Source of the DNA: Sedimentisphaerales bacterium
GTDB lineage: Bacteria > Planctomycetota > Phycisphaerae > Sedimentisphaerales > SM23-30
Length of the DNA: 64,000 nt
Assembly: GCA_028281535.1 (NCBI GenBank)
Contig: JANQJS010000003.1
Location: 1 to 64,000, forward strand
Direction of reading: 5' to 3'
The notes under the pieces were generated by a model that did no database searches, was not told where the DNA came from, and was given only the letters and a program-made list of their open reading frames with translations. A program made the translations under genes and the position numbers. Below are positions 1 to 64,000 of this stretch, in pieces (within the stretch, counting starts at the first letter, position 1; each line of letters opens with the position of its first letter).

Positions 1-890
1 TCTTCCAGAAGAGGAACGGCCATTTCAGCCGCGGCTGTTGGTGTGGCAGCTCTCAGATCGGCAACCATATCGGCAATGGTGACGTCAACTTCATGGCCGA
101 TACCTGAAATGATAGGAATTTTAGAATCATAAATGGCTCTCGCAACCACTTCTTCATTAAATGCCCAGAGGTCTTCAATGCTGCCGCCGCCACGAGCTAA
201 TATGATCGTATCAATGGGATCGTTTTTACTAATTCGATTGATATCTTTGATGGCTTTGGCGATTTGTTTGGCTGCACCATCCCCTTGTACGGCGACGGGA
301 TAAAATAATTTTCGAACAATTGGGTAACGCCGATGCAGTGTTTTTTTGATATCTTCCAGAGCAGCAGAGCCAGTGGCAGAAATTATGGCAATCGTTTCTG
401 GTATTGCGGGGATCTCTTTTTTATATTCGTCGTCGAATAGACCTTCATCATGCAATTTTTGTGCTAATTGGCGAAATGCCAATTCCAAGGCGCCCAGGCC
501 TGAAGGTTCGAGCTTGTCGATCACAAATTGGTATTTGCCATGGGGGGGATAAACATCCACCCGGCCCGTGGCAATCACGGCCATGCCATCTTTGGGTTTA
601 AATTTTAATTTCCCTGAACTGCTTTTCCACATGACCCCTGGAATTTGGGCATTATCATCTTTTAAGGTAAAATAGAGATGTCCGCTAACATGATGCTTGA
701 AATTCGAGATTTCACCTTCCAGTAAAAACTTTTTAGGGAGATGATCATCTAGCGTCATCTTGATCAATTGGGATATTTGCGTGACACTGTAAACCTTAGG
801 CTCTTTTTTTTCAGGTTTGGGCTTAGGGTTTATAGATTTTTTCGCAGGGGACTTTCCGGAATCTGAAAATAAAAATTCGTTTTGCTGCAT
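1..890 (-). CDS. xseA: Exodeoxyribonuclease VII large subunit (partial, C-terminus outside window)
   Basis: Large subunit of exonuclease VII, which degrades single-stranded DNA to acid-soluble oligonucleotides in the cytoplasm. The first ~296 residues are visible, starting MQQNEFLFSD; the gene runs off the left edge with no stop. A lysine/proline-rich leader precedes the N-terminal OB-fold (about residues 35-130, with VYSVTQISQLI and EGEISNFKHHVSGHLYF). The catalytic domain follows, with the family motifs LARGGGSIEDLWAFNEE and ISGIGHEVDVTIADMVAD. The ATG at 890 is the first in-frame start after the ymdB stop, 28 bp downstream of that gene, so it is probably the last visible gene of an rny-ymdB-xseA operon. 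The xseB small subunit is not visible and could lie beyond the edge. Family assignment is firm from these motifs. Confidence 0.93.
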   Translation of the reverse strand, partial: MQQNEFLFSDSGKSPAKKSINPKPKPEKKEPKVYSVTQISQLIKMTLDDHLPKKFLLEGEISNFKHHVSGHLYFTLKDDNAQIPGVMWKSSSGKLKFKPKDGMAVIATGRVDVYPPHGKYQFVIDKLEPSGLGALELAFRQLAQKLHDEGLFDDEYKKEIPAIPETIAIISATGSAALEDIKKTLHRRYPIVRKLFYPVAVQGDGAAKQIAKAIKDINRISKNDPIDTIILARGGGSIEDLWAFNEEVVARAIYDSKIPIISGIGHEVDVTIADMVADLRAATPTAAAEMAVPLLE

Positions 891-918
891 GGCAATTCAA
901 CCAAATAGGGCAGTTGGC

Positions 919-1776
919 TTATTGTTTATTTTTAGAAAACGTATGTTTGCTTTTGTCTGACGCGTCATAGGCTTGATTGTCGCTTAGCGTACCGCGTTTG
1001 GAAATGCGTTCAATGTCGAGCGTGTTTCCATTTTCTGTATCGATCGTTAACAAAATGCCATTCAATCTAAGGTCGCCGGTGGCGATGCTGTAGACATAAG
1101 GCATTTGTGTCATCAAACTTTTGATCACACGGTCCGTATCACGTCCCAATACAGATTCGTGAGGGCCTGTCATGCCCAGGTCGGTGATGTAGCCTGTTCC
1201 TTTCGGCAAGATGGTTTCATCTGCGGTTTGGACATGAGTATGCGTGCCATACACACAACTAACTTTGCCATCCAGAAACCAACCCAATGCGATTTTTTCG
1301 CTGGTGACTTCAGCGTGGACATCCACGATAATGGTTTTGATATCAGGGGGAATTTGTCTAAGAACGCGTTCCATGGCATGGAATGGGTTTTCCGTTGGAA
1401 TCGGCATATGCATGCGTCCTAGAACAGAAATAACAGCCACCTGTGCGCCACGGCCGGTGGTATAAATGGCATATTCGCGTCCCATGGCTTGGTGGGATAA
1501 GTTAATCGGCCTGACAATATTATCTGATTGATTCATGATATCAAAGATATCACGTTTACGATAAACATGATCACCCATCGTGATGAGATGAACACCATAT
1601 TTAATGAGCTTATCGTAAATAGAGGCCGTGATACCACTGCCGCCAGCAGAATTTTCGGCATTCACGATCACGCAATCTATTGCATGCTCTTTTACCAGAT
1701 GCACAAGGTGATCAGAGAGGACTTGCCGGCCCGGCCGTCCTACGATGTCACCGACACACAGAACTTTAATAATCAT
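919..1776 (-). CDS. ymdB: YmdB-family metallophosphoesterase
   Basis: 285-residue calcineurin-like phosphoesterase of the TIGR00282/YmdB family. Bacillus YmdB hydrolyses 2',3'- and 3',5'-cyclic nucleotides and affects biofilm and motility. The di-metal ligands are all visible: D10 (VGDIVGRPG), E41-N42 (NAEN), GDH at 68-70, DVHAE at 152-156 and the GTHTHVQTAD segment around 179-185. Length is normal for the family. It lies 18 bp downstream of rny on the same strand, the arrangement also known in Firmicutes, where RNase Y and YmdB are neighbours; a shared role in RNA turnover is inferred. The last ~25 residues are a polar lysine-rich tail that may be specific to this lineage. Confidence 0.93.
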   Translation of the reverse strand: MIIKVLCVGDIVGRPGRQVLSDHLVHLVKEHAIDCVIVNAENSAGGSGITASIYDKLIKYGVHLITMGDHVYRKRDIFDIMNQSDNIVRPINLSHQAMGREYAIYTTGRGAQVAVISVLGRMHMPIPTENPFHAMERVLRQIPPDIKTIIVDVHAEVTSEKIALGWFLDGKVSCVYGTHTHVQTADETILPKGTGYITDLGMTGPHESVLGRDTDRVIKSLMTQMPYVYSIATGDLRLNGILLTIDTENGNTLDIERISKRGTLSDNQAYDASDKSKHTFSKNKQ

Positions 1777-1794
1777 TGTAGTTGTTTCTAGGCA

Positions 1795-3399
1795 CTATCG
1801 TGCATATTCAACGCAGCGTACTTCACGCAGCAGCGTTACTTTAACTTCGCCAGGATAGGTCAATTCATCCTGAACTTTTTGTGCAATATCTCGTGCTATT
1901 TTCCATGATGCCACATCATCCACTTCTTCAGGATCCACGATGACGCGAACTTCGCGTCCAGCCTGAATTGCATAAGCCTGTTTGGCACCTTTAAAGCTGG
2001 TCGCAATTTCTTCCAATGCTTCCAGGCGTTTGATATATCGTTCCATTGTCTCGCGGCGGGCACCAGGGCGTGAAGCGCTCATGGCATCAGCTGCCGCAAC
2101 CAATGTTGTGTAAACTGAAGTAATGGGGATATCACCATGGTGACCTGCGATGGCATTCAATACATCTTCAGAACGCTCACCGCTACGTTTGGCAATTTCC
2201 GCTCCAATAGCAGGGTGACCACCTTCTTCTTCGTGGTCTGCAGCTTTACCAATATCATGAAGCAATCCGCAGCGACGAGCCAGTTCGCTATCAAGTCCAA
2301 GTTCTTCTGCCATAGCTTGTGTTAGATAGGCGACTTCCACGCTATGTCGCAAGACGTTTTGGCCATAACTGGTTCGATAAGATAGTCGACCCAGGTAGGG
2401 CAGTAGTTTGTTACTGATACCCGCCAGGTTGGTTTCCAGGACAACTTTTTTACCGATATCGATTACTTGCTGATCCATTTCCTTGGTCGTTTCTTCGATC
2501 ACTTCTTCGATACGTGTCGGGTGAATACGACCATCCTGAATCAATTTGGATAAACTCTGGCGAGCAATTTCGCGACGTACGGGATCAAAGGCAGAAATCA
2601 CCACGACGCCAGGTGTGTCGTCAATAATGACATCCACGCCGGTGGCTTTTTCAAATGAGCGGATATTTCGTCCTTCGCGGCCAATCACGCGACCTTTCAT
2701 ATCATCGTTAGGGATATCAACCGTCGAAACCGTACCTTCACAGGTCTGGCTGGCGGCATATCGTTGCAAAGCATTGATGATTAAGTCTTTACTTTTCTTT
2801 TCAGCTTCTTCTTTGGCCTTGGTAACGTGTTTTTCAATAATAGAAGACGCTTCATGTTGAACATCGTCTTCCAGGCGTTCCAGAACCAGTGTTTTGGCTT
2901 CTTCTTGAGAGATATTCGCTTGCTTTAATAGCTGAGATTTTTGCTCAGCTAATACTTTATCCAGTTCTTGTTCTTTGTTAGAAAAGGATTTTTCGCGTTC
3001 GTTTAATTTATTTTGCTGCTGATCCAGTTTGCTTTGGCGGTCTTTATTGTTTTCAATCTGACGATCGAGGTTATTTTCTTTCTTGGCTAAATTGCGTTCC
3101 TGTTCCATCAGGTCGTCACGTTTCGCACTGAATTCTTTCTCTGCCTCGTCTTTAAGTTTCATGGCTTGGTCTTTTGCATCTAACTCCGCGGTTTTCATAA
3201 AATTATCCGCTTTGCTTTGTGCTTCAGAAAGAATTGTTTTAGATTGTTGCTCTGCCAACTGGATTTTAGAATTTCCCATGGCTTTGGTCGTGAAAAAGGT
3301 AACGATAACCCCTGCAATTAAACCGATAACGCCAACTAGAACAACGGTGGCTGACATCTCAGATAACATGATGCTATCCATTAATATGATGCTATCCAT
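1795..3399 (-). CDS. rny: Ribonuclease Y
   Basis: 534-residue membrane-anchored endoribonuclease that initiates mRNA decay. Domain order is canonical: one N-terminal membrane helix (about 17-38), a long charged coiled coil (about 45-215), a KH RNA-binding domain with [15 protein letters not shown] at 236-250, and an HD domain with [18 protein letters not shown] (H381-D382). A GGGAG Shine-Dalgarno lies about 8 nt upstream of the ATG at 3399. The beginning of the gene carries an 18-nt tandem duplication, so the protein starts [15 protein letters not shown] and in-frame ATGs at 3399, 3381 and 3357 could all serve. It is the first gene of the rny-ymdB-xseA operon. Identity is secure; only the exact start is open. 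Confidence 0.96.
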
Positions 3400-4250
3400 A
3401 TTTTTTAGCTCCCATCAATGCGATAAACGCACATAGTGCTTTGCAAGACATGTCAATATTTTGTGGATGAGAAAAGTTTAAATGACAGGAAATATATTAT
3501 AACGGTCGCATGTAAGAAAATACTAACGTTGTGTCCAGTTTAGGATTTAAAGCATCTCCGCTCGAATCAGCAAAGATAGCAATATACAAAAGAGATTTGT
3601 AAGTTTGCTTCGTCTATAGCTTTAAATTGTTGTCCTAAAAAACACATGATTTTACCAGTATTAACTAAACTTCCATTTTTAAGCTAATCTATCGAGTCGT
3701 TCAAAATAGTTGAATGGGATGGAATCGTCTTTTCGTAACCTTCAAAGCTCCAGCGATTTCTCAGGATAGTCTTGCAGATATGCTTGGTATCTCTGCTGTT
3801 TCCTTTGTCGCGTGCTATCAAAATCTATAATCGAATGGCCAAGTCAGCCATGTTATTGTCAGGTTAGAAGCGAAATCCCAATGATAGACAAACCTTTCAT
3901 TGATTTTTCCCTGAAAACTTTTGCAGGATCAAATAATAGAAATTTGTCTCCTTTCTGAAAAATGATCGTCTGCTACTCATTACTAAATACAGCACAAGTA
4001 CATGCAAAAAGATTTAATATAATTGTCAAAGTTAAATTCTAACGTAATTTTACGGTCTTAGTGTACGTGAATCAGGCCCCTCTGGTCAAGGAAAAAGGTG
4101 TCGAGAATTCCTCTAAGTTATGATGGTCTCTTAACTTGTGAAAATAGAGAATCAGTCTTGATTTCCCGTGAGCTAACCTTAATAATGAACAGATATTACG
4201 TGAATAGCGTAGAGTAAGGGTAGTATGACACTTTTGATGAGGGAATCATT
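3400..4250. other. 850-bp intergenic region with a possible gene remnant
   Basis: Region between divergently transcribed rny and the dsbD-like gene. No intact coding sequence is credible. It must contain both promoters; a plausible one for the plus-strand gene is TTGATT (4158-4163), 16-bp spacer, TAATAA (4180-4185). Around 3748-3822 a plus-strand frame reads through a peptide resembling a Crp-type helix-turn-helix before a stop (listed separately). Confidence 0.5.
3737..3840 (+). pseudogene. Possible fossil of a Crp/Fnr-type helix-turn-helix
   Basis: A short plus-strand frame reads APAISQDSLADMLGIS followed by AVSFVACYQNL and a stop. The first part matches the usual shape of the Crp/Fnr C-terminal recognition helix region (S-Q-E/D-x-L-A-x-M-L-G-I/V-S-x-x-S-V). 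No start, no effector domain and no downstream continuation are present in frame, so if it is related at all it is a decayed remnant. This rests on one short motif seen by eye. Confidence 0.25.
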
Positions 4251-6206
4251 TTGCTAAACTATTTTTATAAAAAAAGTTATGAATTTTCGGAATTTCGGTC
4301 GATTTTTATCCATAATAATATGCATTTTTTACGATTATTTGTCATTTTGGTCTCACTGCAGCTAGGCTCTGGCCAGCTATTTGGCCAGTTTAATTTGCCT
4401 GGTTTGCCCCAAAACCCTTCCCAGAAGAATCGGCCCCATGCTCAGGCGACGTTGGTTAGCCAATTTGACCAGGTTTCTCCCGGCCAGAGTTTTTTCCTGG
4501 CAGTCTTGATCGATATTGATCCTGGCTGGCATTTATACGCAAATCCAATTGGGGCTAATACGGATCTGATTCCCACTCAAGTTCAGGCGGCACCCGCTGA
4601 TGGCATAGAATTTGGCCAACCGATTTACCCGACGGGGACACCTTATGCCGACCAGTTTGTCAATGTCACAGTCAATGTCTACAAAGAGCATATGAAAATT
4701 TTTGTGCCCGTCAAAGTGACAGCCACTTCAGATGTCAAGATTCCGGTGGAATTACAATTAAGTGGCGTTCTTTGTGAGAAGTCTTGTATTCGCTGGGATG
4801 ATCTTGTACAAACAAGTATTGATGTTTCAACTGCCGGGGCGGGGCAAGAAAATCAACCTGAAATTTTTGCAAGTCTGGATATTCCAATTATAAGCAAGAA
4901 GCCAGAAACACAAAATACATCCACCATCACAATACCAACGATCGATGTCTCTGATATTGAGATTCCTGAATATGTTGCCATGGATTTCAAGGATGCAGGT
5001 ATTACCAGTGATGATTGGGTAAAACCACTACTGCTGGCATTATTGGCAGGTGCCATATTGAATTTAATGCCCTGCGTTTTGCCGGTTGTTCCATTAAAAG
5101 TATTGCAATTGATTCAGCAGGCACAAAAAGATGCTGCATCTGACGACAAATATAAAGCCGTGAAACTATCGATAGTCTTTAGTTTAGGAATTGTCGTTGT
5201 GTTCGCTGCTTTAGCGGTGGTCATGAGCAGCTTCAAATTGATTTATGGGCAGCAATTCCAAAGTTTGACCTTCAAGTTTGTCATGCTGATGATTGTTTAC
5301 CTTCTTACTCTATCAATGTTTGGCATCTTTGAAGTGATGCTGCCAAGTAAACTTAATAACATCCAAATTGTCAGGGAAGGCTATTTGGGTGCCTTTGGCA
5401 TGGGGGTCTTAGCAACGCTTCTAGCGACGCCTTGTAGTGCTCCATTGCTTGGGCCAGTGTTAGCCTGGTCATTAAGTAAAACCATGGGAATAACGGTGAT
5501 GGTCTTTTTGGTCATCGGTTTAGGTATGGCGGTGCCCTATGTTCTGCTAACGGCATTTCCTAAGTTGATGAATAAAATACCCAAAGCCGGTTCCTGGATG
5601 ATTCGTTTAAAACAGGGACTTGGTTTTGTAATGTTAGGTGTGTCTGGATTTTTGATTTTTCTCTTTCCAGGAGAATGGCAGTTTCCGCTAGTTATATTCT
5701 GTGTATGCTTGGCATTGGGACTTTGGCTGGCCATGCAAGTGGTTAATGCCGCCAGTCCGCCAAATAAACGTTTAGCAGGCCGATTGTGTGGCTTGCTAGT
5801 TGTTGTGTTAGGTGGCTGGTTTGTCTATAGTTCGGTCGATACCCAAATCACCCATTCAGGCAATAATTTTGAGTTAGCGAAACTAGTAGAACTGAATCAG
5901 CAGGGCGAGCATGTCATGGTTGAGTTTACAGCCAGCTGGTGTTTGAACTGTAAGGTGGTCGAGAAAACGGTTCTGGACCGTGATGAATTTAAATCAGAAC
6001 TTGATCGAAAAAATGTGACCTTGATGATAGCTGACATCTCTAATAATACCTACGAGTCCGCAGTGATCAATAAACTTCTCAAACAGTTAGGCTCGGAAAG
6101 CATTCCCTTCACCGCGATATTCCCCGGCGACAATCCCATGGAGCCAATTGTATTGCGAGACATCTATACTCTTGATACAATCCTTGAAGCGTTAAGTACC
6201 TTATAA
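4251..6206 (+). CDS. dsbD: DsbD-type thiol:disulfide interchange protein
   Basis: 651-residue inner-membrane protein that carries electrons from cytoplasmic thioredoxin to periplasmic thiol proteins. Order: signal peptide, N-terminal Ig-like DsbD-alpha domain with a Cys pair (LCEKSCIRW, about 172-177), an eight-helix transmembrane domain with the redox cysteines C275 (NLMPCVLPVVPLK) and C395 (TPCSAPLLGP), and a C-terminal thioredoxin domain with WCLNC (C564, C567) and a cis-Pro segment SIPFTA. All three cysteine pairs are present, so it should be functional. The TTG at 4251 follows a GAGGG ribosome site; an ATG at 4320 would give a more typical signal peptide (MHFLRLFVILVSL) but has no clear ribosome site. 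The DUF255 thioredoxin-fold protein at 61127 could be a client, by inference only. Confidence 0.93.
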   Translation: MLNYFYKKSYEFSEFRSIFIHNNMHFLRLFVILVSLQLGSGQLFGQFNLPGLPQNPSQKNRPHAQATLVSQFDQVSPGQSFFLAVLIDIDPGWHLYANPIGANTDLIPTQVQAAPADGIEFGQPIYPTGTPYADQFVNVTVNVYKEHMKIFVPVKVTATSDVKIPVELQLSGVLCEKSCIRWDDLVQTSIDVSTAGAGQENQPEIFASLDIPIISKKPETQNTSTITIPTIDVSDIEIPEYVAMDFKDAGITSDDWVKPLLLALLAGAILNLMPCVLPVVPLKVLQLIQQAQKDAASDDKYKAVKLSIVFSLGIVVVFAALAVVMSSFKLIYGQQFQSLTFKFVMLMIVYLLTLSMFGIFEVMLPSKLNNIQIVREGYLGAFGMGVLATLLATPCSAPLLGPVLAWSLSKTMGITVMVFLVIGLGMAVPYVLLTAFPKLMNKIPKAGSWMIRLKQGLGFVMLGVSGFLIFLFPGEWQFPLVIFCVCLALGLWLAMQVVNAASPPNKRLAGRLCGLLVVVLGGWFVYSSVDTQITHSGNNFELAKLVELNQQGEHVMVEFTASWCLNCKVVEKTVLDRDEFKSELDRKNVTLMIADISNNTYESAVINKLLKQLGSESIPFTAIFPGDNPMEPIVLRDIYTLDTILEALSTL

Positions 6207-6220
6207 TTTCAAAATATAAT

Positions 6221-6313
6221 GGTTGGCAGCCTTTACTTGATGATATCTCGTTGAGGATGGTGAATTTGTATCACCCCATCCCCAACTCAATAAATTGAAT
6301 TGAGGCTGCCACC
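6221..6313. repeat. Extragenic palindrome, TGGCAGC/GCTGCCA family
   Basis: Imperfect inverted repeat filling the gap between the dsbD-like gene and nth. The outer arms are GGTTGGCAGCC and GGCTGCCACC. Inner arms GTTGAGGATGGTG and CACCCCATCCCCAAC pair around a short loop. It shares outer tips and an inner GATGG/CCATC block with the element at 20281-20353, although the stem sequence between differs. Confidence 0.7.
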
Positions 6314-6323
6314 CTGTTAATTG

Positions 6324-7040
6324 ATGAGAATGGCCATGGCAAAGAAAAAATCACCTTCAAAGGCAGAAAGTTCCAAAGCATTTAAACCAACCGCAAGTGA
6401 TTTAAAAACAGCAGGGGAACGAGCTAAAAAAATCACCAAGCTTCTCTATAAGCATTACCCTGATGCCCATTGTGCGCTAAATTATAAAAACGCCTTGGAG
6501 TTAATGGTTGCAACCATTCTTTCCGCGCAATGTACCGATGAACGTGTGAACATTGTTACTAAGGATCTATTTAAAAAATATAAAAAAGCCAAAGATTATG
6601 CAGAAGCTCCCATTGAAGATTTAGAAGAAATGGTCCGTAGTACTGGTTTCTATCGCAATAAAGCCAAAAACATCCAGGCGGCTTGCGTGGATATTGTCGA
6701 AAAATATAAAGGCAAAGTTCCCAACAAGCTTGAAGAGCTCGTTGAACTCGCAGGCGTTGGTCGCAAAACCGCCAATGTCGTTCTAGGCAATGCTTATGAT
6801 GTACCTGGTGTGGTAACCGATACCCATGTCATTCGCTTATCCCGTTTGATGGGCTTATCTAAAAATACCGATCCGGTAAAACTCGAATTTGACCTGATGG
6901 AAATCATCGCCAAAAAAGATTGGGTGCAGTTCTGCCATATGATGATTTGGCATGGCCGAAAAATTTGCGTTGCCCGAAGACCTGATTGCGAGAATTGTCC
7001 CATCCAGCCCCATTGCTGTTATGGAGAAAAACATGGATGA
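6324..7040 (+). CDS. nth: Endonuclease III
   Basis: DNA glycosylase/AP lyase that removes oxidised pyrimidines in base-excision repair. The helix-hairpin-helix and catalytic region reads ELAGVGRKTANVVLGNAY then VVTDTHVIRLSRLMG, giving the catalytic Lys of GRKTA and the Asp of TDTH. The C-terminus has the full [4Fe-4S] loop with Cys spacing C-X6-C-X2-C-X5-C (CVARRPDC..CPIQPHC). A basic Ser/Lys/Ala leader of about 30 residues precedes the domain. Candidate starts are ATG at 6324, 6330 and 6336; none has a strong ribosome site. The stop overlaps the next gene's ATG by 8 bp, implying coupled translation with the signal-peptidase-like gene. Confidence 0.96.
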   Translation: MRMAMAKKKSPSKAESSKAFKPTASDLKTAGERAKKITKLLYKHYPDAHCALNYKNALELMVATILSAQCTDERVNIVTKDLFKKYKKAKDYAEAPIEDLEEMVRSTGFYRNKAKNIQAACVDIVEKYKGKVPNKLEELVELAGVGRKTANVVLGNAYDVPGVVTDTHVIRLSRLMGLSKNTDPVKLEFDLMEIIAKKDWVQFCHMMIWHGRKICVARRPDCENCPIQPHCCYGEKHG

Positions 7041-7983
7041 TTCTGTTGCTGAATCAATAGAATTAGAAAAGGCCGCAAAACCAAAATCCCCCTGGTTTGC
7101 AGTCGTTCTGGCATTTATGATTACAGGGTTGGGGCATTTTTATGCGAGACGGTTTAAAAGGGGGATTGGATTTATCGTCTTTGAATTCTTAGCTACTATT
7201 GCTATCTTTTGTATCATTAGTATACCTGATTTAAAATTTACAATGGGGTTAGTATCTTTAAGTTCAATAATATCTATTTTATATCTGGTTTGGTATTTAA
7301 GAGATACTTATAGTTGCACTAAGAGTTACAATGAGGTTAACCAACTAAAATATTCACGTTCTATAAAGAGGTTTTCTTTAAGTTTGATAGCTTTCATGGT
7401 CGTTCTGGGTATGAAATGCTTTTACATAACGCCTGGGCTCGCAGTAGCGTTATTTGTAAAACACAATTATCTTGAAGCTTTTCATATCCCGGATTTTAAT
7501 TACCCACAAAAATATTCTATTCTAAAACCTGAACCTTACGAAGGTGCTATGTTTCCTTGTATCAAACCTGATGATCGTCTTTTGGTCAATAAGATCGCTT
7601 ACCAGAATCAGATACCTGCTATGGGTGATTTGGTTGTTTTTAAATATCCTGTGAACCCGATAGATAGTTACGTTATGCGTGTGGTGGGTTTGCCTGGCCA
7701 AAAATTGGAAATCAAAGATCAACAAGTCTGGGTCGATGGGCAACCCTTAATAGAGCCTCCATTTGATACCATTCAATATGATTACACCCGCATTCATTAT
7801 GATATTAAATATGGAAAATCTGGCCAACGCTTTACCGTTCCCCCAAATCATTTATTTGTACTAGGCGATAACGCAGGCAAAAGTAATGATAGTACTGTGT
7901 GGGGTTTTTTACCTCTGGAAAATGTCACAGGCAAAGCCTTTAAAATCTATTGGCCGCCGGAACGATCTGGACCTCTTTATTAA
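7033..7983 (+). CDS. Signal peptidase I-like protein lacking catalytic Ser and Lys
   Basis: 316-residue S26-family homologue. An N-terminal multi-helix membrane region (about residues 18-150, with GLGHFYARRFKRGIGF resembling small TM2-type domains) precedes a signal-peptidase fold. Landmarks are clear: KPDDRLLVNKIAYQ, GDLVVFKYP, RVVGLPGQKLEI and the box E segment LGDNAGKSNDSTVWG. The catalytic Ser, normally Ser-Met, is Ala172 (YEGAMFPCI), and the general-base Lys, normally in YIKRVIGLPGD, is Met215 (YVMRVVGLPGQ). With both residues of the dyad gone it should be unable to cleave, so a binding, chaperone or regulatory role is likely; a true lepB is presumably elsewhere. The ATG at 7033 overlaps the nth stop, and an in-frame ATG at 7021 is possible. 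Confidence 0.85.
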   Translation: MDDSVAESIELEKAAKPKSPWFAVVLAFMITGLGHFYARRFKRGIGFIVFEFLATIAIFCIISIPDLKFTMGLVSLSSIISILYLVWYLRDTYSCTKSYNEVNQLKYSRSIKRFSLSLIAFMVVLGMKCFYITPGLAVALFVKHNYLEAFHIPDFNYPQKYSILKPEPYEGAMFPCIKPDDRLLVNKIAYQNQIPAMGDLVVFKYPVNPIDSYVMRVVGLPGQKLEIKDQQVWVDGQPLIEPPFDTIQYDYTRIHYDIKYGKSGQRFTVPPNHLFVLGDNAGKSNDSTVWGFLPLENVTGKAFKIYWPPERSGPLY

Positions 7984-8001
7984 TATTATTTCGGGTGTGT
8001 G

Positions 8002-8427
8002 ATGAAAAAAATCATTTTCATTTTAATTCTGATTCACATTTTCTTTTTGCTGATGGCCGCAACCAATTTCACCTTCTTTAATATGTTTAAAAGTATTGGA
8101 CGGTATCAGTGGACCTTTTTTAACATCAATTTTCATAGTGGCTGGGGCAAGGTTTATGTGAGTGCCTATTCCGTTCAGCAAATTGTCGCCTATCTTATCT
8201 CTTACGGATTAGGCGTCTATTTATTTAAAGTCTATTCACGAAAAAATTATTTTTTTACCGGGCTGACCGGTCGCATTCTTTGCGGACTGGGCTTTTTATC
8301 TTTTCTATTTGAAGCAACCCACTGGTTTGTCAATCATCAATTCTCAGTTATATTTTCCATTCCAGTCGGTGTAGGACTTTTATGGGTTTTAATCTTTCTG
8401 ATTCAATTCACTAAATTACGGCGATAA
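8002..8427 (+). CDS. Small integral membrane protein, unknown function
   Basis: 141-residue very hydrophobic protein with four predicted membrane helices (about 4-25, 55-78, 88-108, 115-136) and a basic end (TKLRR). No family is recognised. It begins 18 bp after the signal-peptidase-like gene, so the two are probably cotranscribed. A GTG at 7999 directly precedes the ATG at 8002; the ATG followed by MKKIIFILIL is the natural start. Association with the inactive signal-peptidase homologue is suggested by position only. Confidence 0.7.
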   Translation: MKKIIFILILIHIFFLLMAATNFTFFNMFKSIGRYQWTFFNINFHSGWGKVYVSAYSVQQIVAYLISYGLGVYLFKVYSRKNYFFTGLTGRILCGLGFLSFLFEATHWFVNHQFSVIFSIPVGVGLLWVLIFLIQFTKLRR

Positions 8428-8454
8428 GTCCCTTTTATTCCCAGGATCTCGACC

Positions 8455-8483
8455 TTGATTCATCGCCAGATTTAGGGTATAGT
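8455..8483 (+). promoter_or_regulatory. Sigma-70-type promoter for the first PQQ-propeller gene
   Basis: TTGATT (8455-8460), a 17-bp spacer and TATAGT (8478-8483), about 70 bp upstream of the ATG at 8553, which has its own AAAGGA ribosome site. Seen by eye against the consensus. Confidence 0.55.
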
Positions 8484-8552
8484 GGGGTCTCTACCCATCC
8501 ATAAAATAAAGTAATAAAAAATGACCCAAATGTGTGTTTGAAAGGATGACTG

Positions 8553-9836
8553 ATGACTCGATATCTTACCCCTGTTTTCCAAAGTAGCCTATTCATACTG
8601 CTCGTTTCAAGCCTGGCCCTCGCTGGTGATAGCTGGACCGATTATCGTGGTCCATCGCACAATGGGGTTAGTGATGCCAAAGGCGTTCCTGTTGAGTGGG
8701 GCGAAGAAAAAAATGTGAAATGGAAAACCAAAATCCATGGGCTCGGTTGGTCAACGCCTGTTATTTTAGATGGCCAAATCTGGTTTACCACTGCCGATGA
8801 AGAAGGTCACAAAATGCACGCAATTTGCGTTGATCAGGAAACAGGAAAAATCATCCATGACAAACTGGTCTTTGAAAACAAAGAACCCGAACCGTTGGGT
8901 AACGACTTAAATTGTTATGCATCACCTTCAGCCGTTCTGGAAAAGGGTCGCGTCTATGTTCACTTTGGTACCTATGGCACAGCTTGCCTGGATACCAAAA
9001 CCGCCGAGGTTCTCTGGCAACGCCGCGACATCAATTGCAGTCACTTTCGTGGTCCTGGTTCATCGCCCATTCTTTATGAAAACCTGATTATTCTCACACT
9101 CGACGGTATTGATAAACAATTCACAGAAGCCCTCGATAAAAAAACAGGTAAAACCGTCTGGCACACCAAACGCAGCACTGTCTTCGATGACTTGGACGAA
9201 AATGGTCAACCTGAAGCTGGTGGTGACATGCGTAAATCCTACAGTACACCACTCATCGGAAAAGTAAATGGCAAAGACCAAATGTTTATCGCCTCAGCCA
9301 TGGCCAGCTATGGCATGGACCCTAAAACGGGAAAAGAACTTTGGTTCATCAAACATAATGGATATTCGTTAGGAATGAGATCAAACTATTATAATGATCA
9401 TGTCTATTTGGGAACAGGCTATATGGAGCCCGAAATGTTTGTTGTCAAGCCGGATGGCAGTGGTGATGTCACCGAATCTAAAGTGGCCTGGAAACGTGAT
9501 AAACGTATTCCTATTCGCAGCACGCCCGTGATCGTTGACGATATGATTTTTATGGTCGAAGATGAAGGCGGTGTCGCAAGTTGCGTTTGTGCCAAGTCAG
9601 GTAAGATGTATTGGGGTAAACGTATCAAAGGTGATTATTCCGCATCACCTGTATACGTTGATGGCAAAGTCTATTTCTTTGATGAACGCGGCCGCTGCAC
9701 AGTCGTCGAAGCGTCCAAAGAATATAAAAAACTTGCCTACAATAAACTCGACGATGGCTTCATGGCCTCTGCTGCGGTTGTGGATAAAGCATTTTACTTA
9801 CGCACCAAAACGCATCTCTATCGCATTGAAGAATAA
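8553..9836 (+). CDS. Secreted PQQ-type beta-propeller (BamB-like) protein
   Basis: 427-residue protein with a signal peptide (cleavage near LALA-GDSW) followed by a beta-propeller of PQQ-like blades. Blade motifs such as TGKTVWHTKRS, DPKTGKELWFI and SGKMYWGKRIKGDYSASPV recur. The mature start SWTDYRGPSHNGVS, followed by VKWKTKIHGLGWSTPV, is the characteristic opening of a large planctomycete/verrucomicrobial family annotated as PQQ-binding-like or BamB-like. Catalytic dehydrogenase residues are not evident, so it is more likely a binding or scaffold propeller in the periplasm than an enzyme. A related but diverged copy lies at 12220. The start is supported by AAAGGA six bases upstream of the ATG. 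Confidence 0.85.
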   Translation: MTRYLTPVFQSSLFILLVSSLALAGDSWTDYRGPSHNGVSDAKGVPVEWGEEKNVKWKTKIHGLGWSTPVILDGQIWFTTADEEGHKMHAICVDQETGKIIHDKLVFENKEPEPLGNDLNCYASPSAVLEKGRVYVHFGTYGTACLDTKTAEVLWQRRDINCSHFRGPGSSPILYENLIILTLDGIDKQFTEALDKKTGKTVWHTKRSTVFDDLDENGQPEAGGDMRKSYSTPLIGKVNGKDQMFIASAMASYGMDPKTGKELWFIKHNGYSLGMRSNYYNDHVYLGTGYMEPEMFVVKPDGSGDVTESKVAWKRDKRIPIRSTPVIVDDMIFMVEDEGGVASCVCAKSGKMYWGKRIKGDYSASPVYVDGKVYFFDERGRCTVVEASKEYKKLAYNKLDDGFMASAAVVDKAFYLRTKTHLYRIEE

Positions 9837-9861
9837 CTAGATGTCGTTATTCAAGATTGCA

Positions 9862-9890
9862 TTGAATTAACAGGTTAGACTCGTTATAAT
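9862..9890 (+). promoter_or_regulatory. Strong sigma-70-type promoter for the PEP-CTERM gene
   Basis: TTGAAT (9862-9867), a 17-bp spacer and a perfect TATAAT (9885-9890). The implied ~60-nt leader contains a small hairpin (AACCTGCT...AAGCAGGT) directly before an AGGAGG ribosome site and the ATG at 9960. Confidence 0.75.
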
Positions 9891-9959
9891 AAGACCTCTT
9901 GGGTTAAAGGAAAATGTTATTTAAACCTGCTCGCCCAAGCAGGTAACAGGAGGTTTATA

Positions 9960-10502
9960 ATGAGGAAAATGCGCCTGGTAGGGCTACTCTGTCTGTTCGT
10001 ATGCCAAAATCATCTATTGGCAGTAACTGAATTCCAATTCGATGTAAATGGTTCACCTTGGGATGGGGTTTCTGGAGTCGAAGTTGATGATACCATCACT
10101 GTGAATGTCATTGATCCAGCGACGGTAGGGGGCTACGGTGGTTTTGGGAATTACACCGTTGAGATATCATTAGGTGATTTTGTCCCAGGATCTGGTGAGC
10201 TCCATCTACTACTATTAATTGTGCCTGGTGTTTTTGTAACGCCGGTTGACGATGGGTTTACTGCGATAATTACAGGGACATACTTTCCACAAAATCCTGT
10301 TGGTAGAATGGCTTGGTTTGATTTTACCGTTCCAGATGTTCCTAATGGCAGCCTTATCAATATTGAACAAATCGACGGTGCATGGAATAACGATTTTACC
10401 AGCCCAAGACCGCAAGCGGCCCTTCAAGTGATTCCCGAGCCGATGACCATGAGTCTGCTAGGCATTGGGGCTGTTGCTCTTTTAAAACGCCGAAGAACAT
10501 AG
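9960..10502 (+). CDS. PEP-CTERM sorted secreted protein
   Basis: 180-residue protein with an N-terminal signal peptide (MRKMRLVGLLCLFVCQNHLLA) and a C-terminal PEP-CTERM signal: IPEP, a hydrophobic helix (MSLLGIGAVALL) and a basic tail KRRRT. Such proteins are processed by an exosortase and delivered to the cell surface or extracellular matrix; no exosortase gene lies in this window. The middle is a beta-rich domain with a cohesin-like feel (DTITVNVIDPAT, FTVPDVPNGSLINIEQIDG), which is a tentative reading. It has its own promoter and terminator, so it is a single-gene transcript. Confidence 0.85.
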   Translation: MRKMRLVGLLCLFVCQNHLLAVTEFQFDVNGSPWDGVSGVEVDDTITVNVIDPATVGGYGGFGNYTVEISLGDFVPGSGELHLLLLIVPGVFVTPVDDGFTAIITGTYFPQNPVGRMAWFDFTVPDVPNGSLINIEQIDGAWNNDFTSPRPQAALQVIPEPMTMSLLGIGAVALLKRRRT

Positions 10503-10525
10503 AATTAATTCATATAGAGTATGTC

Positions 10526-10554
10526 AAAGCCAGGTCATAGTCCTGGCTTTTTTT
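10526..10554 (+). terminator. Rho-independent terminator
   Basis: Perfect 9-bp stem AAAGCCAGG / CCTGGCTTT with a 7-nt loop, followed by a T-run, 24 bp after the PEP-CTERM gene. Confidence 0.88.
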
Positions 10555-10656
10555 ATGCCCATTTCAATTTAGATTAAAGCTCTGCAAGCGACAATGACGA
10601 CGTAAGGGGTGAGATAGGTTATTAAATCATCATTGTCTAAGTTAGAGAGAGAATCA

Positions 10657-11367
10657 ATGTCTGCAAAACGCTTGCAGTCCATATCGCCAATTGTTTTAGG
10701 CCAAAAAAGTTTTGGATTCATTCTGTCATCAATATTGATCCTTGTTTGGCAATGTGCTCATGCCCAGGCGGCTGTTAGTCCTACAGGCAGTAATGAGAAT
10801 GATTTCTTTCGTCTTGAATGGGATTATGACCTGCAAAATGGTACAGGCCAATTCATCATGACATTAAAAGATCCTGATGATTATACACTGTATGCTGGTT
10901 TCATTGCATTTGGACTTTTTACTGAAGTTGAGCTGGACTCCCTTTTGGTAAATGGCCAGCCCGATAGCTTTGGTAATGTATCGCAGCCAGCACCAGGACT
11001 GTTTCGGTATTCATTTGATAATGATTTTCATACAAGACAACCTGTAATGCAATTTGATATAACTTTTCCTAAGAACAATGTTCAGCTCTTTGAGAGGCCA
11101 GGGGATTATTTTGCTCAAATAGAAATTCCTTTTGATGGACAAAATGTTCCTGATTATATCATAGATCAATTAGAATTTAGATATCATACAGGTCATGTTC
11201 CTACCCGAACGGTGATGTCCACAAAATTTCCCTCAACCATGAATATGGTATCCGTTCAAGCGATCCCTGAACCAACAACTGCTGTGACACTAGGGTTAGG
11301 TGCAATTGTAACAGCATCACTTTGTCGACGCCAAAAAAGAGAAATGACTAAGGACAAGGATAACTGA
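10657..11367 (+). CDS. PEP-CTERM protein, tandem paralogue A
   Basis: 236-residue secreted protein. The signal peptide is preceded by a long polar n-region (MSAKRLQSISPIVLGQKSFG) and ends near AHAQA-AVSPTG. The mature part is beta-rich (FRLEWDYDLQNGTGQFIMTL, DPDDYTLYAGF). The C-terminus is a PEP-CTERM signal, AIPEPTTAVTLGLGAIVTA then CRRQKR. It is clearly a duplicate of the next gene, sharing the QCAHAQA signal-peptide end, the LENGTG/LQNGTG and DPDD blocks and the AIPEPTT tail. The ATG at 10657 is preferred over an upstream in-frame TTG at 10633 because a purine-rich AGAGAGAG site precedes it. Function is unknown beyond surface delivery. Confidence 0.8.
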   Translation: MSAKRLQSISPIVLGQKSFGFILSSILILVWQCAHAQAAVSPTGSNENDFFRLEWDYDLQNGTGQFIMTLKDPDDYTLYAGFIAFGLFTEVELDSLLVNGQPDSFGNVSQPAPGLFRYSFDNDFHTRQPVMQFDITFPKNNVQLFERPGDYFAQIEIPFDGQNVPDYIIDQLEFRYHTGHVPTRTVMSTKFPSTMNMVSVQAIPEPTTAVTLGLGAIVTASLCRRQKREMTKDKDN

Positions 11368-11370
11368 TAT

Positions 11371-12087
11371 ATGAAATATAAATTGTCACCCATTCATTTG
11401 GGCCAAAGCACTAAAGGATTTTTATTCGCAGCATGTCTCATTTTCTTTTGGCAATGCGCCCATGCCCAAGCGACGGTTGACACTCAGGGCAGTAGTGAAA
11501 ATATGTTTTTCAAAGTCGAGTGGGAATTTGATTTGGAAAATGGAACAGGACTTTATCAATTCAGATTACAAGATCCTGATGATTTTAATATCTATGGCGG
11601 TAATTTTTACCTTCGCATACCATCCAATTTTATCAAAATTGAAACGATGACCATTGATGGTGTACCACAATTTGGTTTATCAGGTTTGTCTGCTGGATTA
11701 TCTGAACCAGCGATACCAGGCCAATATAAATATCCTGCAGCAATTAATCTAACGCAACCACTTGCTCAAATTGAAATTACTTTCCCAACAGAAAACGTTG
11801 GACTCTACGAAACAAGTATGACCTATACTGGGCACCCTATTATCGATTCAAATTGGCCAGTTTATCCGCAGGGAACGATCAGTGCTTTACAAGCCCTTGG
11901 AAGCCCTGGTTGGCCGGAGCAGGTATCAGGTATTACTCGAAAGGTTTGGGAGTTGCGAGGTAATTTAACCATGGATTTCGTAACCATTCAAGCGATCCCT
12001 GAACCAACAACCATAACAACATTAGGCTTAGGAGCGATCATTGCATCAACCCTAAGACGAAAAAATGATAAAAAAACCAAGATATAA
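11371..12087 (+). CDS. PEP-CTERM protein, tandem paralogue B
   Basis: 238-residue paralogue of the preceding gene, 3 bp downstream and certainly cotranscribed. Signal peptide MKYKLSPIHLGQSTKGFLF then FFWQCAHAQA, mature beta-rich domain (FFKVEWEFDLENGTGLYQF, DPDDFNIYGG) and a PEP-CTERM tail AIPEPTTITTLGLGAIIAST with basic end LRRKND. The two copies differ most in the central ~100 residues and agree in the first third and at the C-terminus, as expected for surface proteins diversifying after duplication. A clear terminator follows. Confidence 0.8.
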   Translation: MKYKLSPIHLGQSTKGFLFAACLIFFWQCAHAQATVDTQGSSENMFFKVEWEFDLENGTGLYQFRLQDPDDFNIYGGNFYLRIPSNFIKIETMTIDGVPQFGLSGLSAGLSEPAIPGQYKYPAAINLTQPLAQIEITFPTENVGLYETSMTYTGHPIIDSNWPVYPQGTISALQALGSPGWPEQVSGITRKVWELRGNLTMDFVTIQAIPEPTTITTLGLGAIIASTLRRKNDKKTKI

Positions 12088-12122
12088 TTAAAGCTAAAGT
12101 GTCTAGGTTTTTCTCCTTTTTG

Positions 12123-12156
12123 AAAACATACCTACCAAAAGTGGGTATGTTTTTTT
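12123..12156 (+). terminator. Rho-independent terminator
   Basis: Stem AAAACATACC / GGTATGTTTT with an 11-nt loop and a T-run, 35 bp after the second PEP-CTERM paralogue. Confidence 0.82.
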
Positions 12157-12219
12157 ATTTAACATTCTCACATACTCCGTTTATATTAATACCAAAGAGT
12201 TTCACTATTGGTGTGGTAA

Positions 12220-13545
12220 ATGTCGATTTATTTAAAAATAGTACTATTCATTTGTGTTTTTTCTCAATGTCTATGTGCCTCAGAAAACTGGCCACAATGG
12301 CGAGGGCCTGACGCGACAGGGACTGCCCATAAAGCCAATCCTCCCATCGAATGGAGTGAAACTAAAAACGTAAAATGGAAAATCCCCATCCCTGGCAAAG
12401 GCCACTCTACACCGGTCGTTTGGCAAGATCATGTATTCGTCACCACCGCGATCGATGCCGGGGAGCCAAAAGAATACGAACGACTCAATGCCGATGGCTG
12501 GCATAACAATTTACTCAAAGTCGCTCCCCAAAAATTTGTATTACTGGCTATCCATAAACAAACAGGAAATCTCCTCTGGCAAAAAACACTTAACGAGCTC
12601 ATGCCACACGAAGGAGGCCATGAAACCGCCAGTTTAGCGTCCCATTCTCCCGTAACCGATGGGGAGCATATCATCGCCTCATTTGGTTCTCATGGCATCT
12701 ATTGTCTCGACTTCGATGGCAAACTGATCTGGAAAAAAGATCTCGGTAACATGCACACCAAGCATGCTCACGGAGAGGGGAGCTCGCCCGTTCTTTACAA
12801 AGAGACTCTTGTCATCAACTGGGATCATCAAGACCAATCCTTTATTATTGCATTAAACAAAAACACAGGTAAGCAGCTTTGGAAAGTCAATCGAAACGAA
12901 CCCACCTCATGGGCTACGCCAATTATCATTGAACATAACAATACGCCCCAAGTGATTGTCAGTGGCACCGAACGCATCCGAAGCTACAATCTTAAAACTG
13001 GAAATGTCATCTGGGCTTGTGGCGGTCTTTCAAATAATGTCGTCGCCTCACCCGTCTATAAAGATGGCATCCTCATCGCCGGCAGTAGCTATGTCAAACG
13101 CATGATGCTCGCCATCAAGCTCGACGGCGCCAAAGGCGACATCACCAACAGCGAACATGTCCTCTGGCGAAGACATCAACGTACTCCCTACGTACCATCA
13201 CCATTATTTTATAAAGATTCACTTTACGTTCTCCGTCACTACCAACCCATACTATCCCGAATCGATCCCAAAACCGGCATAGACCAAAACGGCCCATTTC
13301 GCCTTCCCGGCCTCTACAATATTTATGCTTCTCCCGTTGCCGCGAATGATAAAATCTACATCACCGACCAGGAAGGCAATACCCTCGTCATTGAACATAA
13401 CAAAAACTCAGAACTAAAAACACTCGCACTCAACCAGCTAGAGGATCGATTCAACGCTTCAGCAGCCATAAGCAAAAACCAACTCTTCCTCCGAGGCGAA
13501 CAATACCTCTATTGCATCAGCGAAAAACCCACAGCGAAAAAGTAA
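12220..13545 (+). CDS. Secreted PQQ-type beta-propeller (BamB-like) protein
   Basis: 441-residue protein with a signal peptide (MSIYLKIVLFICVFSQCLCA) and a PQQ-like propeller. The mature start NWPQWRGPDATGTAHKANPP, then VKWKIPIPGKGHSTPVVW, is typical of the family. Blade motifs include LIWKKDLGNMHTKHAHGEGS, NTGKQLWKVNRNEPTSWATP and the last-blade segment YASPVAANDKIYITDQEGNT. It is a diverged relative of the 8553 protein with the same fold and the same closing QLEDRFNASAA block. Codon choice is slightly more C-rich in the third position than its upstream neighbour. Function is unknown; a periplasmic binding or scaffold role is likely. Confidence 0.84.
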   Translation: MSIYLKIVLFICVFSQCLCASENWPQWRGPDATGTAHKANPPIEWSETKNVKWKIPIPGKGHSTPVVWQDHVFVTTAIDAGEPKEYERLNADGWHNNLLKVAPQKFVLLAIHKQTGNLLWQKTLNELMPHEGGHETASLASHSPVTDGEHIIASFGSHGIYCLDFDGKLIWKKDLGNMHTKHAHGEGSSPVLYKETLVINWDHQDQSFIIALNKNTGKQLWKVNRNEPTSWATPIIIEHNNTPQVIVSGTERIRSYNLKTGNVIWACGGLSNNVVASPVYKDGILIAGSSYVKRMMLAIKLDGAKGDITNSEHVLWRRHQRTPYVPSPLFYKDSLYVLRHYQPILSRIDPKTGIDQNGPFRLPGLYNIYASPVAANDKIYITDQEGNTLVIEHNKNSELKTLALNQLEDRFNASAAISKNQLFLRGEQYLYCISEKPTAKK

Positions 13546-13555
13546 AATACCCATT

Positions 13556-13588
13556 TGTCATCCCCGCGAAGGCGGGGATCCAGGATTC
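13556..13588. repeat. Extragenic palindrome of the GTCAT-CCCCGC type
   Basis: ATCCCCGC-GAAG-GCGGGGAT (13560-13579) in the context TTGTCAT...CCAGGATTC. It closely resembles a short palindrome common between genes in many Proteobacteria (GTCATTCCCGCGAA..GGGAATCCAG). No T-run follows, so it is not an obvious terminator. Confidence 0.65.
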
Positions 13589-13721
13589 AATTCGTAAGAT
13601 GGGATCCACCTGCCATTACATCTATGTATTCTCTGCCAACGCCCATAATAATACTCTTGAAATACAGATCCAATCATAGATAATAATCTCACGGTTTAAT
13701 TTCAAAACACAGGGCAAAACA

Positions 13722-15026
13722 ATGAAACGACCAAGAAGAACGCTATTCACACTCAGGCGACTCATGTGGATCATCCCAATACTTATCATTGTGATGATTT
13801 CCATCTGGTTTATTCAACGTGATGTACTACCAAAGCAAATTCGCATCGCATCTGCTTATAGCAACGGGCTCTACTACAAATTTGCAACGATTCTCAAAGA
13901 ACCGCTCGAAGACATTTCCAATCGCCCTGTCGATGTCATGGAAACACGCGGCTCCGTTTCCAATTGCGAATTGCTCCTGAAAAAACAAGCGGATGTTGCG
14001 ATCATGCAAGCCGGTTCCATCTCCATGGAAGGTATCGCGGGTCTCGTACCGCTTTATCCTGATGTTGTTCATGTCGTCGTTCGTAAAAAGAGTCGCATCA
14101 AAACCATTCTCGATCTCAATGGAAAAAACTTAATCGTTGGTCCCAAAGGTTCTGGCATGCGCCATTCGGCCAAATGCCTTCTGAAGCATTATAATATCAA
14201 TGCCAAGCGGCTCAGTGAAACGGCCTTCTTTCCCGACCTTCAACAAGATGACAGTTGGGATGGTGCCATTATCACAACAGGCCTGCTCAATCCTGGTCTT
14301 AAAGATATTCTAAGTAGTGGTGAGTTCGAACTCGTTTCTATCGAAGATGCCAGGGCACTCTCAATCCATCATAGATATTTCAGTTCGTACACCATTCCGC
14401 GGGGCATGTTCTCTGAAGGACCGGCGGTGCCACGCGAAGATATCCATACGATCGCAACGACCGCATTTCTTGCTGTGCGTGAAGATGCTTCAGATCTACT
14501 CGTCAGTAAAGTACTCGATGCCATCTACCAAAACGATTTAAGTGCCGATGATAAACTGCCAACGCTCATGAGTTACAACGATGCTTACCAATGGCAAGTC
14601 TATCCCATGCACATGGCCAGTAAACAATATTTCAATCCTTACCAAGGTGTCGATACCCTTGCGAATATCATCGATTCAATTTCCAATACCTATCAACTCA
14701 TCGTGGCATTCGGGGCAGGGCTGTTTCTTCTCTGGAAACGAAGGAATTATCTCATCGATCGTTTGCTCGAAAAAGAAAAGCAGGAGCAAAAAGACGAACT
14801 TGACCGACTTTTGCAACTGACATTTGAAATCGAACGCAACCAAATGGACGAACGCGATCCAGTGATCCTTGAAAAGTACCTCGACCAGGTCACGGAAACC
14901 AAATTGGTTGCCCTGGAAGAACTTACCAGCGAAAAACTTCAGGACGACCGAAAATTCATCATCTTTATTACCCAATGTGCTAACCTTACGAGAAAAATTC
15001 AGGCCAAAATAGCGATATATCGTTAA
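13722..15026 (+). CDS. Membrane-anchored TAXI-family solute-binding protein
   Basis: 434-residue protein of the TAXI (TRAP-associated extracytoplasmic immunogenic) family. A basic N-terminus and membrane helix (about 15-33) precede the binding domain, with IRIASAYSNGLYYKFATILK, ETRGSVSNCELLLKKQADVA, and LNGKNLIVGPKGSGMRHSAK, the usual TAXI landmarks. Unlike classical TAXI proteins it continues into a second membrane helix (about 322-342, LIVAFGAGLFLLW) and a charged cytoplasmic coiled coil of about 90 residues ending the protein. No TRAP permease (DctQM-like) genes adjoin it. This architecture suggests a sensor or scaffold coupled to ligand binding rather than a transporter subunit; that is inference. 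Confidence 0.8.
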   Translation: MKRPRRTLFTLRRLMWIIPILIIVMISIWFIQRDVLPKQIRIASAYSNGLYYKFATILKEPLEDISNRPVDVMETRGSVSNCELLLKKQADVAIMQAGSISMEGIAGLVPLYPDVVHVVVRKKSRIKTILDLNGKNLIVGPKGSGMRHSAKCLLKHYNINAKRLSETAFFPDLQQDDSWDGAIITTGLLNPGLKDILSSGEFELVSIEDARALSIHHRYFSSYTIPRGMFSEGPAVPREDIHTIATTAFLAVREDASDLLVSKVLDAIYQNDLSADDKLPTLMSYNDAYQWQVYPMHMASKQYFNPYQGVDTLANIIDSISNTYQLIVAFGAGLFLLWKRRNYLIDRLLEKEKQEQKDELDRLLQLTFEIERNQMDERDPVILEKYLDQVTETKLVALEELTSEKLQDDRKFIIFITQCANLTRKIQAKIAIYR

Positions 15027-15129
15027 AGAAGTAATGATATAACCATATTCATATCAATATATTATAAAATATTACAATAATGAATGAACTTTATCCGTCA
15101 AAAAGTGGATAGTATTATCAAGAATAAAG

Positions 15130-15157
15130 TTGACAAAGAAGTTATCTATTGTATACT
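15130..15157 (+). promoter_or_regulatory. Near-consensus sigma-70 promoter with no downstream gene
   Basis: Perfect TTGACA (15130-15135), a 16-bp spacer and TATACT (15152-15157). It is the best promoter match seen in the window, yet no protein gene lies on the plus strand until 16764. Confidence 0.7.
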
Positions 15158-15163
15158 TCATAA

Positions 15164-15322
15164 TGTAAAAAGTGAATAGAGAACGCAACTGAAACTAGAT
15201 GACAGAAAGTGACGTCATTTAACAATATAGCGTGATTTGTGGGTCTTATAAAATTGTTACTTTAGAAAGTGAGGGTCTATGGTCCAAACTTCTGAATGAG
15301 TGATACCTCTTGAGGTTTTTTA
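15164..15322 (+). ncRNA. Candidate small RNA from the 15130 promoter
   Basis: Predicted transcript of about 160 nt. It contains a small internal hairpin (ATGAC...GTCAT near 15200-15220) and ends at ACCTC-TT-GAGGT followed by six T residues. The terminal stem is short with a tight loop, so termination here is uncertain and the transcript may continue to the strong terminator at 15546. No similarity to 6S RNA, tmRNA, SRP RNA or RNase P RNA is recognised. Confidence 0.25.
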
Positions 15323-15404
15323 TTACTTTGTTCCCTCAAGAACACCATTACACCATATTACACCTTTACACCACCCTCAGATTTGATTGTGTAAGCTACT
15401 AAGG

Positions 15405-15546
15405 CATTGAGCAACAGGTAAGATACTTCTCTACAGAGGTATCGAAGTAAGGGAATATCGATGTTACGCGAAGTTCCTTACGCAAACGAATCGACGAGGA
15501 AATTAAGAAAAAACCCCGCGGGATCGAAGGTCAGCGGGGTTTTTTT
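15405..15546 (+). ncRNA. Candidate structured RNA ending at a strong terminator
   Basis: The sequence before the 15508 terminator folds into at least two further stems: one around GATAC...GGTATC (15422-15444) and one pairing GTAAGGGAA with TTCCTTAC (about 15448-15482, one bulged G). The series of stems ending in a terminator, with no open reading frame, suggests an RNA gene or the 3' part of the transcript starting at 15164. Family unknown. Confidence 0.3.
15508..15546 (+). terminator. Strong rho-independent terminator
   Basis: Stem AAACCCCGC / GCGGGGTTT with a 14-nt loop and a run of seven or more T residues. It sits almost 500 bp beyond the nearest plus-strand gene, which is why a small RNA is suspected upstream. 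Confidence 0.85.
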
Positions 15547-15621
15547 ATGCGCATACAGCAAATTTTGAAACCGTAAGGAATGAAAGTTAAGTTCGACCAA
15601 TTCCTTCGACCTATTTCTGTG

Positions 15622-15669
15622 CCGTCACAAAAACGTGACGGTAGGGTGGGATCTCAGCCCTACCCTACC
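15622..15669. repeat. Two adjoining extragenic palindromes
   Basis: CCGTCAC-AAAAAC-GTGACGG (15622-15641) is followed at once by GGTAGGGTGGG-ATCTCAG-CCCTACCCTACC (15640-15669, one bulged A). The two share bases 15640-15641 and so compete. The second has the look of a dispersed extragenic element; no other copy is seen in this window. Confidence 0.6.
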
Positions 15670-15925
15670 AGAAACATTTTACCTAGACCAAACCCTTCAA
15701 AATTCCCAACAAAAATGGCCGTCCCATTGCTGTCTACTATAATACAGTTGCGCATGATACCATTTTCTTACACTCTTTTTTTAAAATTATTTCAAAATAT
15801 CATGAAATTCCCTATTTTTTTTGTATAAAATAAGGTAAATGCTTGTGAAATATTACCTTAAATAAAATAAGGGTTTGGAGTGTGTTATTGCAAAAATCCA
15901 CTAAAAGTCCAGTTAGGTAGTGCTC

Positions 15926-16210
15926 TCAGAGGAGTTCTTTGACCAAATCGTCCCATTCGTCGTCTAAATGGATATCAGGACAGGTTTTCCCTGCGCGGCT
16001 GTACCAATAGGACGCATTTGAGATATCGCCTTCTTTTCGGTGTAAGTAGGCATGAATCCAGCTGCCATCATTCGTCTCAATCTCTTGTGCTGTTTCGTGT
16101 GCGGCATCCCAATCACCGCGGCCATCAAACCAAAGTGCCAAAAGAGCTTCGCTAATACCGGCAGGGGGATCGTCTTGATTTATACTTGCTTTAAAATCAT
16201 CAAATGTCAT
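15926..16210 (-). CDS. Small conserved acidic protein, unknown function
   Basis: 94-residue acidic protein starting MTFDDFKASI. Conserved-looking blocks include PPAGISEALLALWFDGRGDW, DAAHETAQEIETNDGSWIHA and YLHRKEGDISNASYWYSRAG. I recognise this as a widespread small hypothetical family in Gram-negative bacteria that looks like a single helical hairpin/TPR-like unit; no biochemical role is known to me. The ATG at 16210 is preferred because GAGGG lies 8 nt upstream; an in-frame TTG at 16225 lacks such a site. It is followed by a long non-coding region and preceded by a tiny membrane ORF on the same strand. Confidence 0.8.
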   Translation of the reverse strand: MTFDDFKASINQDDPPAGISEALLALWFDGRGDWDAAHETAQEIETNDGSWIHAYLHRKEGDISNASYWYSRAGKTCPDIHLDDEWDDLVKELL

Positions 16211-16259
16211 TGAAGCAGCCCTCAATTATATTCGTCATGTTTTCTCCAGGCTGGACGCC

Positions 16260-16370
16260 TTACCACTTTCTCGAATTAAATTTAATTCCAAAGAACTTAG
16301 CAAGAAAAAAGTACGCAAATAAAGCAACAAAGTGACAAAGAAATATAACAACAAAGTTAATGATACTCAT
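16260..16370 (-). CDS. Tiny single-pass membrane protein (36 residues), candidate
   Basis: Small frame beginning MSIINFVVIFLCHFVALF and ending IKFNSRKW. It has one strongly hydrophobic helix and a basic tail, the composition of real bacterial small membrane proteins. An AAAGAAAG purine stretch lies upstream of the ATG at 16370. It ends 49 bp before the small acidic protein on the same strand, so the two could be cotranscribed. Support is composition, start context and position only. Confidence 0.4.
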   Translation of the reverse strand: MSIINFVVIFLCHFVALFAYFFLAKFFGIKFNSRKW

Positions 16371-16763
16371 ACATATCTTTCTTTAAATAACAGTAGGCAT
16401 AGTAACTATTTGTATTCCGGGTGACAGCGTCAAGCTTAGCTTGGCGATGGCAGAAACGTAAGAATCATACGAGTTTTACCATAAAAGCAGCGAACAACGA
16501 GAGCGGGTTTCTACCAAAACGGTCGCGGCGTTAGAGCGGGCGAATGCCCGTGCAGTTTGTGTAGTGGGTAAAAAAGAAAATAAAAAAAGTGTGACATTTT
16601 ATCTGGTTATTAATTAGTAACTTATGAAATTGACATTTCAAAAAATGGTCAAAAATCGGTGCATTCGTGAGGTTTGCTCCTTTATATAGAGGAACAACTT
16701 TTTCGGTCGAGTTGTTCTGGTGAAAAGAAATGATAACACTAGACATAAAACGGGAGTCGCACT
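16371..16763. other. Intergenic region upstream of the phage-head module
   Basis: Holds a half palindromic repeat (16419-16450) and, just before the portal gene, a perfect 8-bp hairpin GAACAACT (16692-16699) / AGTTGTTC (16710-16717). A TTGACA at 16630 has no convincing -10 partner. No phage integrase, attachment site or repressor is seen. Confidence 0.5.
16419..16450. repeat. Half copy of the TGGCAGC/GATGG palindromic element
   Basis: GGGTGACAGCGTCAAG then CTTAGCTTGGCGATGG matches the left arm of the complete element at 20281-20353. The right arm is missing here. Confidence 0.65.
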
Positions 16764-18245
16764 ATGTCATTTGATTTTACTATTTTTAAATCGGATCATC
16801 TCGCTGAAGATTATGTCGAATGGCTGGTGAATGAACAGGCCATCGATCAATCAGTCCATTTTGAAAAGCTCTGGAGCTATTATCGTAACGAGATGGTGGG
16901 GTTGGACATAGAATCGACGTCAGATTTGCAAGAACCTTCTGCACGTCCATATCGACACCAGCAGGAATTTGGTTTACCCAGCCGAATTACCGGCGTGCGT
17001 TATAGCCATTATAGCGGCGTTAGTTTTCCACAGAAGGTTCCAGGCCTGCAACGAAAAGAAGTTGTAATCGAGAATGATATTGCCTGGCGGATAGATACAC
17101 TGGTGGACTTTCTCTTTGGAAAACCCATCTCGATTGTCAGCAAAGTAAAAGATGCCAGTCGAAAAGCGGAGATCGAATCTCTTTTGGAATGTTTATTTAA
17201 GCATAACGGATCAGGCGCATTTTTCCAACGCTTGGCGTTATTAGGGAGCATCTATGGTTTCGTTGATGTGATTCTCAGGTTTCCTGAATTTAATATAAGT
17301 CAACAGATTACAGCAAACCAATTCGTCAAAAATATTATATTAGAAACGATCGAAGCACCTCGCGCTTTACCTGTGCTTGATTCAACCTATTATGAAAAAA
17401 CACTTTTCTATATTCAACATTATTGGCAATCGCATAATTGCCTTCAGGATTGTCCAGATTTTATTAAATCGGTGAACCATAAAAATCTCCAGGTAAGCCG
17501 ACAGAAGCAAACGCAAAACGTAGAGATCCTCGGTCCAAACGCCTGGCAGCTTTATGAGAATGGACTATTAATAAAGCAGGGGAGTAACCCTTTGGGGCGC
17601 CTGCCCGTCGTGCATATACAAAACGCTCCCTTGCCAAATCGTTACGAAGGCGTCAGTGACGTTGAGCCACTGATTCCACTTCAGGATGAACTCAATACGC
17701 GTTTGAGTGATCGAGCCAGCCGAGTCACATTTCAAAGTTTTAAGATGTATCTGGGCAAAGGGATCGAAGGATTTGAAAATCGCAGTGTCGCACCAGGTCA
17801 AATGTGGAGCACAGAAAATCCAGACGCCAACATCGAAGAGTTTGGTGGCGACAATGGCAGTCCCAGTGAAGAAGCTCACCTGCGAAATATTCGTGAAGCG
17901 ATGGAAAAAACCAGTGGCGTCGGGTCCGTAGCCGCTGGAATTTTAACTGGCAAGGTCGGTAATCTAACTTCTGCCGTTGCGTTGCAAGTTACGCTTATGG
18001 GGTTGCTCAGTAAAACACAACGCAAGCGACGAGCGTATGGCAAAGGCATTGCTGATATCTGTGAATTAGTGTTGGATTATTTAAATATTACGGGGATCTT
18101 TCCAAATTCGCCAGAAGAACGAAACATCGAATTACGTTGGCCCAATCCATTGCCTGAAAATATCACTGAACAATTGGAGCAAGCCAACATGAAAAAACAA
18201 CTAGGCGTACCACAAGAACAAATACTAAACGAATTAGGTTATTAA
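16764..18245 (+). CDS. Phage portal protein (SPP1 gp6-like)
   Basis: 493-residue portal protein, the dodecameric ring at the capsid vertex through which DNA is packaged. It fits the SPP1 gp6-like family: an early segment (ENDIAWRIDTLVDFLFGKPI) with a low-identity wing/stem region, then PLIPLQDELNTRLSDRASRV, the alpha-helical KTSGVGSVAAGILTGKVGNL region and SAVALQVTLMGLLSKTQRKR, with a crown-like C-terminal segment (PLPENITEQLEQANMKKQLG). The length is normal, the frame is intact and a GGGAG ribosome site precedes the ATG. It heads a five-gene head module with no terminase upstream, which is unusual because portal genes normally follow terL directly. Confidence 0.87.
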   Translation: MSFDFTIFKSDHLAEDYVEWLVNEQAIDQSVHFEKLWSYYRNEMVGLDIESTSDLQEPSARPYRHQQEFGLPSRITGVRYSHYSGVSFPQKVPGLQRKEVVIENDIAWRIDTLVDFLFGKPISIVSKVKDASRKAEIESLLECLFKHNGSGAFFQRLALLGSIYGFVDVILRFPEFNISQQITANQFVKNIILETIEAPRALPVLDSTYYEKTLFYIQHYWQSHNCLQDCPDFIKSVNHKNLQVSRQKQTQNVEILGPNAWQLYENGLLIKQGSNPLGRLPVVHIQNAPLPNRYEGVSDVEPLIPLQDELNTRLSDRASRVTFQSFKMYLGKGIEGFENRSVAPGQMWSTENPDANIEEFGGDNGSPSEEAHLRNIREAMEKTSGVGSVAAGILTGKVGNLTSAVALQVTLMGLLSKTQRKRRAYGKGIADICELVLDYLNITGIFPNSPEERNIELRWPNPLPENITEQLEQANMKKQLGVPQEQILNELGY

Positions 18246-18257
18246 TTAAAAAATGAA

Positions 18258-18337
18258 GGTGCCATGCCCACACTTGTGTGGGCATGCGATAAGTGGTCGA
18301 AATGTAAAACATGCTCACGCAAGCGTGAAAATGGCAC
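18258..18337. repeat. Extragenic palindrome, GGTGCCAT/ATGGCACC family, full copy
   Basis: Outer ends GGTGCCAT and ATGGCAC enclose two successive hairpins: GCCCACAC-TT-GTGTGGGC and TGCTCACGC-AA-GCGTGA. It sits between the portal and scaffold genes. Related copies are at 18933-18961 (half) and 20178-20257 (full). Confidence 0.8.
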
Positions 18338-18378
18338 TAGAGAAGATTCAATCTACAAAAACGAATAGGAGAACAAAC

Positions 18379-18903
18379 ATGTCAGAAGAACTACGTCAAA
18401 ACGAAACACTCGAAACAACAGGTTCCGAGCAAGAACGCCTGGTCCCTGTTACTGAAGCGATCAAATATCGCAAGCGTGCCCAAACCGCAGAGCAGGAATT
18501 ATCGAGCCTTGAAAAATCCTTACAAGAGTCGAATGAAAAATTGCTGCAATCGCAACGCAAGTTGGAGTGTCTTCAATTTGAGCAGACGCTTAACGAACAA
18601 CTCAACCAGGCAGGTGCCACAGATTATCACGTCGTAAAATTATTAGCAAAAGAAAAATTACATTCCTCCAATTCGGAGCAACCAGATGTTTCCGAGATCA
18701 TTGAGCAAGTTCGCCAGGAGCGACCGCAATTGTTTGCTGATCAAACGATGAATAATGATGATTTACTTGCTAAGCCAACAGCAGGGATTCCACCGCAAGC
18801 AGCGAGCCGTGCATCTACGTTAATTCAATTGGCCAACAAAGCCGGCCGCAGCCGTAAAGATATGCAGGAATACCTGAAATTGCGACGTCAAATGTTTAAA
18901 TAA
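18379..18903 (+). CDS. Putative phage capsid scaffolding protein
   Basis: 174-residue hydrophilic protein placed between portal and capsid, the usual position of a scaffold. It has a polar N-terminus (MSEELRQNETLETTGSEQE), a coiled-coil region (about 25-75, with AEQELSSLEKSLQESNEKLL), a short globular part (NQAGATDYHVVKLLAKEKL) and a basic helix-rich C-terminus (GRSRKDMQEYLKLRRQMFK), the part that binds capsid protein in known scaffolds. The ATG at 18379 has an AGGAG site; the longer upstream frame only reads through the palindromic repeat. Assignment rests on position and composition, not on a recognised sequence family. Confidence 0.68.
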   Translation: MSEELRQNETLETTGSEQERLVPVTEAIKYRKRAQTAEQELSSLEKSLQESNEKLLQSQRKLECLQFEQTLNEQLNQAGATDYHVVKLLAKEKLHSSNSEQPDVSEIIEQVRQERPQLFADQTMNNDDLLAKPTAGIPPQAASRASTLIQLANKAGRSRKDMQEYLKLRRQMFK

Positions 18904-18932
18904 CTCATTTGTTATGAAACGATCTGTAAGTA

Positions 18933-18961
18933 CATGCTCACACAAGTGTGAGCATGGCACC
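18933..18961. repeat. Extragenic palindrome, half copy of the GGTGCCAT/ATGGCACC family
   Basis: CATGCTCACAC-AA-GTGTGAGCATG (18933-18956) is a perfect 11-bp stem, followed by GCACC. It corresponds to the right half of the element at 18258-18337 and lies between scaffold and capsid genes. Confidence 0.8.
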
Positions 18962-18995
18962 GAAGGATTATTATAAATATGAAAGGAGACTAACA

Positions 18996-20150
18996 ATGTC
19001 TTTTACAGGAAAAGCAACTTACTCAGCGGGCGCTAATTTACCGGAACTTGCCGAAGATGTATCCGATCTCATCGGAATCGTTTCGCCATCTGAAACGCCG
19101 TTATTAAATATTATTGGCGATTCACTTCATGAAGCGGTTAGTACTCGTCATGAGTGGGTCGAAGATTCGCTATTACCAAATAAAGATAAGATCAACGATA
19201 GTTCATTTATCGATCCATTGTCTGATACTGATATTGATGTTGCCAACGGAAATCATTTCCAAATTGGTGATCAAGTCCAAGTGGAAGGTGCAAGCGAACT
19301 CATGCTCGTGACAGCGGTTAACGGTAATACGTTGAATGTCGTTCGAGGTTACGCTGGAACGACGCCTGAAGCTTTGCTGGATCAAACATTTTTAAATATT
19401 TTAGGTAACGCAGCACTGGAAGGTGCCAGCAAGCCTCAGGTGCGATTTACCAATCGTCAGCGAAAATCCAATACGACGCAAATATTTACAGCCAGTGTTG
19501 AAGTGTCTGGCAGTGATTTAGCCTCTAGACAAATTGGACTGGCTGACGAAATGGATTATCAGAAGCAAATGCGTTTACGCGAATTGTTACGTGATTTGGA
19601 AAATAGCATGATCAATGGCGGACAACCTGTCAATTCGCCGCAAGGCAGCGATAGCGTCAGGCGAACCATGCGAGGAATTATTCCGCATTTGCAATCCAAT
19701 ATTTTCCATCCCAGTGATCCTGATTTTCCAGCAGGTGATAGCCTGGATGAAGAAAAACTAAGTTTTGTTCTTCGGAAAATTTGGGAATCAAGCAATGGCA
19801 ATATTGATTTAATTGTCGTTAATGGGTTTCAGAAACGAAAGATCAATGCGTTTATACAAACCAATCGAAGTTTCGATTCGAATGATCAAACGTTTATGGA
19901 TCAAGTGAGTCGCTACGAAAGTGATTTTGGCATGGCCAATGTCCTTGTTTCTCGCTGGGTGCCTCAAGATGCGGTTTTACTTCTGGATAGTTCACGTTTA
20001 TCCGTAATGCCAATGTCAGGCCGTCATTTCCATTTTAAATCATTGGCTTCAGGCGGTGATTATGAATGTGGTCAACTAATTGGCGAATACACACTGGAAC
20101 TGAAAAATGAACAAGCTCACGGCATCATCCGTGGCTTAACTACAGCGTAA
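18996..20150 (+). CDS. Major capsid protein, SU10-like (DUF5309-type)
   Basis: 384-residue HK97-fold capsid protein of the SU10 type. Landmarks: an N-terminal arm (EDVSDLIGIVSPSETPLLNI), an inserted beta domain (about 80-125, with FQIGDQVQVEGASELMLVTA and RGYAGTTPEALL), the spine-helix region (TASVEVSGSDLASRQIGLAD then YQKQMRLRELLRDLENSMIN), the RRTMRGIIPHL segment and an A-domain end (SRWVPQDAVLLLDSSRLSVM, GEYTLELKNEQAHGIIRGL). The ATG at 18996 has a consensus AAAGGAG site; the longer upstream frame overlaps a palindrome and is rejected. Intact frame and complete domain set suggest it can still fold. No prohead protease gene is adjacent, consistent with scaffold-driven assembly. Confidence 0.85.
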   Translation: MSFTGKATYSAGANLPELAEDVSDLIGIVSPSETPLLNIIGDSLHEAVSTRHEWVEDSLLPNKDKINDSSFIDPLSDTDIDVANGNHFQIGDQVQVEGASELMLVTAVNGNTLNVVRGYAGTTPEALLDQTFLNILGNAALEGASKPQVRFTNRQRKSNTTQIFTASVEVSGSDLASRQIGLADEMDYQKQMRLRELLRDLENSMINGGQPVNSPQGSDSVRRTMRGIIPHLQSNIFHPSDPDFPAGDSLDEEKLSFVLRKIWESSNGNIDLIVVNGFQKRKINAFIQTNRSFDSNDQTFMDQVSRYESDFGMANVLVSRWVPQDAVLLLDSSRLSVMPMSGRHFHFKSLASGGDYECGQLIGEYTLELKNEQAHGIIRGLTTA

Positions 20151-20177
20151 TTGTTTATTGATTAAAAATTGATACTT

Positions 20178-20257
20178 GGTGCCATACCTACTCGAGCGTG
20201 GGCATGCTCTAAACGACCGAGCATAAAGCATGCTCACATAAATGCGAGCATGGCACC
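20178..20257. repeat. Extragenic palindrome, GGTGCCAT/ATGGCACC family, full copy
   Basis: Starts GGTGCCATACC and ends GAGCATGGCACC, with internal arms CCTACTCGAGCGTGGG and GCTCACATAAATGCGAGC. It matches the element at 18258-18337 in layout and end sequence. It lies between capsid and connector genes, next to the second repeat family. Confidence 0.8.
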
Positions 20258-20280
20258 GGAACATTTTAGAAACAGTGGAG

Positions 20281-20353
20281 TGGCAGCGTCAAACAAAGTT
20301 TGGCGATGGCGTAATAGTAGAAACCATCGCCAAGCTAACGCTTGATGCTGCCA
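20281..20353. repeat. Extragenic palindrome, TGGCAGC/GCTGCCA family, full copy
   Basis: Outer arms TGGCAGCGTCAA and TTGATGCTGCCA; inner arms TTTGGCGATGG and CCATCGCCAAG. Complete copy of the half element at 16419-16450 and architectural relative of 6221-6313. Confidence 0.8.
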
Positions 20354-20380
20354 CCCAATTAATCATTGAAAGGAAAGATG

Positions 20381-21019
20381 ATGATTTTTTCAAAAGATAT
20401 TGATCTATTACCTTGGGAAACAGAAATTTTCAAAGACTTGGCATTTAATTCCCAAATATATATTTCAGGTAGTGACGCTGTAACCACAAATACGACATTA
20501 ACATCTGCGTCTGCTAATTTTATTAATGCACAAATAAAACCTGGTCATGTGATTCATTTAAGTAAAACTGACCAATCCATCAATGGCGTTTACGAGATTG
20601 TTTCGGTCGATTCCGCAACGCAATTAACAATTTCAGTTTTACGCTTAAATGACCAAAGCAGCTTAATTGAGCCACCAGCATCAGTAGCGATAAGTTACAA
20701 AATAATTTCATATGAACATCAAGCCTCCGAATGTGCGGAAAGTTTATTGCAATATTTTGGAATTAAATCGCAGGACACAGCAACCATTTTAAATCCAGGA
20801 ACCTTAAAACAAGCCAGCATTTTTAGCATTTTATCATCGCTATATTCGAGATTTGCCTCAGATCCCAAAGATCCAAACGGCTATTGGCGAAAGGCCAGCT
20901 ATTACCAACAGTTATTCAACACCGCTCGCGTCAAGGTACGAATAGAGATCGACCTCAACCAGAATGGTCAACCCGAAAAACATCTCCGAGGCGGCAGTGT
21001 AACACTCCAAAGGAAATAA
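20381..21019 (+). CDS. Putative phage head-tail connector/completion protein
   Basis: 212-residue protein directly after the capsid gene, the usual location of head-completion (adaptor) genes. It has an N-terminal helical start (MIFSKDIDLLPWETEIFKD), a beta-barrel-like insert (about 30-115, with IKPGHVIHLSKT and INGVYEIVSVDSATQLTISV, a motif style common in phage virion proteins) and a helical C-terminal part (QASIFSILSSLYSRFASDPK, YWRKASYYQQLFNTARVKVR) that resembles DNA-packaging adaptor proteins. ATGs at 20378 and 20381 are both possible; AAAGGA lies upstream. Function is inferred from position and general look. Confidence 0.6.
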   Translation: MIFSKDIDLLPWETEIFKDLAFNSQIYISGSDAVTTNTTLTSASANFINAQIKPGHVIHLSKTDQSINGVYEIVSVDSATQLTISVLRLNDQSSLIEPPASVAISYKIISYEHQASECAESLLQYFGIKSQDTATILNPGTLKQASIFSILSSLYSRFASDPKDPNGYWRKASYYQQLFNTARVKVRIEIDLNQNGQPEKHLRGGSVTLQRK

Positions 21020-21043
21020 ATTTTAAAAAGAAAGGAAAGAACC

Positions 21044-21322
21044 ATGATTACGAAACCAAAGGATTTTGATATGTCCTGGCGAATCAAACGTGAAATTACT
21101 ATCCCAACGATTGTCCAGTTACTATTCGTCATGGTGATGATCATCGCTGGCTGGATCAATTTGGAAAAAGATTTAACGCTGATTCAGCACGATTTGAATC
21201 GTCTCATTGCATCCAATAAGGAATTACACAAGACAATCAAATCGCTAACCAAGAAAGTCCAACATCAAGAATATCGATTATCGACTTTGGAGAAAGACCT
21301 TCGACAGTCATCCATCAATTAG
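21044..21322 (+). CDS. Small membrane protein with coiled coil, end of phage module
   Basis: 92-residue protein with one membrane helix (about 23-41, IVQLLFVMVMIIAGWI) and a C-terminal coiled coil (LIQHDLNRLIASNKELHKTI then HQEYRLSTLEKDL). In phages this composition is seen in holin-accessory or spanin-like proteins and in small virion membrane proteins. An AAAGGAAAGA site precedes the ATG, and the 24-bp gap to the connector gene suggests cotranscription. Its last 8 bp overlap the stop of the convergent lipoprotein gene. No lysozyme or endolysin is nearby, so a lysis role is unsupported. Confidence 0.6.
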   Translation: MITKPKDFDMSWRIKREITIPTIVQLLFVMVMIIAGWINLEKDLTLIQHDLNRLIASNKELHKTIKSLTKKVQHQEYRLSTLEKDLRQSSIN

Positions 21323-21890
21323 GTTGTTTGGTCGCTTTTTGAGGTTCTTCTTTGTCTTTAATAAATATAACAGGATGTTTCCAGTGGTAAGGGAATCCGT
21401 GTTCTTGAGATTCAAGAATGTTTAAATGTTCGGACTTAATATCATGTAGGATAATTTTGTCATTGTTGACGATTTTTCCTGGCAGTATTTCTTTTTCGAC
21501 GAGACTTTTAAACTTTTGGATATCTGGGATATAGCAGACAATTGCTTCGTCCATGCCGCCGACAAGTGCCCAGTGATAATCAGAGTCTCCTTTTTCGGAT
21601 TCACTAAAGTTTGCATAAACATTGTCGTTATGTTCTTTGAGTTGAGCAAAAATGGGTTTTTCTTTCGAGGTTTTGTCGGCAGGTGTCATTTTGATTTTAC
21701 CGCTTTTGGCGTCCAGGACCGTGATTTCAATCTTCTGAGAATCGTTTCCTAGCGTTTGTGTCCAAATGCCACTGAATTTTTCAGGGAACTGTACGGGCTC
21801 AATATCTAATGGTTTATTTAATAGAACTTCGCCGCAGCCAGATAAAAACAAGGTAAGAAATGAAAATAGGATTGTACTCAAGAATTTCAT
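21315..21890 (-). CDS. Lipoprotein, unknown function
   Basis: 191-residue protein with a classical lipoprotein signal (MKFLSTILFSFLTLFLSGCG, lipobox LSGC). The mature part is a compact beta-rich domain (FSGIWTQTLGNDSQKIEITV, GKIKMTPADKT, FAQLKEHNDNVYANFSESEK, GDSDYHWALVGGMDEAIVCY) ending in a charged tail. No named family is recognised, though the domain resembles small lipocalin-like folds in pattern. The ATG at 21890 has an AAAGGGAA site; a longer in-frame start at 21938 is not supported. It converges on the phage module and overlaps its last gene by 8 bp. Confidence 0.78.
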   Translation of the reverse strand: MKFLSTILFSFLTLFLSGCGEVLLNKPLDIEPVQFPEKFSGIWTQTLGNDSQKIEITVLDAKSGKIKMTPADKTSKEKPIFAQLKEHNDNVYANFSESEKGDSDYHWALVGGMDEAIVCYIPDIQKFKSLVEKEILPGKIVNNDKIILHDIKSEHLNILESQEHGFPYHWKHPVIFIKDKEEPQKATKQPN

Positions 21891-22165
21891 AGTATTCCCT
21901 TTCTGAAATTTTGGTGAATGCCTCAAACCTGAAACCACTATACCTTTATTTCAGTTTTTTGGAAGTTAAATTTGATAATTCAACTATTTCTTGAATGTTT
22001 TTATCTATTCGACCGCCTTATCTTATTGGTTGGATTAGGGATAGCATTTTTCAAAATGGTTTGAATGCGAGCAGTTATGATACGCGATTTGAGCCATCGT
22101 TTTTGATCTGATGGATGTTTTCATTACTCAATAATTTTGATTTGGTTTAGATCGAAATATAGATA

Positions 22166-25100
22166 CTAATTAGGATACATATTTTCCTTGGCGGCTTTAA
22201 TATTTTGAAGGATTGGGTTGTCGGGTTCAAAGTGATTTTTTGCTATTTTTATAGCTCTTTCAAGATATTGTTTTGATTTTTCGATTTGGTCCAGGTCTTT
22301 ATATGCTTGAGCCAGATTTAGGAGGACATCAACATTCGCAGGATGATTTTTACCTAGGGTATTTTCAAAATGTTCTAGGACTTGATGGAATATTGCGGTG
22401 GCTTGTTCGGTTTGGCCACTGCTGGATAAAATATTGCCTTTGGTGAGACGGCACTGATTTGTTTCCGGGTGTTGGTCGCCTAGGAGCTTGATTTGCATAT
22501 CAAGGGCCTTTTGGCATATTTCTAATGCTTTATCGTCCTGGTCGAGTCTATACAGACAATCGGCAATCGAATCCATAATGCTAGCGACAACGGTATGTTC
22601 AGGGCCATTGCGATCAATCGCAATTTCTAATGCTTGATTGTATATATTGTAAGCCGTGTCGTAGTCATCTTGATAGACATAAATTAATGCCCACGTTGTG
22701 TAAATAGAGTGATCCGTTGGGTACTCAGAATATTCTGGAGTGTTTCGGAGTTTTAGTACAAGATTTAGTGTTTCGTGTGCTTTGTCATATTGGTCTGAAT
22801 AAATATATGTTTGGGCAAGGCCGATCAAAGAATTTAGATGCAGTATTGTTTTTTTTGTTTTTACCTGATTGATGTTTTCTAGCACATTTAAGAATAATGT
22901 TTTAGCGTTATTATAGTTGCCTTGCTGCAGATGTCGTGAGGCATTATTATGAACTTGAAGGATCGAATTGAAATTGTCTGAGGTATCTATTCGGTCGAGT
23001 TCATCGGATAACTCTTGTGCTTGTTGTAATTTTCCTTGTCTATTTAAGATGACCACACGGTTGCGTTTTATTTGAATAAGTTCACTGTGGTCGGATTGTA
23101 ATACCGTTTCAGCTAGCCAGATTGCTTTTTGTATATGGTAATCGGCTTCGTCGAACTGGCTTGTATGGATGTATAGAAGTGCGAGATCATTATGGCGAAT
23201 AGCGATGTTATGATTGTTTTTTTCAGAGATTTCGTCTAATAAGTTTAGGCTTTCTTGAATGTATTTGATGGCTTGTTTGTAGTGACCCTGGCCTTGAAGG
23301 GCTTTTCCTAGTCTATAAGTCGCAGTGCTTAATTCATTTTTGTCAGTGGAGTTGTTTACTTTTAAAATATTGATCGCTCTACGATGGGCTGCTTGGGCTG
23401 CTTGGTGATTTTCTAGCATTCTTTGAGCATATCCCAAATTATTTAAATCTTGGGCTATGTCTTCATAATGCTTATCGAAAATTTGTTCTTTGAGACTTAT
23501 GGTTTGTTTTAGTAGGTCGATAGCTTCATTGTATTGGTCATTGTTGTAGTGCTTGCTTGCTTCGAGATCAACTAGTAGTAATTTTTGATACAATCCCACA
23601 TTGGTTATTCGCTTGAATTCAACGGAACTTGGCGGTTCTTTTTTTGCCAATTTGAGTGCATTGTCATACTCTTTTTGAATTGCTTTTATGTCTTCTTGAT
23701 CTGGCGGTAAGTATTTTTTTGAAATAGTTAATGCTTGTAAATATAGCGGATGGGCATACTCATACTTTTTGAGTTTTGAATACAGTTGTGCAAGAGCTCT
23801 CGATCTTTCAATCGTTTTTGGATACATTTCTTCTTCACGAAATTTTATAGCGGTTTCAAGCGATTGTGTATAGTAGTTAATTGCTTTCTGGTATTGATTT
23901 TGTCGACGATAATTACTTGCAATACGATATTCAATTGAGCCGTTTATTTTTCTGCTGTCTTTTAGTAAATTATCCATAATTGGAATAATTGCAAAAAGTT
24001 GTTTTAGTTCTTTTTTATTGCGATTCGCTTTTTCGTAGATTTGAGCGAGGCTGTTTCGAGCGTAAAATTCGATTTCAGTGTTTTTGACTGTTTTTAAAAT
24101 TTCCAACGCTTTGAGGAAATAGGGCTCTGCTTCTGAAAATTGATTGTCTTCAAAGTAAGTTGCCGCGAATTCAGAATAGTCTTTACATAGTTCTTCGCTA
24201 TTCGGTCCATAAAGCTCTAGGTCATGAGCAAACAGCATATTTCCATATTTTTTAAAATTATCCAGGTCATTCATCTCGTAATAATAGGAGAAAAGTTTTT
24301 GTAAAACACCTCGATATAAAGGTTGATTCGTATGCTTAAAGTATTCGTAATGATCTTTCATGTTTAGGAGCTCTTCGATGGCATTGTTGTATTGTTTTAG
24401 AGCTCCATATGCCATCGACAGGGTCATATATACCGATCGCATTTCAGGATAATATTTTTGTTCTGGTGTATTAAATATCTTTTTGGCTTCTTTTAAAATC
24501 GAAATAGCAGATTCTGAATCACCCGATTGATACGTAATAAATCCTTTGGTCTTTAATAAAGTGGCAACTTGTGGTGAATTTTTCCCTTCAAGAGTCTTCA
24601 TCGTATCTATTGATTTTTGGATATAGCTCAACGCTTTTTCATATTGTTGCAAGTCTAATAAGCAAGAGGCTATCCTGGCATTTGTTCTGGCCGTTGAAAC
24701 ATTATTTTCGCCATGAAGGGTTTGCGATGTTGTTAAGGCTTGTTGATAGTATTTTAAGGCTTTTTCGCTTTTTTCCTGGTCTAAATAGAGGTCAGCTAAA
24801 TGTGAACAGGTTTTATAAAAGTTAGGTTGGTCTGGATTGTTCTTATTATTCTGGATATTAAAAGCTCTGACGAGGGTGTTTTCAGCTTCTTCATATTTGT
24901 TATTCAGGTAATACCAGTGACCTAGTTTATTCAAATTTTCAATCAGATGGGGCAGGTCGTTTTCTGAGTTTTCATCTAATAGAGAGATCCCTTTAAGGAT
25001 TAGAGGTTCTGCTTTTTCAAAATTTAATGAATCCAAATGGATTTGGCCCAGTGCCAGAAGTTCAAGTACTTTTGAGTTGGATGCGGTATTACCGGTATCA

Positions 25101-25801
25101 TCTGACCTTCTAAGTTCTATGGCTTTTAATTCCTGTCCTGTTTGCATGTAGAAATCTATAAGCGATTTTTTTGCCATGGTAGATTGAATATTATCTTTGC
25201 CGGCAAGGCTTTCAGTGATTTCCAGTGATTTTAAATAATGGGTTTCTGCTTGATTATATTGTTTTAAATCCGTGTGGGCATAACCTAAGGTGCTATGGAT
25301 TTCCGCTATATCGAGATTTGGTTTGCTTTGATTTTGTTGTCTGATGCGTAAGCTTCTTCTTAGAAATGTGATGGCCTCTTCGCCTTGTCCATTAATTCGC
25401 ATAATATTTGCGGCGTCTAATAGTGCTTCGGCAAGTTCTGGGTGTTCGGGGCCCAAGTGTGATTCTGTGATTGCAACGGATCTGAGATAATAGGTTTTTG
25501 CCTTTTTACTTTCGTCTTTCAGTTTGGCGATATATGCGAGCCGCATCCAGGATTTAGCAATTTCAAGGTGATTTATTGGGGTTAAATTATTTCGAATATC
25601 AATTGCTTGGCGGAGTAGATTTTCAGCTTCTTCAATTTTTTCTTGAACAAATAGTTCTTCCGCTTGTTGTTCAAGCTGCTGGGCATCTTCATGCGTATAA
25701 GCCGTTTTTTTGTTGGTGTTTGTATTTTGCTCTGGTGAGCAGGAGGTTGCGGTTGCCATGAGTGTCAGTAGGCAGGTGATTATATAACTCAAGCGTTTCA
25801 T
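22166..25801 (-). CDS. Giant TPR-repeat lipoprotein
   Basis: 1211-residue protein with an N-terminal lipoprotein signal (lipobox TATSC near residue 21) followed almost entirely by tetratricopeptide repeats of the kinesin-light-chain style, where ~42-residue pairs recur, for example AETHYLKSLEITESLAGKDN, KALSYIQKSIDTMKTLEGKN, AEPYFLKALEILKTVKNTEI and TAYNIYNQALEIAIDRNGPE. By eye there are more than twenty units, forming a long superhelical scaffold on the periplasmic face or outer membrane. No catalytic domain is seen. The start is supported by a GGAG site upstream of ATGAAACGC. It is a single gene with no close same-strand partner, and its ligand is unknown. Confidence 0.88.
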   Translation of the reverse strand: MKRLSYIITCLLTLMATATSCSPEQNTNTNKKTAYTHEDAQQLEQQAEELFVQEKIEEAENLLRQAIDIRNNLTPINHLEIAKSWMRLAYIAKLKDESKKAKTYYLRSVAITESHLGPEHPELAEALLDAANIMRINGQGEEAITFLRRSLRIRQQNQSKPNLDIAEIHSTLGYAHTDLKQYNQAETHYLKSLEITESLAGKDNIQSTMAKKSLIDFYMQTGQELKAIELRRSDDTGNTASNSKVLELLALGQIHLDSLNFEKAEPLILKGISLLDENSENDLPHLIENLNKLGHWYYLNNKYEEAENTLVRAFNIQNNKNNPDQPNFYKTCSHLADLYLDQEKSEKALKYYQQALTTSQTLHGENNVSTARTNARIASCLLDLQQYEKALSYIQKSIDTMKTLEGKNSPQVATLLKTKGFITYQSGDSESAISILKEAKKIFNTPEQKYYPEMRSVYMTLSMAYGALKQYNNAIEELLNMKDHYEYFKHTNQPLYRGVLQKLFSYYYEMNDLDNFKKYGNMLFAHDLELYGPNSEELCKDYSEFAATYFEDNQFSEAEPYFLKALEILKTVKNTEIEFYARNSLAQIYEKANRNKKELKQLFAIIPIMDNLLKDSRKINGSIEYRIASNYRRQNQYQKAINYYTQSLETAIKFREEEMYPKTIERSRALAQLYSKLKKYEYAHPLYLQALTISKKYLPPDQEDIKAIQKEYDNALKLAKKEPPSSVEFKRITNVGLYQKLLLVDLEASKHYNNDQYNEAIDLLKQTISLKEQIFDKHYEDIAQDLNNLGYAQRMLENHQAAQAAHRRAINILKVNNSTDKNELSTATYRLGKALQGQGHYKQAIKYIQESLNLLDEISEKNNHNIAIRHNDLALLYIHTSQFDEADYHIQKAIWLAETVLQSDHSELIQIKRNRVVILNRQGKLQQAQELSDELDRIDTSDNFNSILQVHNNASRHLQQGNYNNAKTLFLNVLENINQVKTKKTILHLNSLIGLAQTYIYSDQYDKAHETLNLVLKLRNTPEYSEYPTDHSIYTTWALIYVYQDDYDTAYNIYNQALEIAIDRNGPEHTVVASIMDSIADCLYRLDQDDKALEICQKALDMQIKLLGDQHPETNQCRLTKGNILSSSGQTEQATAIFHQVLEHFENTLGKNHPANVDVLLNLAQAYKDLDQIEKSKQYLERAIKIAKNHFEPDNPILQNIKAAKENMYPN

Positions 25802-25936
25802 TAGCTGTAGCTCCAGATTGTAAAATGTTGGAAATTCCCAGCGACACAGTTCAGCATCATTTTTCTGCTTTGCTTTTTATAGCTTTTAAAGGATCTTAAG
25901 GCAATAGATTAGTCAGGGTTTTTTCAATTTAAGCCA

Positions 25937-25965
25937 TTGTCTTTTCATGAGATAAGAGGTAAAAT
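25937..25965 (+). promoter_or_regulatory. Promoter of the small gene-metH operon
   Basis: TTGTCT (25937-25942), a 17-bp spacer and TAAAAT (25960-25965), 48 bp before the ATG at 26013. No cobalamin or SAM riboswitch is recognisable between it and metH. Confidence 0.6.
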
Positions 25966-26012
25966 AGTCGATTCTTAATTTTGTGAGTTGTTGCTGGATA
26001 AGGGCTTATGGA

Positions 26013-26297
26013 ATGACGGATCAAGATCAGGCTCAACAGAAGGCCGCAGAGAAGGCGGCGATCGCTGCGGGACTCAAAACCATCGGCCCGATTGTCTATA
26101 TGGATTCGGACGAGTTTCTGGAAATCCTGACAATGAGCGAGCGACCCTTGGTGGTCTATTCGCCCAAGCGATTGATCGGCACTCACAAATATTTGACCAG
26201 TTATAAAGGCATCACGTTTTATACCAAAAGTAGGCAGTGGCTTGAATTGGATGAATCGTGTGAAGTGGTGACCTGTAAGACGATTTGGGTTCCGTAA
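26013..26297 (+). CDS. Small conserved protein cotranscribed with metH
   Basis: 94-residue protein, MTDQDQAQQKAAEKAAIAAG then LKTIGPIVYMDSDEFLEILT, ERPLVVYSPKRLIGTHKYL, TSYKGITFYTKSRQWLELDE and a hydrophobic end VVTCKTIWVP. An Ala/Gln-rich helical start is followed by a small alpha/beta domain. I do not recognise a named family with a known function. The ATG at 26013 follows a taaggg purine patch; the longer in-frame start at 25983 is not supported. It ends 20 bp before metH and shares its promoter, so a link to cobalamin-dependent methionine synthesis is suggested by position only. Confidence 0.7.
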   Translation: MTDQDQAQQKAAEKAAIAAGLKTIGPIVYMDSDEFLEILTMSERPLVVYSPKRLIGTHKYLTSYKGITFYTKSRQWLELDESCEVVTCKTIWVP

Positions 26298-26317
26298 AAG
26301 ATTAGTACATTTTAGAA

Positions 26318-29300
26318 ATGGAAACGATGGCAGATAGACAAACACAATTATATAACGCTTTGAAGAAACGAATCCTCGTCCTTGATGGTGCGATGGGCAC
26401 GATGATCATGGAGCGAAATCTCACTGATGATGATTTTCGTGGTGAGCGTTTTAAAGATCATCCTTGTGATGTGAAGGGTAACAATGAGTTGTTAGTCTTG
26501 ACGCGTCCAGATGTGATAGAAGAAATTCATACGGCATTTCTGGATGCGGGTGCGGATATTCTTCAGGCGAATACATTTAGCGCTAATGCTATTTCTCAGG
26601 CAGACTACGAAATGGAAGGCCTCGCCTTAGAATTAAATCGTGTTGCCGCGTCACTTGCACGTAAAGCGGCCGATGTAAAAACTCAGCAAGATCCATCTAA
26701 ACCTCGATTTGTCGCTGGTTGTATGGGGCCTACGACAAAAAATGCTAGTGTCTTGGTTGATTTTAATGATGCTAGTAAGCGAGGGGTAACCTTTGATCAA
26801 TTGGTGGATGCTTATTATGAGCAGGCCCAAGGGTTGGTCGAAGGGGGTGTTGATATACTCATGCCTGAAACAGCTATTGACACATTGAATCTTAAGGCGG
26901 CTATTTACGCCATTGAAAAATATTTTGATGATCACAATGTGCGTTTGCCTGTGATGCTTTCTGCTACCTTTGCGGATGATTCTGGTCGAAATGTTTCTGG
27001 TCAGGATATTGATGCTGTTTGGATTTCTGTTGAGCATGCCAAACCATTATCCGTTGGTGTGAATTGTGCATTAGGTTGTGATAAAATGCGAACTCATGTG
27101 GAGGCTCTCGCAGGAGTAGCGAGTTGTTATGTTACTTCGCATCCGAATGCCGGTTTGCCTAATGAGATGGGTGGTTTTGATGATACCCCTGAATTTATGG
27201 CGGAGCATATTTCTGAATGGGCCGACAATGGTTGGTTGAATATTATTGGTGGCTGTTGTGGCACGACGCCTGATCATATTCGGGCGATTGCTAATTCGGT
27301 TGAGGGTAAAAAACCACGGCAACCCAAAGAGCCTGAAAAAGTATCACGCTTTAGTGGTTATAAAACATTTCGCGTTACTGAAGATGTGAATATGGTGATG
27401 GTTGGTGAGCGTAGCAATATTACTGGTTCACCTAAATTTGCTCGTTTGATCAAGGAAGGTGATATGGAAGGGGCTGCAGCCATTGCTTTGCAGCAGGTGA
27501 GAAATGGTGCGAACATCGTTGATGTGAATATGGATGAAGGACTCATTGATTCTAAAGCAATGATGACAGAGTTCTTAAATTTAATTTGTGCGGAGCCCGA
27601 AATTGCGACTGTTCCTATCATGGTCGATAGTTCCAAGTGGGAAGTTCTCGAAGCGGGTCTGAAATGTTTACAAGGCAAAAGTATTGTAAATTCGATCAGC
27701 CTAAAAGAAGGTGAAGAAAAATTCATCGAGCAGGCAAAGGTTCTGCGTCGATATGGTGCAGCTGTAATAGTCATGGCCTTTGATGAAGATGGCCAGGCGG
27801 ATACGACAGAACGCCGCGTGGATATTTGTACACGTGCTTATAGGATTTTAGTTGATCAATTGGATTATGATCCAACGGATATTATTTTTGATCCGAATGT
27901 GTTTCCTGTTGCAACAGGAATGGAGGAGCATCGCATTAATGCTAAATCATTTATTGATGCTACGCGAATCATTAAAGAAACACTGCCCGGTTGTAAAGTT
28001 AGTGGCGGTATTAGTAATGTGTCGTTCTCATTTCGGGGTAACAATCGCGTACGCGAAGCGATTCATGCGGTTTTTCTCTATCATGCCACGCGAGCTGGTT
28101 TGGATATGGGAATTGTCAATGCTGGCATGTTGGAAGTTTATGAGGAAATTCCCAAAGACTTACTGGAATGTGTCGAAGATGTTATTTTAGATCGACGAGA
28201 TGATGCTGCAGAACGACTTCTTGATCTGGCAGAGAAGATCAAAGAAGAAGGGGGAGATGCGTCGAAAGAAAAAGAAACTCAGGAATGGCGAAGTAAAAGC
28301 GTTGAAGAGCGACTGTCGCATGCACTTGTTAAAGGTATTGTCGATTATGTCGATGAAGATGTGGAAGAAGCTCGCGTGAAATATGGTCGGCCTTTGCATG
28401 TGATCGAAGGTCCGCTCATGGATGGCATGGGGACGGTTGGTGACCTATTTGGTGCCGGGAAAATGTTTTTGCCTCAGGTCGTTAAGAGTGCCCGTGTGAT
28501 GAAAAAAGCGGTTGCCTATTTGACCCCATTCATGGAAGCGGAACAGAGCGAAGGCGGTGGTCAGAAAGCCGGTAGGGTTTTACTTGCAACGGTCAAAGGC
28601 GATGTGCATGACATTGGAAAGAATATTGTGGGTGTTGTTCTCAGTTGCAATAACTATGAAGTGATTGATCTGGGTGTGATGGTGCCAGCAGATAAAATTC
28701 TGGAAGAAGCTAAAAATCAGAATGCTGATATTATTGGTTTGTCCGGTTTGATTACCCCTTCGCTAGATGAAATGATTCATGTGGCCAGTGAAATGGAGCG
28801 AATTGGTCCTAAGGTGCCACTACTTATTGGTGGAGCGACCACCAGTCGCAAGCATACTGCGGTGAAGATTGAGCCCAAATACGAATCGCCCACCGTGCAT
28901 GTCACAGATGCGTCTCGGGTCGTCAAGGTCTGTCAGCAATTGTTAGCTCCGGATGCTAAAGAAGCCTATCATGCTCAAATCCAAGAAGAGTACAGCGTGA
29001 TTCGTGAGCAATATCATCAGAGCCAGAAAAAGCAATCGTTGCTTTCCATTGAAAAAGCACGTGGAAATCGTTTTACTTGTAATTGGTCGAGTATGGACAT
29101 TGCCAAGCCAGAATTTACAGGCATCAAAGTGATTGAAGAGTTGCCATTGGAAGATTTGGTGCCATACTTTGATTGGTCGCCATTCTTTCATGCCTGGGAA
29201 ATTAAAGGGCACTATCCAGAAATTTTCAATCACGAGCAAAAGGGGCCTGAAGCGAAAAAATTATACGATGAGGCTCAAATACTTCTAAAGAAAATTATCG

Positions 29301-30055
29301 ATGAAAAATGGATTACCGCCAAAGGTGTTTATGGCTTTTTTCCTGCGAATAGCGTGGGGGAAGATGTTGAGATTTATACCGATGAAAGCCGTAGTGAGTG
29401 TTTAACAACGATTCATTTTTTGCGACAACAGATTAAAAAAGCCAATACGCGGGCTAATTATAGCCTGGCAGATTTTATTGCTCCGAAAGAGTCTGGAAAG
29501 AAAGATTATATTGGCGCATTTGCGGTTACGGCTGCGGGGAGATTGGATGAGTTGGTAAAATTGTATGAAGAACAGCATGATGATTACAATGCAATTTTAG
29601 CCAAAGCGCTAGCGGATCGATTTGCAGAAAGTTTTGCCGAATGGCTTCATAAAGGCGTTCGTGAAAAGTGGGGTTATGGCAAAGAAGAAAAATTAAGCAA
29701 TGATGAACTCATTCTGGAAAAATATCGAGGCATCCGTCCAGCCCCAGGTTATCCGGCTTGTCCAGATCACACTGAAAAACGACTGTTGTTTGATCTCTTG
29801 GATGTCGAGAAAAACACCGGTATGGCACTCACTGAGAATTTTGCTATGGTTCCAGCCAGTTCGGTCAGTGGATTTTATTTTTCACATCCTGAATCGACCT
29901 ATTTCAATGTGAATAAGATCGATCGAGATCAGGTTGAGGATTATAGCCAGCGTAAAGGCATGGATGTCGAGACTCTTGAGAGATGGTTGTCGCCTAATTT
30001 AGGTTATGAAGCTACAGAAGGTAAAACGACTAAGTGCGGCTGCGGTAATCATTAG
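26318..30055 (+). CDS. metH: Cobalamin-dependent methionine synthase
   Basis: 1245-residue cytosolic enzyme transferring a methyl group from methyltetrahydrofolate to homocysteine via cobalamin. All modules are in order: homocysteine domain (about 1-335; [11 protein letters not shown], Zn-ligand Cys in GVNCALGC and [10 protein letters not shown]), pterin domain (about 365-630; [27 protein letters not shown]), cobalamin cap and binding domain (about 650-890; DVHDIGKN at 762-769, with H764 the cobalt ligand, then [20 protein letters not shown]), and the AdoMet-dependent reactivation domain (about 900-1230; [18 protein letters not shown]). Length equals that of E. coli MetH. The C-terminus is a short cysteine-containing tail (KCGCGNH). 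It follows a 94-residue gene by 20 bp; no riboswitch is seen. Confidence 0.98.
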
Positions 30056-30230
30056 CTTGCTGGGTTTGAGAAGCCGAGTTTTTGGCCCATCAAGATTCCA
30101 ATGTTGTTGAGTGGGACTGGTGTCGATCAACTTGGGTGCTGAAAATTACATTGTCATTGCCGAATGATTGTTTACAATCAACTCTACCTTATCGGTATCA
30201 ATTTAATAAGCTAGTCGAGAGGATATTAGT

Positions 30231-32006
30231 ATGGTCTTGAGATATCAGAGCTTTGTGCAATTTTGTATTTGTTGCATTGTTCTAGCCAATGGGATATTTT
30301 GTTTTGCTGAGCAACCCATTGAATTTGAAGATCCATTTCTAAAGCAAATCGTTGAAGCATATTTGAATACCTCAGATCCAACTCTATCAGATATGGAGCG
30401 GCTTAAAAAATTAGAAGTTCGGGATGATGTGTATTCTTTGGAAGGACTTCAGAATGCCGTTGCTCTGGAAGAATTAAGATTTTATGGAACGACGGTTTGT
30501 TTTGATTTAAGTCCCATTGAAAATCTCACATCCTTAAAGATGATCACGATTATTGATGCAGACGTACTTGTTTGGGTTGTAGATGGGATTACGTTTCAAT
30601 ATCCAAGTGACATCAGTGTCATGTTAGGGCCTGGTCGTCCAGGTGATGTTGATTGTGTCCAGGAGGATTATTATAGCCTGCATAATATGTGTCTATTCAC
30701 GCCATTATCCTCAGTAGAAGCGATACACTTGGTGGGGTTTGTGCCTATCAACTTAGGTTGTTTAACTTCCAACCAGATATTAAAAACGATTGAATTTCGC
30801 CATTCTGATGTCATAGCTGAAGATGTTCTTCTGTTAAAAGAGCATATTAATTCATTAGAGGTGCTGCTTGAAGATTTTAAGTCAGACAATATTTTTGCGT
30901 TTACGCAAATGCGAAATTTAAATAAATTATTTATTAATCGAAGTAGGGGTGTGTCATTTAATGAAGATACCTATTGTTATGATATCCCTTTGATTAAGGC
31001 GCGAAACCCTGGTGTAGAAATTGAAACATTACCAAGGGTTAGAGGGATAACTTGTGATACATCAGAATTCAAAGTAAATCAATGCTTGGTTCAACCGGGT
31101 CGTCGTAGCAATACTGACTCCATCAAGATGTCAGGTGATGTTGCTATATTTCCTGGTATTTTGGAGCAGGTCCAGAATGCGACAGTGGAAATAGTTAACT
31201 TAGATTCAGATGTTCCTATTTTAAGCATGGAGCAATCAGCTTCTTTTAAGAAGGAGACTTTGATTGCAAAATCTCGTCTATCAAATGGCAAGATAACATT
31301 GTCTCTAACGAATGATGCCTTTTCACTTGGTATTAGCAAAACAGATTTGACGGGATTGCAGAGTCCTTTTGATCTTAAGATTTCTCTGGATGATTATGAT
31401 TTTACCTTACGAGTCGGCGAAGATGTAATTAATGGGCAAGATCCACTGTCTCCTAATTTTTTAATGGGGATGACGAATTCTATGACCATTGAGAATCTTT
31501 TATTGAAACTCAATCGATTAAAATCAGAGTGGGAGCCACCCGTTCAGATTCTCCCTGGAATAACAACTCAAGGGCGGTGGGTAGATACCATATACGGGTT
31601 CATTTCCATTAAAGGTGGTTTTTCTTTTGTAGGTGATCCAAACACCTTTTCGGATAATGATGTTACATTTTATTTAGATAATAAAGCGTTTACTATTTTA
31701 GATCATGAACTTATCGATCACTATGATCGAAATGGAACTCTGATAAAACGGGTTGCCCGAACCAAAACACTTTCTTTTCTATTGGATTTTGAAAAAGGAC
31801 ACTATTTGCTCCAGATTAAAAAGGGGGATATTACGCCATATCTAGGAAATATCTCAAGTGGATCATTTTCTCCAAAAGAGTTTCGACTGAATGTCGGGAA
31901 TTTTAATGCGAGTTCTGAAATTGACTATTTAGGGAATAAAAATATAACCATTAAACTTGGGCCGAAATTTAAAATTCCTGGTGGGATTATCATAATTGGA
32001 AGATGA
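30231..32006 (+). CDS. Secreted protein with leucine-rich-repeat-like N-terminus
   Basis: 591-residue protein with a signal peptide (cysteine-rich h-region FVQFCICCIVLANGIFCFA). The first third carries internalin-like leucine-rich repeats in degenerate form (MERLKKLEVRDDVYSLEGLQ, ALEELRFYGTTVCFDLSPIE, NLTSLKMITIIDADVLVW). The remaining two thirds are beta-rich with no recognised family (RRSNTDSIKMSGDVAIFPGI, LKISLDDYDFTLRVGEDVIN, DVTFYLDNKAFTILDHELID), resembling domains that in this group describe structured extracellular data or matrix proteins. No anchor signal is visible at the C-terminus (KFKIPGGIIIIGR), so it is probably released or periplasmic. Function unknown. Confidence 0.72.
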   Translation: MVLRYQSFVQFCICCIVLANGIFCFAEQPIEFEDPFLKQIVEAYLNTSDPTLSDMERLKKLEVRDDVYSLEGLQNAVALEELRFYGTTVCFDLSPIENLTSLKMITIIDADVLVWVVDGITFQYPSDISVMLGPGRPGDVDCVQEDYYSLHNMCLFTPLSSVEAIHLVGFVPINLGCLTSNQILKTIEFRHSDVIAEDVLLLKEHINSLEVLLEDFKSDNIFAFTQMRNLNKLFINRSRGVSFNEDTYCYDIPLIKARNPGVEIETLPRVRGITCDTSEFKVNQCLVQPGRRSNTDSIKMSGDVAIFPGILEQVQNATVEIVNLDSDVPILSMEQSASFKKETLIAKSRLSNGKITLSLTNDAFSLGISKTDLTGLQSPFDLKISLDDYDFTLRVGEDVINGQDPLSPNFLMGMTNSMTIENLLLKLNRLKSEWEPPVQILPGITTQGRWVDTIYGFISIKGGFSFVGDPNTFSDNDVTFYLDNKAFTILDHELIDHYDRNGTLIKRVARTKTLSFLLDFEKGHYLLQIKKGDITPYLGNISSGSFSPKEFRLNVGNFNASSEIDYLGNKNITIKLGPKFKIPGGIIIIGR

Positions 32007-32121
32007 GTTTTTGAGAAATCTTAGGGGAGTTTTTGTTTTTACGCATCTCTGGTCGTTGTTTAGGCAGAATTTATTCTTGGTGTAGATGGATTTTGGGAAA
32101 TTTTAAAAAAGTAATTTATGG

Positions 32122-32163
32122 TTGACTTTTGCGCAAAAATCTATATTATACTATCTCGATAGG
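32122..32163 (+). promoter_or_regulatory. Promoter with overlapping palindrome, sulfur operon
   Basis: TTGACT (32122-32127) with TATTAT (32144-32149) at a 16-bp spacing. Immediately overlapping and downstream is CTATC-TC-GATAG (32151-32162), nested in ACTAT...ATAGT. The position over the -10/start region and the Rrf2 regulator encoded in the same operon suggest an operator; the exact -10 choice is uncertain. Confidence 0.45.
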
Positions 32164-32241
32164 AATAGTAGGGATAAGGGTTTTTGGAAACTACTCCAAG
32201 CCTAAATTCATAATTACAATTTAGGAAATGAGTTAGCAAAA

Positions 32242-32922
32242 ATGATTTCTCACGAACATCAATGTATTTTTATTCACATTCCCAAGTGTGCCGGGACAAG
32301 TGTCGAGCGAGCTCTGGGGCATTTGGATGGTCATACTGGGCGAGGCGGTCAGGATCATCGAAGTATCCGTATGATTCAGCGCCCATTTTTGACTTTGAAA
32401 ATGTTGTCATCGGTTGAGCAAATAAACACGATGGTAAAGCGAGTTGTTTATCCTTTGATGCCTGTGATGAATCCTAAGAATAGATGGACGGTGAGCCGCG
32501 AGCAGTTTGACAGTTATTATAAATTTACGTTTGTTCGAAATCCCTGGGCTCGGGCTTATTCCTGGTACAAAAATGTGATTCGCGATGAGCTTCATTTACA
32601 GAAATATAAAATCTCTAGTGATATTTCATTGGCAGAGTTTCTTCGGCGTTTTGGAGGGAAAGGTGAATTGCGGCCACAACTTTATTGGCTTAAAACGTTC
32701 CAGGGCAGTGTTTCTATGGACTTTATTGGTCGGTTTGAATCTTTAGCTCAAGATTATGAAAAAGTAGCACTGGCCTTAAAGCTTGAAACTAGTGAATTAC
32801 CTCATGAGATAAAAGGTTCTGGAAGTAACTATCGTGATCACTATGATTCGCAATCAAAAGAGTTGGTCGCAAAAATTTATAGAGAAGATGTTGAAACCTT
32901 TGGATATACGTTTGAGTCGTAA
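32242..32922 (+). CDS. Sulfotransferase family protein
   Basis: 226-residue PAPS-dependent sulfotransferase of the carbohydrate/heparan 2-O-like group. The 5'-phosphosulfate-binding loop FIHIPKCAGTSVERALG (about 10-26) and the 3'-phosphate-binding strand-loop FTFVRNPWARAYSWYKN (about 94-110) are clear. A helical insert after residue 30 and the remaining C-terminal part (ETFGYTFES end) are consistent with a small soluble transferase of about normal bacterial size. It is the first gene of an operon with an Rrf2 regulator, a DUF2061 protein and sulfite reductase, which ties sulfate donor use to assimilation. The acceptor is unknown; a surface polysaccharide is a guess. Confidence 0.85.
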   Translation: MISHEHQCIFIHIPKCAGTSVERALGHLDGHTGRGGQDHRSIRMIQRPFLTLKMLSSVEQINTMVKRVVYPLMPVMNPKNRWTVSREQFDSYYKFTFVRNPWARAYSWYKNVIRDELHLQKYKISSDISLAEFLRRFGGKGELRPQLYWLKTFQGSVSMDFIGRFESLAQDYEKVALALKLETSELPHEIKGSGSNYRDHYDSQSKELVAKIYREDVETFGYTFES

Positions 32923-32945
32923 ATGATAATTGTCAGGTAGGTGTT

Positions 32946-33377
32946 ATGTTAGTTTCACAAAAAAGTCATTATGCTCTTCGGGCAGTTTTTGAATTGGCTA
33001 AACTGGATGGCCAGGGGCCCGTCAAAATTGCCATGATTGCCAAGAGCCAAGAGATCCCTCAGCGGTTTTTAGAGGCGATTTTAAATCAGCTTAGGCAAGC
33101 AGATCTGGTTGTCTCTAAACGAGGCATTGATGGCGGCTACATGCTAGGTAAGCCTGCTGCGGAGATCACGGTAGGGCAGGTTTTGGGCTCTATTCAAGGG
33201 CCTGTCAAACTGGCAGAAGAAAAAGTGTCTGCTGCGGGTCAGCCTAATGTCTTCGATCATTTTTGGCAGGGTGTTCAGGCATCAATAGGCACAATTTATG
33301 ATAAAACTACTTTTCAGGACCTTCTGCAGCAAGATATGCAGATGCAGAAGGATTTTGCGGTAAGTTACTCAATTTAA
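32946..33377 (+). CDS. Rrf2-family transcriptional regulator
   Basis: 143-residue winged-helix regulator. The N-terminal DNA-binding region LVSQKSHYALRAVFELAKLD, the recognition part IPQRFLEAILNQLRQADLVV and the wing SKRGIDGGYMLGKPAAEITV are standard for the family. The three Cys that bind an Fe-S cluster in IscR are absent (no cysteine between residues 85 and 110), so it resembles CymR/CysR-type members that sense sulfur status through partner proteins or metabolites. Position directly before DUF2061 and sulfite reductase genes supports regulation of sulfur assimilation, possibly acting at the palindrome at 32151. An AGGTAGG site precedes the ATG. Confidence 0.92.
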   Translation: MLVSQKSHYALRAVFELAKLDGQGPVKIAMIAKSQEIPQRFLEAILNQLRQADLVVSKRGIDGGYMLGKPAAEITVGQVLGSIQGPVKLAEEKVSAAGQPNVFDHFWQGVQASIGTIYDKTTFQDLLQQDMQMQKDFAVSYSI

Positions 33378-33408
33378 CAGCAATTTTCTATTTTATACAG
33401 GATATGCT

Positions 33409-33636
33409 ATGGCAAAGGAATCCCATTTAAGGTCTATACTGAAAACATTTAGCTGGCGGGTTGTGGCCACTTTGATTACCATGTTGGTCGCTTTTTTCTT
33501 CACGGGAAATACCAAGGTAGCCCTGGAAATTGGCTTCTTGGATACGCTTATCAAGCTTTTTGCTTATTACGGGCATGAGCGTGCCTGGCTGAAATTACCG
33601 GAGAAAAAAGACCCCGACCCGGAATATGAGATTTGA
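33409..33636 (+). CDS. DUF2061 family small membrane protein
   Basis: 75-residue protein with the DUF2061 signature: LRSILKTFSWRVVATLITML followed by VAFFFTGNTKVALEIGFLDT and LIKLFAYYGHERAWLKL. Two short hydrophobic segments are likely membrane-associated. Members of this family are commonly found next to sulfate-assimilation genes, and here it is 19 bp before the sulfite reductase gene. Biochemical role unknown. The family assignment is confident. Confidence 0.9.
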   Translation: MAKESHLRSILKTFSWRVVATLITMLVAFFFTGNTKVALEIGFLDTLIKLFAYYGHERAWLKLPEKKDPDPEYEI

Positions 33637-33655
33637 TATTTTTTTAGGATAACTG

Positions 33656-35467
33656 ATGAAAGAAATTACACCGAATTTTCAAACGCCCAACGAAGATCTC
33701 AATGAGATTGAACAGTTTAAATTACGTAGTGGGATCATTGGCAATCTCGCTGGGCAGTTTACCGATACCTCTGTAGATGATGTCGAGCATGAGACTGAAG
33801 CACTCGCGAAGTCGCATGGTATTTACATGGAATTCAACCGTGCCAAGACGGGCAAAGAAAAAGACTGGATGTACATGATTCGTATCAGTATTCCAGGTGG
33901 CGGTCCGATGAGTCGCGAGCAGTATGCTATTTTGGATGATATTGGAACCGAATTTACCATTAGCGATGATGGGTTTACCTCGCTTCGTTTGACGACGCGG
34001 CAGAATATTCAATACCATTGGGTGCAAAAGAAAGATCTGGTCAAAGTGGTTCAGCGAATTGCTTCCTCAGATTTTTATAGCATCAACGGGTGTGGTGATA
34101 ATGTGCGAAACGTGATGGGGTGTCCGATGTCCCGTTTTTCTAATGTCTATAACGCGAATGCCATGGCCCAGAAGTTTGGTGAATATTTTCAATTGCCATT
34201 AGCGCCGCATATGGAAGTGTTTGCGATTGATCCAAAATATATTCGTAACGTAGAAGAGAGTTATCAGTATGGCGATAAGCTGCTGAATCGAAAATTCAAA
34301 ATCGCTTTTTCTGCGGTGCATCAGGATGAAAAAACAGGACTTTTGGTGCCTGATAATTGTGTGGAGCTTCGTACGAATGATATGGGAATCGCACCTGTGA
34401 TTGAAAATGGTAAAGTAGAATATTTTCAAATTTATGTGGGTGGCGGTCAAGGTGAGCGAAATGGTAAAGCCAGTTTTGCCTCTTTGGGTAAACCGATTGG
34501 CATCGTACATCAGGATGATTTACTGAAAGCATTGGATTCTGTCGTCAAAGTACATGAAGACTTTGGAGATCGTCAAAGTCGTCATTGGGCTCGTGTGAAA
34601 TATGTTATGCATATTAAAGGCCCAAGCTGGTATCGCGAGCAGGTGAAAAACCGAGGCGTCGATATTGAAGCTCCGAATGAATCGTTGGATATTGGGGCTC
34701 GTCATTTGCATCATGGTTGGATGAAGCAGCCTTCAAATGGGTTGTGGTCCTATGGTGCCTTTATTGAATGCGGGCGTTTGATTGATAAGGGAGATATCAA
34801 ATTTAAATCGATGGTGCGCCAGATCATGGATAAGTGGGATGTCCAATTGATGGTCACAGCGAATCAGGATTTGATTTTTACAGATATTGCAGAAGATGCC
34901 AAAGAAGATTTTGAAGCAGAATTGAAAACTTACGGTCATGGCCAACGTAATGGCAAAGCTTATTCGAATCTTCGTCTTCGCAGTGGTGCGTGTGTAGCAC
35001 TGCCGACCTGTCGATTGGCCTATACCGATTCGGAGCGATTCATTTCTACCCTGGTGGATGAATTGGATGAAAAAGGGTATGGCGATATGACTGAGTCGAT
35101 CGGGATTACGGGTTGTGAGCGTCAGTGTTTCCGCCCGGCAACCAAGACGATTGGTTGGGTCGGCTCAGGTAAAAATATGTATCAACTGAAAGTCATGGGC
35201 TCGGAAGATGGTTCGACCCAGGGACGGCCGCTCGTCGGTAAGGATCAATTGATGCACATGCGTATGGTGCCTCGCGATAAAGTTTCTACAGTGGTGATGT
35301 CATTGTTTGACGCTTACAAAGCAAATCGTGAGAGTGAATCAGAAACGATGGGCCAGTATCATCAGCGAATTGGACTTGATGCGATTATTGCGCATTTGAA
35401 ATCAGATCCAAATACGCAGGACTTGATGGAGAAAACCTTCAAGCCGCTGTATTTGACGCCTGATTGA
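33656..35467 (+). CDS. Assimilatory sulfite reductase, hemoprotein (siroheme) subunit
   Basis: 603-residue siroheme/[4Fe-4S] enzyme reducing sulfite to sulfide. The two-fold ferredoxin-type reductase repeat is present. Substrate-side motif TSLRLTTRQNIQYHW and GCGDNVRNVMGCPMSRF belong to the first half; cluster and siroheme ligands are SGACVALPTCRLAYTDSE (C446, C452) and ITGCERQCFRPATK (C487, C491). The Lys/Arg pattern around these fits sulfite rather than nitrite reductase of the CysI/Sir type. No flavoprotein subunit (CysJ) follows, so electrons may come from ferredoxin. It closes the sulfotransferase-Rrf2-DUF2061 operon. The cysI/sir choice of symbol is left open. Confidence 0.92.
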   Translation: MKEITPNFQTPNEDLNEIEQFKLRSGIIGNLAGQFTDTSVDDVEHETEALAKSHGIYMEFNRAKTGKEKDWMYMIRISIPGGGPMSREQYAILDDIGTEFTISDDGFTSLRLTTRQNIQYHWVQKKDLVKVVQRIASSDFYSINGCGDNVRNVMGCPMSRFSNVYNANAMAQKFGEYFQLPLAPHMEVFAIDPKYIRNVEESYQYGDKLLNRKFKIAFSAVHQDEKTGLLVPDNCVELRTNDMGIAPVIENGKVEYFQIYVGGGQGERNGKASFASLGKPIGIVHQDDLLKALDSVVKVHEDFGDRQSRHWARVKYVMHIKGPSWYREQVKNRGVDIEAPNESLDIGARHLHHGWMKQPSNGLWSYGAFIECGRLIDKGDIKFKSMVRQIMDKWDVQLMVTANQDLIFTDIAEDAKEDFEAELKTYGHGQRNGKAYSNLRLRSGACVALPTCRLAYTDSERFISTLVDELDEKGYGDMTESIGITGCERQCFRPATKTIGWVGSGKNMYQLKVMGSEDGSTQGRPLVGKDQLMHMRMVPRDKVSTVVMSLFDAYKANRESESETMGQYHQRIGLDAIIAHLKSDPNTQDLMEKTFKPLYLTPD

Positions 35468-35675
35468 GTTTCAGTAAGAGGGTTATAAATAGTGGATTGC
35501 CGGGGGCGCTTTGTTGTGAGTAAAACTTTGCGCCTGGTTTAATCTCAAGTCTTTCAAGTAATTATAAGCTTAGAATTTGAACTTTTTGCGTCTGCAACAG
35601 TGGTGTTTGTGGCGGCTTGCGTTTTCGATTTAAATGCTTATAATATCAGTGTTAATCGAAATATAGGGATAGCAG

Positions 35676-36344
35676 ATGATTATCACGATCGATGGCCCGG
35701 CAGGGGCTGGAAAAAGTACAATAGCATCGGAGCTAGCTCGACGGCTGGCGATTGGGTACCTGGATACAGGTGCCATGTATCGTGCGCTGACGTTGGCGGC
35801 GCTTCGAAAAGCAATATCCCTGGATGATGATGAGCATTTGCGTGAGATTGCCGAGTCGTCGGAGCTGGGTATTTTCTGGGAGCAGGATATTTCGCATGTA
35901 TTGCTCGATGGTGAAGATGTCACCGATGCGATTCGCGAACCTGAAGTGACGGCTCATTCACATAAGATTGCCAAGAATGTTTTTGTTCGTGATGTGTTGG
36001 TTGAACAGCAGCGGCACATCGCTGAAAAAGCTGGCTCGATTGTGACTGAAGGGCGTGATCAAGGAACGATTGTGTTTCCCAATGCCGAAGTGAAGTTTTT
36101 TCTAGATGCTTGTAGTCAAGAGCGGGCGCAGCGTCGTTATAAACAGCTAAAGGAAAAACAGGTGCCAGTAACGTTTGAAGAAATTCATGATGCGATTGTC
36201 AAGCGAGATGAGCGTGATAGTCAGCGTGATGTAGCGCCCCTCAAGAAAGCAGACGATGCGATTTTGATTGATTCGTCAAATTTAACGATTGAGCAGGTTC
36301 TGGAAAAAATGTGCGAGCGGGTGAAGGAAAAACAGGCTTTATGA
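35676..36344 (+). CDS. cmk: Cytidylate kinase
   Basis: 222-residue (d)CMP kinase. The P-loop IDGPAGAGKST (residues 5-15), the substrate segment YLDTGAMYRALTLAAL and TEGRDQGTIVFPNAEVKFFL with the lid RDERDSQRDVAPLKKADDAI and the closing IDSSNLTIEQVL are all diagnostic. Length is normal. The ATG at 35676 lies in ATAGCAGATG without a strong ribosome site. Its TGA overlaps the ATG of plsC (ATGA), a cmk-plsC coupling seen in many bacteria, linking nucleotide supply and phospholipid synthesis. Confidence 0.96.
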   Translation: MIITIDGPAGAGKSTIASELARRLAIGYLDTGAMYRALTLAALRKAISLDDDEHLREIAESSELGIFWEQDISHVLLDGEDVTDAIREPEVTAHSHKIAKNVFVRDVLVEQQRHIAEKAGSIVTEGRDQGTIVFPNAEVKFFLDACSQERAQRRYKQLKEKQVPVTFEEIHDAIVKRDERDSQRDVAPLKKADDAILIDSSNLTIEQVLEKMCERVKEKQAL

Positions 36345-36982
36345 ATTTATGGTATGACTTTGTTAAAACGATTTTGCATGTTTTAATCAGTCTGTTTTAT
36401 GATTTGCGAATTTATGGTCGAGAGAACGTTCCCGAGAAAGGGGGCGTATTGTTGGTCAGTAATCACCAGAGTTTTTTAGATCCTCCTTTGTGTGGGATGT
36501 CTTTTACGCGTGATTGTGATTACATGGCACGTGAGACCTTGTTTGATAATCCCGTGTTTGGTGCGTTGATTCGATCGTTAAATGCCTTTCCGGTCACTGG
36601 CGGGCAGGGTGATATCCGAACGATTAAGCGATTGATTGAACGATTACAGAATCAGAGAATGGTAACGATTTTTCCGGAAGGCAATCGCAGTTACGATGGC
36701 AAAATGGGAAAAATGAGAAGTGGTTTTGAATTGATCGCCCGTAAAGGCAAAGCGATGACCATTCCAGTCGCGATCGATGGGGCCTATGAAGCGATGCCCC
36801 GAGGTAAAACAAAGATTAACATGGGTGCGAGCATTCGCATTAAATTCGGTGAGCCGATTCCCTATGAACAAATTAAAGAACTGGGGCGAGATGGTTACGT
36901 GGCCGAGGTAACCAAACGCATTCAAGAAATGCAAAAAGAATTACGGGTAGAGTTGGGTAAAGAGCCGTTTGATTATTCATGA
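36341..36982 (+). CDS. plsC: 1-acyl-sn-glycerol-3-phosphate acyltransferase
   Basis: 213-residue membrane acyltransferase making phosphatidic acid. The catalytic NHxxxxD block is SNHQSFLDPPLCGM; the substrate motif FPEGNRSYDGKMGKMRSGFE and the IPVAIDGAYEAMPRG block follow in the normal spacing. One N-terminal hydrophobic segment (TILHVLISLFYDL) attaches it to the membrane. The ATG at 36341 overlaps the cmk stop by four bases; an upstream in-frame GTG at 36311 would lie inside cmk and is not needed. Confidence 0.93.
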   Translation: MNLWYDFVKTILHVLISLFYDLRIYGRENVPEKGGVLLVSNHQSFLDPPLCGMSFTRDCDYMARETLFDNPVFGALIRSLNAFPVTGGQGDIRTIKRLIERLQNQRMVTIFPEGNRSYDGKMGKMRSGFELIARKGKAMTIPVAIDGAYEAMPRGKTKINMGASIRIKFGEPIPYEQIKELGRDGYVAEVTKRIQEMQKELRVELGKEPFDYS

Positions 36983-37203
36983 AATTTTATTTATAGGCCA
37001 GGCAGTTACTTTCCTGGAGTTTATTTAAATAAATTACCAGCCAGAGGTTTGCTTACGAGATATGGGTTTTCTAATAGAATTGGGGCATAAATATTACTCT
37101 TTAATTATGTTTTCTTTGTTGAGTACGGCCTTTAGAATTAAGCAACAGTAGAGAAATATTCTGAAGTATTTTCCGCCATAACGTAATATAAAAGGAGTTT
37201 ATT

Positions 37204-38334
37204 ATGAGCCATAACCAAGCAAATAAATCAATTTTTAAGAAAATCATGATGGTATTTGTTATTTTTGCCGTCATTTTAATGTCTGCAATCGGGTTTGTCT
37301 GGTTTTCGATAGATTCAGAATGGATGACTCGAAAACTTGAAGATATAGTTAAAAATAAAATGAATGCTGATCTATCCATTGGCAATTTAGAACTCAATAA
37401 GTCTGAGGGGCAGGTGACGTTAACCTCGGTATCGTTTTCACAAAAGAAAGATGATTCTCATTTTAAACTGGAGTTTGCATCTGCAGCGACAAACATAAAA
37501 TTATTACCTTTAATTTTAAATAAGCAAATTCATATCGAGAGCTTTTATCTTGAAAATCCTGACATCGAATATTCTGAACATAAAAAAGAAAAAACCATGA
37601 CAAAGAAGAAAAAATCGAAGAAGGAGCCTCTAAATATTTTTATTGAGGAATTTGAAATTAAAAATGGCAACCTAAATTACATATTGACCAGAGATGACAA
37701 AAAACCATTTACTGTCAAAATATCTAACCTTATGTATAAAAATCAAAATATCGATATCAGTCATAAAGCAAGCATCTATCAAGGATCTGATATTTATGCT
37801 GATATTGATTTAGGTCCCAAAGCGAGCTTGGTGAAATCAGGTTCTTCAAATCCTCGAACGTTTGATCTGAAAAATATTGAGATGCAATACGCTGATAAAT
37901 TGCTGAAGCAAGAGGATGCAATTGAAATTACTGATGGTCAGCTAAGTTTGTCGTATGTACATGAAATCAATAGTGTTAAAGGATCATATGAAATGTCGCT
38001 GGCCAATTTTAAGCTCAAGCAAAACAAAGATTCAAACAGTGATCGATTTATGTTTCTGCCAGCGGGTAAGGTTGTAGACTACATTAATGAGCGATCAGGG
38101 AATTTAGAGCTTGGTTTTTCGTTAGATGAAGGTATTAGTCCGACTCAGGATTTTGCTGAGATGACGTCTGTTATATGGAAAGCGATGTGGGAGACTATCA
38201 TTAAAGATTTGACCAGCACAGGCATTGGTGAGGCGTTGAATATCAAAGATGAAGAAATTGAGAAAAAAATCGATAAAGGTAAAAAACTTCTTGAAGATAC
38301 CTTTGATAAATTTATCAAGAAGAAAGATAAGTAG
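37204..38334 (+). CDS. AsmA-like membrane-anchored protein
   Basis: 376-residue protein with an N-terminal membrane anchor (about 13-35, KKIMMVFVIFAVILMSAIGF) and an AsmA/DUF748-like start: IDSEWMTRKLEDIVKNKMNA then DLSIGNLELNKSEGQVTLTS. The central part is a repeated beta-strand pattern (EFEIKNGNLNYILTRDDKKP, FDLKNIEMQYADKLLKQEDA) and the end is lysine-rich and helical. AsmA-type proteins act in the periplasm in lipid transport and outer-membrane assembly; this one is short and the function is inferred from the family only. A clear AAAGGAG site precedes the ATG. It is close to the GNAT gene (11 bp). Confidence 0.7.
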   Translation: MSHNQANKSIFKKIMMVFVIFAVILMSAIGFVWFSIDSEWMTRKLEDIVKNKMNADLSIGNLELNKSEGQVTLTSVSFSQKKDDSHFKLEFASAATNIKLLPLILNKQIHIESFYLENPDIEYSEHKKEKTMTKKKKSKKEPLNIFIEEFEIKNGNLNYILTRDDKKPFTVKISNLMYKNQNIDISHKASIYQGSDIYADIDLGPKASLVKSGSSNPRTFDLKNIEMQYADKLLKQEDAIEITDGQLSLSYVHEINSVKGSYEMSLANFKLKQNKDSNSDRFMFLPAGKVVDYINERSGNLELGFSLDEGISPTQDFAEMTSVIWKAMWETIIKDLTSTGIGEALNIKDEEIEKKIDKGKKLLEDTFDKFIKKKDK

Positions 38335-38345
38335 GATACAAGATA

Positions 38346-38831
38346 ATGATTCGTGATGTAGCTAATAAAGACTTTAAAGCGATTGCTCAGATTTATAATT
38401 ATTATATCGTTAATAGTATCGCAACGTTTGAAGAACAGGAGGTGTCGGCGGAAGAGATTGGTCGTCGCGTTGAAAAGGTATTATCTCTAAAGCTGCCATG
38501 GATTGTTGCTGAAGAGGCTGGGGGCATGATTGGGTATGCTTATGCGGCGCCATGGCATATGCGAAGTGCTTATCGATATACGGTGGAATTTAGTGCCTAT
38601 TTGTCGCATCATGTGGTATCGAAAGGGTGGGGGACGAAATTATACCAGACATTGTTTGACCGCCTAGTGGATCGTGACATACATGCTGTGATAGGAGGGA
38701 TTTCGCTACCCAATGACGCAAGCGTTGCGTTGCAAGAGAAGTTTGGTTTTGAAAAAGCCGCTCATTATAAAGAGGTCGGATTTAAATTTGGACAATGGAT
38801 TGATGTGGGGTATTGGCAAAAGATTTTGTAA
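38346..38831 (+). CDS. GNAT acetyltransferase, phosphinothricin-type
   Basis: 161-residue GNAT-fold N-acetyltransferase. The family start MIRDVANKDFKAIAQIYNYY then IVNSIATFEEQEVSAEEIGR and the acetyl-CoA region (SAYRYTVEFSAYLSHHVVSK, GWGTKLYQTLFDRL, ISLPNDASVALQEKFGF) match the phosphinothricin/methionine-sulfone acetyltransferase group (Pat/MnaT). These enzymes acetylate small amines such as methionine sulfoximine. The pyrophosphate loop is slightly unusual (SKGWGTKLY, the usual being R/Q-x-x-G-x-G/A). It starts 11 bp after the AsmA-like gene. Actual substrate is unknown. Confidence 0.87.
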   Translation: MIRDVANKDFKAIAQIYNYYIVNSIATFEEQEVSAEEIGRRVEKVLSLKLPWIVAEEAGGMIGYAYAAPWHMRSAYRYTVEFSAYLSHHVVSKGWGTKLYQTLFDRLVDRDIHAVIGGISLPNDASVALQEKFGFEKAAHYKEVGFKFGQWIDVGYWQKIL

Positions 38832-38926
38832 ATTTTCAGAAAATATCGCTCTATGATGGATTTCTTGTCGTAGTAGTATTCATGTACTTTATTTTATGCT
38901 AATTCACTGACAAAAGGAGCCGCCAT

Positions 38927-39289
38927 ATGGCCAGGCCAACGCTATTTATAGGAATCATATTAGTTGTTTTGGGAATCGCAGGTTTTCTCATTACAGGTCG
39001 ACAGCATGTGACTGCTTTAATTCCAACTTTTTTGGGATGTCCAATCTTGCTGTTGGGATGGTTGGGTTTGAAGTCTCAGAAAGAGAAGCTTTTGAGTTTA
39101 ATCGCTGCGATCATAAGCCTGATTGGTTTAGGCGGCAGTATGCCTGGTCTCATCAAACTTCCATCGTTATTAAGTGGTGCTGATGTTGCCCGGCCTGCTG
39201 CCATCTACCTTCAATCCATCATGGCGGTGCTTTGCATCATCTACTTGGCTTTCTATCTTCGTTATCGATTTGCAAAAAGGACAGAGTGA
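38927..39289 (+). CDS. Small four-helix membrane protein, unknown function
   Basis: 120-residue hydrophobic protein with four membrane helices (about 6-24, 28-47, 55-75, 92-112) and basic end (YRFAKRTE). Sequence blocks MARPTLFIGIILVVLGIAGF and LIPTFLGCPILLLGWLGLK resemble an uncharacterised small membrane protein that I associate with planctomycetes. An AAAGGAG site lies upstream. No partner gene is evident. Confidence 0.75.
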   Translation: MARPTLFIGIILVVLGIAGFLITGRQHVTALIPTFLGCPILLLGWLGLKSQKEKLLSLIAAIISLIGLGGSMPGLIKLPSLLSGADVARPAAIYLQSIMAVLCIIYLAFYLRYRFAKRTE

Positions 39290-39448
39290 TTTCTTTAATT
39301 TTTAGTTAGGGATGGCCTGTCTTTTTTGTTTCAATATTTATTATTAATTCGTATAATTGATAGCCACAACATTGCTATAGATTGCTACCCCAAGGCATTT
39401 ATTTTCTGAAATCTTTTGAATTGAGGTTTCTGAGAAAGGCAAGATTCT

Positions 39449-40198
39449 ATGGCAATTGTTTCCCACCGTTATTTTTTCCTATTGGTTAGCGTTTCATTTT
39501 TGTTTGTGTTTGGATGTCAACCTCCGGCATCAACGCCATCGAATGACGAGGCCGGATTCGTTTCACTTTTTAATGGTCAGGATCTTTCCGAGTGGGAAGA
39601 CAGTGTCAGTGTTTGGCGAGTGAAAGATGGGGTGATCATCGGTGAAAATAACGAAGAGCTTGGTGAAACGCCCAGCTGGCTCTATACCAAGAAATCCTAT
39701 CGAGATTTTGAATTGCGACTGGATGTGAAACTGACCGGGCATCCATTTAAAAACAGCGGCGTGTGGTATCGGGTGGAGCCATTTCCTTTTTCTTATTCGT
39801 TTTGGGGTAGTGAAGAAGATGAAGAGGATGAAAGTGAAGAGGCAGAATCTTTCATGGCAGCGACGGGTTATGAACTGGATTTATTTATCGTTGATGAAGA
39901 GGGTGAGCCATATTTGAACTTCTGGGGTGCTTTGCATGATTCCTATCGTCGACCAAAATTTGGTCAAAAGCCAGATCTTAAAGATATCGAAAGGGTGATG
40001 AATAAAGACGACTGGAACCAACTAGTGATTCGATGTAAAGGCAATCACTTACAACATTGGGTCAATGGTTTTCAAGTAGCAAATTATATTGATAAGGATC
40101 CAACAGCACCACTTGCAGGCAAGATTGGTTTTCAGATTTACCATGGCTATCAAACCAAGGTGGAATTCAATAATATCAGGATTAAGCTGTTAAATTGA
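39449..40198 (+). CDS. DUF1080 (3-keto-disaccharide hydrolase-like) lipoprotein
   Basis: 249-residue lipoprotein (lipobox FVFGC near residue 23) with a single DUF1080 jelly-roll domain: FVSLFNGQDLSEWEDSVSVW then RVKDGVIIGENNEEL, SYRDFELRLDVKLTGHPFKN, SGVWYRVEPF and the closing KIGFQIYHGYQTKVEFNNIR. DUF1080 domains are lamin-G-like and some act on 3-keto-glucosides; the family is heavily expanded in Planctomycetes and Verrucomicrobia. A short acidic insert (GSEEDEEDESEEAES) splits the domain in the middle. Location is probably periplasmic or outer membrane. Enzyme activity is not proven by sequence. Confidence 0.88.
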   Translation: MAIVSHRYFFLLVSVSFLFVFGCQPPASTPSNDEAGFVSLFNGQDLSEWEDSVSVWRVKDGVIIGENNEELGETPSWLYTKKSYRDFELRLDVKLTGHPFKNSGVWYRVEPFPFSYSFWGSEEDEEDESEEAESFMAATGYELDLFIVDEEGEPYLNFWGALHDSYRRPKFGQKPDLKDIERVMNKDDWNQLVIRCKGNHLQHWVNGFQVANYIDKDPTAPLAGKIGFQIYHGYQTKVEFNNIRIKLLN

Positions 40199-40267
40199 AA
40201 TATAGGTAGAGGGTCGGAATGTTTATTTTTTAGCGACTATTTAGAGTTTAAAATCTTAATAAAAAGC

Positions 40268-40295
40268 TTGAATCCAACGCAAAATAAGGTACAAT
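40268..40295 (+). promoter_or_regulatory. Sigma-70-type promoter before a short terminated leader
   Basis: TTGAAT (40268-40273), a 16-bp spacer and TACAAT (40290-40295). It drives a ~90-nt transcript that meets a strong terminator before the HAF-repeat gene. Confidence 0.6.
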
Positions 40296-40301
40296 TAGAT
40301 G

Positions 40302-40391
40302 CAAATATAGGAACGGGAATTTTATCCCCTATTACGTGTTAAAACCCAGTTAGAGAGAGATTGTGGCTCATTCTCTAGCTGGGTTTTTTAT
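40302..40391 (+). ncRNA. Candidate small RNA or attenuator leader
   Basis: From the 40290 -10 element a transcript of about 90 nt would end at the 40341 hairpin. It contains a small stem (GGGAATTTTATCCC) and then the long terminator stem. Either it is a free small RNA or read-through at the terminator controls the HAF-repeat PEP-CTERM gene, whose ATG is 21 bp further. Confidence 0.35.
40341..40391 (+). terminator. Strong terminator/attenuator immediately before a gene
   Basis: Long stem AAAACCCAG-TTAGAGA / TCTCTAG-CTGGGTTTT with one mismatch, followed by a T-run. It lies only 21 bp before the next ATG and 142 bp after the previous gene. Confidence 0.85.
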
Positions 40392-40412
40392 TTATCAAGA
40401 AAGGGTAGGAAT

Positions 40413-41525
40413 ATGTTTAGACTATTTTTTATGATGTTGATAGTGGCTTCTGCACAGTTGGCGTATGCTCAACAGGAATATTATGTCACGGATTTAGGAG
40501 ATTTGCCTGGAAGTATTAGTTATGGATTTGGCTATGATATCAATGATCATGGTCAAGTGGTTGGTAATAGTTATTCAACTGCAGGCCTTCACGCATTTAT
40601 TTGGGATCCAGTGAATGGAATGACAGATCTGGGTGATCTTCCTGGCGGTTCAAGTCGAAGTACCGCTTATGGTATTAATAATAATGGACAGGTGGTGGGA
40701 GAAGCCACCGCCGCAACTGGGACGCGTGGTTTTTTATGGGATCCGGTTAACGGGATGATGGATCTGGGAGATTTGCCAGGAGGCAATGATCTTAGTGTTG
40801 CATATAAAATCAATAATAATGGTCAGATTACCGGGCTGAGTCATACGTCTACAGGCAATCATGCATTTTTGTCTCAATCAGGAGCAAGCCTGGTAGACCT
40901 TGGTGGTTTTCCAGGTGTTAGCGGTTTTAATGATAGTTTTGGACGCGATATTAATAATCAAGGTCAGGTGGTTGGACGAGCGAGACTGTCGAGTGGAAGG
41001 AATCATGCTATTCTATGGGATGCAACTAATGGTATGATAGACTTAGGCGAAATTCCAGGCGGTGGCGATTACAGTGAAGCTTTGGGTATTAATGATTTAT
41101 CACAAGTTGTTGGTCAGAGCACTGCCGCAGCAGGAGTGTCAGCTTTTCTTTGGCAATCTGGAACCGGCATGATCAACTTAGGAGATCTGCCAGGTGGTAA
41201 CTATTTCAGTATTGCACGTGATATCAATAATAATGGTCAGATCGTTGGACAGGGCGATGTGGGAGACGAGTCATTCCGTGCTGCCCTTTGGGATACCAGC
41301 GGAAATATAACCAATTTAAATAGCGTATTAAATGCCAGCAGTTCTGGTTGGTTACTAATGGATGCAATGGCTATTAATGAGCAAGGCTGGATAACTGGCA
41401 TTGGTAGAAATCCAAATGGTAATATTCATCCATATTTGTTAAGGCCCGTACCTGAACCTGCCACCTTATCTTTATTATGTATGGGTAGTTTGGCTATGAT
41501 ACATAGGAGGCGCGTTCATAAATAA
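40413..41525 (+). CDS. HAF-repeat PEP-CTERM protein
   Basis: 370-residue secreted protein with a signal peptide (MFRLFFMMLIVASAQLAYA) and about seven HAF repeats of ~45 residues, each reading like VTDLGDLPGG...AYGINNNGQVVGEA...HAFLWDPVNGM. The PEP-CTERM tail is VPEPATLSLLCMGSLAMI then HRRRVHK. HAF repeats probably form a beta-propeller; proteins of this kind are exported and surface-sorted by exosortase. A GGGTAGGA ribosome site precedes the ATG and a strong terminator/attenuator lies just upstream. Function unknown beyond surface location. Confidence 0.9.
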   Translation: MFRLFFMMLIVASAQLAYAQQEYYVTDLGDLPGSISYGFGYDINDHGQVVGNSYSTAGLHAFIWDPVNGMTDLGDLPGGSSRSTAYGINNNGQVVGEATAATGTRGFLWDPVNGMMDLGDLPGGNDLSVAYKINNNGQITGLSHTSTGNHAFLSQSGASLVDLGGFPGVSGFNDSFGRDINNQGQVVGRARLSSGRNHAILWDATNGMIDLGEIPGGGDYSEALGINDLSQVVGQSTAAAGVSAFLWQSGTGMINLGDLPGGNYFSIARDINNNGQIVGQGDVGDESFRAALWDTSGNITNLNSVLNASSSGWLLMDAMAINEQGWITGIGRNPNGNIHPYLLRPVPEPATLSLLCMGSLAMIHRRRVHK

Positions 41526-41682
41526 ACGGAGTAATTAATGGTGCTTGATACCTTTAATTTTGCTTTGGTTTGTAAATGATACGATTTATCCCACTGACGA
41601 GAAAACTTGTTAGAAATATAGAGATTAAAACAATCATTATTGCTGGCTAGAGGCTGGCCGGTCGATCAAAAATGTATCGTTT

Positions 41683-42588
41683 TTATCGTTCTTTGGATAT
41701 ATCAATGTTCATGATGGTTAAAAAGTGGTCTGAGATATTTTCATCATATTCAATGATTGCTTGGTCTTCTGTTGGAGCGATGGCATCGACCAGGTTAGCA
41801 AATTTCACTTCTGCAATCGCGGATTTGACTTCGTTCCATAGATCGAGTGTACAGTAAAAACGGTCGAAGCGTTGGCTCTTTACATTGTCATGGATGGAGG
41901 TTCTTTCGTTGTCCCATATCGCTTTGTAGTCGTTTTCTTTCAAAGGCTTCTCGGTATTGTTTTCATCCTTATAGATGTTGGTGTCACCGGCGATTAAAAT
42001 GTCGTTATCCAGATTTGCTTGTTCTAGAAATTGCACCAAATCTTCCATTTGTTTTTCTCTTTTTTCGAAAGCATCGGGAAAGGCTTTTAAATGCACGTTC
42101 ACAAAGTGAAAAGTTAATTCCCCACCTTTCGATTGGACTTCGGCGATGTAAGGTCTTCGCAGCCCTCTAAAAGAACTGCCTGGATAGACGGCTTTAAATT
42201 CGGTGAGTTGCCACTGATCATTTTTATAGAGATATGCCAGACGTTGATTTCCGTTGCGATTATCGAGACTGTAGCTCCATTGTTTGTCTGTATCTAATCC
42301 TTCATTTAGCTTTGTAACGATCAGATCAAGATAGAAGCATTTTGGTTTTCCATTTTCGGAGTGTGTGCCTGCGATTTCCTGAAGGGCTAGCAGGGTAGCA
42401 CCTGACTTTTGGATTTCGTTCACATATAAATGAACATTTTCAATTGGATCGAGCTGACTTCCAGACGAGGTGCCTAGCCATTTCATGTTCCAGGTGCCAA
42501 TCTTGCGGATGACTTTTTCGTCGCCAAATGAAATATTGATGCTGATTAGTAGAAATACGATTCCTAATGAGAAATGATGTACACGCAT
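41683..42588 (-). CDS. Secreted endonuclease/exonuclease/phosphatase-family protein
   Basis: 301-residue EEP-fold hydrolase with a signal peptide (MRVHHFSLGIVFLLISINIS). Active-site blocks are in order: GTWNMKWLG (Asn), LLALQEIAG (Glu, metal), FHFVNVHLKAF (His), ILIAGDTNIYKD (Asp and Asn) and ISDHFLTIMNI (Asp-His pair). These support a Mg-dependent phosphodiesterase acting on nucleic acid or phospholipid in the periplasm or outside. Upstream CAT at 42588 is preceded on its strand by AAGGAGG, a strong ribosome site. No partner genes are adjacent; it diverges from the ECF sigma gene. Confidence 0.88.
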   Translation of the reverse strand: MRVHHFSLGIVFLLISINISFGDEKVIRKIGTWNMKWLGTSSGSQLDPIENVHLYVNEIQKSGATLLALQEIAGTHSENGKPKCFYLDLIVTKLNEGLDTDKQWSYSLDNRNGNQRLAYLYKNDQWQLTEFKAVYPGSSFRGLRRPYIAEVQSKGGELTFHFVNVHLKAFPDAFEKREKQMEDLVQFLEQANLDNDILIAGDTNIYKDENNTEKPLKENDYKAIWDNERTSIHDNVKSQRFDRFYCTLDLWNEVKSAIAEVKFANLVDAIAPTEDQAIIEYDENISDHFLTIMNIDISKER

Positions 42589-42983
42589 AGCAGCCTCCTT
42601 GGCAATAGAGCATAATAATGGATCAGAAATTTTGAAATAGTAGGTTGTCGGCCTCTATTTTAGCATTTAACATTTCATCTGCAAGGTATAGGGGCATTTT
42701 TAGGATAAATGAGGGGGTTTTTGGATAAAAAGACCGATATTAATATCAAATAGAGGGTGATTTGAGCTTATCTTATTGATGTTTTTCCTTAGGGAATATT
42801 TGGGGATGTGAAAAATATAATGAATATTAGTCTTTTAAATTAAATAGGTTATATGAATTTTTATTTTGGATTGATAAAAATACTCACAATTATTTCCAAA
42901 ATTTATTCAATAGTGTGAATACCTTATAAGAACAGCCATCGAATAAGATGGTTGTTTCATTTTTAAGCTAGAGGTGAAAAAAC
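42589..42983. other. Divergent intergenic region, nuclease / ECF sigma
   Basis: Contains AT-rich sequence and, next to the ECF gene, a leader hairpin AACAGCCATC (42931-42940) / GATGGTTGTT (42947-42956) followed by TCATTTTT. No clear -35/-10 pair is seen for the sigma gene, consistent with possible ECF self-control. Confidence 0.45.
42931..42965 (+). promoter_or_regulatory. Leader hairpin before the ECF sigma gene
   Basis: 10-bp stem (two G-T pairs) and a T-rich tail just 19 bp before the sigma-factor ATG. It could act as an attenuator or as an RNA stabiliser; the sequence does not decide. Confidence 0.45.
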
Positions 42984-43514
42984 ATGGTAGAGTCCCAAAT
43001 CTCGCTAAAATCTGATGATGAGCTATTTGCCAGCCTGTTGGATGGTAATCGCAAGCGAATCTTTGGATTTATCCTATCTCTGGTTCCGAATTTATCGGAC
43101 GCAGATGATCTTTTGCAGGAAACGGTTCTCATTATGTGGCGAAAATTTGATCAGTTTGAAGCGGATAAATGTTTTGCCACCTGGGGGGTTGGGATTGCTT
43201 ATAACAAAATTCTACAGTTTCGCCGATCTCAATCTAAGCTGAATTTGCCTATCAGTGATGAAGCTTTTGAGAAAATTTCTGAAAAAGCAGACATTATTAA
43301 TATTCCCTTAAATGATACATCTGATGCATTGGAAGTTTGCATTAAGAAGCTAAATTCCAAGGATCAGGCTTTGATCAATTTAAAATATGATCATAAAGAA
43401 AAGATTAAAGATATTTCTGATATCGTTAAACGCTCAGCAGATAGTTTGTATAAAGATTTTTCACGTATTCATAATATGTTGCGGATTTGTATTGATCGGC
43501 AACTCGCCAAGTAG
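42984..43514 (+). CDS. ECF-type sigma factor
   Basis: 176-residue sigma-70-family protein of the Rhodopirellula/Verrucomicrobium type. Region 2 is clear (LFASLLDGNRKRIFGFILSL, LSDADDLLQETVLIMWRKFD, CFATWGVGIAYNKILQFRR) and region 4 is a helix-turn-helix (INLKYDHKEKIKDISDIVKR, SADSLYKDFSRIHNML). It is 8 bp upstream of a FecR/LamG membrane protein, the standard partner for this sigma group. Together they probably form a membrane-to-transcription switch; the big secreted oxidase gene just downstream is the obvious candidate target. A GAGGTG site precedes the ATG. Confidence 0.92.
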   Translation: MVESQISLKSDDELFASLLDGNRKRIFGFILSLVPNLSDADDLLQETVLIMWRKFDQFEADKCFATWGVGIAYNKILQFRRSQSKLNLPISDEAFEKISEKADIINIPLNDTSDALEVCIKKLNSKDQALINLKYDHKEKIKDISDIVKRSADSLYKDFSRIHNMLRICIDRQLAK

Positions 43515-43522
43515 GTTTTTTT

Positions 43523-45259
43523 ATGGCACACGGATTCAATGAAAAACAATTTAGCCAACTGGTTTTTGCCAGCATGGAAGGCATGATCGGCGAACAAGAC
43601 AAAGCGCTCTTGAATCAGCTATTGTGCGAAGATGAACAGGCGGTTGAATTGTATTTGAAATTGATACGTACCTATGGTTTGTTGAATCAGCGAGGTACTC
43701 AAGATTCGAGTATGTTGTCGGAATCTGATGGTTCAATGCCAACCACGACTGAACTTATGCGGCAAATTTTAGAAAAGAATGAACAGGCCGCTTATATTCT
43801 AGAGCACGAAGAAGCTGAACGTCAGGAAAAGATCATTCAATCGCAAGCAGAAGAAAAGCTAGAAGCCTATTTAATGAAACAGGCCAAATCTTCTGGTAAG
43901 GCAATACGCTACACGGATTCCAAAGAACAAATTAAAGTAAAACCAAGGTCTTACAGAATGATGGTTTTCGCTGCCGCGGCTTGTTTAATGTTTGGGTTAA
44001 CTTTAACATTTATTTTACAGCAGGCAAGTGGCCCTGAAGTCGCTATCTTAGTTGGCTCTACTGATGCTCAGTGGAAGGGAGCTTCACTTGCATTGTCAGA
44101 TAAGATAAATGTAGATGAGTATGAATTACTGAGTGGTTTGATTGAAATTAAGTTCGATCAAGGGGCAAATGTCATTTTTGAAGGGCCTGCCAAGTTCAAA
44201 ATCGAATCGGCTAATGGGGCTTATTTAGAACAAGGCAGGCTTGTGGCAAGTGTACCGCCACGAGCACAAGGTTTTACGGTGAATACACCAAGTGCCAAAA
44301 TGGTGGATTTAGGCACTGAATTTGGTGTGTACATTGATGACATCCAAACAAGTCATTTAGTGGTTTTTAAAGGTAGTGTGACCATACAGCCACATGCGAG
44401 TAATGAAATCCATACCGTGACATCGGGGGAGATGAAATTAGTCGGACTCAATAGTACCATCGTTGAAAAAGATTTGGGCTCACATTTATATGTTCGTGAT
44501 CTTTCGAAAGAACCTGAGAGTGTCCATCGTAGCGTTTGTTTTTATGATAAAAAATCACAGTTTCATTTGTTGTATAAAACTAATAAATTTCCGGCAAGTC
44601 AATTGTTGTCATATGAGGGCCGTGTTGATTTGGTTGCAGATGTTCCTAAAAAAGATGATCAGAAGAATCAATATTCAATGGTGTTTGATGACGTTAAGGA
44701 TTGTGTGGTAATTGCACCTCGCTATGATGTTGATCAAGACGAGCTTTCTTATGGGATGTGGGTTAAATTCACAGATCTTTCATCGCAAACTATTTTCTTT
44801 ATGCCCTCAGATCTTGACGAATTGGGTGGTGATGAATTGTTAACTTATTTTAATGTCTATATTTCAAAAGATAAAAATAAACAATTCAACCTTCATTGTG
44901 ATTATCAATTAGAAAAATCGTTACATGTCGATTTAAAGCGTCGACTATCAGGTCCAATCAATCTGTCTAAAGATCAGTGGGTTCATTTGGCTGTGACAAT
45001 TAAAAATAAAGATTTGCAAATGTATTTTGATGGTCAGTTAATTGTGGAAAGTCATAATAAGGATAAAGGAAACTCCGGTGTCATGGGAGGTTTAGGAGAG
45101 GAAATTATTATCGGCAATACAATCAATTCTTTTTCTACAGTGGAGAAAAAACAAACAGGATTTATGCTAAATGATTTTGCAATATACGCATGTCACTTAA
45201 CCGAACAGGATGTTGCAGAATTAGCCAAAAAGAAAATTAGTGATGTTCAAAAAGATTAG
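43523..45259 (+). CDS. FecR-domain/LamG membrane protein, putative ECF anti-sigma partner
   Basis: 578-residue protein. Residues 1-145 are cytoplasmic and helical with the anti-sigma-like start FNEKQFSQLVFASMEGMIGE. One membrane helix follows (about 149-167, MVFAAAACLMFGLTLTFIL). The periplasmic part has a FecR domain (about 170-300, EIKFDQGANVIFEGPAKFKI, PSAKMVDLGTEFGVYIDD, VVFKGSVTIQPH) and a C-terminal LamG/concanavalin-like domain (about 370-570, LSYGMWVKFTDL, DQWVHLAVTIKNKDLQMYFD). This architecture is a hallmark of Planctomycetes and relatives. The LamG domain presumably binds a glycan or surface ligand as the input signal. It is cotranscribed with the sigma factor. Confidence 0.92.
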   Translation: MAHGFNEKQFSQLVFASMEGMIGEQDKALLNQLLCEDEQAVELYLKLIRTYGLLNQRGTQDSSMLSESDGSMPTTTELMRQILEKNEQAAYILEHEEAERQEKIIQSQAEEKLEAYLMKQAKSSGKAIRYTDSKEQIKVKPRSYRMMVFAAAACLMFGLTLTFILQQASGPEVAILVGSTDAQWKGASLALSDKINVDEYELLSGLIEIKFDQGANVIFEGPAKFKIESANGAYLEQGRLVASVPPRAQGFTVNTPSAKMVDLGTEFGVYIDDIQTSHLVVFKGSVTIQPHASNEIHTVTSGEMKLVGLNSTIVEKDLGSHLYVRDLSKEPESVHRSVCFYDKKSQFHLLYKTNKFPASQLLSYEGRVDLVADVPKKDDQKNQYSMVFDDVKDCVVIAPRYDVDQDELSYGMWVKFTDLSSQTIFFMPSDLDELGGDELLTYFNVYISKDKNKQFNLHCDYQLEKSLHVDLKRRLSGPINLSKDQWVHLAVTIKNKDLQMYFDGQLIVESHNKDKGNSGVMGGLGEEIIIGNTINSFSTVEKKQTGFMLNDFAIYACHLTEQDVAELAKKKISDVQKD

Positions 45260-45283
45260 ACAAAATTAGTGATATATAAAAAT

Positions 45284-45325
45284 GGGTGAATCAAAAGATG
45301 TTTGATCGCTTCCGTTGATTCACCC
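45284..45325. repeat. Inverted repeat after the FecR gene
   Basis: GGGTGAATCA (45284-45293) and TGATTCACCC (45316-45325) form a perfect 10-bp stem. No T-run follows on the plus strand, so it is a hairpin of uncertain use. A second weak hairpin (ATTTGAGTAGA / TCTATTCAAAT) lies near 45351-45381, ahead of the oxidase gene. Confidence 0.6.
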
Positions 45326-45493
45326 TAGCAAACAAATAAGGCTTAGCCCCATTTGAGTAGACTTCCATTCTATTCAAATTCCCCCGGTTTCTCAAGCATT
45401 ATTTAATTATGGGACTTTTATGCCCTCAGTGTGTTGTGTGTGTGAATGTGTAGTGGAGTAATTGTAAACCTTTGAAAGAAAGGAAGTGGTGTT

Positions 45494-48400
45494 ATGACTA
45501 AACGTCTAACAAAGTGGTGTATTTCTTTTTGTATGTGTGTATTGGCAATGGGGCCAACGCACAGTATGGCCGATTCATGGACATCGCCAGTTGCAACTGG
45601 GGTTGAAGCGATTCATATGGCCAGTTTGCATACCGGACGTGTTTTTGTGTTTTCATTTAGGGATCAAGGAGATGGAGCTACGCAGTTTCCATGGGCAACA
45701 TTTAATCCGAATAACCTGGGTACTGCCAATGTGGTCAATGCACCGAAAAACTATTTCTGTGCCGGCCATACGGTCTTGGAAAATGGTGATTTCATCATGA
45801 CCGATGGTCAGGCTGATGCCACGATCAGTCGATTTAATACCGTGACTGAACAAATGACCAATTTGGGTAGCTTGGCATCAGGTAGCGGGCGTTGGTACCC
45901 ATCAACCATTATTTTAGGTAACGGTAAATTATTTACCTTAGGTGGTATCACAAATAATGGTGATGGTGGTAACAATTTGACGGGTGAATTATATGATCCA
46001 GACACCAACGTTAGAACCATGATCAGCGGTGGAAATTTGATGCCTGGTCAGGATGTCGATGCTTACCCTCGTCTATTCTTATTGTCAGAACAAAATGGCA
46101 ATATATTCAAAGTCTATGAAGCAGGACCCAATAATGGTTCACTAATTTATACCATCAATACAGATACGAATTCTGCAAGTCGAACTTCTGTTCCGAATGA
46201 TCCAGGCGGTGGCCGTTTACAGGCAACCTATTGTCGTTTATTTGATGGTCGTGTGATGGCGATGGGTGGTTTTCCTATTGGTCAGGAAGATGGATCGAAT
46301 CCTACTGTTACCGCAGTGAATCCAGAAGCTGCCAATCCAACTTGGTCGACCCTTGCCTCTATGCAAGATAGTTCAGAGCGTTCTTATTTCTTAGCTACAC
46401 TACTGCCAAACGAACAAGTTGTGGTCTATGGCCCAGATACTTCAGTAGAAACCTATAATCCTGCTACGAACTCTTGGAGTGCTAGTGCCTCAGGTTCACT
46501 TAACCGTGGTTATCATACAGGTGGTGTTTTACTTCCAGATGGTCGCGTTTGTGTCTCTGGTGGTGCCAATGGCGGTGCTGGTGGATTTGGAGAAACCAAT
46601 CAAGTTCAGATTTATTCACCTAACTATATGACAGCGAATCGTCCTTCAATTACTTCATCACCATCTTCTGCAGGTTATGGCAGTAATATTAGTGTTGGGT
46701 ACAGCTCAACAGGAGGAGCGATTACGCAAGTACACATACATCGTCCGGGATCATCAACACATAGTTTTACCTATAATATGAAAGCCGTACCTTGTAGCTT
46801 TACTGATCAAGGTTCTTCACTTTCTGTCACCTTACCTTCGAATCCCAACCTCGCGCCTCCCGGATATTACTATTTAGTTATTAGTCGTGGCGGAGCGTCT
46901 AACCGTATTCCATCGGCAGGTGCATGGATTCAACTGTCTGGTAGTGGACCTCCTCCAGATAGCAATCCACCAAGTCAACCAAGTATTTCAACGATTAATG
47001 TCGATAGCGATACACAGTTAACAGCGGTTTCAACCGTTTCAACTGACGCTGAAGGCAGCAATCCAGTTGAATATCAATTTGATGAAACCTCTGGAAACTC
47101 AGGTGGAACCGATAGCGGATGGCAATCTGGTGTAAATTATATCGATGGTGGTTTGTCTGCAAGTACACAATATTGCTATCGTGTACGCGCTCGTGATTCA
47201 CAAGGTAACCAAACGGGTTACTCATCGACACAATGTCAGAATACCGCAGCTGGACCTGATACCAATCCTCCGACACCGAATCCAATGACATTCTCATCAA
47301 ATCCAGCCGCTCAAACAGATGCCGTGATTGCGATGACCGCAACGGTTGCATCTGATGCTGAAGGCAGCATTCCAATTGAATATCAATTTGATGAAACCTC
47401 AGGTAATCCTGGTGGTAGTGATCGTGGCTGGGCGTCTGGTAACATTTACTACGATTATGGACTGAATGCAAATACGCAATACACCTATCGTGTACGTGCT
47501 CGTGACAGTCTTGGAAATACAGGTAGTTGGTCAGCAAGTCAATCAGCGACGACACAAGCTGAAGATGGTTTTGTAGATATTACCGTTGGTCCTGGAAATC
47601 AATTTACCCCAGCGAATGTTACCATTAATGTGGGTGATACCATTCAATGGGAATTCCTGGAAGATGGACATAATGTCTGGTCCGGTTTATCTGGTGCTCA
47701 CACAGAATTACTCGGACAGCCTGATTGGCCTGCCGGTACCATGATATTCAATTCGACCGCTACTCCTGAGACAACCAATCCTAATGGATTTAATTTTACT
47801 GTGACCTTTGATCAAGCATTTCTTGATAACTCAACGGGTGACGCTGGTGCTTCTAATCAGTATAACTATCATTGTCATATCCATGGTAGTGGCTCTCCTG
47901 AATTTATGACAGGTGTGATTACCATTAATGGTGGAACTGATACCGCGGCTCCAATTCCAAACCCAATGACCTTTGCCTCGGCACCGAGTGCTACAAGCTC
48001 TTCGTCGATTGCTATGACAGCAACCACTGCATTGGATGGTCAAAGTAGTCCTGTTCAATATTTCTTTGATGAAACCTCTGGAAATGCTGGTGGCAGTGAT
48101 AGTGCATGGCAGGCCTCAACAAGCTATACCGATAGTGGTTTGAGTCCATTAACATCTTATAGCTATACTGTTTCTGCACGTGATGCTGTCGGTAATACCA
48201 CTGCTGCTTCTGCGGCAGGTAATGCTACGACACCAGATGTTCCAAGCAGTAACATTTTATTAGAAACCGGTGTGGTCAGTGGCGTAGGTAGCAGTTGGAC
48301 CACTGTAAATTTGGGTAGCAGTTATAACTCTATGGTCGTCGTTGCCACACCGAATTATACAAATACATCAGCACCTGCTCATGTTCGTATTCAAAATGCT

Positions 48401-50539
48401 TCTGGCAATAGCTTCCAGATTCGTGTGGATGGTTCTGCAGCAACACCAGCTACTCAAGATGTTTACTATATGGTTGTTGAAGAAGGTACTTATACCGTTG
48501 CAACCGATGGTGTGAAAATGGAAGCTGTTAAATACAGTTCATCAGTCACGTCTAATAACAATAGCTGGATCGGTGAAGCCCGTAGCTATGCTAATAGTTA
48601 TACGACACCAGTTGTGTTAGGTCAGGTGATGACTTACAACGATGCTGGTCATGTCACATTCTGGTCACGTGGTAGTTCTCGTCAGAATCCACCGAGTAGC
48701 ACTGCTCTGCAAGTGGGTAAAACTGTCAATGAAGATCCTGATAATGCTCATGGCAATGAAACCATTGGTTACATTGTGATCGATAGCGGTACAGGTAGCA
48801 TTGATGGTGTGAACTACTCAGCGGGTGTGACCAGTGATGGTGTTGCTGGTGTAACGAATTCTCCACCTTATGGCAGAGCTGTTTCTGGTTTAAGTGGTGC
48901 CGCGTCAGTTGGTATTGCAACACTTACTGCAATGGATGGTGGTAATGGTGGATGGGCTATGTTCTATGGCGCAAACCCTGTTTCCAATACCAACATTAAC
49001 TTGGCAATTGATGAAGATCAGTTAAATGATACTGAACGTAATCATACTGGTGAGCAAGTCGCATTTATTGTCTTTGAAGATTCCGCTGGTGGTGGTGATA
49101 CCACTGCTCCAACGCCCAATCCTGCAACCTTTGCTTCAGCTCCTGCTGCAACCAGCAGTAGTGCGATTGCAATGACCGCGACAACAGCATCAGATCCATC
49201 AGGTCCTGTCGAATACAATTTTGACAATACTAGTGGTGGTGCTGGCGGAACTGATAGTGGATGGCAAGCATCTACGGGTTATACGGATAATGGTTTGAGT
49301 GCAAGTACGCAATATTGCTATACCGTTCAGTCTCGTGACAGCGTCGGTAATACAGGTGCTGTATCAAGTGCTGCTTGTGCAACCACGCAAGCCGGTGCGG
49401 ATACCACACCTCCAACGCCAAATCCAGCGACGTTTGCTTCAGCCCCAGCGGCGATAAGCTCAACTGCGATTAGTATGACTGCAACCACAGGTAGTGATCC
49501 ATCAGGTCCTGTAGAATACTTCTTTACAGAAACCACAGGTAATCCTGGTGGTAGCAATAGTGTTTGGCAAACAAGTACTAGTTATACCGACACGGTACTA
49601 ACACCAAGTACGCAATATTGCTATACCATTACATCACGTGATAGCCTTGGTAATACGGGAAGTTCATCGTCAGCCTCATGTGCGACAACAAATGGCTTGC
49701 CAGATACCAATCCACCAAGTTCGCCTAGCATCTCTTCTGCGACTGCTAATAGTAGTTCACAGATTACGGTGACATCAACTACCTCAACAGATGCTGAAGG
49801 CAGCAACCCCGTTGAATATCAATTCAATGAAACAACAGGTGGTTCTGGTGCAACCGACAGTGGTTGGCAAACCTCTACCACACATGTGGATAGTGGTTTG
49901 AGCGCTTCAACGCAGTATTGCTATCAAGTCCGTAGTCGTGACAGTGTTGGTAATACCAATACTTACTCTACCGCTTCCTGTGCAACAACAGATGCTGCAG
50001 GTGGTAGTTGTGGTAGTGGCCAGCCTTACTCTAACTTTGTTGGTGCAGGTCAAGCCCAGGATGTTGTTGTAACCACAAGTAGTAATGATGGTAGTGCCAA
50101 CGGTACGAATACCGTGAATGGTTCTGGTTTGTCAGGTAATACCCATAATACTACTTGGGAAGCGACTTGGACGACGGATGGTGACAATGGTAATCCGAAT
50201 GCACCAAACCCAAGTTCACTGCGTGGCAGTAGCAACTGGATTTCATATGACTTAGGTCATCTATATAAATTAGGTACGCTGCATGTTTGGAATGCTAATG
50301 AAATTCCAGGCCGTGGCTTGAATAGTGTTCATATTGATTACTCACAAGATGGTACGAATTGGACCAACTTGACTTCAACGACCTTCGCAATTGCTTCAGG
50401 TTCTGGTTCTTATACTGGTGCTGTTGAAGCTGATTTCGCTGGTATTTGTGCACGCTATGTTGTGATTACGGTTGTAAGTAATCATGGCGATGGATTTGCA
50501 AACGGTTTGTCTGAAGTTCAGTTTAACATCGTGCCTTAA
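45494..50539 (+). CDS. Secreted copper-radical oxidase with cupredoxin, lectin-like and discoidin domains
   Basis: 1681-residue exported protein. After a signal peptide (to about residue 26), residues 30-480 are a Kelch-type AA5 copper-radical oxidase (galactose/glyoxal oxidase family). By alignment from memory all active-site residues are present: C89 (NYFCAGHT) and Y135 (GRWYPST) for the Cys-Tyr cofactor, Y340-H341 (NRGYHTG) and H423 (SSTHSF). Six ~95-residue repeats (EYQFDETSGN...GWQ...STQYCYRVRARDSxGN) are spread through the rest. Between them lie a plastocyanin-like domain (about 692-813; H726, C794, H797, M805) and an H-type-lectin-like region (about 920-1195). The C-terminus (about 1510-1681) is a discoidin F5/8C domain. 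Substrate is unknown; the binding domains suggest a polysaccharide or surface glycan. Confidence 0.9.
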   Translation: MTKRLTKWCISFCMCVLAMGPTHSMADSWTSPVATGVEAIHMASLHTGRVFVFSFRDQGDGATQFPWATFNPNNLGTANVVNAPKNYFCAGHTVLENGDFIMTDGQADATISRFNTVTEQMTNLGSLASGSGRWYPSTIILGNGKLFTLGGITNNGDGGNNLTGELYDPDTNVRTMISGGNLMPGQDVDAYPRLFLLSEQNGNIFKVYEAGPNNGSLIYTINTDTNSASRTSVPNDPGGGRLQATYCRLFDGRVMAMGGFPIGQEDGSNPTVTAVNPEAANPTWSTLASMQDSSERSYFLATLLPNEQVVVYGPDTSVETYNPATNSWSASASGSLNRGYHTGGVLLPDGRVCVSGGANGGAGGFGETNQVQIYSPNYMTANRPSITSSPSSAGYGSNISVGYSSTGGAITQVHIHRPGSSTHSFTYNMKAVPCSFTDQGSSLSVTLPSNPNLAPPGYYYLVISRGGASNRIPSAGAWIQLSGSGPPPDSNPPSQPSISTINVDSDTQLTAVSTVSTDAEGSNPVEYQFDETSGNSGGTDSGWQSGVNYIDGGLSASTQYCYRVRARDSQGNQTGYSSTQCQNTAAGPDTNPPTPNPMTFSSNPAAQTDAVIAMTATVASDAEGSIPIEYQFDETSGNPGGSDRGWASGNIYYDYGLNANTQYTYRVRARDSLGNTGSWSASQSATTQAEDGFVDITVGPGNQFTPANVTINVGDTIQWEFLEDGHNVWSGLSGAHTELLGQPDWPAGTMIFNSTATPETTNPNGFNFTVTFDQAFLDNSTGDAGASNQYNYHCHIHGSGSPEFMTGVITINGGTDTAAPIPNPMTFASAPSATSSSSIAMTATTALDGQSSPVQYFFDETSGNAGGSDSAWQASTSYTDSGLSPLTSYSYTVSARDAVGNTTAASAAGNATTPDVPSSNILLETGVVSGVGSSWTTVNLGSSYNSMVVVATPNYTNTSAPAHVRIQNASGNSFQIRVDGSAATPATQDVYYMVVEEGTYTVATDGVKMEAVKYSSSVTSNNNSWIGEARSYANSYTTPVVLGQVMTYNDAGHVTFWSRGSSRQNPPSSTALQVGKTVNEDPDNAHGNETIGYIVIDSGTGSIDGVNYSAGVTSDGVAGVTNSPPYGRAVSGLSGAASVGIATLTAMDGGNGGWAMFYGANPVSNTNINLAIDEDQLNDTERNHTGEQVAFIVFEDSAGGGDTTAPTPNPATFASAPAATSSSAIAMTATTASDPSGPVEYNFDNTSGGAGGTDSGWQASTGYTDNGLSASTQYCYTVQSRDSVGNTGAVSSAACATTQAGADTTPPTPNPATFASAPAAISSTAISMTATTGSDPSGPVEYFFTETTGNPGGSNSVWQTSTSYTDTVLTPSTQYCYTITSRDSLGNTGSSSSASCATTNGLPDTNPPSSPSISSATANSSSQITVTSTTSTDAEGSNPVEYQFNETTGGSGATDSGWQTSTTHVDSGLSASTQYCYQVRSRDSVGNTNTYSTASCATTDAAGGSCGSGQPYSNFVGAGQAQDVVVTTSSNDGSANGTNTVNGSGLSGNTHNTTWEATWTTDGDNGNPNAPNPSSLRGSSNWISYDLGHLYKLGTLHVWNANEIPGRGLNSVHIDYSQDGTNWTNLTSTTFAIASGSGSYTGAVEADFAGICARYVVITVVSNHGDGFANGLSEVQFNIVP

Positions 50540-50571
50540 TGATTTGATTATACACACTTTCTTATGGGTAG

Positions 50572-50591
50572 GGTCCTGGCTTGCCAGGACC
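50572..50591. terminator. Hairpin after the oxidase gene, probable terminator
   Basis: Perfect stem GGTCCTGGC-TT-GCCAGGACC followed by TTATCT. The T-run is short, so termination is likely but not certain. Confidence 0.6.
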
Positions 50592-50629
50592 TTATCTAAA
50601 TTAAAAAAAGAGAGTGGAAAAATTAATAT

Positions 50630-50676
50630 GATGTTTTGTGCTCTGCCGGGATACACACTAGTTTTTCCTGGCAGAG
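50630..50676. repeat. Palindromic direct repeat, copy 1
   Basis: GATGTTTTGTGCTCTGCCGG...TTTTTCCTGGCAGAGC. Its ends GCTCTGCC and GGCAGAGC pair perfectly. The same ~47 bp occur again at 51111-51158, on the other side of a broken gene fragment. Confidence 0.85.
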
Positions 50677-50883
50677 CAATTTCAAAATTTAAACATTAGA
50701 AAGAGAAAAGAAAGTATCGATAAAACCACCTGCAAAACGGGTCATGCATTATAAGTCATATATGTAAGTGGGATCTATAGAGTAAAAGCTAGAGTGTTAA
50801 TGAAGGCATATTCAAGTGATAAGCACACAAATGAGTAGATGCATTAAATTGAATAAAATGAAAAAAATAGTGTACTAAAATTA

Positions 50884-51099
50884 TTGTTGTTAGAGGGTAA
50901 ATGTAGCTTGGAGTCCACTATTAAAGCGATTAGCTGGGCTGTCGCCATGGGAGTTGGAATCGAAGGGATTCATATGGCATGTTTTCATACTGCTGGTAGT
51001 GGTCAACCATTGCCTATTCATATTAGAAATGCTGGTTTCAGTGAAAACGAGATTGGCTTAGATGATGTAAGAATAACAAAACCAATTAGAGGTTTTTGA
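50884..51099 (+). pseudogene. Broken fragment related to the oxidase N-terminus
   Basis: A short frame reads AISWAVAMGVGIEGIHMACF then HTAGSG, closely resembling the mature start of the big oxidase (DSWTSPVATGVEAIHMASLH TG at about residues 27-48), then passes into unrelated sequence ending IGLDDVRITKPIRGF. There is no signal peptide, no ribosome site and only a non-ATG start, so it is not a working gene. DNA similarity covers about 55 bp including ATTCATATGGC. It lies between two copies of a palindromic repeat (50630 and 51111), which points to a duplication followed by decay, or to a mobile cassette. Confidence 0.6.
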
Positions 51100-51110
51100 T
51101 TTATAAAATT

Positions 51111-51158
51111 GATGTTTTAGTGCTCTGCCGGGATACACACTAGTTTTTCCTGGCAGGG
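51111..51158. repeat. Palindromic direct repeat, copy 2
   Basis: Second copy of the 50630 repeat (GATGTTTTAGTGCTCTGCC...TTCCTGGCAGGGC), with one base inserted and one stem base changed. The remaining 260 bp to the next gene hold a GT-rich tract (51291-51303) and no other gene. Confidence 0.85.
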
Positions 51159-51421
51159 CCACTTTTAAAAAAATTAGGAGAACTGGAGAAAAAGTCAATA
51201 CGGTCCTATGCGAAATTAGTGTGTATAGGTCGACATGTCTTAACTCTCAATCTGTTCTTCTTTAATGCATAAACAAACTTTTTGTGATTATGTGTGTGTG
51301 TTGTTTATGTCTTTGGTAAATCTGTTTGTTGATTTGTTAACAAGCAGATCCTCTTTTAGGTTGGTCCCTGTAACAATCTAAAGAGCGGAGAAAATGAATT
51401 TACAGGACATGGAGAAAAATT

Positions 51422-53071
51422 ATGAAAAAGAATTTATTGTTGCTGTTTTCTTCACTGATGCTAGTGATTGCAGCAAACCCATTACAAGCTGAGGAATCTT
51501 TTCCGGCAGATTATGCTTGTACTGATCGTGCTTATCGTGTCGTTTGGAATTTTGAAGATGTCCCAGGCATCTCAGAGCCAGATACATTATTAGGTCCTTT
51601 ATCAGAAGAAGAAGGTTTTTCAGCTGGTTTAGGGGCGGAATGTTGTTTTCAAGAAAACACCACTGATGAGTTGGGTTTCACCGTCACGACAGATGTCGGT
51701 AGTGGCCGTACAGGTGTTGTTGTAGATACCTCAGATGGTGGATCTGAAGGTAGTAGTCATGGTCGCTTAATTTCAACCAATCTGGCTGAAGAAGGTGAAC
51801 GTTTTGCTTATCGCGTACATATTACGTTTGCCGATCCAGGAGGCACTCCAGAAGAAGCTGATTTAGGTCTTGTCATCATGGAAACGTTGATTGGTGCAAC
51901 GCCAGAAGGTGGTGAGGTCATTCAATGTTTCGGTGGCGGTGGTGCTGAAGGTCTTACCGTGGTTGGGACTGAAGATCATGGCGATGGATTTATCACTATT
52001 GCTTTCGAACTTATCTCAGAAGAAGGTGTTGATATTAGTGCATGTGAAAACGTGCACTTGGCATTTGAAGATATGACCGATGGCCTCATCATTGATGAAA
52101 TCATCATTGATGTTGCTTATTTTGAAGGTGCTACACCTCCTACGGGTGGTGGTTGTGTACCAGGTCCTGTTATTTTTGGTGATAGCATTGATTTAGTTGA
52201 AGTCACTCCTGCAGTGCCAGGTACATTTACCGTTGTGATGAATACTGAACCTAATGATGGTTATGCCTTTGGCAGTGGTTCTGCTCTTGTAGTCATTGAT
52301 CCAAATAATACGATTCCTACGCAAACGAGTTTAACCGATTATTTCCTTAATACGGCTGCGCCTGGTGTTCCAATTACTTTAACCTTCACTATGGCCGATT
52401 GGCACTTGCCACAAACCGTGACCGTAACAGCGGTGGATGATGCAATCATTGAACCTGATGTGGTTTGTATTGAATCATTTGGTGTTGCAGCTACTGTAGC
52501 ATTAACCGATCCAAATGAAAACGCAGACTTAGAAGGTGCTTTCCAAAAATCTACAGCTGACCTGATCAATATTCAGGATAATGATGCCGGTTGTGTGATT
52601 GTGGATGCAAGTGGCCTTTCAGTCAATGAATTGGATCCAAATGATCCTGCTAACCAGGCAACTTATACTTATGTCTTAAGTCGTGAACCCGCAACGGATG
52701 TAGTCGTGACATTAACTCATGAAGATGAATATGTCGAATTTGATCCTGAAATGTTGACGTTTACTAGCTCAGATTGGGGTACACCTCAAGAAGTAACTGT
52801 CAAGGCAATCCAAGATGAAGATTTGGTTGATGGAGGCCCTGGATTAGTTGCGGCTATCTCTGCCAGTTCGAATGGTGAAAGTGGTGACCTGACTCAGTTC
52901 AATCCAATTAATGATGCTAATATTGAAGTGATTCAGGATGAATGTGGTCAATACCCATTTAACGCCTTGGACTTCAACTTAGATTGCTTTGTTAATTTAC
53001 TGGACTTCTCCTCATTTACCACTGGTTGGGGTGAATGTACTGAACCAGATCCGTCGAATTGTCCTAGCTAA
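51422..53071 (+). CDS. Secreted Calx-beta-like protein with dockerin-like tail, paralogue 1
   Basis: 549-residue exported protein. Signal peptide MKKNLLLLFSSLMLVIAANP; an N-terminal all-beta domain (about 25-240, ending FEDMTDGLIIDEIIIDVAYF); then two Calx-beta-like or cadherin-like repeats (about 250-500, with MADWHLPQTVTVTAVDDAII and SSDWGTPQEVTVKAIQDEDL); and a C-terminal dockerin-like calcium loop, NALDFNLDCFVNLLDFSSFT then TGWGECTEP. This terminal DxNxDxxVxxxD loop replaces PEP-CTERM in many Phycisphaerae secreted proteins and probably mediates assembly or anchoring. It is acidic throughout. The next gene is a clear paralogue. Function is unknown; a surface or matrix protein is likely. 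Confidence 0.85.
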   Translation: MKKNLLLLFSSLMLVIAANPLQAEESFPADYACTDRAYRVVWNFEDVPGISEPDTLLGPLSEEEGFSAGLGAECCFQENTTDELGFTVTTDVGSGRTGVVVDTSDGGSEGSSHGRLISTNLAEEGERFAYRVHITFADPGGTPEEADLGLVIMETLIGATPEGGEVIQCFGGGGAEGLTVVGTEDHGDGFITIAFELISEEGVDISACENVHLAFEDMTDGLIIDEIIIDVAYFEGATPPTGGGCVPGPVIFGDSIDLVEVTPAVPGTFTVVMNTEPNDGYAFGSGSALVVIDPNNTIPTQTSLTDYFLNTAAPGVPITLTFTMADWHLPQTVTVTAVDDAIIEPDVVCIESFGVAATVALTDPNENADLEGAFQKSTADLINIQDNDAGCVIVDASGLSVNELDPNDPANQATYTYVLSREPATDVVVTLTHEDEYVEFDPEMLTFTSSDWGTPQEVTVKAIQDEDLVDGGPGLVAAISASSNGESGDLTQFNPINDANIEVIQDECGQYPFNALDFNLDCFVNLLDFSSFTTGWGECTEPDPSNCPS

Positions 53072-53221
53072 TTGATATCGTAAGGTAAATTTAATAATTA
53101 GATAAAAATGTATTATCCTTTGAATTTTATCGATATCCATTCGTTAGGATTCAAAACCTCATCTGTGTTTGGTCATGCCAAACCAGTGAGAGGAGAAAAA
53201 CAATAATTGGAGATAATTAAC

Positions 53222-54751
53222 ATGAAAAAAATGAAACTATTATTAGGTCTGGCATTGTTAATTTATGCCGTTCCGACTTATGCAAATGATGATTTTGCCC
53301 CTTCATGGCGCGGTATTCCAAATTCTGTGAGTGCCGTATGGAATTTAAATGATCCGAATGAATTTGATGAACCTATCGTAACAGGTCCTGATGCAGGTTC
53401 TGTCGAAGTAACAGTGGCTGAAGAGCAGGAAATCGTTACTGAAGCATGCGAACTCGCTGGTCGTAGTGGTGGGATAGGTAATGAATTAATTCGTACGCTT
53501 GTTACCAATCTCGCGGCAGAAGGTGAAGGAACGCTTATACGTATACAAATCACTTCAACCGCTTCTGAGCTTGGTTTTTCTGGTGTTGAATCTGCAACGG
53601 GTGTCTTTACTGATCCAGGTTTTGTGGCTTGCCAAGGAATTGAAGAGATAGAACTTGAACCTGAAGAAGGTGAAACTGGTTTTATCCTTGGAACTGTTGA
53701 TCATCTTGATGGGTTCTTTACCATTGGATTTGAAGTTCTTCTAGATTCACCTGGTGATTGCAGCGATATTCAATTCTTCACTGAAGAAATTGCTGAAGGA
53801 ACTTGTATTGATGAAGTGATTATTGATGTGCATCATGGTCCGAATCCAGGATTCAATGCTGTAGCAACTGTCACTGAAGCTGAAGTGTCTGTTCTTGAAA
53901 CCGAAGGTGCTTCTATACCCACAGCCGCTATGGTCGTTGCGCTCGATCCTGCTGTCGGTGATGTCTCAGGTAGTGTATTAGTTACTTTGGATCCTATGAG
54001 TACAGGAGATGCGTTAATCAATGGTGTTGCTGCACCCGTATTGACTTTTAGTACAGGTGATTGGGAAACTCCTCAGACCGTGACTATTACAGGAACGGAT
54101 GATGCGAACTTTGAAGCTTGTATTGAACCATTTACATTCCAGGCATCCGTGACATCCGTTACGGATTCAGAATTTACAGGTGCTGCGCAGAGTCCATTAA
54201 CCATTAATGTTATCGATTATGAAAATGGTTGTGTCTTAGTGGCTGGTGAACCAGAGATTGAAGAAATACCAGGCGGCCAAACAGCTGAATTGGTCTACTC
54301 ATTGAATCGTGCACCCGATGCCTCTGTTTTTGTTGCCATTACAGATGGATCTGAAGATCCTAATATGCCATTCTTTACCGCAGATCCGAATTCAATCGAA
54401 TTCACAACACTGAACTGGGCTACACCAAAAACTGTGACTCTTACTGCTGTTCAGGATGATGAATTCCGTGGAGAAGAAGCTGGAACAGGTGCACCAACAG
54501 AAACAACGGCTGTCACCACAGTTACTACTACGGCGACTTTCTTTATCAATAATGATGCAGAAGGTGTGAATCAGAATGCACCAGCTCCATTGCCTGTATT
54601 GGTTTCTGAAGATGAATGTGGTGCTTTAGAATTTAATCAGTTTGATTTTGATGAAGATTGTGTTGTTGGTCTACTTGACTTGTCTGCATTTGTAGAACAA
54701 TGGTTAAGTAGCACTCAGCCAGGTCTTTTTGATCCAGAAGCAGAAGAGTAA
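53222..54751 (+). CDS. Secreted Calx-beta-like protein with dockerin-like tail, paralogue 2
   Basis: 509-residue paralogue of the preceding gene. Signal peptide MKKMKLLLGLALLIYAVPTY; N-terminal beta domain ending EIAEGTCIDEVIIDVHHGPN, matching MTDGLIIDEIIIDVAYFEGA of paralogue 1; two repeat domains (STGDWETPQTVTITGTDDAN and TTLNWATPKTVTLTAVQDDE); and a terminal loop FNQFDFDEDCVVGLLDLSAF then VEQWLSSTQ. Identity is moderate and the layout the same. The ATG at 53222 is preferred over an in-frame TTG at 53207 because GGAG lies 9 nt upstream. A strong terminator follows. Confidence 0.85.
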   Translation: MKKMKLLLGLALLIYAVPTYANDDFAPSWRGIPNSVSAVWNLNDPNEFDEPIVTGPDAGSVEVTVAEEQEIVTEACELAGRSGGIGNELIRTLVTNLAAEGEGTLIRIQITSTASELGFSGVESATGVFTDPGFVACQGIEEIELEPEEGETGFILGTVDHLDGFFTIGFEVLLDSPGDCSDIQFFTEEIAEGTCIDEVIIDVHHGPNPGFNAVATVTEAEVSVLETEGASIPTAAMVVALDPAVGDVSGSVLVTLDPMSTGDALINGVAAPVLTFSTGDWETPQTVTITGTDDANFEACIEPFTFQASVTSVTDSEFTGAAQSPLTINVIDYENGCVLVAGEPEIEEIPGGQTAELVYSLNRAPDASVFVAITDGSEDPNMPFFTADPNSIEFTTLNWATPKTVTLTAVQDDEFRGEEAGTGAPTETTAVTTVTTTATFFINNDAEGVNQNAPAPLPVLVSEDECGALEFNQFDFDEDCVVGLLDLSAFVEQWLSSTQPGLFDPEAEE

Positions 54752-54803
54752 TAATATCCATCACATGAAACTGTAATAGTTTCTGATATTGTTATATAAA
54801 AAA

Positions 54804-54839
54804 GAAGCAGGATTCACTTTATTGTGAATCCTGCTTTTT
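54804..54839. terminator. Bidirectional rho-independent terminator
   Basis: Stem AAGCAGGATTCAC / GTGAATCCTGCTT (13 bp, loop TTTATT) with A and T runs on either side. It serves the plus-strand paralogue and could also stop the convergent HD-GYP gene. Confidence 0.92.
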
Positions 54840-54897
54840 AATTTTATATATTCTGGGTTTAATGTATGGCCACTATCTTAAAGTGTTCATTAGAGGC

Positions 54898-56220
54898 CTA
54901 GGGGAAAAGGAAATCAAAAATCTGTGTTTTGTTATCGTTGAGTTGTACTTTCGGCATGTACGATTCATCTTCCTGCTCAAAATCTGGATTTTCAGAATCT
55001 TCATCTGGTGGTACATAGGTTTCTTCAGAGAACTTACTGGAGAAATCAACTTTATCTTTATTCAGATAGGTTAAATCTTCACCGTTAAATTCCACAATTT
55101 CTAGACTGGGCACTTTGTCCAGAGGAATAGGGTTTTGCAATTCCTCTTTGGTGAAAGGTTTTCCATTTTCATCATATGCAATTAAAATAACGGGCTCAAA
55201 AGGCTTGCCTGGTTGGTGTGCCACAACAATAGCGGTATGGCGACTGTTCAATTTTACGCGAGCACCCAATGGAATAGGCTGCATGATGCTGGCAAAGACT
55301 TTGAGCATGATTGGATCATAATATTTAAAATAAGGATCCGTAAACATTTCATGCAATGCTTTAGTTGGGCTCTTGGCTTGCTTATAGACACGTTGAGCCG
55401 TTGCTGAGCTGTAGGCGTCTGCAATACGTAGCATGCGTGAAAAGACATTAATTTTTGAGCCCTTTCGACCTTCAGGATAGCCACTGCCATCCATATTTTC
55501 ATGATGACATCGCACGGCAAGTTTCGCCATAGGATCAAAATTATTCGGTAACATTTCAATGCTGACATGCGGATGTTGTTTAAGCAAGGCTATTTCAGCA
55601 CCGGTTAAGGGGGCACTTTTTTGGTATAGATTTTGTAGTGGTACCATACCCAAATCAAAAATCATTGCGGCATGTGCTAATGGTGCTATATTAATCGCAT
55701 CATTAATCGATTTTGCCGCACTTAATCGTTCGCGTTCGCGTTTAATATAATGTCGTAACGTGTCGCCAATCAGCACACTTAAGTAAAAGACATTTGCAGT
55801 ATGTTCCTGCAGGTAATCTTCGTTGCTAGATACCTCCTGAACAATGGCTTTATTAACGGGATTTTGTCGTAGAAATCCTAAAACTTCCGCCACCGTCTCA
55901 CGAATCAAATTAATACTTTCGCCTTTAAGTTCCACACCTGCACGGATGTTTTTCATGATTTCTTTAGACGCGGTATAAATTTTGGAGCGAACATCTTGGG
56001 ATATTTTAAGCTGGTATTCTTCATTTTCAAATTCAACGTGGCTATCAATTACGGCATCTTTGATAGAAAATGCCATATTTGGAAGGTGCTTTTTCAGTGA
56101 GACGAGATCTTCTTCGCGCAAGCTATGTCCCGCTGGCATGATGACTTTGAATTTACTCACCACATCTTTTGCGATGGTCATCCCCACTTGAAGCTCATCA
56201 ATATTCATCAAAATTGGCAT
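54898..56220 (-). CDS. HD-GYP-like protein with altered HD motif
   Basis: 440-residue cytosolic protein of the HD-GYP group, normally cyclic-di-GMP phosphodiesterases. An N-terminal ~110-residue domain (DELQVGMTIAKDVVSKFKVI, MPAGHSLREEDLVSLKKHLP) is typical of these proteins. The core has EHTANVFYLSVLIGD, KQHPHVSIEML, RCHHENMDGSGYPEG and SRMLRIADAYSSATAQRVYK. The signature HDIGK is replaced by FDLGM (AAMIFDLGMVPL), so the metal-binding His and the conserved Lys are lost while the GYP part is kept. Catalysis is therefore doubtful; binding of cyclic-di-GMP or a structural role is possible. A C-terminal ~110-residue acidic domain follows. The ATG at 56220 has a GGGAGAG site; an in-frame GTG at 56235 is less likely. 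Confidence 0.82.
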   Translation of the reverse strand: MPILMNIDELQVGMTIAKDVVSKFKVIMPAGHSLREEDLVSLKKHLPNMAFSIKDAVIDSHVEFENEEYQLKISQDVRSKIYTASKEIMKNIRAGVELKGESINLIRETVAEVLGFLRQNPVNKAIVQEVSSNEDYLQEHTANVFYLSVLIGDTLRHYIKRERERLSAAKSINDAINIAPLAHAAMIFDLGMVPLQNLYQKSAPLTGAEIALLKQHPHVSIEMLPNNFDPMAKLAVRCHHENMDGSGYPEGRKGSKINVFSRMLRIADAYSSATAQRVYKQAKSPTKALHEMFTDPYFKYYDPIMLKVFASIMQPIPLGARVKLNSRHTAIVVAHQPGKPFEPVILIAYDENGKPFTKEELQNPIPLDKVPSLEIVEFNGEDLTYLNKDKVDFSSKFSEETYVPPDEDSENPDFEQEDESYMPKVQLNDNKTQIFDFLFP

Positions 56221-56624
56221 CAGAAGCTCTCCCACGTGCTTAAAAACAAATTGTCTGTATAGATATATTTCATGACATTTTCTTTATCGGTAATAGGAAT
56301 AGAGTAAATAAGTCCTTTGCGGACCCGATAACTAAAAAAGAGGCTATTTGATGTGAATTTGTCTTAATGTCATGTTTTTCATACATCTAAAGTATAATTT
56401 ATGCTTAGCTAATTTGCAGAAAATTTAACAATTATTTATAAAATTCCAGAATCGTCCTATAAAAAGACATTTTATTGTATTTACCATAGATTTTATTCGT
56501 GTTGAAACAATCTGGAATGATTTTGCAGAGCAGGGTTTACAAACAATTTTTGGCTTTTATAATGCCAATATACAGTGATATTAGACCCTTAAAAAAGACA
56601 GTGTAGTCTATTGAGTGGCTTGAT
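56221..56624. other. Divergent intergenic region, HD-GYP / DUF423
   Basis: AT-rich region with no open frame of interest. It holds a good plus-strand promoter at 56536-56563 (listed separately). No obvious promoter is seen for the minus-strand HD-GYP gene. Confidence 0.5.
56536..56563 (+). promoter_or_regulatory. Sigma-70-type promoter for the DUF423-ferredoxin-AKR genes
   Basis: TTTACA (56536-56541), a 16-bp spacer and a perfect TATAAT (56558-56563), about 60 bp before the DUF423 gene. Confidence 0.65.
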
Positions 56625-57023
56625 TTGGAATTAAAAAATTTGGACCGTTTATTTTGTATGATAGGGGCACTCTCAGCTATGATCGCCGTTGGGGCAGGTG
56701 CTTTTGGAGCTCACGGATTGAGAAATAGCCTTGAGCCGCGTTATCTGGAAATATTTGAGACGGGTGTACGTTATCAGATGTACCATTCCCTGGGGCTTGT
56801 GGCCGTTGCCTGGGCGATAGGGCATTGGCAGAGCTCAACTTTATTAAGTTCGGCTGGTTGGTGCTTTGTTATAGGTATTATTCTATTTAGTGGCAGTTTA
56901 TATGCATTGGCATTAACTGGAATTAGTAAATTAGGAGCGATTACTCCATTCGGAGGATTAGCTTTTATTATCGGCTGGGGATGTATGGCGTGGGGGTGCT
57001 GGATTGCTGGCAAATTAGAGTAA
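56625..57023 (+). CDS. DUF423 family membrane protein
   Basis: 132-residue inner-membrane protein of the DUF423 (YgdD-like) family with four membrane helices. The family signature GAFGAHGLRNSLEPRYLEIF, then ETGVRYQMYHSLGLVAVAWA, and the closing GSLYALALTGISKLGAITPF then GGLAFIIGWGCMAWG are all present. Biochemical function is unknown. The only available starts are TTG codons at 56625 and 56640, since the first ATG (56658) is inside helix 1; no strong ribosome site is seen, so the exact start is uncertain. It precedes a ferredoxin gene by 54 bp. Confidence 0.9.
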   Translation: MELKNLDRLFCMIGALSAMIAVGAGAFGAHGLRNSLEPRYLEIFETGVRYQMYHSLGLVAVAWAIGHWQSSTLLSSAGWCFVIGIILFSGSLYALALTGISKLGAITPFGGLAFIIGWGCMAWGCWIAGKLE

Positions 57024-57077
57024 AAATTATTTATGATATAAATCAGAGTTCTTATAAAAAGTCTAAGGAGAAAAACA

Positions 57078-57332
57078 TTGGCAATTGTGAAATCGAATGA
57101 TGCTGAAATGGAAGTTCAAGATGGTGAGCCGATTATTGATGTGTGTGAAGAATTAGGTGTATGTTTTGGGTGTCAGGCAGGCAATTGCGGTGCATGTTTG
57201 ACTAATGTGACAGATGGTATGGAAAACCTGAGTGAATATTCCGAACAGGAAAAAATGTTTGGCGTTGAAGGAAAAGAACGTTTAATTTGTCAATGCATTA
57301 TCAAGAGCGGCGAAGTAACACTCGATATATAA
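57078..57332 (+). CDS. [2Fe-2S] ferredoxin
   Basis: 84-residue plant-type [2Fe-2S] ferredoxin. The cluster cysteines are in GVCFGCQAGNCGACLTNVTD (C-X4-C-X2-C) with the fourth in RLICQCIIKSGEV. The fold start is short and the protein minimal. It starts with TTG after an AAGGAGAAAA site. It lies 21 bp before an aldo-keto reductase gene and probably supplies electrons to it or to a related enzyme, by position only. Confidence 0.92.
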   Translation: MAIVKSNDAEMEVQDGEPIIDVCEELGVCFGCQAGNCGACLTNVTDGMENLSEYSEQEKMFGVEGKERLICQCIIKSGEVTLDI

Positions 57333-57353
57333 TCCTATTTTTTTGAGGCCAAC

Positions 57354-58541
57354 ATGGAATACCGACGGTTTGGTAGAACAGAATTACAAATGCCCATTCT
57401 AAGCTGTGGTGGTATGCGCTACCAACAGGCTTGGCAGGATTGTCCGATGGGAGAGATCGCCCAAGATGGTCAGAAAAACCTCGAGGCGACGATCCGGCGA
57501 AGTCTAGAGCTTGGTATCAATCACATTGAAACCGCTCGTGCCTATGGAACCAGTGAAATGCAATTGGGACAGATCTTACCTACTTTACCCCGGGATGAAA
57601 TGATTGTTCAGACCAAAGTAGAGACCACGCCTGATCCTGATGAATTTCTCAAGCGATTTGAGACATCCATGGAATATTTAAAGCTTGATCGCGTGGATCT
57701 CTTAGGGATGCATGGCATTAATAATCAAGAGCGTTTAGATGATGTTGTTAAGCCGGGCGGATGTCTTGAGGTTGCTCGTAAGTTGCAAAAACAAGGACGT
57801 GTGGGGTTTGTTGGCTTTTCAACTCATGGATCCTGTGAAATTATTACCAAAGCGATAGAAACGGATGAGTTTGATTACGTCAATTTACACTGGTATTACA
57901 TTTTTCAAAATAACTGGCCTGCGGTTGAAGCTGCGACAAAACGTGACATGGGCGTATTTATTATAAGTCCGTCTGATAAGGGGGGAATGCTCTATGATCC
58001 ACCGAAGAAATTGGTTGATCTTTGTCAGCCCTTGAGCCCCATGGCTTTTAATGATTTATTTTGTTTAAGTCGCCCTGAAGTTCACACCATTAGTATTGGG
58101 GCGGCTAGACCAACAGATTTTGATGAGCATATTAAAGCATTAACCTATCTGGATCGAGCTGGTGAGACGATCGCACCTATTATTGTTCGTCTGGACCAAG
58201 TGATGGTCGAAACGATGGGGCAAGATTGGGTTGATCATTGGCAAACCAGTTTAAAATATAATGATACGCCTCATGGTGTCAATATATGGGTGATGTTGTT
58301 TTTGCGAAACCTGGTGTTATCCTATGACATGGTGAAATATGGAAAGATGCGGTTTAACCTTTTTGGAGAAGGTGAGCACTGGTTTCCAGGCGATAAAATC
58401 GAGAGTAAAGATCAATTAAAAGCGATTGATTTTAGTTGTGCACTTACAGGCAATCCCTTTGCAGAGAAAATACCCGACTATCTCTGTGAAACATTTGATA
58501 TGTTGCATGGGCAGCAAGTAAAGCGGCTGTCGCAATCATAA
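57354..58541 (+). CDS. Aldo/keto reductase family protein
   Basis: 395-residue (alpha/beta)8-barrel oxidoreductase. The N-terminal barrel motifs [40 protein letters not shown] and [11 protein letters not shown] are those of the COG1453-like predicted aldo-keto reductase group. The usual catalytic Asp (DTA) is Glu here (IETARAYG); the Tyr (AYG), Lys (VQTKVET) and His (GMHG) positions are kept. No C-terminal 4Fe-4S cysteine set is seen, unlike many relatives, but a ferredoxin gene lies directly upstream. The last ~130 residues are a family-specific helical extension ([20 protein letters not shown]). Its 3' end overlaps the convergent kinase gene by 6 bp. Confidence 0.9.
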
Positions 58542-60737
58542 GGAAGATTCTTGCATCGCTAATTCATTTTGTCTGCCATTGGACCAAATTGTCAAAATTT
58601 TAAATAGTGCAACCCGGTCAATGGGTTTAGATAAAAAGTCATCAAACCCGGATTCCCTCATGCTTGTTTTTTCATGACCCAGTACATCCGCTGTTAAAGC
58701 TATAATTGGTATAGCTGCAATTCCCATTTTGCGAATTTCCATTGTTGCTTCGAGTCCACCCATGACTGGCATGTGCAAATCCATAAAAATTATATCAAAC
58801 TCTCGTTGTCGAATAATGTCAAGTGCTTCTTGTCCATTTTCTGATACCGTAATGGTGTAAGGGTGTTTTTTTAACAGCATCTTAAATAAATTCTGATTAA
58901 TTTTATTGTCTTCGACCAGTAAAATATTTAAGGGAGTAGCTTCTGAAATAGGCGTGTTAAGTGTATTAATTGATTCTGTAGGAGCGGCAGTTTCGAGGGG
59001 AGTTTTATGACTAATATCAAGCCATAAGTTGAACCCAAATGTGGTGCCTTTGCCATAATCACTTTCGCACCATACTTGACCGCCCATATGTTCAACGATG
59101 CTCTTAACGATGGCCAGTCCAAGACCAGTACCTTCATATTTTCGAGTACTACTGCTGTCTGCCTGTTCAAATGCCCTGAAAACACTTTTAACTTCATCGG
59201 GCTTAATGCCTATCCCAGTATCTTTAACTTGAAATCTCAATTTGACTTTGGTGTTGGTTTGCTCTTCGATGTTTACAAGGAGTTGAATTTCACCCACGTC
59301 TGTGAATTTAGACGCGTTTCCTAATAGATTTAACAGAATCTGTTGAAATCGCCCTTGATCAGCAATGACCACCTTAGGCGTTGACTCGTCCATGGTAAGA
59401 AGTAGTTGGATAGCTTTATGCATAATTTTGGGACGAATTAAATCTAATACATCAGAAATAGCTTGTCGAAGTTCAAATTCATTGTTTTCAAAACGCATTT
59501 TTCCTGCTTCAACTTTTGAGAAATCCAGAATGTCATTAACAATGTTTAAAAGCAAACTGGCTGAGCGGCGAATCGACTCTGCATAACTACGCTGTTCAAT
59601 ATTCAGGTGTGTCTCAGATAATAAGTCGCTAAAACCAATGATGCCATTCATAGGGGTTCGGATTTCATGGCTCATTGTTGCCAAAAAAGAGGTTTTTGCT
59701 TTATTGGCATGGATTAACTTTTTGTGAATACGTTTAAGATGAAGACGCTGGATGCCTTGGAATATGAGAAATGCAATTAATCCAATGAGCGACATACTTA
59801 TCATGAAATAGATTACTCGGGCGCGAATTGTTTCCTGTTCAAACCATTGTTTTTTGACCTGAAACATCACATACATATTGCCACCATCCAATGAACTTTT
59901 AAGTGGAAGTGGTAAAATAAATAGATAATCATTATTCCACTTTAAAAGCAATTCATCAGTATGTTGTTTTGTGATTGGCGTTATCATGTTTGCCAGTTTT
60001 TCTTGAGGGATTGGTGCGCCATTATTACCAGAATTTATATTTTCTGAAAAATAACTTCCATGGTCAGAAATTAAATGGATTTGATTTCCCTGTTGTATAA
60101 ACTTACCATCAATTATTAAGTTTGAAATACGATTAAAATTCATTCGAGAGCTGATTAGACCGACTTTTTCTCCATTTGAATAAACAGGCACTGAGTAGGC
60201 CACCGACAACCCACTACTGTTGAATAATGCTGGTGTAAAATCACATTGAGTTTGAAATTCCAGAACAGATTCCTGGTAATCATTGGTTAAACAAGAGTTG
60301 ATAATTGGGCGATGATCAAATCGACGATTTAACAATGAATCAATGCTTTTTTCTGGGTATTTTTGACCAAATTGATTTTCATTGTTTAAAGTCAAGATTT
60401 TGCCTTTTTTGTCAAAAAATGCCACAACATCAATTTCAGTTGAATGTTGAATGGCATTGTTCGCAAGGCGTGTTAATTCAGTGATATTTTGTTTTTTAAG
60501 TTCTTGGATAATTTTAGAATCACTGGCAAGAAATTGGGTTCGTAGCATCGCAGGCTTTATGGATTGTGTAACACTTTCTTTTAAATTACCACCTAAGTCA
60601 TGGACATACTCAATCGCACGCGAATCATTGTTCATTTTTTTAGATTGATAATAGCCTGTTGCCTCCCATGTCAGCCAACTTGTGATGGCCAGGATGGATA
60701 TGAAAAGAGTTAGTTTTAAGAATGATTTTTGGTTCAT
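58536..60737 (-). CDS. Hybrid sensor histidine kinase with receiver domain
   Basis: 733-residue membrane kinase. Two membrane helices (about 5-25 and 310-332) enclose a periplasmic sensor of dCache-like type (about 30-305; [40 protein letters not shown]). The HisKA box [20 protein letters not shown] carries the phosphorylated His, followed by the ATPase domain ([20 protein letters not shown]) and a C-terminal receiver ([26 protein letters not shown] with the acceptor Asp, [12 protein letters not shown]). No HPt domain is present, so phosphate must pass to a separate protein. No adjacent output regulator is seen. Signal ligand unknown. Confidence 0.95.
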
Positions 60738-61126
60738 TTTACCTTCTCTTAGTCCGGTTTTATAGGACCTGCACCGCCCACTATTTTGTAAACTGAATAA
60801 TATAATAATCAGATAAACTCTTCTCTATTATTATCAGTAAAACATATGGTCATATTAAGTTAATAGTTAATTTTACGAAAAGGTTTGTTATTGAAGTGAC
60901 TTAAAGTCCTTGTGAATTAAATAATAGGCATTCGGTCGACGTTTGAATAGAATATTGATTTCAAGAAAGCCCCGATAACTATGCCATAGTAGTCTGTTTT
61001 GATTGCTATAAAAGATTCTTAGACAGGTTTTTATGGTATAGATTTTACGTTTGTTCTTCTAAACTTTTGGACTTATAATAGTTAAATACAGTTTCTAAAT
61101 ATTAACCTCCAGCCAGGGACAATCAC
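60738..61126. other. Divergent intergenic region, kinase / DUF255 gene
   Basis: AT-rich, no open frame. Contains a plus-strand promoter at 61051-61079 (listed separately). Nothing else is recognised. Confidence 0.5.
61051..61079 (+). promoter_or_regulatory. Sigma-70-type promoter for the DUF255 gene
   Basis: TTGTTC (61051-61056), a 17-bp spacer and a perfect TATAAT (61074-61079), 48 bp before the ATG at 61127. Confidence 0.6.
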
Positions 61127-63316
61127 ATGCAGATATTTCATGATCGGATAAAGTATCTCGGTCGGTATATGGTGATTTTATTTTTATGTAATTTGAGCCT
61201 GTCCTGTGCTAAGGAAACCGAGAAAACAATGGATAATAAAGCAGATCAAACTGTCAAACCAAAATTTACGAATCGTCTTGCGAAAGAGCAAAGCCCTTAT
61301 TTGTTACAACATCAACATAATCCTGTGGATTGGTATCCGTGGGGGGACGAGGCCTTTGAGAAAGCAAAAAAGGAAGATAAGCCGATCTTTCTTTCTATTG
61401 GCTATTCGACCTGTCACTGGTGTCATGTTATGGAGCATGAAAGTTTTGAAGATGAAGAAGTAGGCGTTTTGATGAATGAGGTCTTTGTTTCTATTAAAGT
61501 GGATCGTGAAGAACGACCGGATATTGACAATATTTACATGGCTGCTTGCCATGCCTTTGGTCAACGTGGCGGCTGGCCATTAACGATACTTATGACACCA
61601 GATAAAAAACCTTTTTTTGCTGGAACCTATTATCCTAAAAAATCAATGCTGCAACTCATCCCGCAAATCCAGGATGCTTGGAAAAATAATCGTGACCAGA
61701 TATTAAAATCAGCAGATGGAGTGACAGATCATTTGCAAAAACAAATATTGGTTTCTTCAGATAAGGAGTTAAACAAGTCCGTTTTGGATACCGCGTTTGC
61801 TCAATTAGCGGGGCGATTTGATACTGCCAATGGTGGTTTTGGCAGAGCTCCAAAATTTCCTACGCCACACAATCTTTTATTTTTGTTACGACAATGGCAT
61901 TCAACCAAAGATGAATCAACACTTCATATGGTGACAAAAACCCTTGATGAGATTGCTCTCGGTGGTATACATGACCATGTAGGATTTGGTTTTCATCGTT
62001 ATTCGACAGATCATCGTTGGTTTCTGCCTCACTTTGAGAAAATGCTTTATGATCAGGCGATGCTTGCAATGGCGTATCTAGAAGCCTATCAGGCGACAGG
62101 GAATAAAAATTATGCCCAGACGGCAGAAAAAATATTTACCTATGTTTTGCGAGATATGACATCAACAGAAGGTGGATTTTATTCAGCTGAAGATGCTGAT
62201 AGTGAAGGTGAAGAAGGAAAGTTTTATCTCTGGGATCGTCAGGAACTCATTAAGGTATTAGGTGAAAAAGAAGGTGAGTTATTTGCTAAAGTATACAATG
62301 CAACACCTGATGGCAATTATTTTGAGGAAGCGACTGGGCATCGTACAGGAACCAACCATTTTTATCTGGAAGATGCTATTGACGAAATCGCTCAGCAGTT
62401 GGAGATGGATGCCAATGAATTAATACAGCGATTAGAAGGATCTCGTAAAAAACTATTTGATGTTCGTGAAAAACGCATTCACCCTTATAAAGATGATAAA
62501 ATCTTGACAGATTGGAATGGTCTTATGATAGCCGCATTTGCTAAGGGGGCTGAAATTCTTAATAATGCGACTTATGCTCAGGCGGCACAAAAAGCCGCCC
62601 AGTTTATCGAGAAAAAACTGACTAAAGATGGCGAATTGCTCCATCGTTATCGTCAAGGGCAAGCAGGTATTGTGGCCAATTTGGATGACTATGCTTTTAT
62701 GATTTGGGGATTGTTGAATTTGTATGAAGCAGATTTCAATGTTGTCCATCTAGAGCGTGCAATACAACTTCAAGACATCATGATGAAAAAGTTCTGGGAT
62801 ACTGAGCATGGTGGTTTCTTTTTTACCGTTGACAATAACCCAGATTTGATTGTGCGTCAGAAGGATGTCTATGACGGTGCCATACCATCGGGCAATTCTG
62901 TGTCTATGTTGAATCTTTACCGGCTAAGCCGTATCACAGGTAAAACAGAGTATGAAGAAAATGCCCAAAAAATCGGCAAAGCATTTTACAATCAGGTTGC
63001 TCCCAATGGATCGCAATATAGTATGATGATGTGTGGTTTGGCTTTTGGTGTTGGGCCTTCTTATGAAATCGTGATTTCGGGTGATCCTAGCAAAGAAGAT
63101 ACCAAGGCAATGATTGCTGCTCTTCGTGAAAAATATATTCCACATAAAGTGATTATTTTGCGAAACCATGAAGCGTCACCAGCGATTAGTCAATTAGCAA
63201 CTTATACAGAGAACCAGGTGATGATCGATAACAAAGCCACTGCTTATGTTTGCCAGAATTTTACTTGCTCAGCACCGACAACTGATGTCAAAAAAATGAT
63301 GGAGCTAATTAAATAG
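61127..63316 (+). CDS. Exported DUF255 (YyaL/SPATA20-like) thioredoxin-fold protein
   Basis: 729-residue protein of the DUF255 group. The N-terminus carries a lipoprotein-type signal ([13 protein letters not shown], near residue 27), which most relatives lack. The thioredoxin-like domain (about 45-210) has [20 protein letters not shown], then [28 protein letters not shown] with the CHWC pair, and [21 protein letters not shown] (alpha/alpha)6-barrel domain follows ([54 protein letters not shown]), resembling N-acylglucosamine epimerase-like folds. Function is unproven; a periplasmic redox or sugar-related role is suggested. ATGs at 61127 and 61168 both give the lipobox. Confidence 0.9.
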
Positions 63317-63801
63317 CATTCATGCCATCTTTAAAATCTGCTTGAATATATTAAGATCTTAAAATGATAAACGAGAAAGCAGGTATGAGTCCAATGCCTG
63401 ATACAACCTCTTACTTCAATTTCTTGTTATCTTTGTAATAGAACACTCGAAATCTCCATTATTGAGTTATCGGTCCCTAGCTTATTTCCTATATCAAAAG
63501 TAGGATGTTACATACCATCAGTATGTTGTTTTCGTACAACATCTATCCTCTATCCATAGATTCTCTAAAGGACTTCACAAAGTATCAACATATATCGTAA
63601 CTCGTGATATTTGTTCAATATAGCTAAAAAGAGTGAAGATTCTATTGCGAATTGTTGTGTATGGCACAGTGATTGCAATTATACACAGTCCTGTCGGAAA
63701 TGGTGTATAAGTTGAGATTGTTTCGGGTATTTCAAGTACGATTTTTGTGTAGAAAAATTATAACGTTAGGTAAGACAGTTATTTAATTCTGGGAGAAAAA
63801 A
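63317..63801. other. 485-bp intergenic region
   Basis: No open frame of interest. A hairpin ATGTTGT-TTTCGT-ACAACAT lies at about 63523-63542. A purine-rich GGGAG ribosome site precedes the next ATG. Confidence 0.45.
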
Positions 63802-64000
63802 ATGACGCAACGCAAATCACTATGGAAAATGTTTACTTTGTTAATCATCGCTCTCGTTGGCATGAATAGTCAACTCATGGCCGATGGTACAGAAACATTG
63901 GGCACACCGACGATTAATATCGAAAAAGGTACCAGTATTATTGTTAAAGGGGTTGGTTTGAATGTTCAGCCCGGTAATATTGATGTGACCGTTCCAGCAG
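63802..64000 (+). CDS. Exported protein, N-terminal part only
   Basis: The first 66 residues are visible: MTQRKSLWKMFTLLIIALVG then MNSQLMA is a signal peptide, and the mature start DGTETLGTPTINIEKGTSII then VKGVGLNVQPGNIDVTVPA is beta-rich. The gene runs off the right edge. GGGAG lies 6-8 nt upstream of the ATG. No family can be assigned from this length. Confidence 0.75.
   Translation, partial: MTQRKSLWKMFTLLIIALVGMNSQLMADGTETLGTPTINIEKGTSIIVKGVGLNVQPGNIDVTVPA

Follow-up and report, generated by a model that had tools for sequence, protein, structure and literature searches.

The head block

The window, a stretch of 64,000 nucleotides from a Sedimentisphaerales bacterium, carries a compact block of five phage-type genes, listed in Table 1 together with the repeats in the gaps between them. 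As the preliminary description had stated, the head genes are intact and in place, with all five frames open and a GGAG-like ribosome site before each start. Specifically, the likely scaffold start (AGGAG...ATG) lies downstream of the listed ORF start, the capsid start is conserved, and 18379, 18996 and about 20378 are the probable true starts of scaffold, capsid and adaptor. The portal matches its own family profile at 1.4e-236 and the scaffold at 7e-55, and in relatives the scaffold always sits between portal and capsid. For portal and capsid, the Pfam matches at E up to 0.5 are exclusively PF05133 and PF17236, respectively.

Table 1. Genes and inverted repeats of the head block, in window coordinates
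Feature	Position	Strand	Evidence and remarks
Portal protein (SPP1 gp6-like), 493 aa	16764..18245	+	Pfam SPP1_portal PF05133 3.8e-22; phrog_64 2.3e-32
Dispersed extragenic palindrome, portal/scaffold gap	18263..18286		Perfect 11-nt arms; further genome copies
Scaffold protein, ~174 aa from likely true start	18379..18903	+	PF06810 5e-6, below cut-off; ORF listed from 18253
Dispersed extragenic palindrome, scaffold/capsid gap	18933..18956		Perfect 11-nt arms; further genome copies
SU10-type major capsid protein, 384 aa from conserved start MSFTGKATYSAG	18996..20150	+	PF17236 SU10_MCP 2.4e-82; phrog_1328 1.2e-75; ORF listed from 18948
Inverted repeat, capsid/connector gap	20297..20336		13-nt arms, 92% complementary
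Portal-tail adaptor/connector, ~213 aa	20378..21019	+	Predicted structure; ORF listed from 20366
Small inner-membrane and coiled-coil protein, family F4	21044..21322	+	phrog_739 Rz-like spanin 5.6e-4 (weak)

Neither the adaptor nor the F4 membrane protein has a firm match in Pfam or PHROGs. The AlphaFold2 model of the adaptor (mean pLDDT 94) covers two known structures end to end, albeit with middling Z scores, namely the tail adaptor of SU10 (7z47_A, Z 6.7) and the VP1 portal-tail protein (8zkk_B, Z 6.6); a Foldseek search of the model against the PDB gave nothing under 0.001, and the Z scores of 6-9 from a second look are suggestive only. Family F4 occupies the equivalent position in most clusters of the order, and our guess from its sequence is that it may be an i-spanin-like protein.

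No tRNA was found within the window and no phage gene among the neighbouring genes scanned around the block, and the base composition of both the head locus and the packaging locus described below matches that of nearby host genes. The claim that all other phage genes are out of reach holds for the window neighbours scanned; it fails for the terminase, which lies on another contig, and for relatives in which tail and fibre genes adjoin the block. A missing protease is uninformative for scaffold-type heads. Elsewhere in the window (9960-12087), three adjacent genes encode secreted proteins whose C-termini resemble sorting signals (PEP-CTERM-like by eye); two of the three proteins are mutually similar.

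A search for complementary arms bore out the palindromes that had been described in the portal/scaffold, scaffold/capsid and capsid/connector gaps. The palindrome motif is a dispersed repeat, because it occurs at seven genome sites at up to two mismatches, compared with none for a reversed control. A gene for a Y1_Tnp (RAYT-like) transposase, which may be related to these dispersed palindromes, lies directly upstream of the packaging operon of the same genome (L086, 3823-4260).

A packaging operon at a second locus

The block had been described as an orphan without terminase, which proved wrong at the level of the genome: the suggested search elsewhere on the chromosome found a terminase large subunit (TerL) gene at G000:C66:88927-90300, on a different contig from the head locus (G000:C2). 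This TerL matches phrog_2 (terminase large subunit) at 1.2e-22, and its neighbour matches phrog_2538 (terminase small subunit, TerS) at 8.1e-8. The operon comprises a sigma-like HTH protein, which is the candidate regulator, an ABC protein assigned by sequence and family clustering, a GNAT protein, a ParB-like protein, TerS and TerL. The first lead to TerL was a weak Terminase_6N signal (PF03237), and TerL_ATPase (PF03354) had no match in any of 40 relatives; the faint response of PF03237 to the divergent TerL made own-family profiles necessary.

The divergent TerL is present in all 26 good genomes of the order, the window's own included, with invariant Walker A/B and RuvC residues. Other families of the class have the same TerS/TerL operon, again at a locus of its own. 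In the phylum sample, TerL accompanies every order and class genome with any capsid match (61/61) and only one (G225) of the 23 tabulated class genomes without a capsid, an association with a Fisher probability of 2e-19 when shared ancestry is ignored and the capsid-less side is taken as those 23 genomes. The head and packaging halves are either on separate contigs or separated by kilobases to megabases.

Distribution and descent

Of 40 relatives, many of the compared genomes being incomplete, 33 carry the capsid gene, as do 24 of the 26 good genomes, with 57-72% identity to the window's across the order. It is single-copy per genome, one genome having two contig-end pieces. Of 394 sampled genomes of the phylum, 72 carry it, and the majority of these belong to the same class, with 55-63% identity; families f33, f57 and f61 of the phylum carry it at 47-49%, and the weakest few matches represent other phage-type capsids or chance.

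The head and packaging loci are under purifying selection and vertically inherited with host families. Specifically, host-family labels change 14 times on the capsid tree (minimum 13; shuffled mean 37) and 12 times on the TerL tree (minimum 12; shuffled mean 33), and none of 200 shuffles was as low in either case. The dN/dS ratios amount to 0.08-0.15 for the portal, 0.04-0.10 for the capsid, 0.08-0.22 for the adaptor and 0.09-0.17 for TerL; in within-genus pairs with unsaturated dS, the values are 0.10-0.15 for the portal and 0.06-0.10 for the capsid, the same as above for adaptor and TerL, and looser for the scaffold (0.10-0.34); between the window's capsid and its nearest relative, pN is 0.19 and pS 0.87. 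The comparison with related genomes and the dN/dS estimates that the preliminary description had proposed thereby yield order- and class-wide conservation with low dN/dS.

In single genomes the locus has come apart. The head locus has decayed at L215, L217 and L218, with TerL persisting in all three genomes; the capsid is truncated in G369 and G153; and in G034 the portal, scaffold, capsid and adaptor are gone and F4 and the lipoprotein F5 remain. A serine-recombinase element interrupts the capsid gene in G248 and G167 (L194, 4181-15658; L216, 9559-11451), and its insertion point, around codon 61-77 in members of two distinct families, marks a recurrent insertion site. The G248 element has a large serine recombinase together with a phage-capsid protein, an AAA protein and a DNA methylase; the G167 recombinase is assigned by sequence likeness only.

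Long and short clusters

The head locus comes in two forms. The short cluster consists of portal, scaffold, capsid, adaptor, the F4 membrane coil and the F5 lipoprotein, and the long cluster has F11, F6, F9, the beta-helix F13/F19, F12, F7, F8 and F10 inserted after the adaptor and before F4. This long-form module, with tail-hub, fibre and spanin-like genes beside the head block, is shared by several families of the class and by many of the close relatives sampled. F8 folds like baseplate and tail hubs of the gp27, Mu gp44 and VgrG type (best Z 19.1; Foldseek down to 1.5e-11), and in the long form its fold is kept at a dN/dS of about 0.16. F6, F7, F9, F10, F11 and F12 have no firm family match, the weak Sipho_tail match of F11 standing at 0.005; relatives of F6, F7, F8 and F9 are also found in a true prophage of G021, equipped with a portal-MuF, capsid and tape measure of its own.

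The tree calls for about five changes between the two forms, and the window's lineage and several others have lost the tail module. Neither the hub F8 nor F11 turned up in the window's genome or in other short-form genomes. The F5 lipoprotein was likewise not found in the window's genome, whose cluster is the most reduced among the intact ones. A search for the tape measure PF10145 gave no match in the window's genome and matches in 5 of 40 relatives, at loci apart from the head cluster. Tail genes adjoining the block in close relatives had been named in advance as an observation that would refute the proposal of retention for a cellular use; such genes do literally adjoin it. They do not imply a prophage, because the long clusters are equally vertical and lack an adjoining terminase or a recognised tape measure.

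Phage relatives and stray capsid copies

A lone full-length capsid gene of the cellular family is present in the IMG/VR phage contigs G422 (62 kb) and G423 (41 kb) and in contig G034:C27 (L219, 5970-7124; L220, 7023-8183; L040, 5229-6353). These copies adjoin replication, recombination or methylase genes, and the one in G423 is accompanied by a scaffold fragment. G423 also carries a portal, a capsid and a terminase of its own, and G422 a portal, a terminase and a probable capsid of its own. In the tree, the lone copies are scattered among cellular capsids, at 76%, 72% and 68% to the nearest, and they look like separate captures from hosts because they are placed at different points among the cellular ones. 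It is possible that a phage-borne copy acts as an anti-GTA decoy or hijack.

Two further IMG/VR phages, L224 (an 89 kb contig) and L225, encode a related TerL (2e-65 and 2e-56) and a capsid at 37% and 35% identity, with an additional weak scaffold match in L224 (related region 2775-11137). Unlike the cellular system, these are phage contigs, and L224 carries a large fibre-like protein. Phages of this kind are a candidate viral stock of the cellular system.

Interpretation

The data are best explained if the block serves head assembly in a gene-transfer-agent-like element that is ancient and has been passed on vertically within the class Phycisphaerae, a reading to which we assign a probability of roughly 70%. 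The portal/scaffold/capsid/adaptor locus and the separate TerS/TerL operon are kept together, track host families and are under purifying selection, and this co-retention of head and motor shows a shared selected function rather than gene transfer itself. Two suggestions of the preliminary description, a gene-transfer-agent head locus whose other genes lie elsewhere and a head kept for some cellular use, gain strong support from single-copy conservation across order and class, family-congruent trees, purifying selection and the terminase operon that is inherited along with the head from a second site.

The element probably makes virus-like particles that carry bacterial DNA between cells. In such a scheme, scaffold and capsid would build a procapsid on the portal, and TerS/TerL would pump cellular DNA into the head by headful or random packaging; the particle would be unlikely to transmit the second (TerS/TerL) locus as one unit. 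The adaptor would close the portal vertex, and F4, with F5 in relatives, may aid lysis-linked release of particles, a role as a spanin-like pair that draws on a weak match. Long-form relatives would also make a tail-hub/fibre tip for delivery. In the window's lineage the element is best read as reduced to head and packaging motor, and since this lineage is without the tail tip, it would produce tail-less DNA-filled heads or use an unrecognised delivery part.

This reduction also suits a different account, in which a domesticated DNA-packaging head serves a use other than transfer, at least in lineages without the tail module, for instance as tail-less particles released at lysis, in DNA storage or in phage interference. 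Short-form genomes, the window's included, do keep head and terminase without hub and F11, and the form has changed repeatedly on the tree; the presence of the long form in several class families and many close relatives, with the hub constrained and its fold kept, weighs against this account, which we consider rather unlikely. The origin of the genes in phages and the missing tail-type genes of the window's genome could further suggest a recently eroded prophage whose head genes survive by chance. A prophage remnant would show sporadic distribution and relaxed selection, neither of which was found; the depth across order and class, the single copy, the family-congruent trees, the purifying selection and the second, conserved terminase locus contradict this proposal of the preliminary description and leave it scarcely tenable. 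A phage or satellite that is still active, its genome split in two, would fit the co-occurrence of related capsid and TerL in L224 and L225, but their capsids are only distantly similar, the cellular stretches examined held no recognisable excision genes, and head and packaging genes are far apart or on different contigs, so that this explanation, too, is very improbable. An encapsulin-type compartment was rejected, being at odds with the presence of a dedicated portal and terminase.

Beyond the gene-transfer-agent-like reading itself, a bolder proposal is put forward tentatively, at somewhat less than even odds: the class may harbour an independently domesticated Planctomycetota GTA lineage that repeatedly sheds its tail tip until only the DNA-packaging head is left, and phages infecting these hosts may counter this lineage or turn it to their own use through a stray capsid copy beside recombination or replication genes. 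A class-wide, apparently old planctomycete system of another capsid and portal type would constitute an independent domestication and offer a new opportunity to test why particles of this kind are retained by bacteria. Additionally, the repeated loss of the tail with head and motor kept, and the capture of capsids by phages, make both the benefit and the conflict with phages testable in cultured relatives. No prior report of planctomycete or Phycisphaerae gene transfer agents was found in the literature searched, from which preprints and most subscription papers fell outside, and priority is not proven.

Comparison with known systems

Gene transfer agents (GTAs) are defined by caudoviricete-derived proteins that form caudovirion-like particles, by a fully endogenised genome, often over multiple loci, by mostly vertical inheritance and co-diversification with hosts, by encapsidation of mostly random host DNA, by incomplete packaging of their own genome and by delivery of DNA to other cells; as of 2022, they had been shown experimentally in alphaproteobacteria, one sulfate reducer, one methanogen and one spirochete (PMC9662315). 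The proteins of the head and packaging loci described here are caudoviricete-derived. Two of the six features are found: the genes are endogenised over a head locus and a packaging operon, with the same split across the class, and capsid and TerL trees follow host families, the capsid being single-copy. Full packaging of the element's own genome appears implausible because the loci lie far apart in most genomes. The system is accordingly filed as GTA-like and not as a proven GTA.

Like phage SU10 and P22-like podoviruses, the block has a capsid of family PF17236 and an adaptor that resembles the SU10 tail adaptor; unlike them, it has an SPP1-family portal and stands in a locus without a complete phage genome. 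Among the matches listed, the capsids of named phages are less than 30% identical to the window's. The agent RcGTA has an HK97-type capsid and portal, and the HK97-type pair of RcGTA-like GTAs is not what this block encodes, which combines an SU10-type capsid with an SPP1-type portal. The system further differs from RcGTA in its phylum, in a terminase housed in a separate operon with ABC, GNAT and ParB-like genes, and in that no tail tube or tape measure is recognised. What it shares with RcGTA and the Rhodogtaviriformidae is the arrangement as a whole: phage-derived head and packaging genes that are chromosomally fixed, inherited with the host and spread over several loci.
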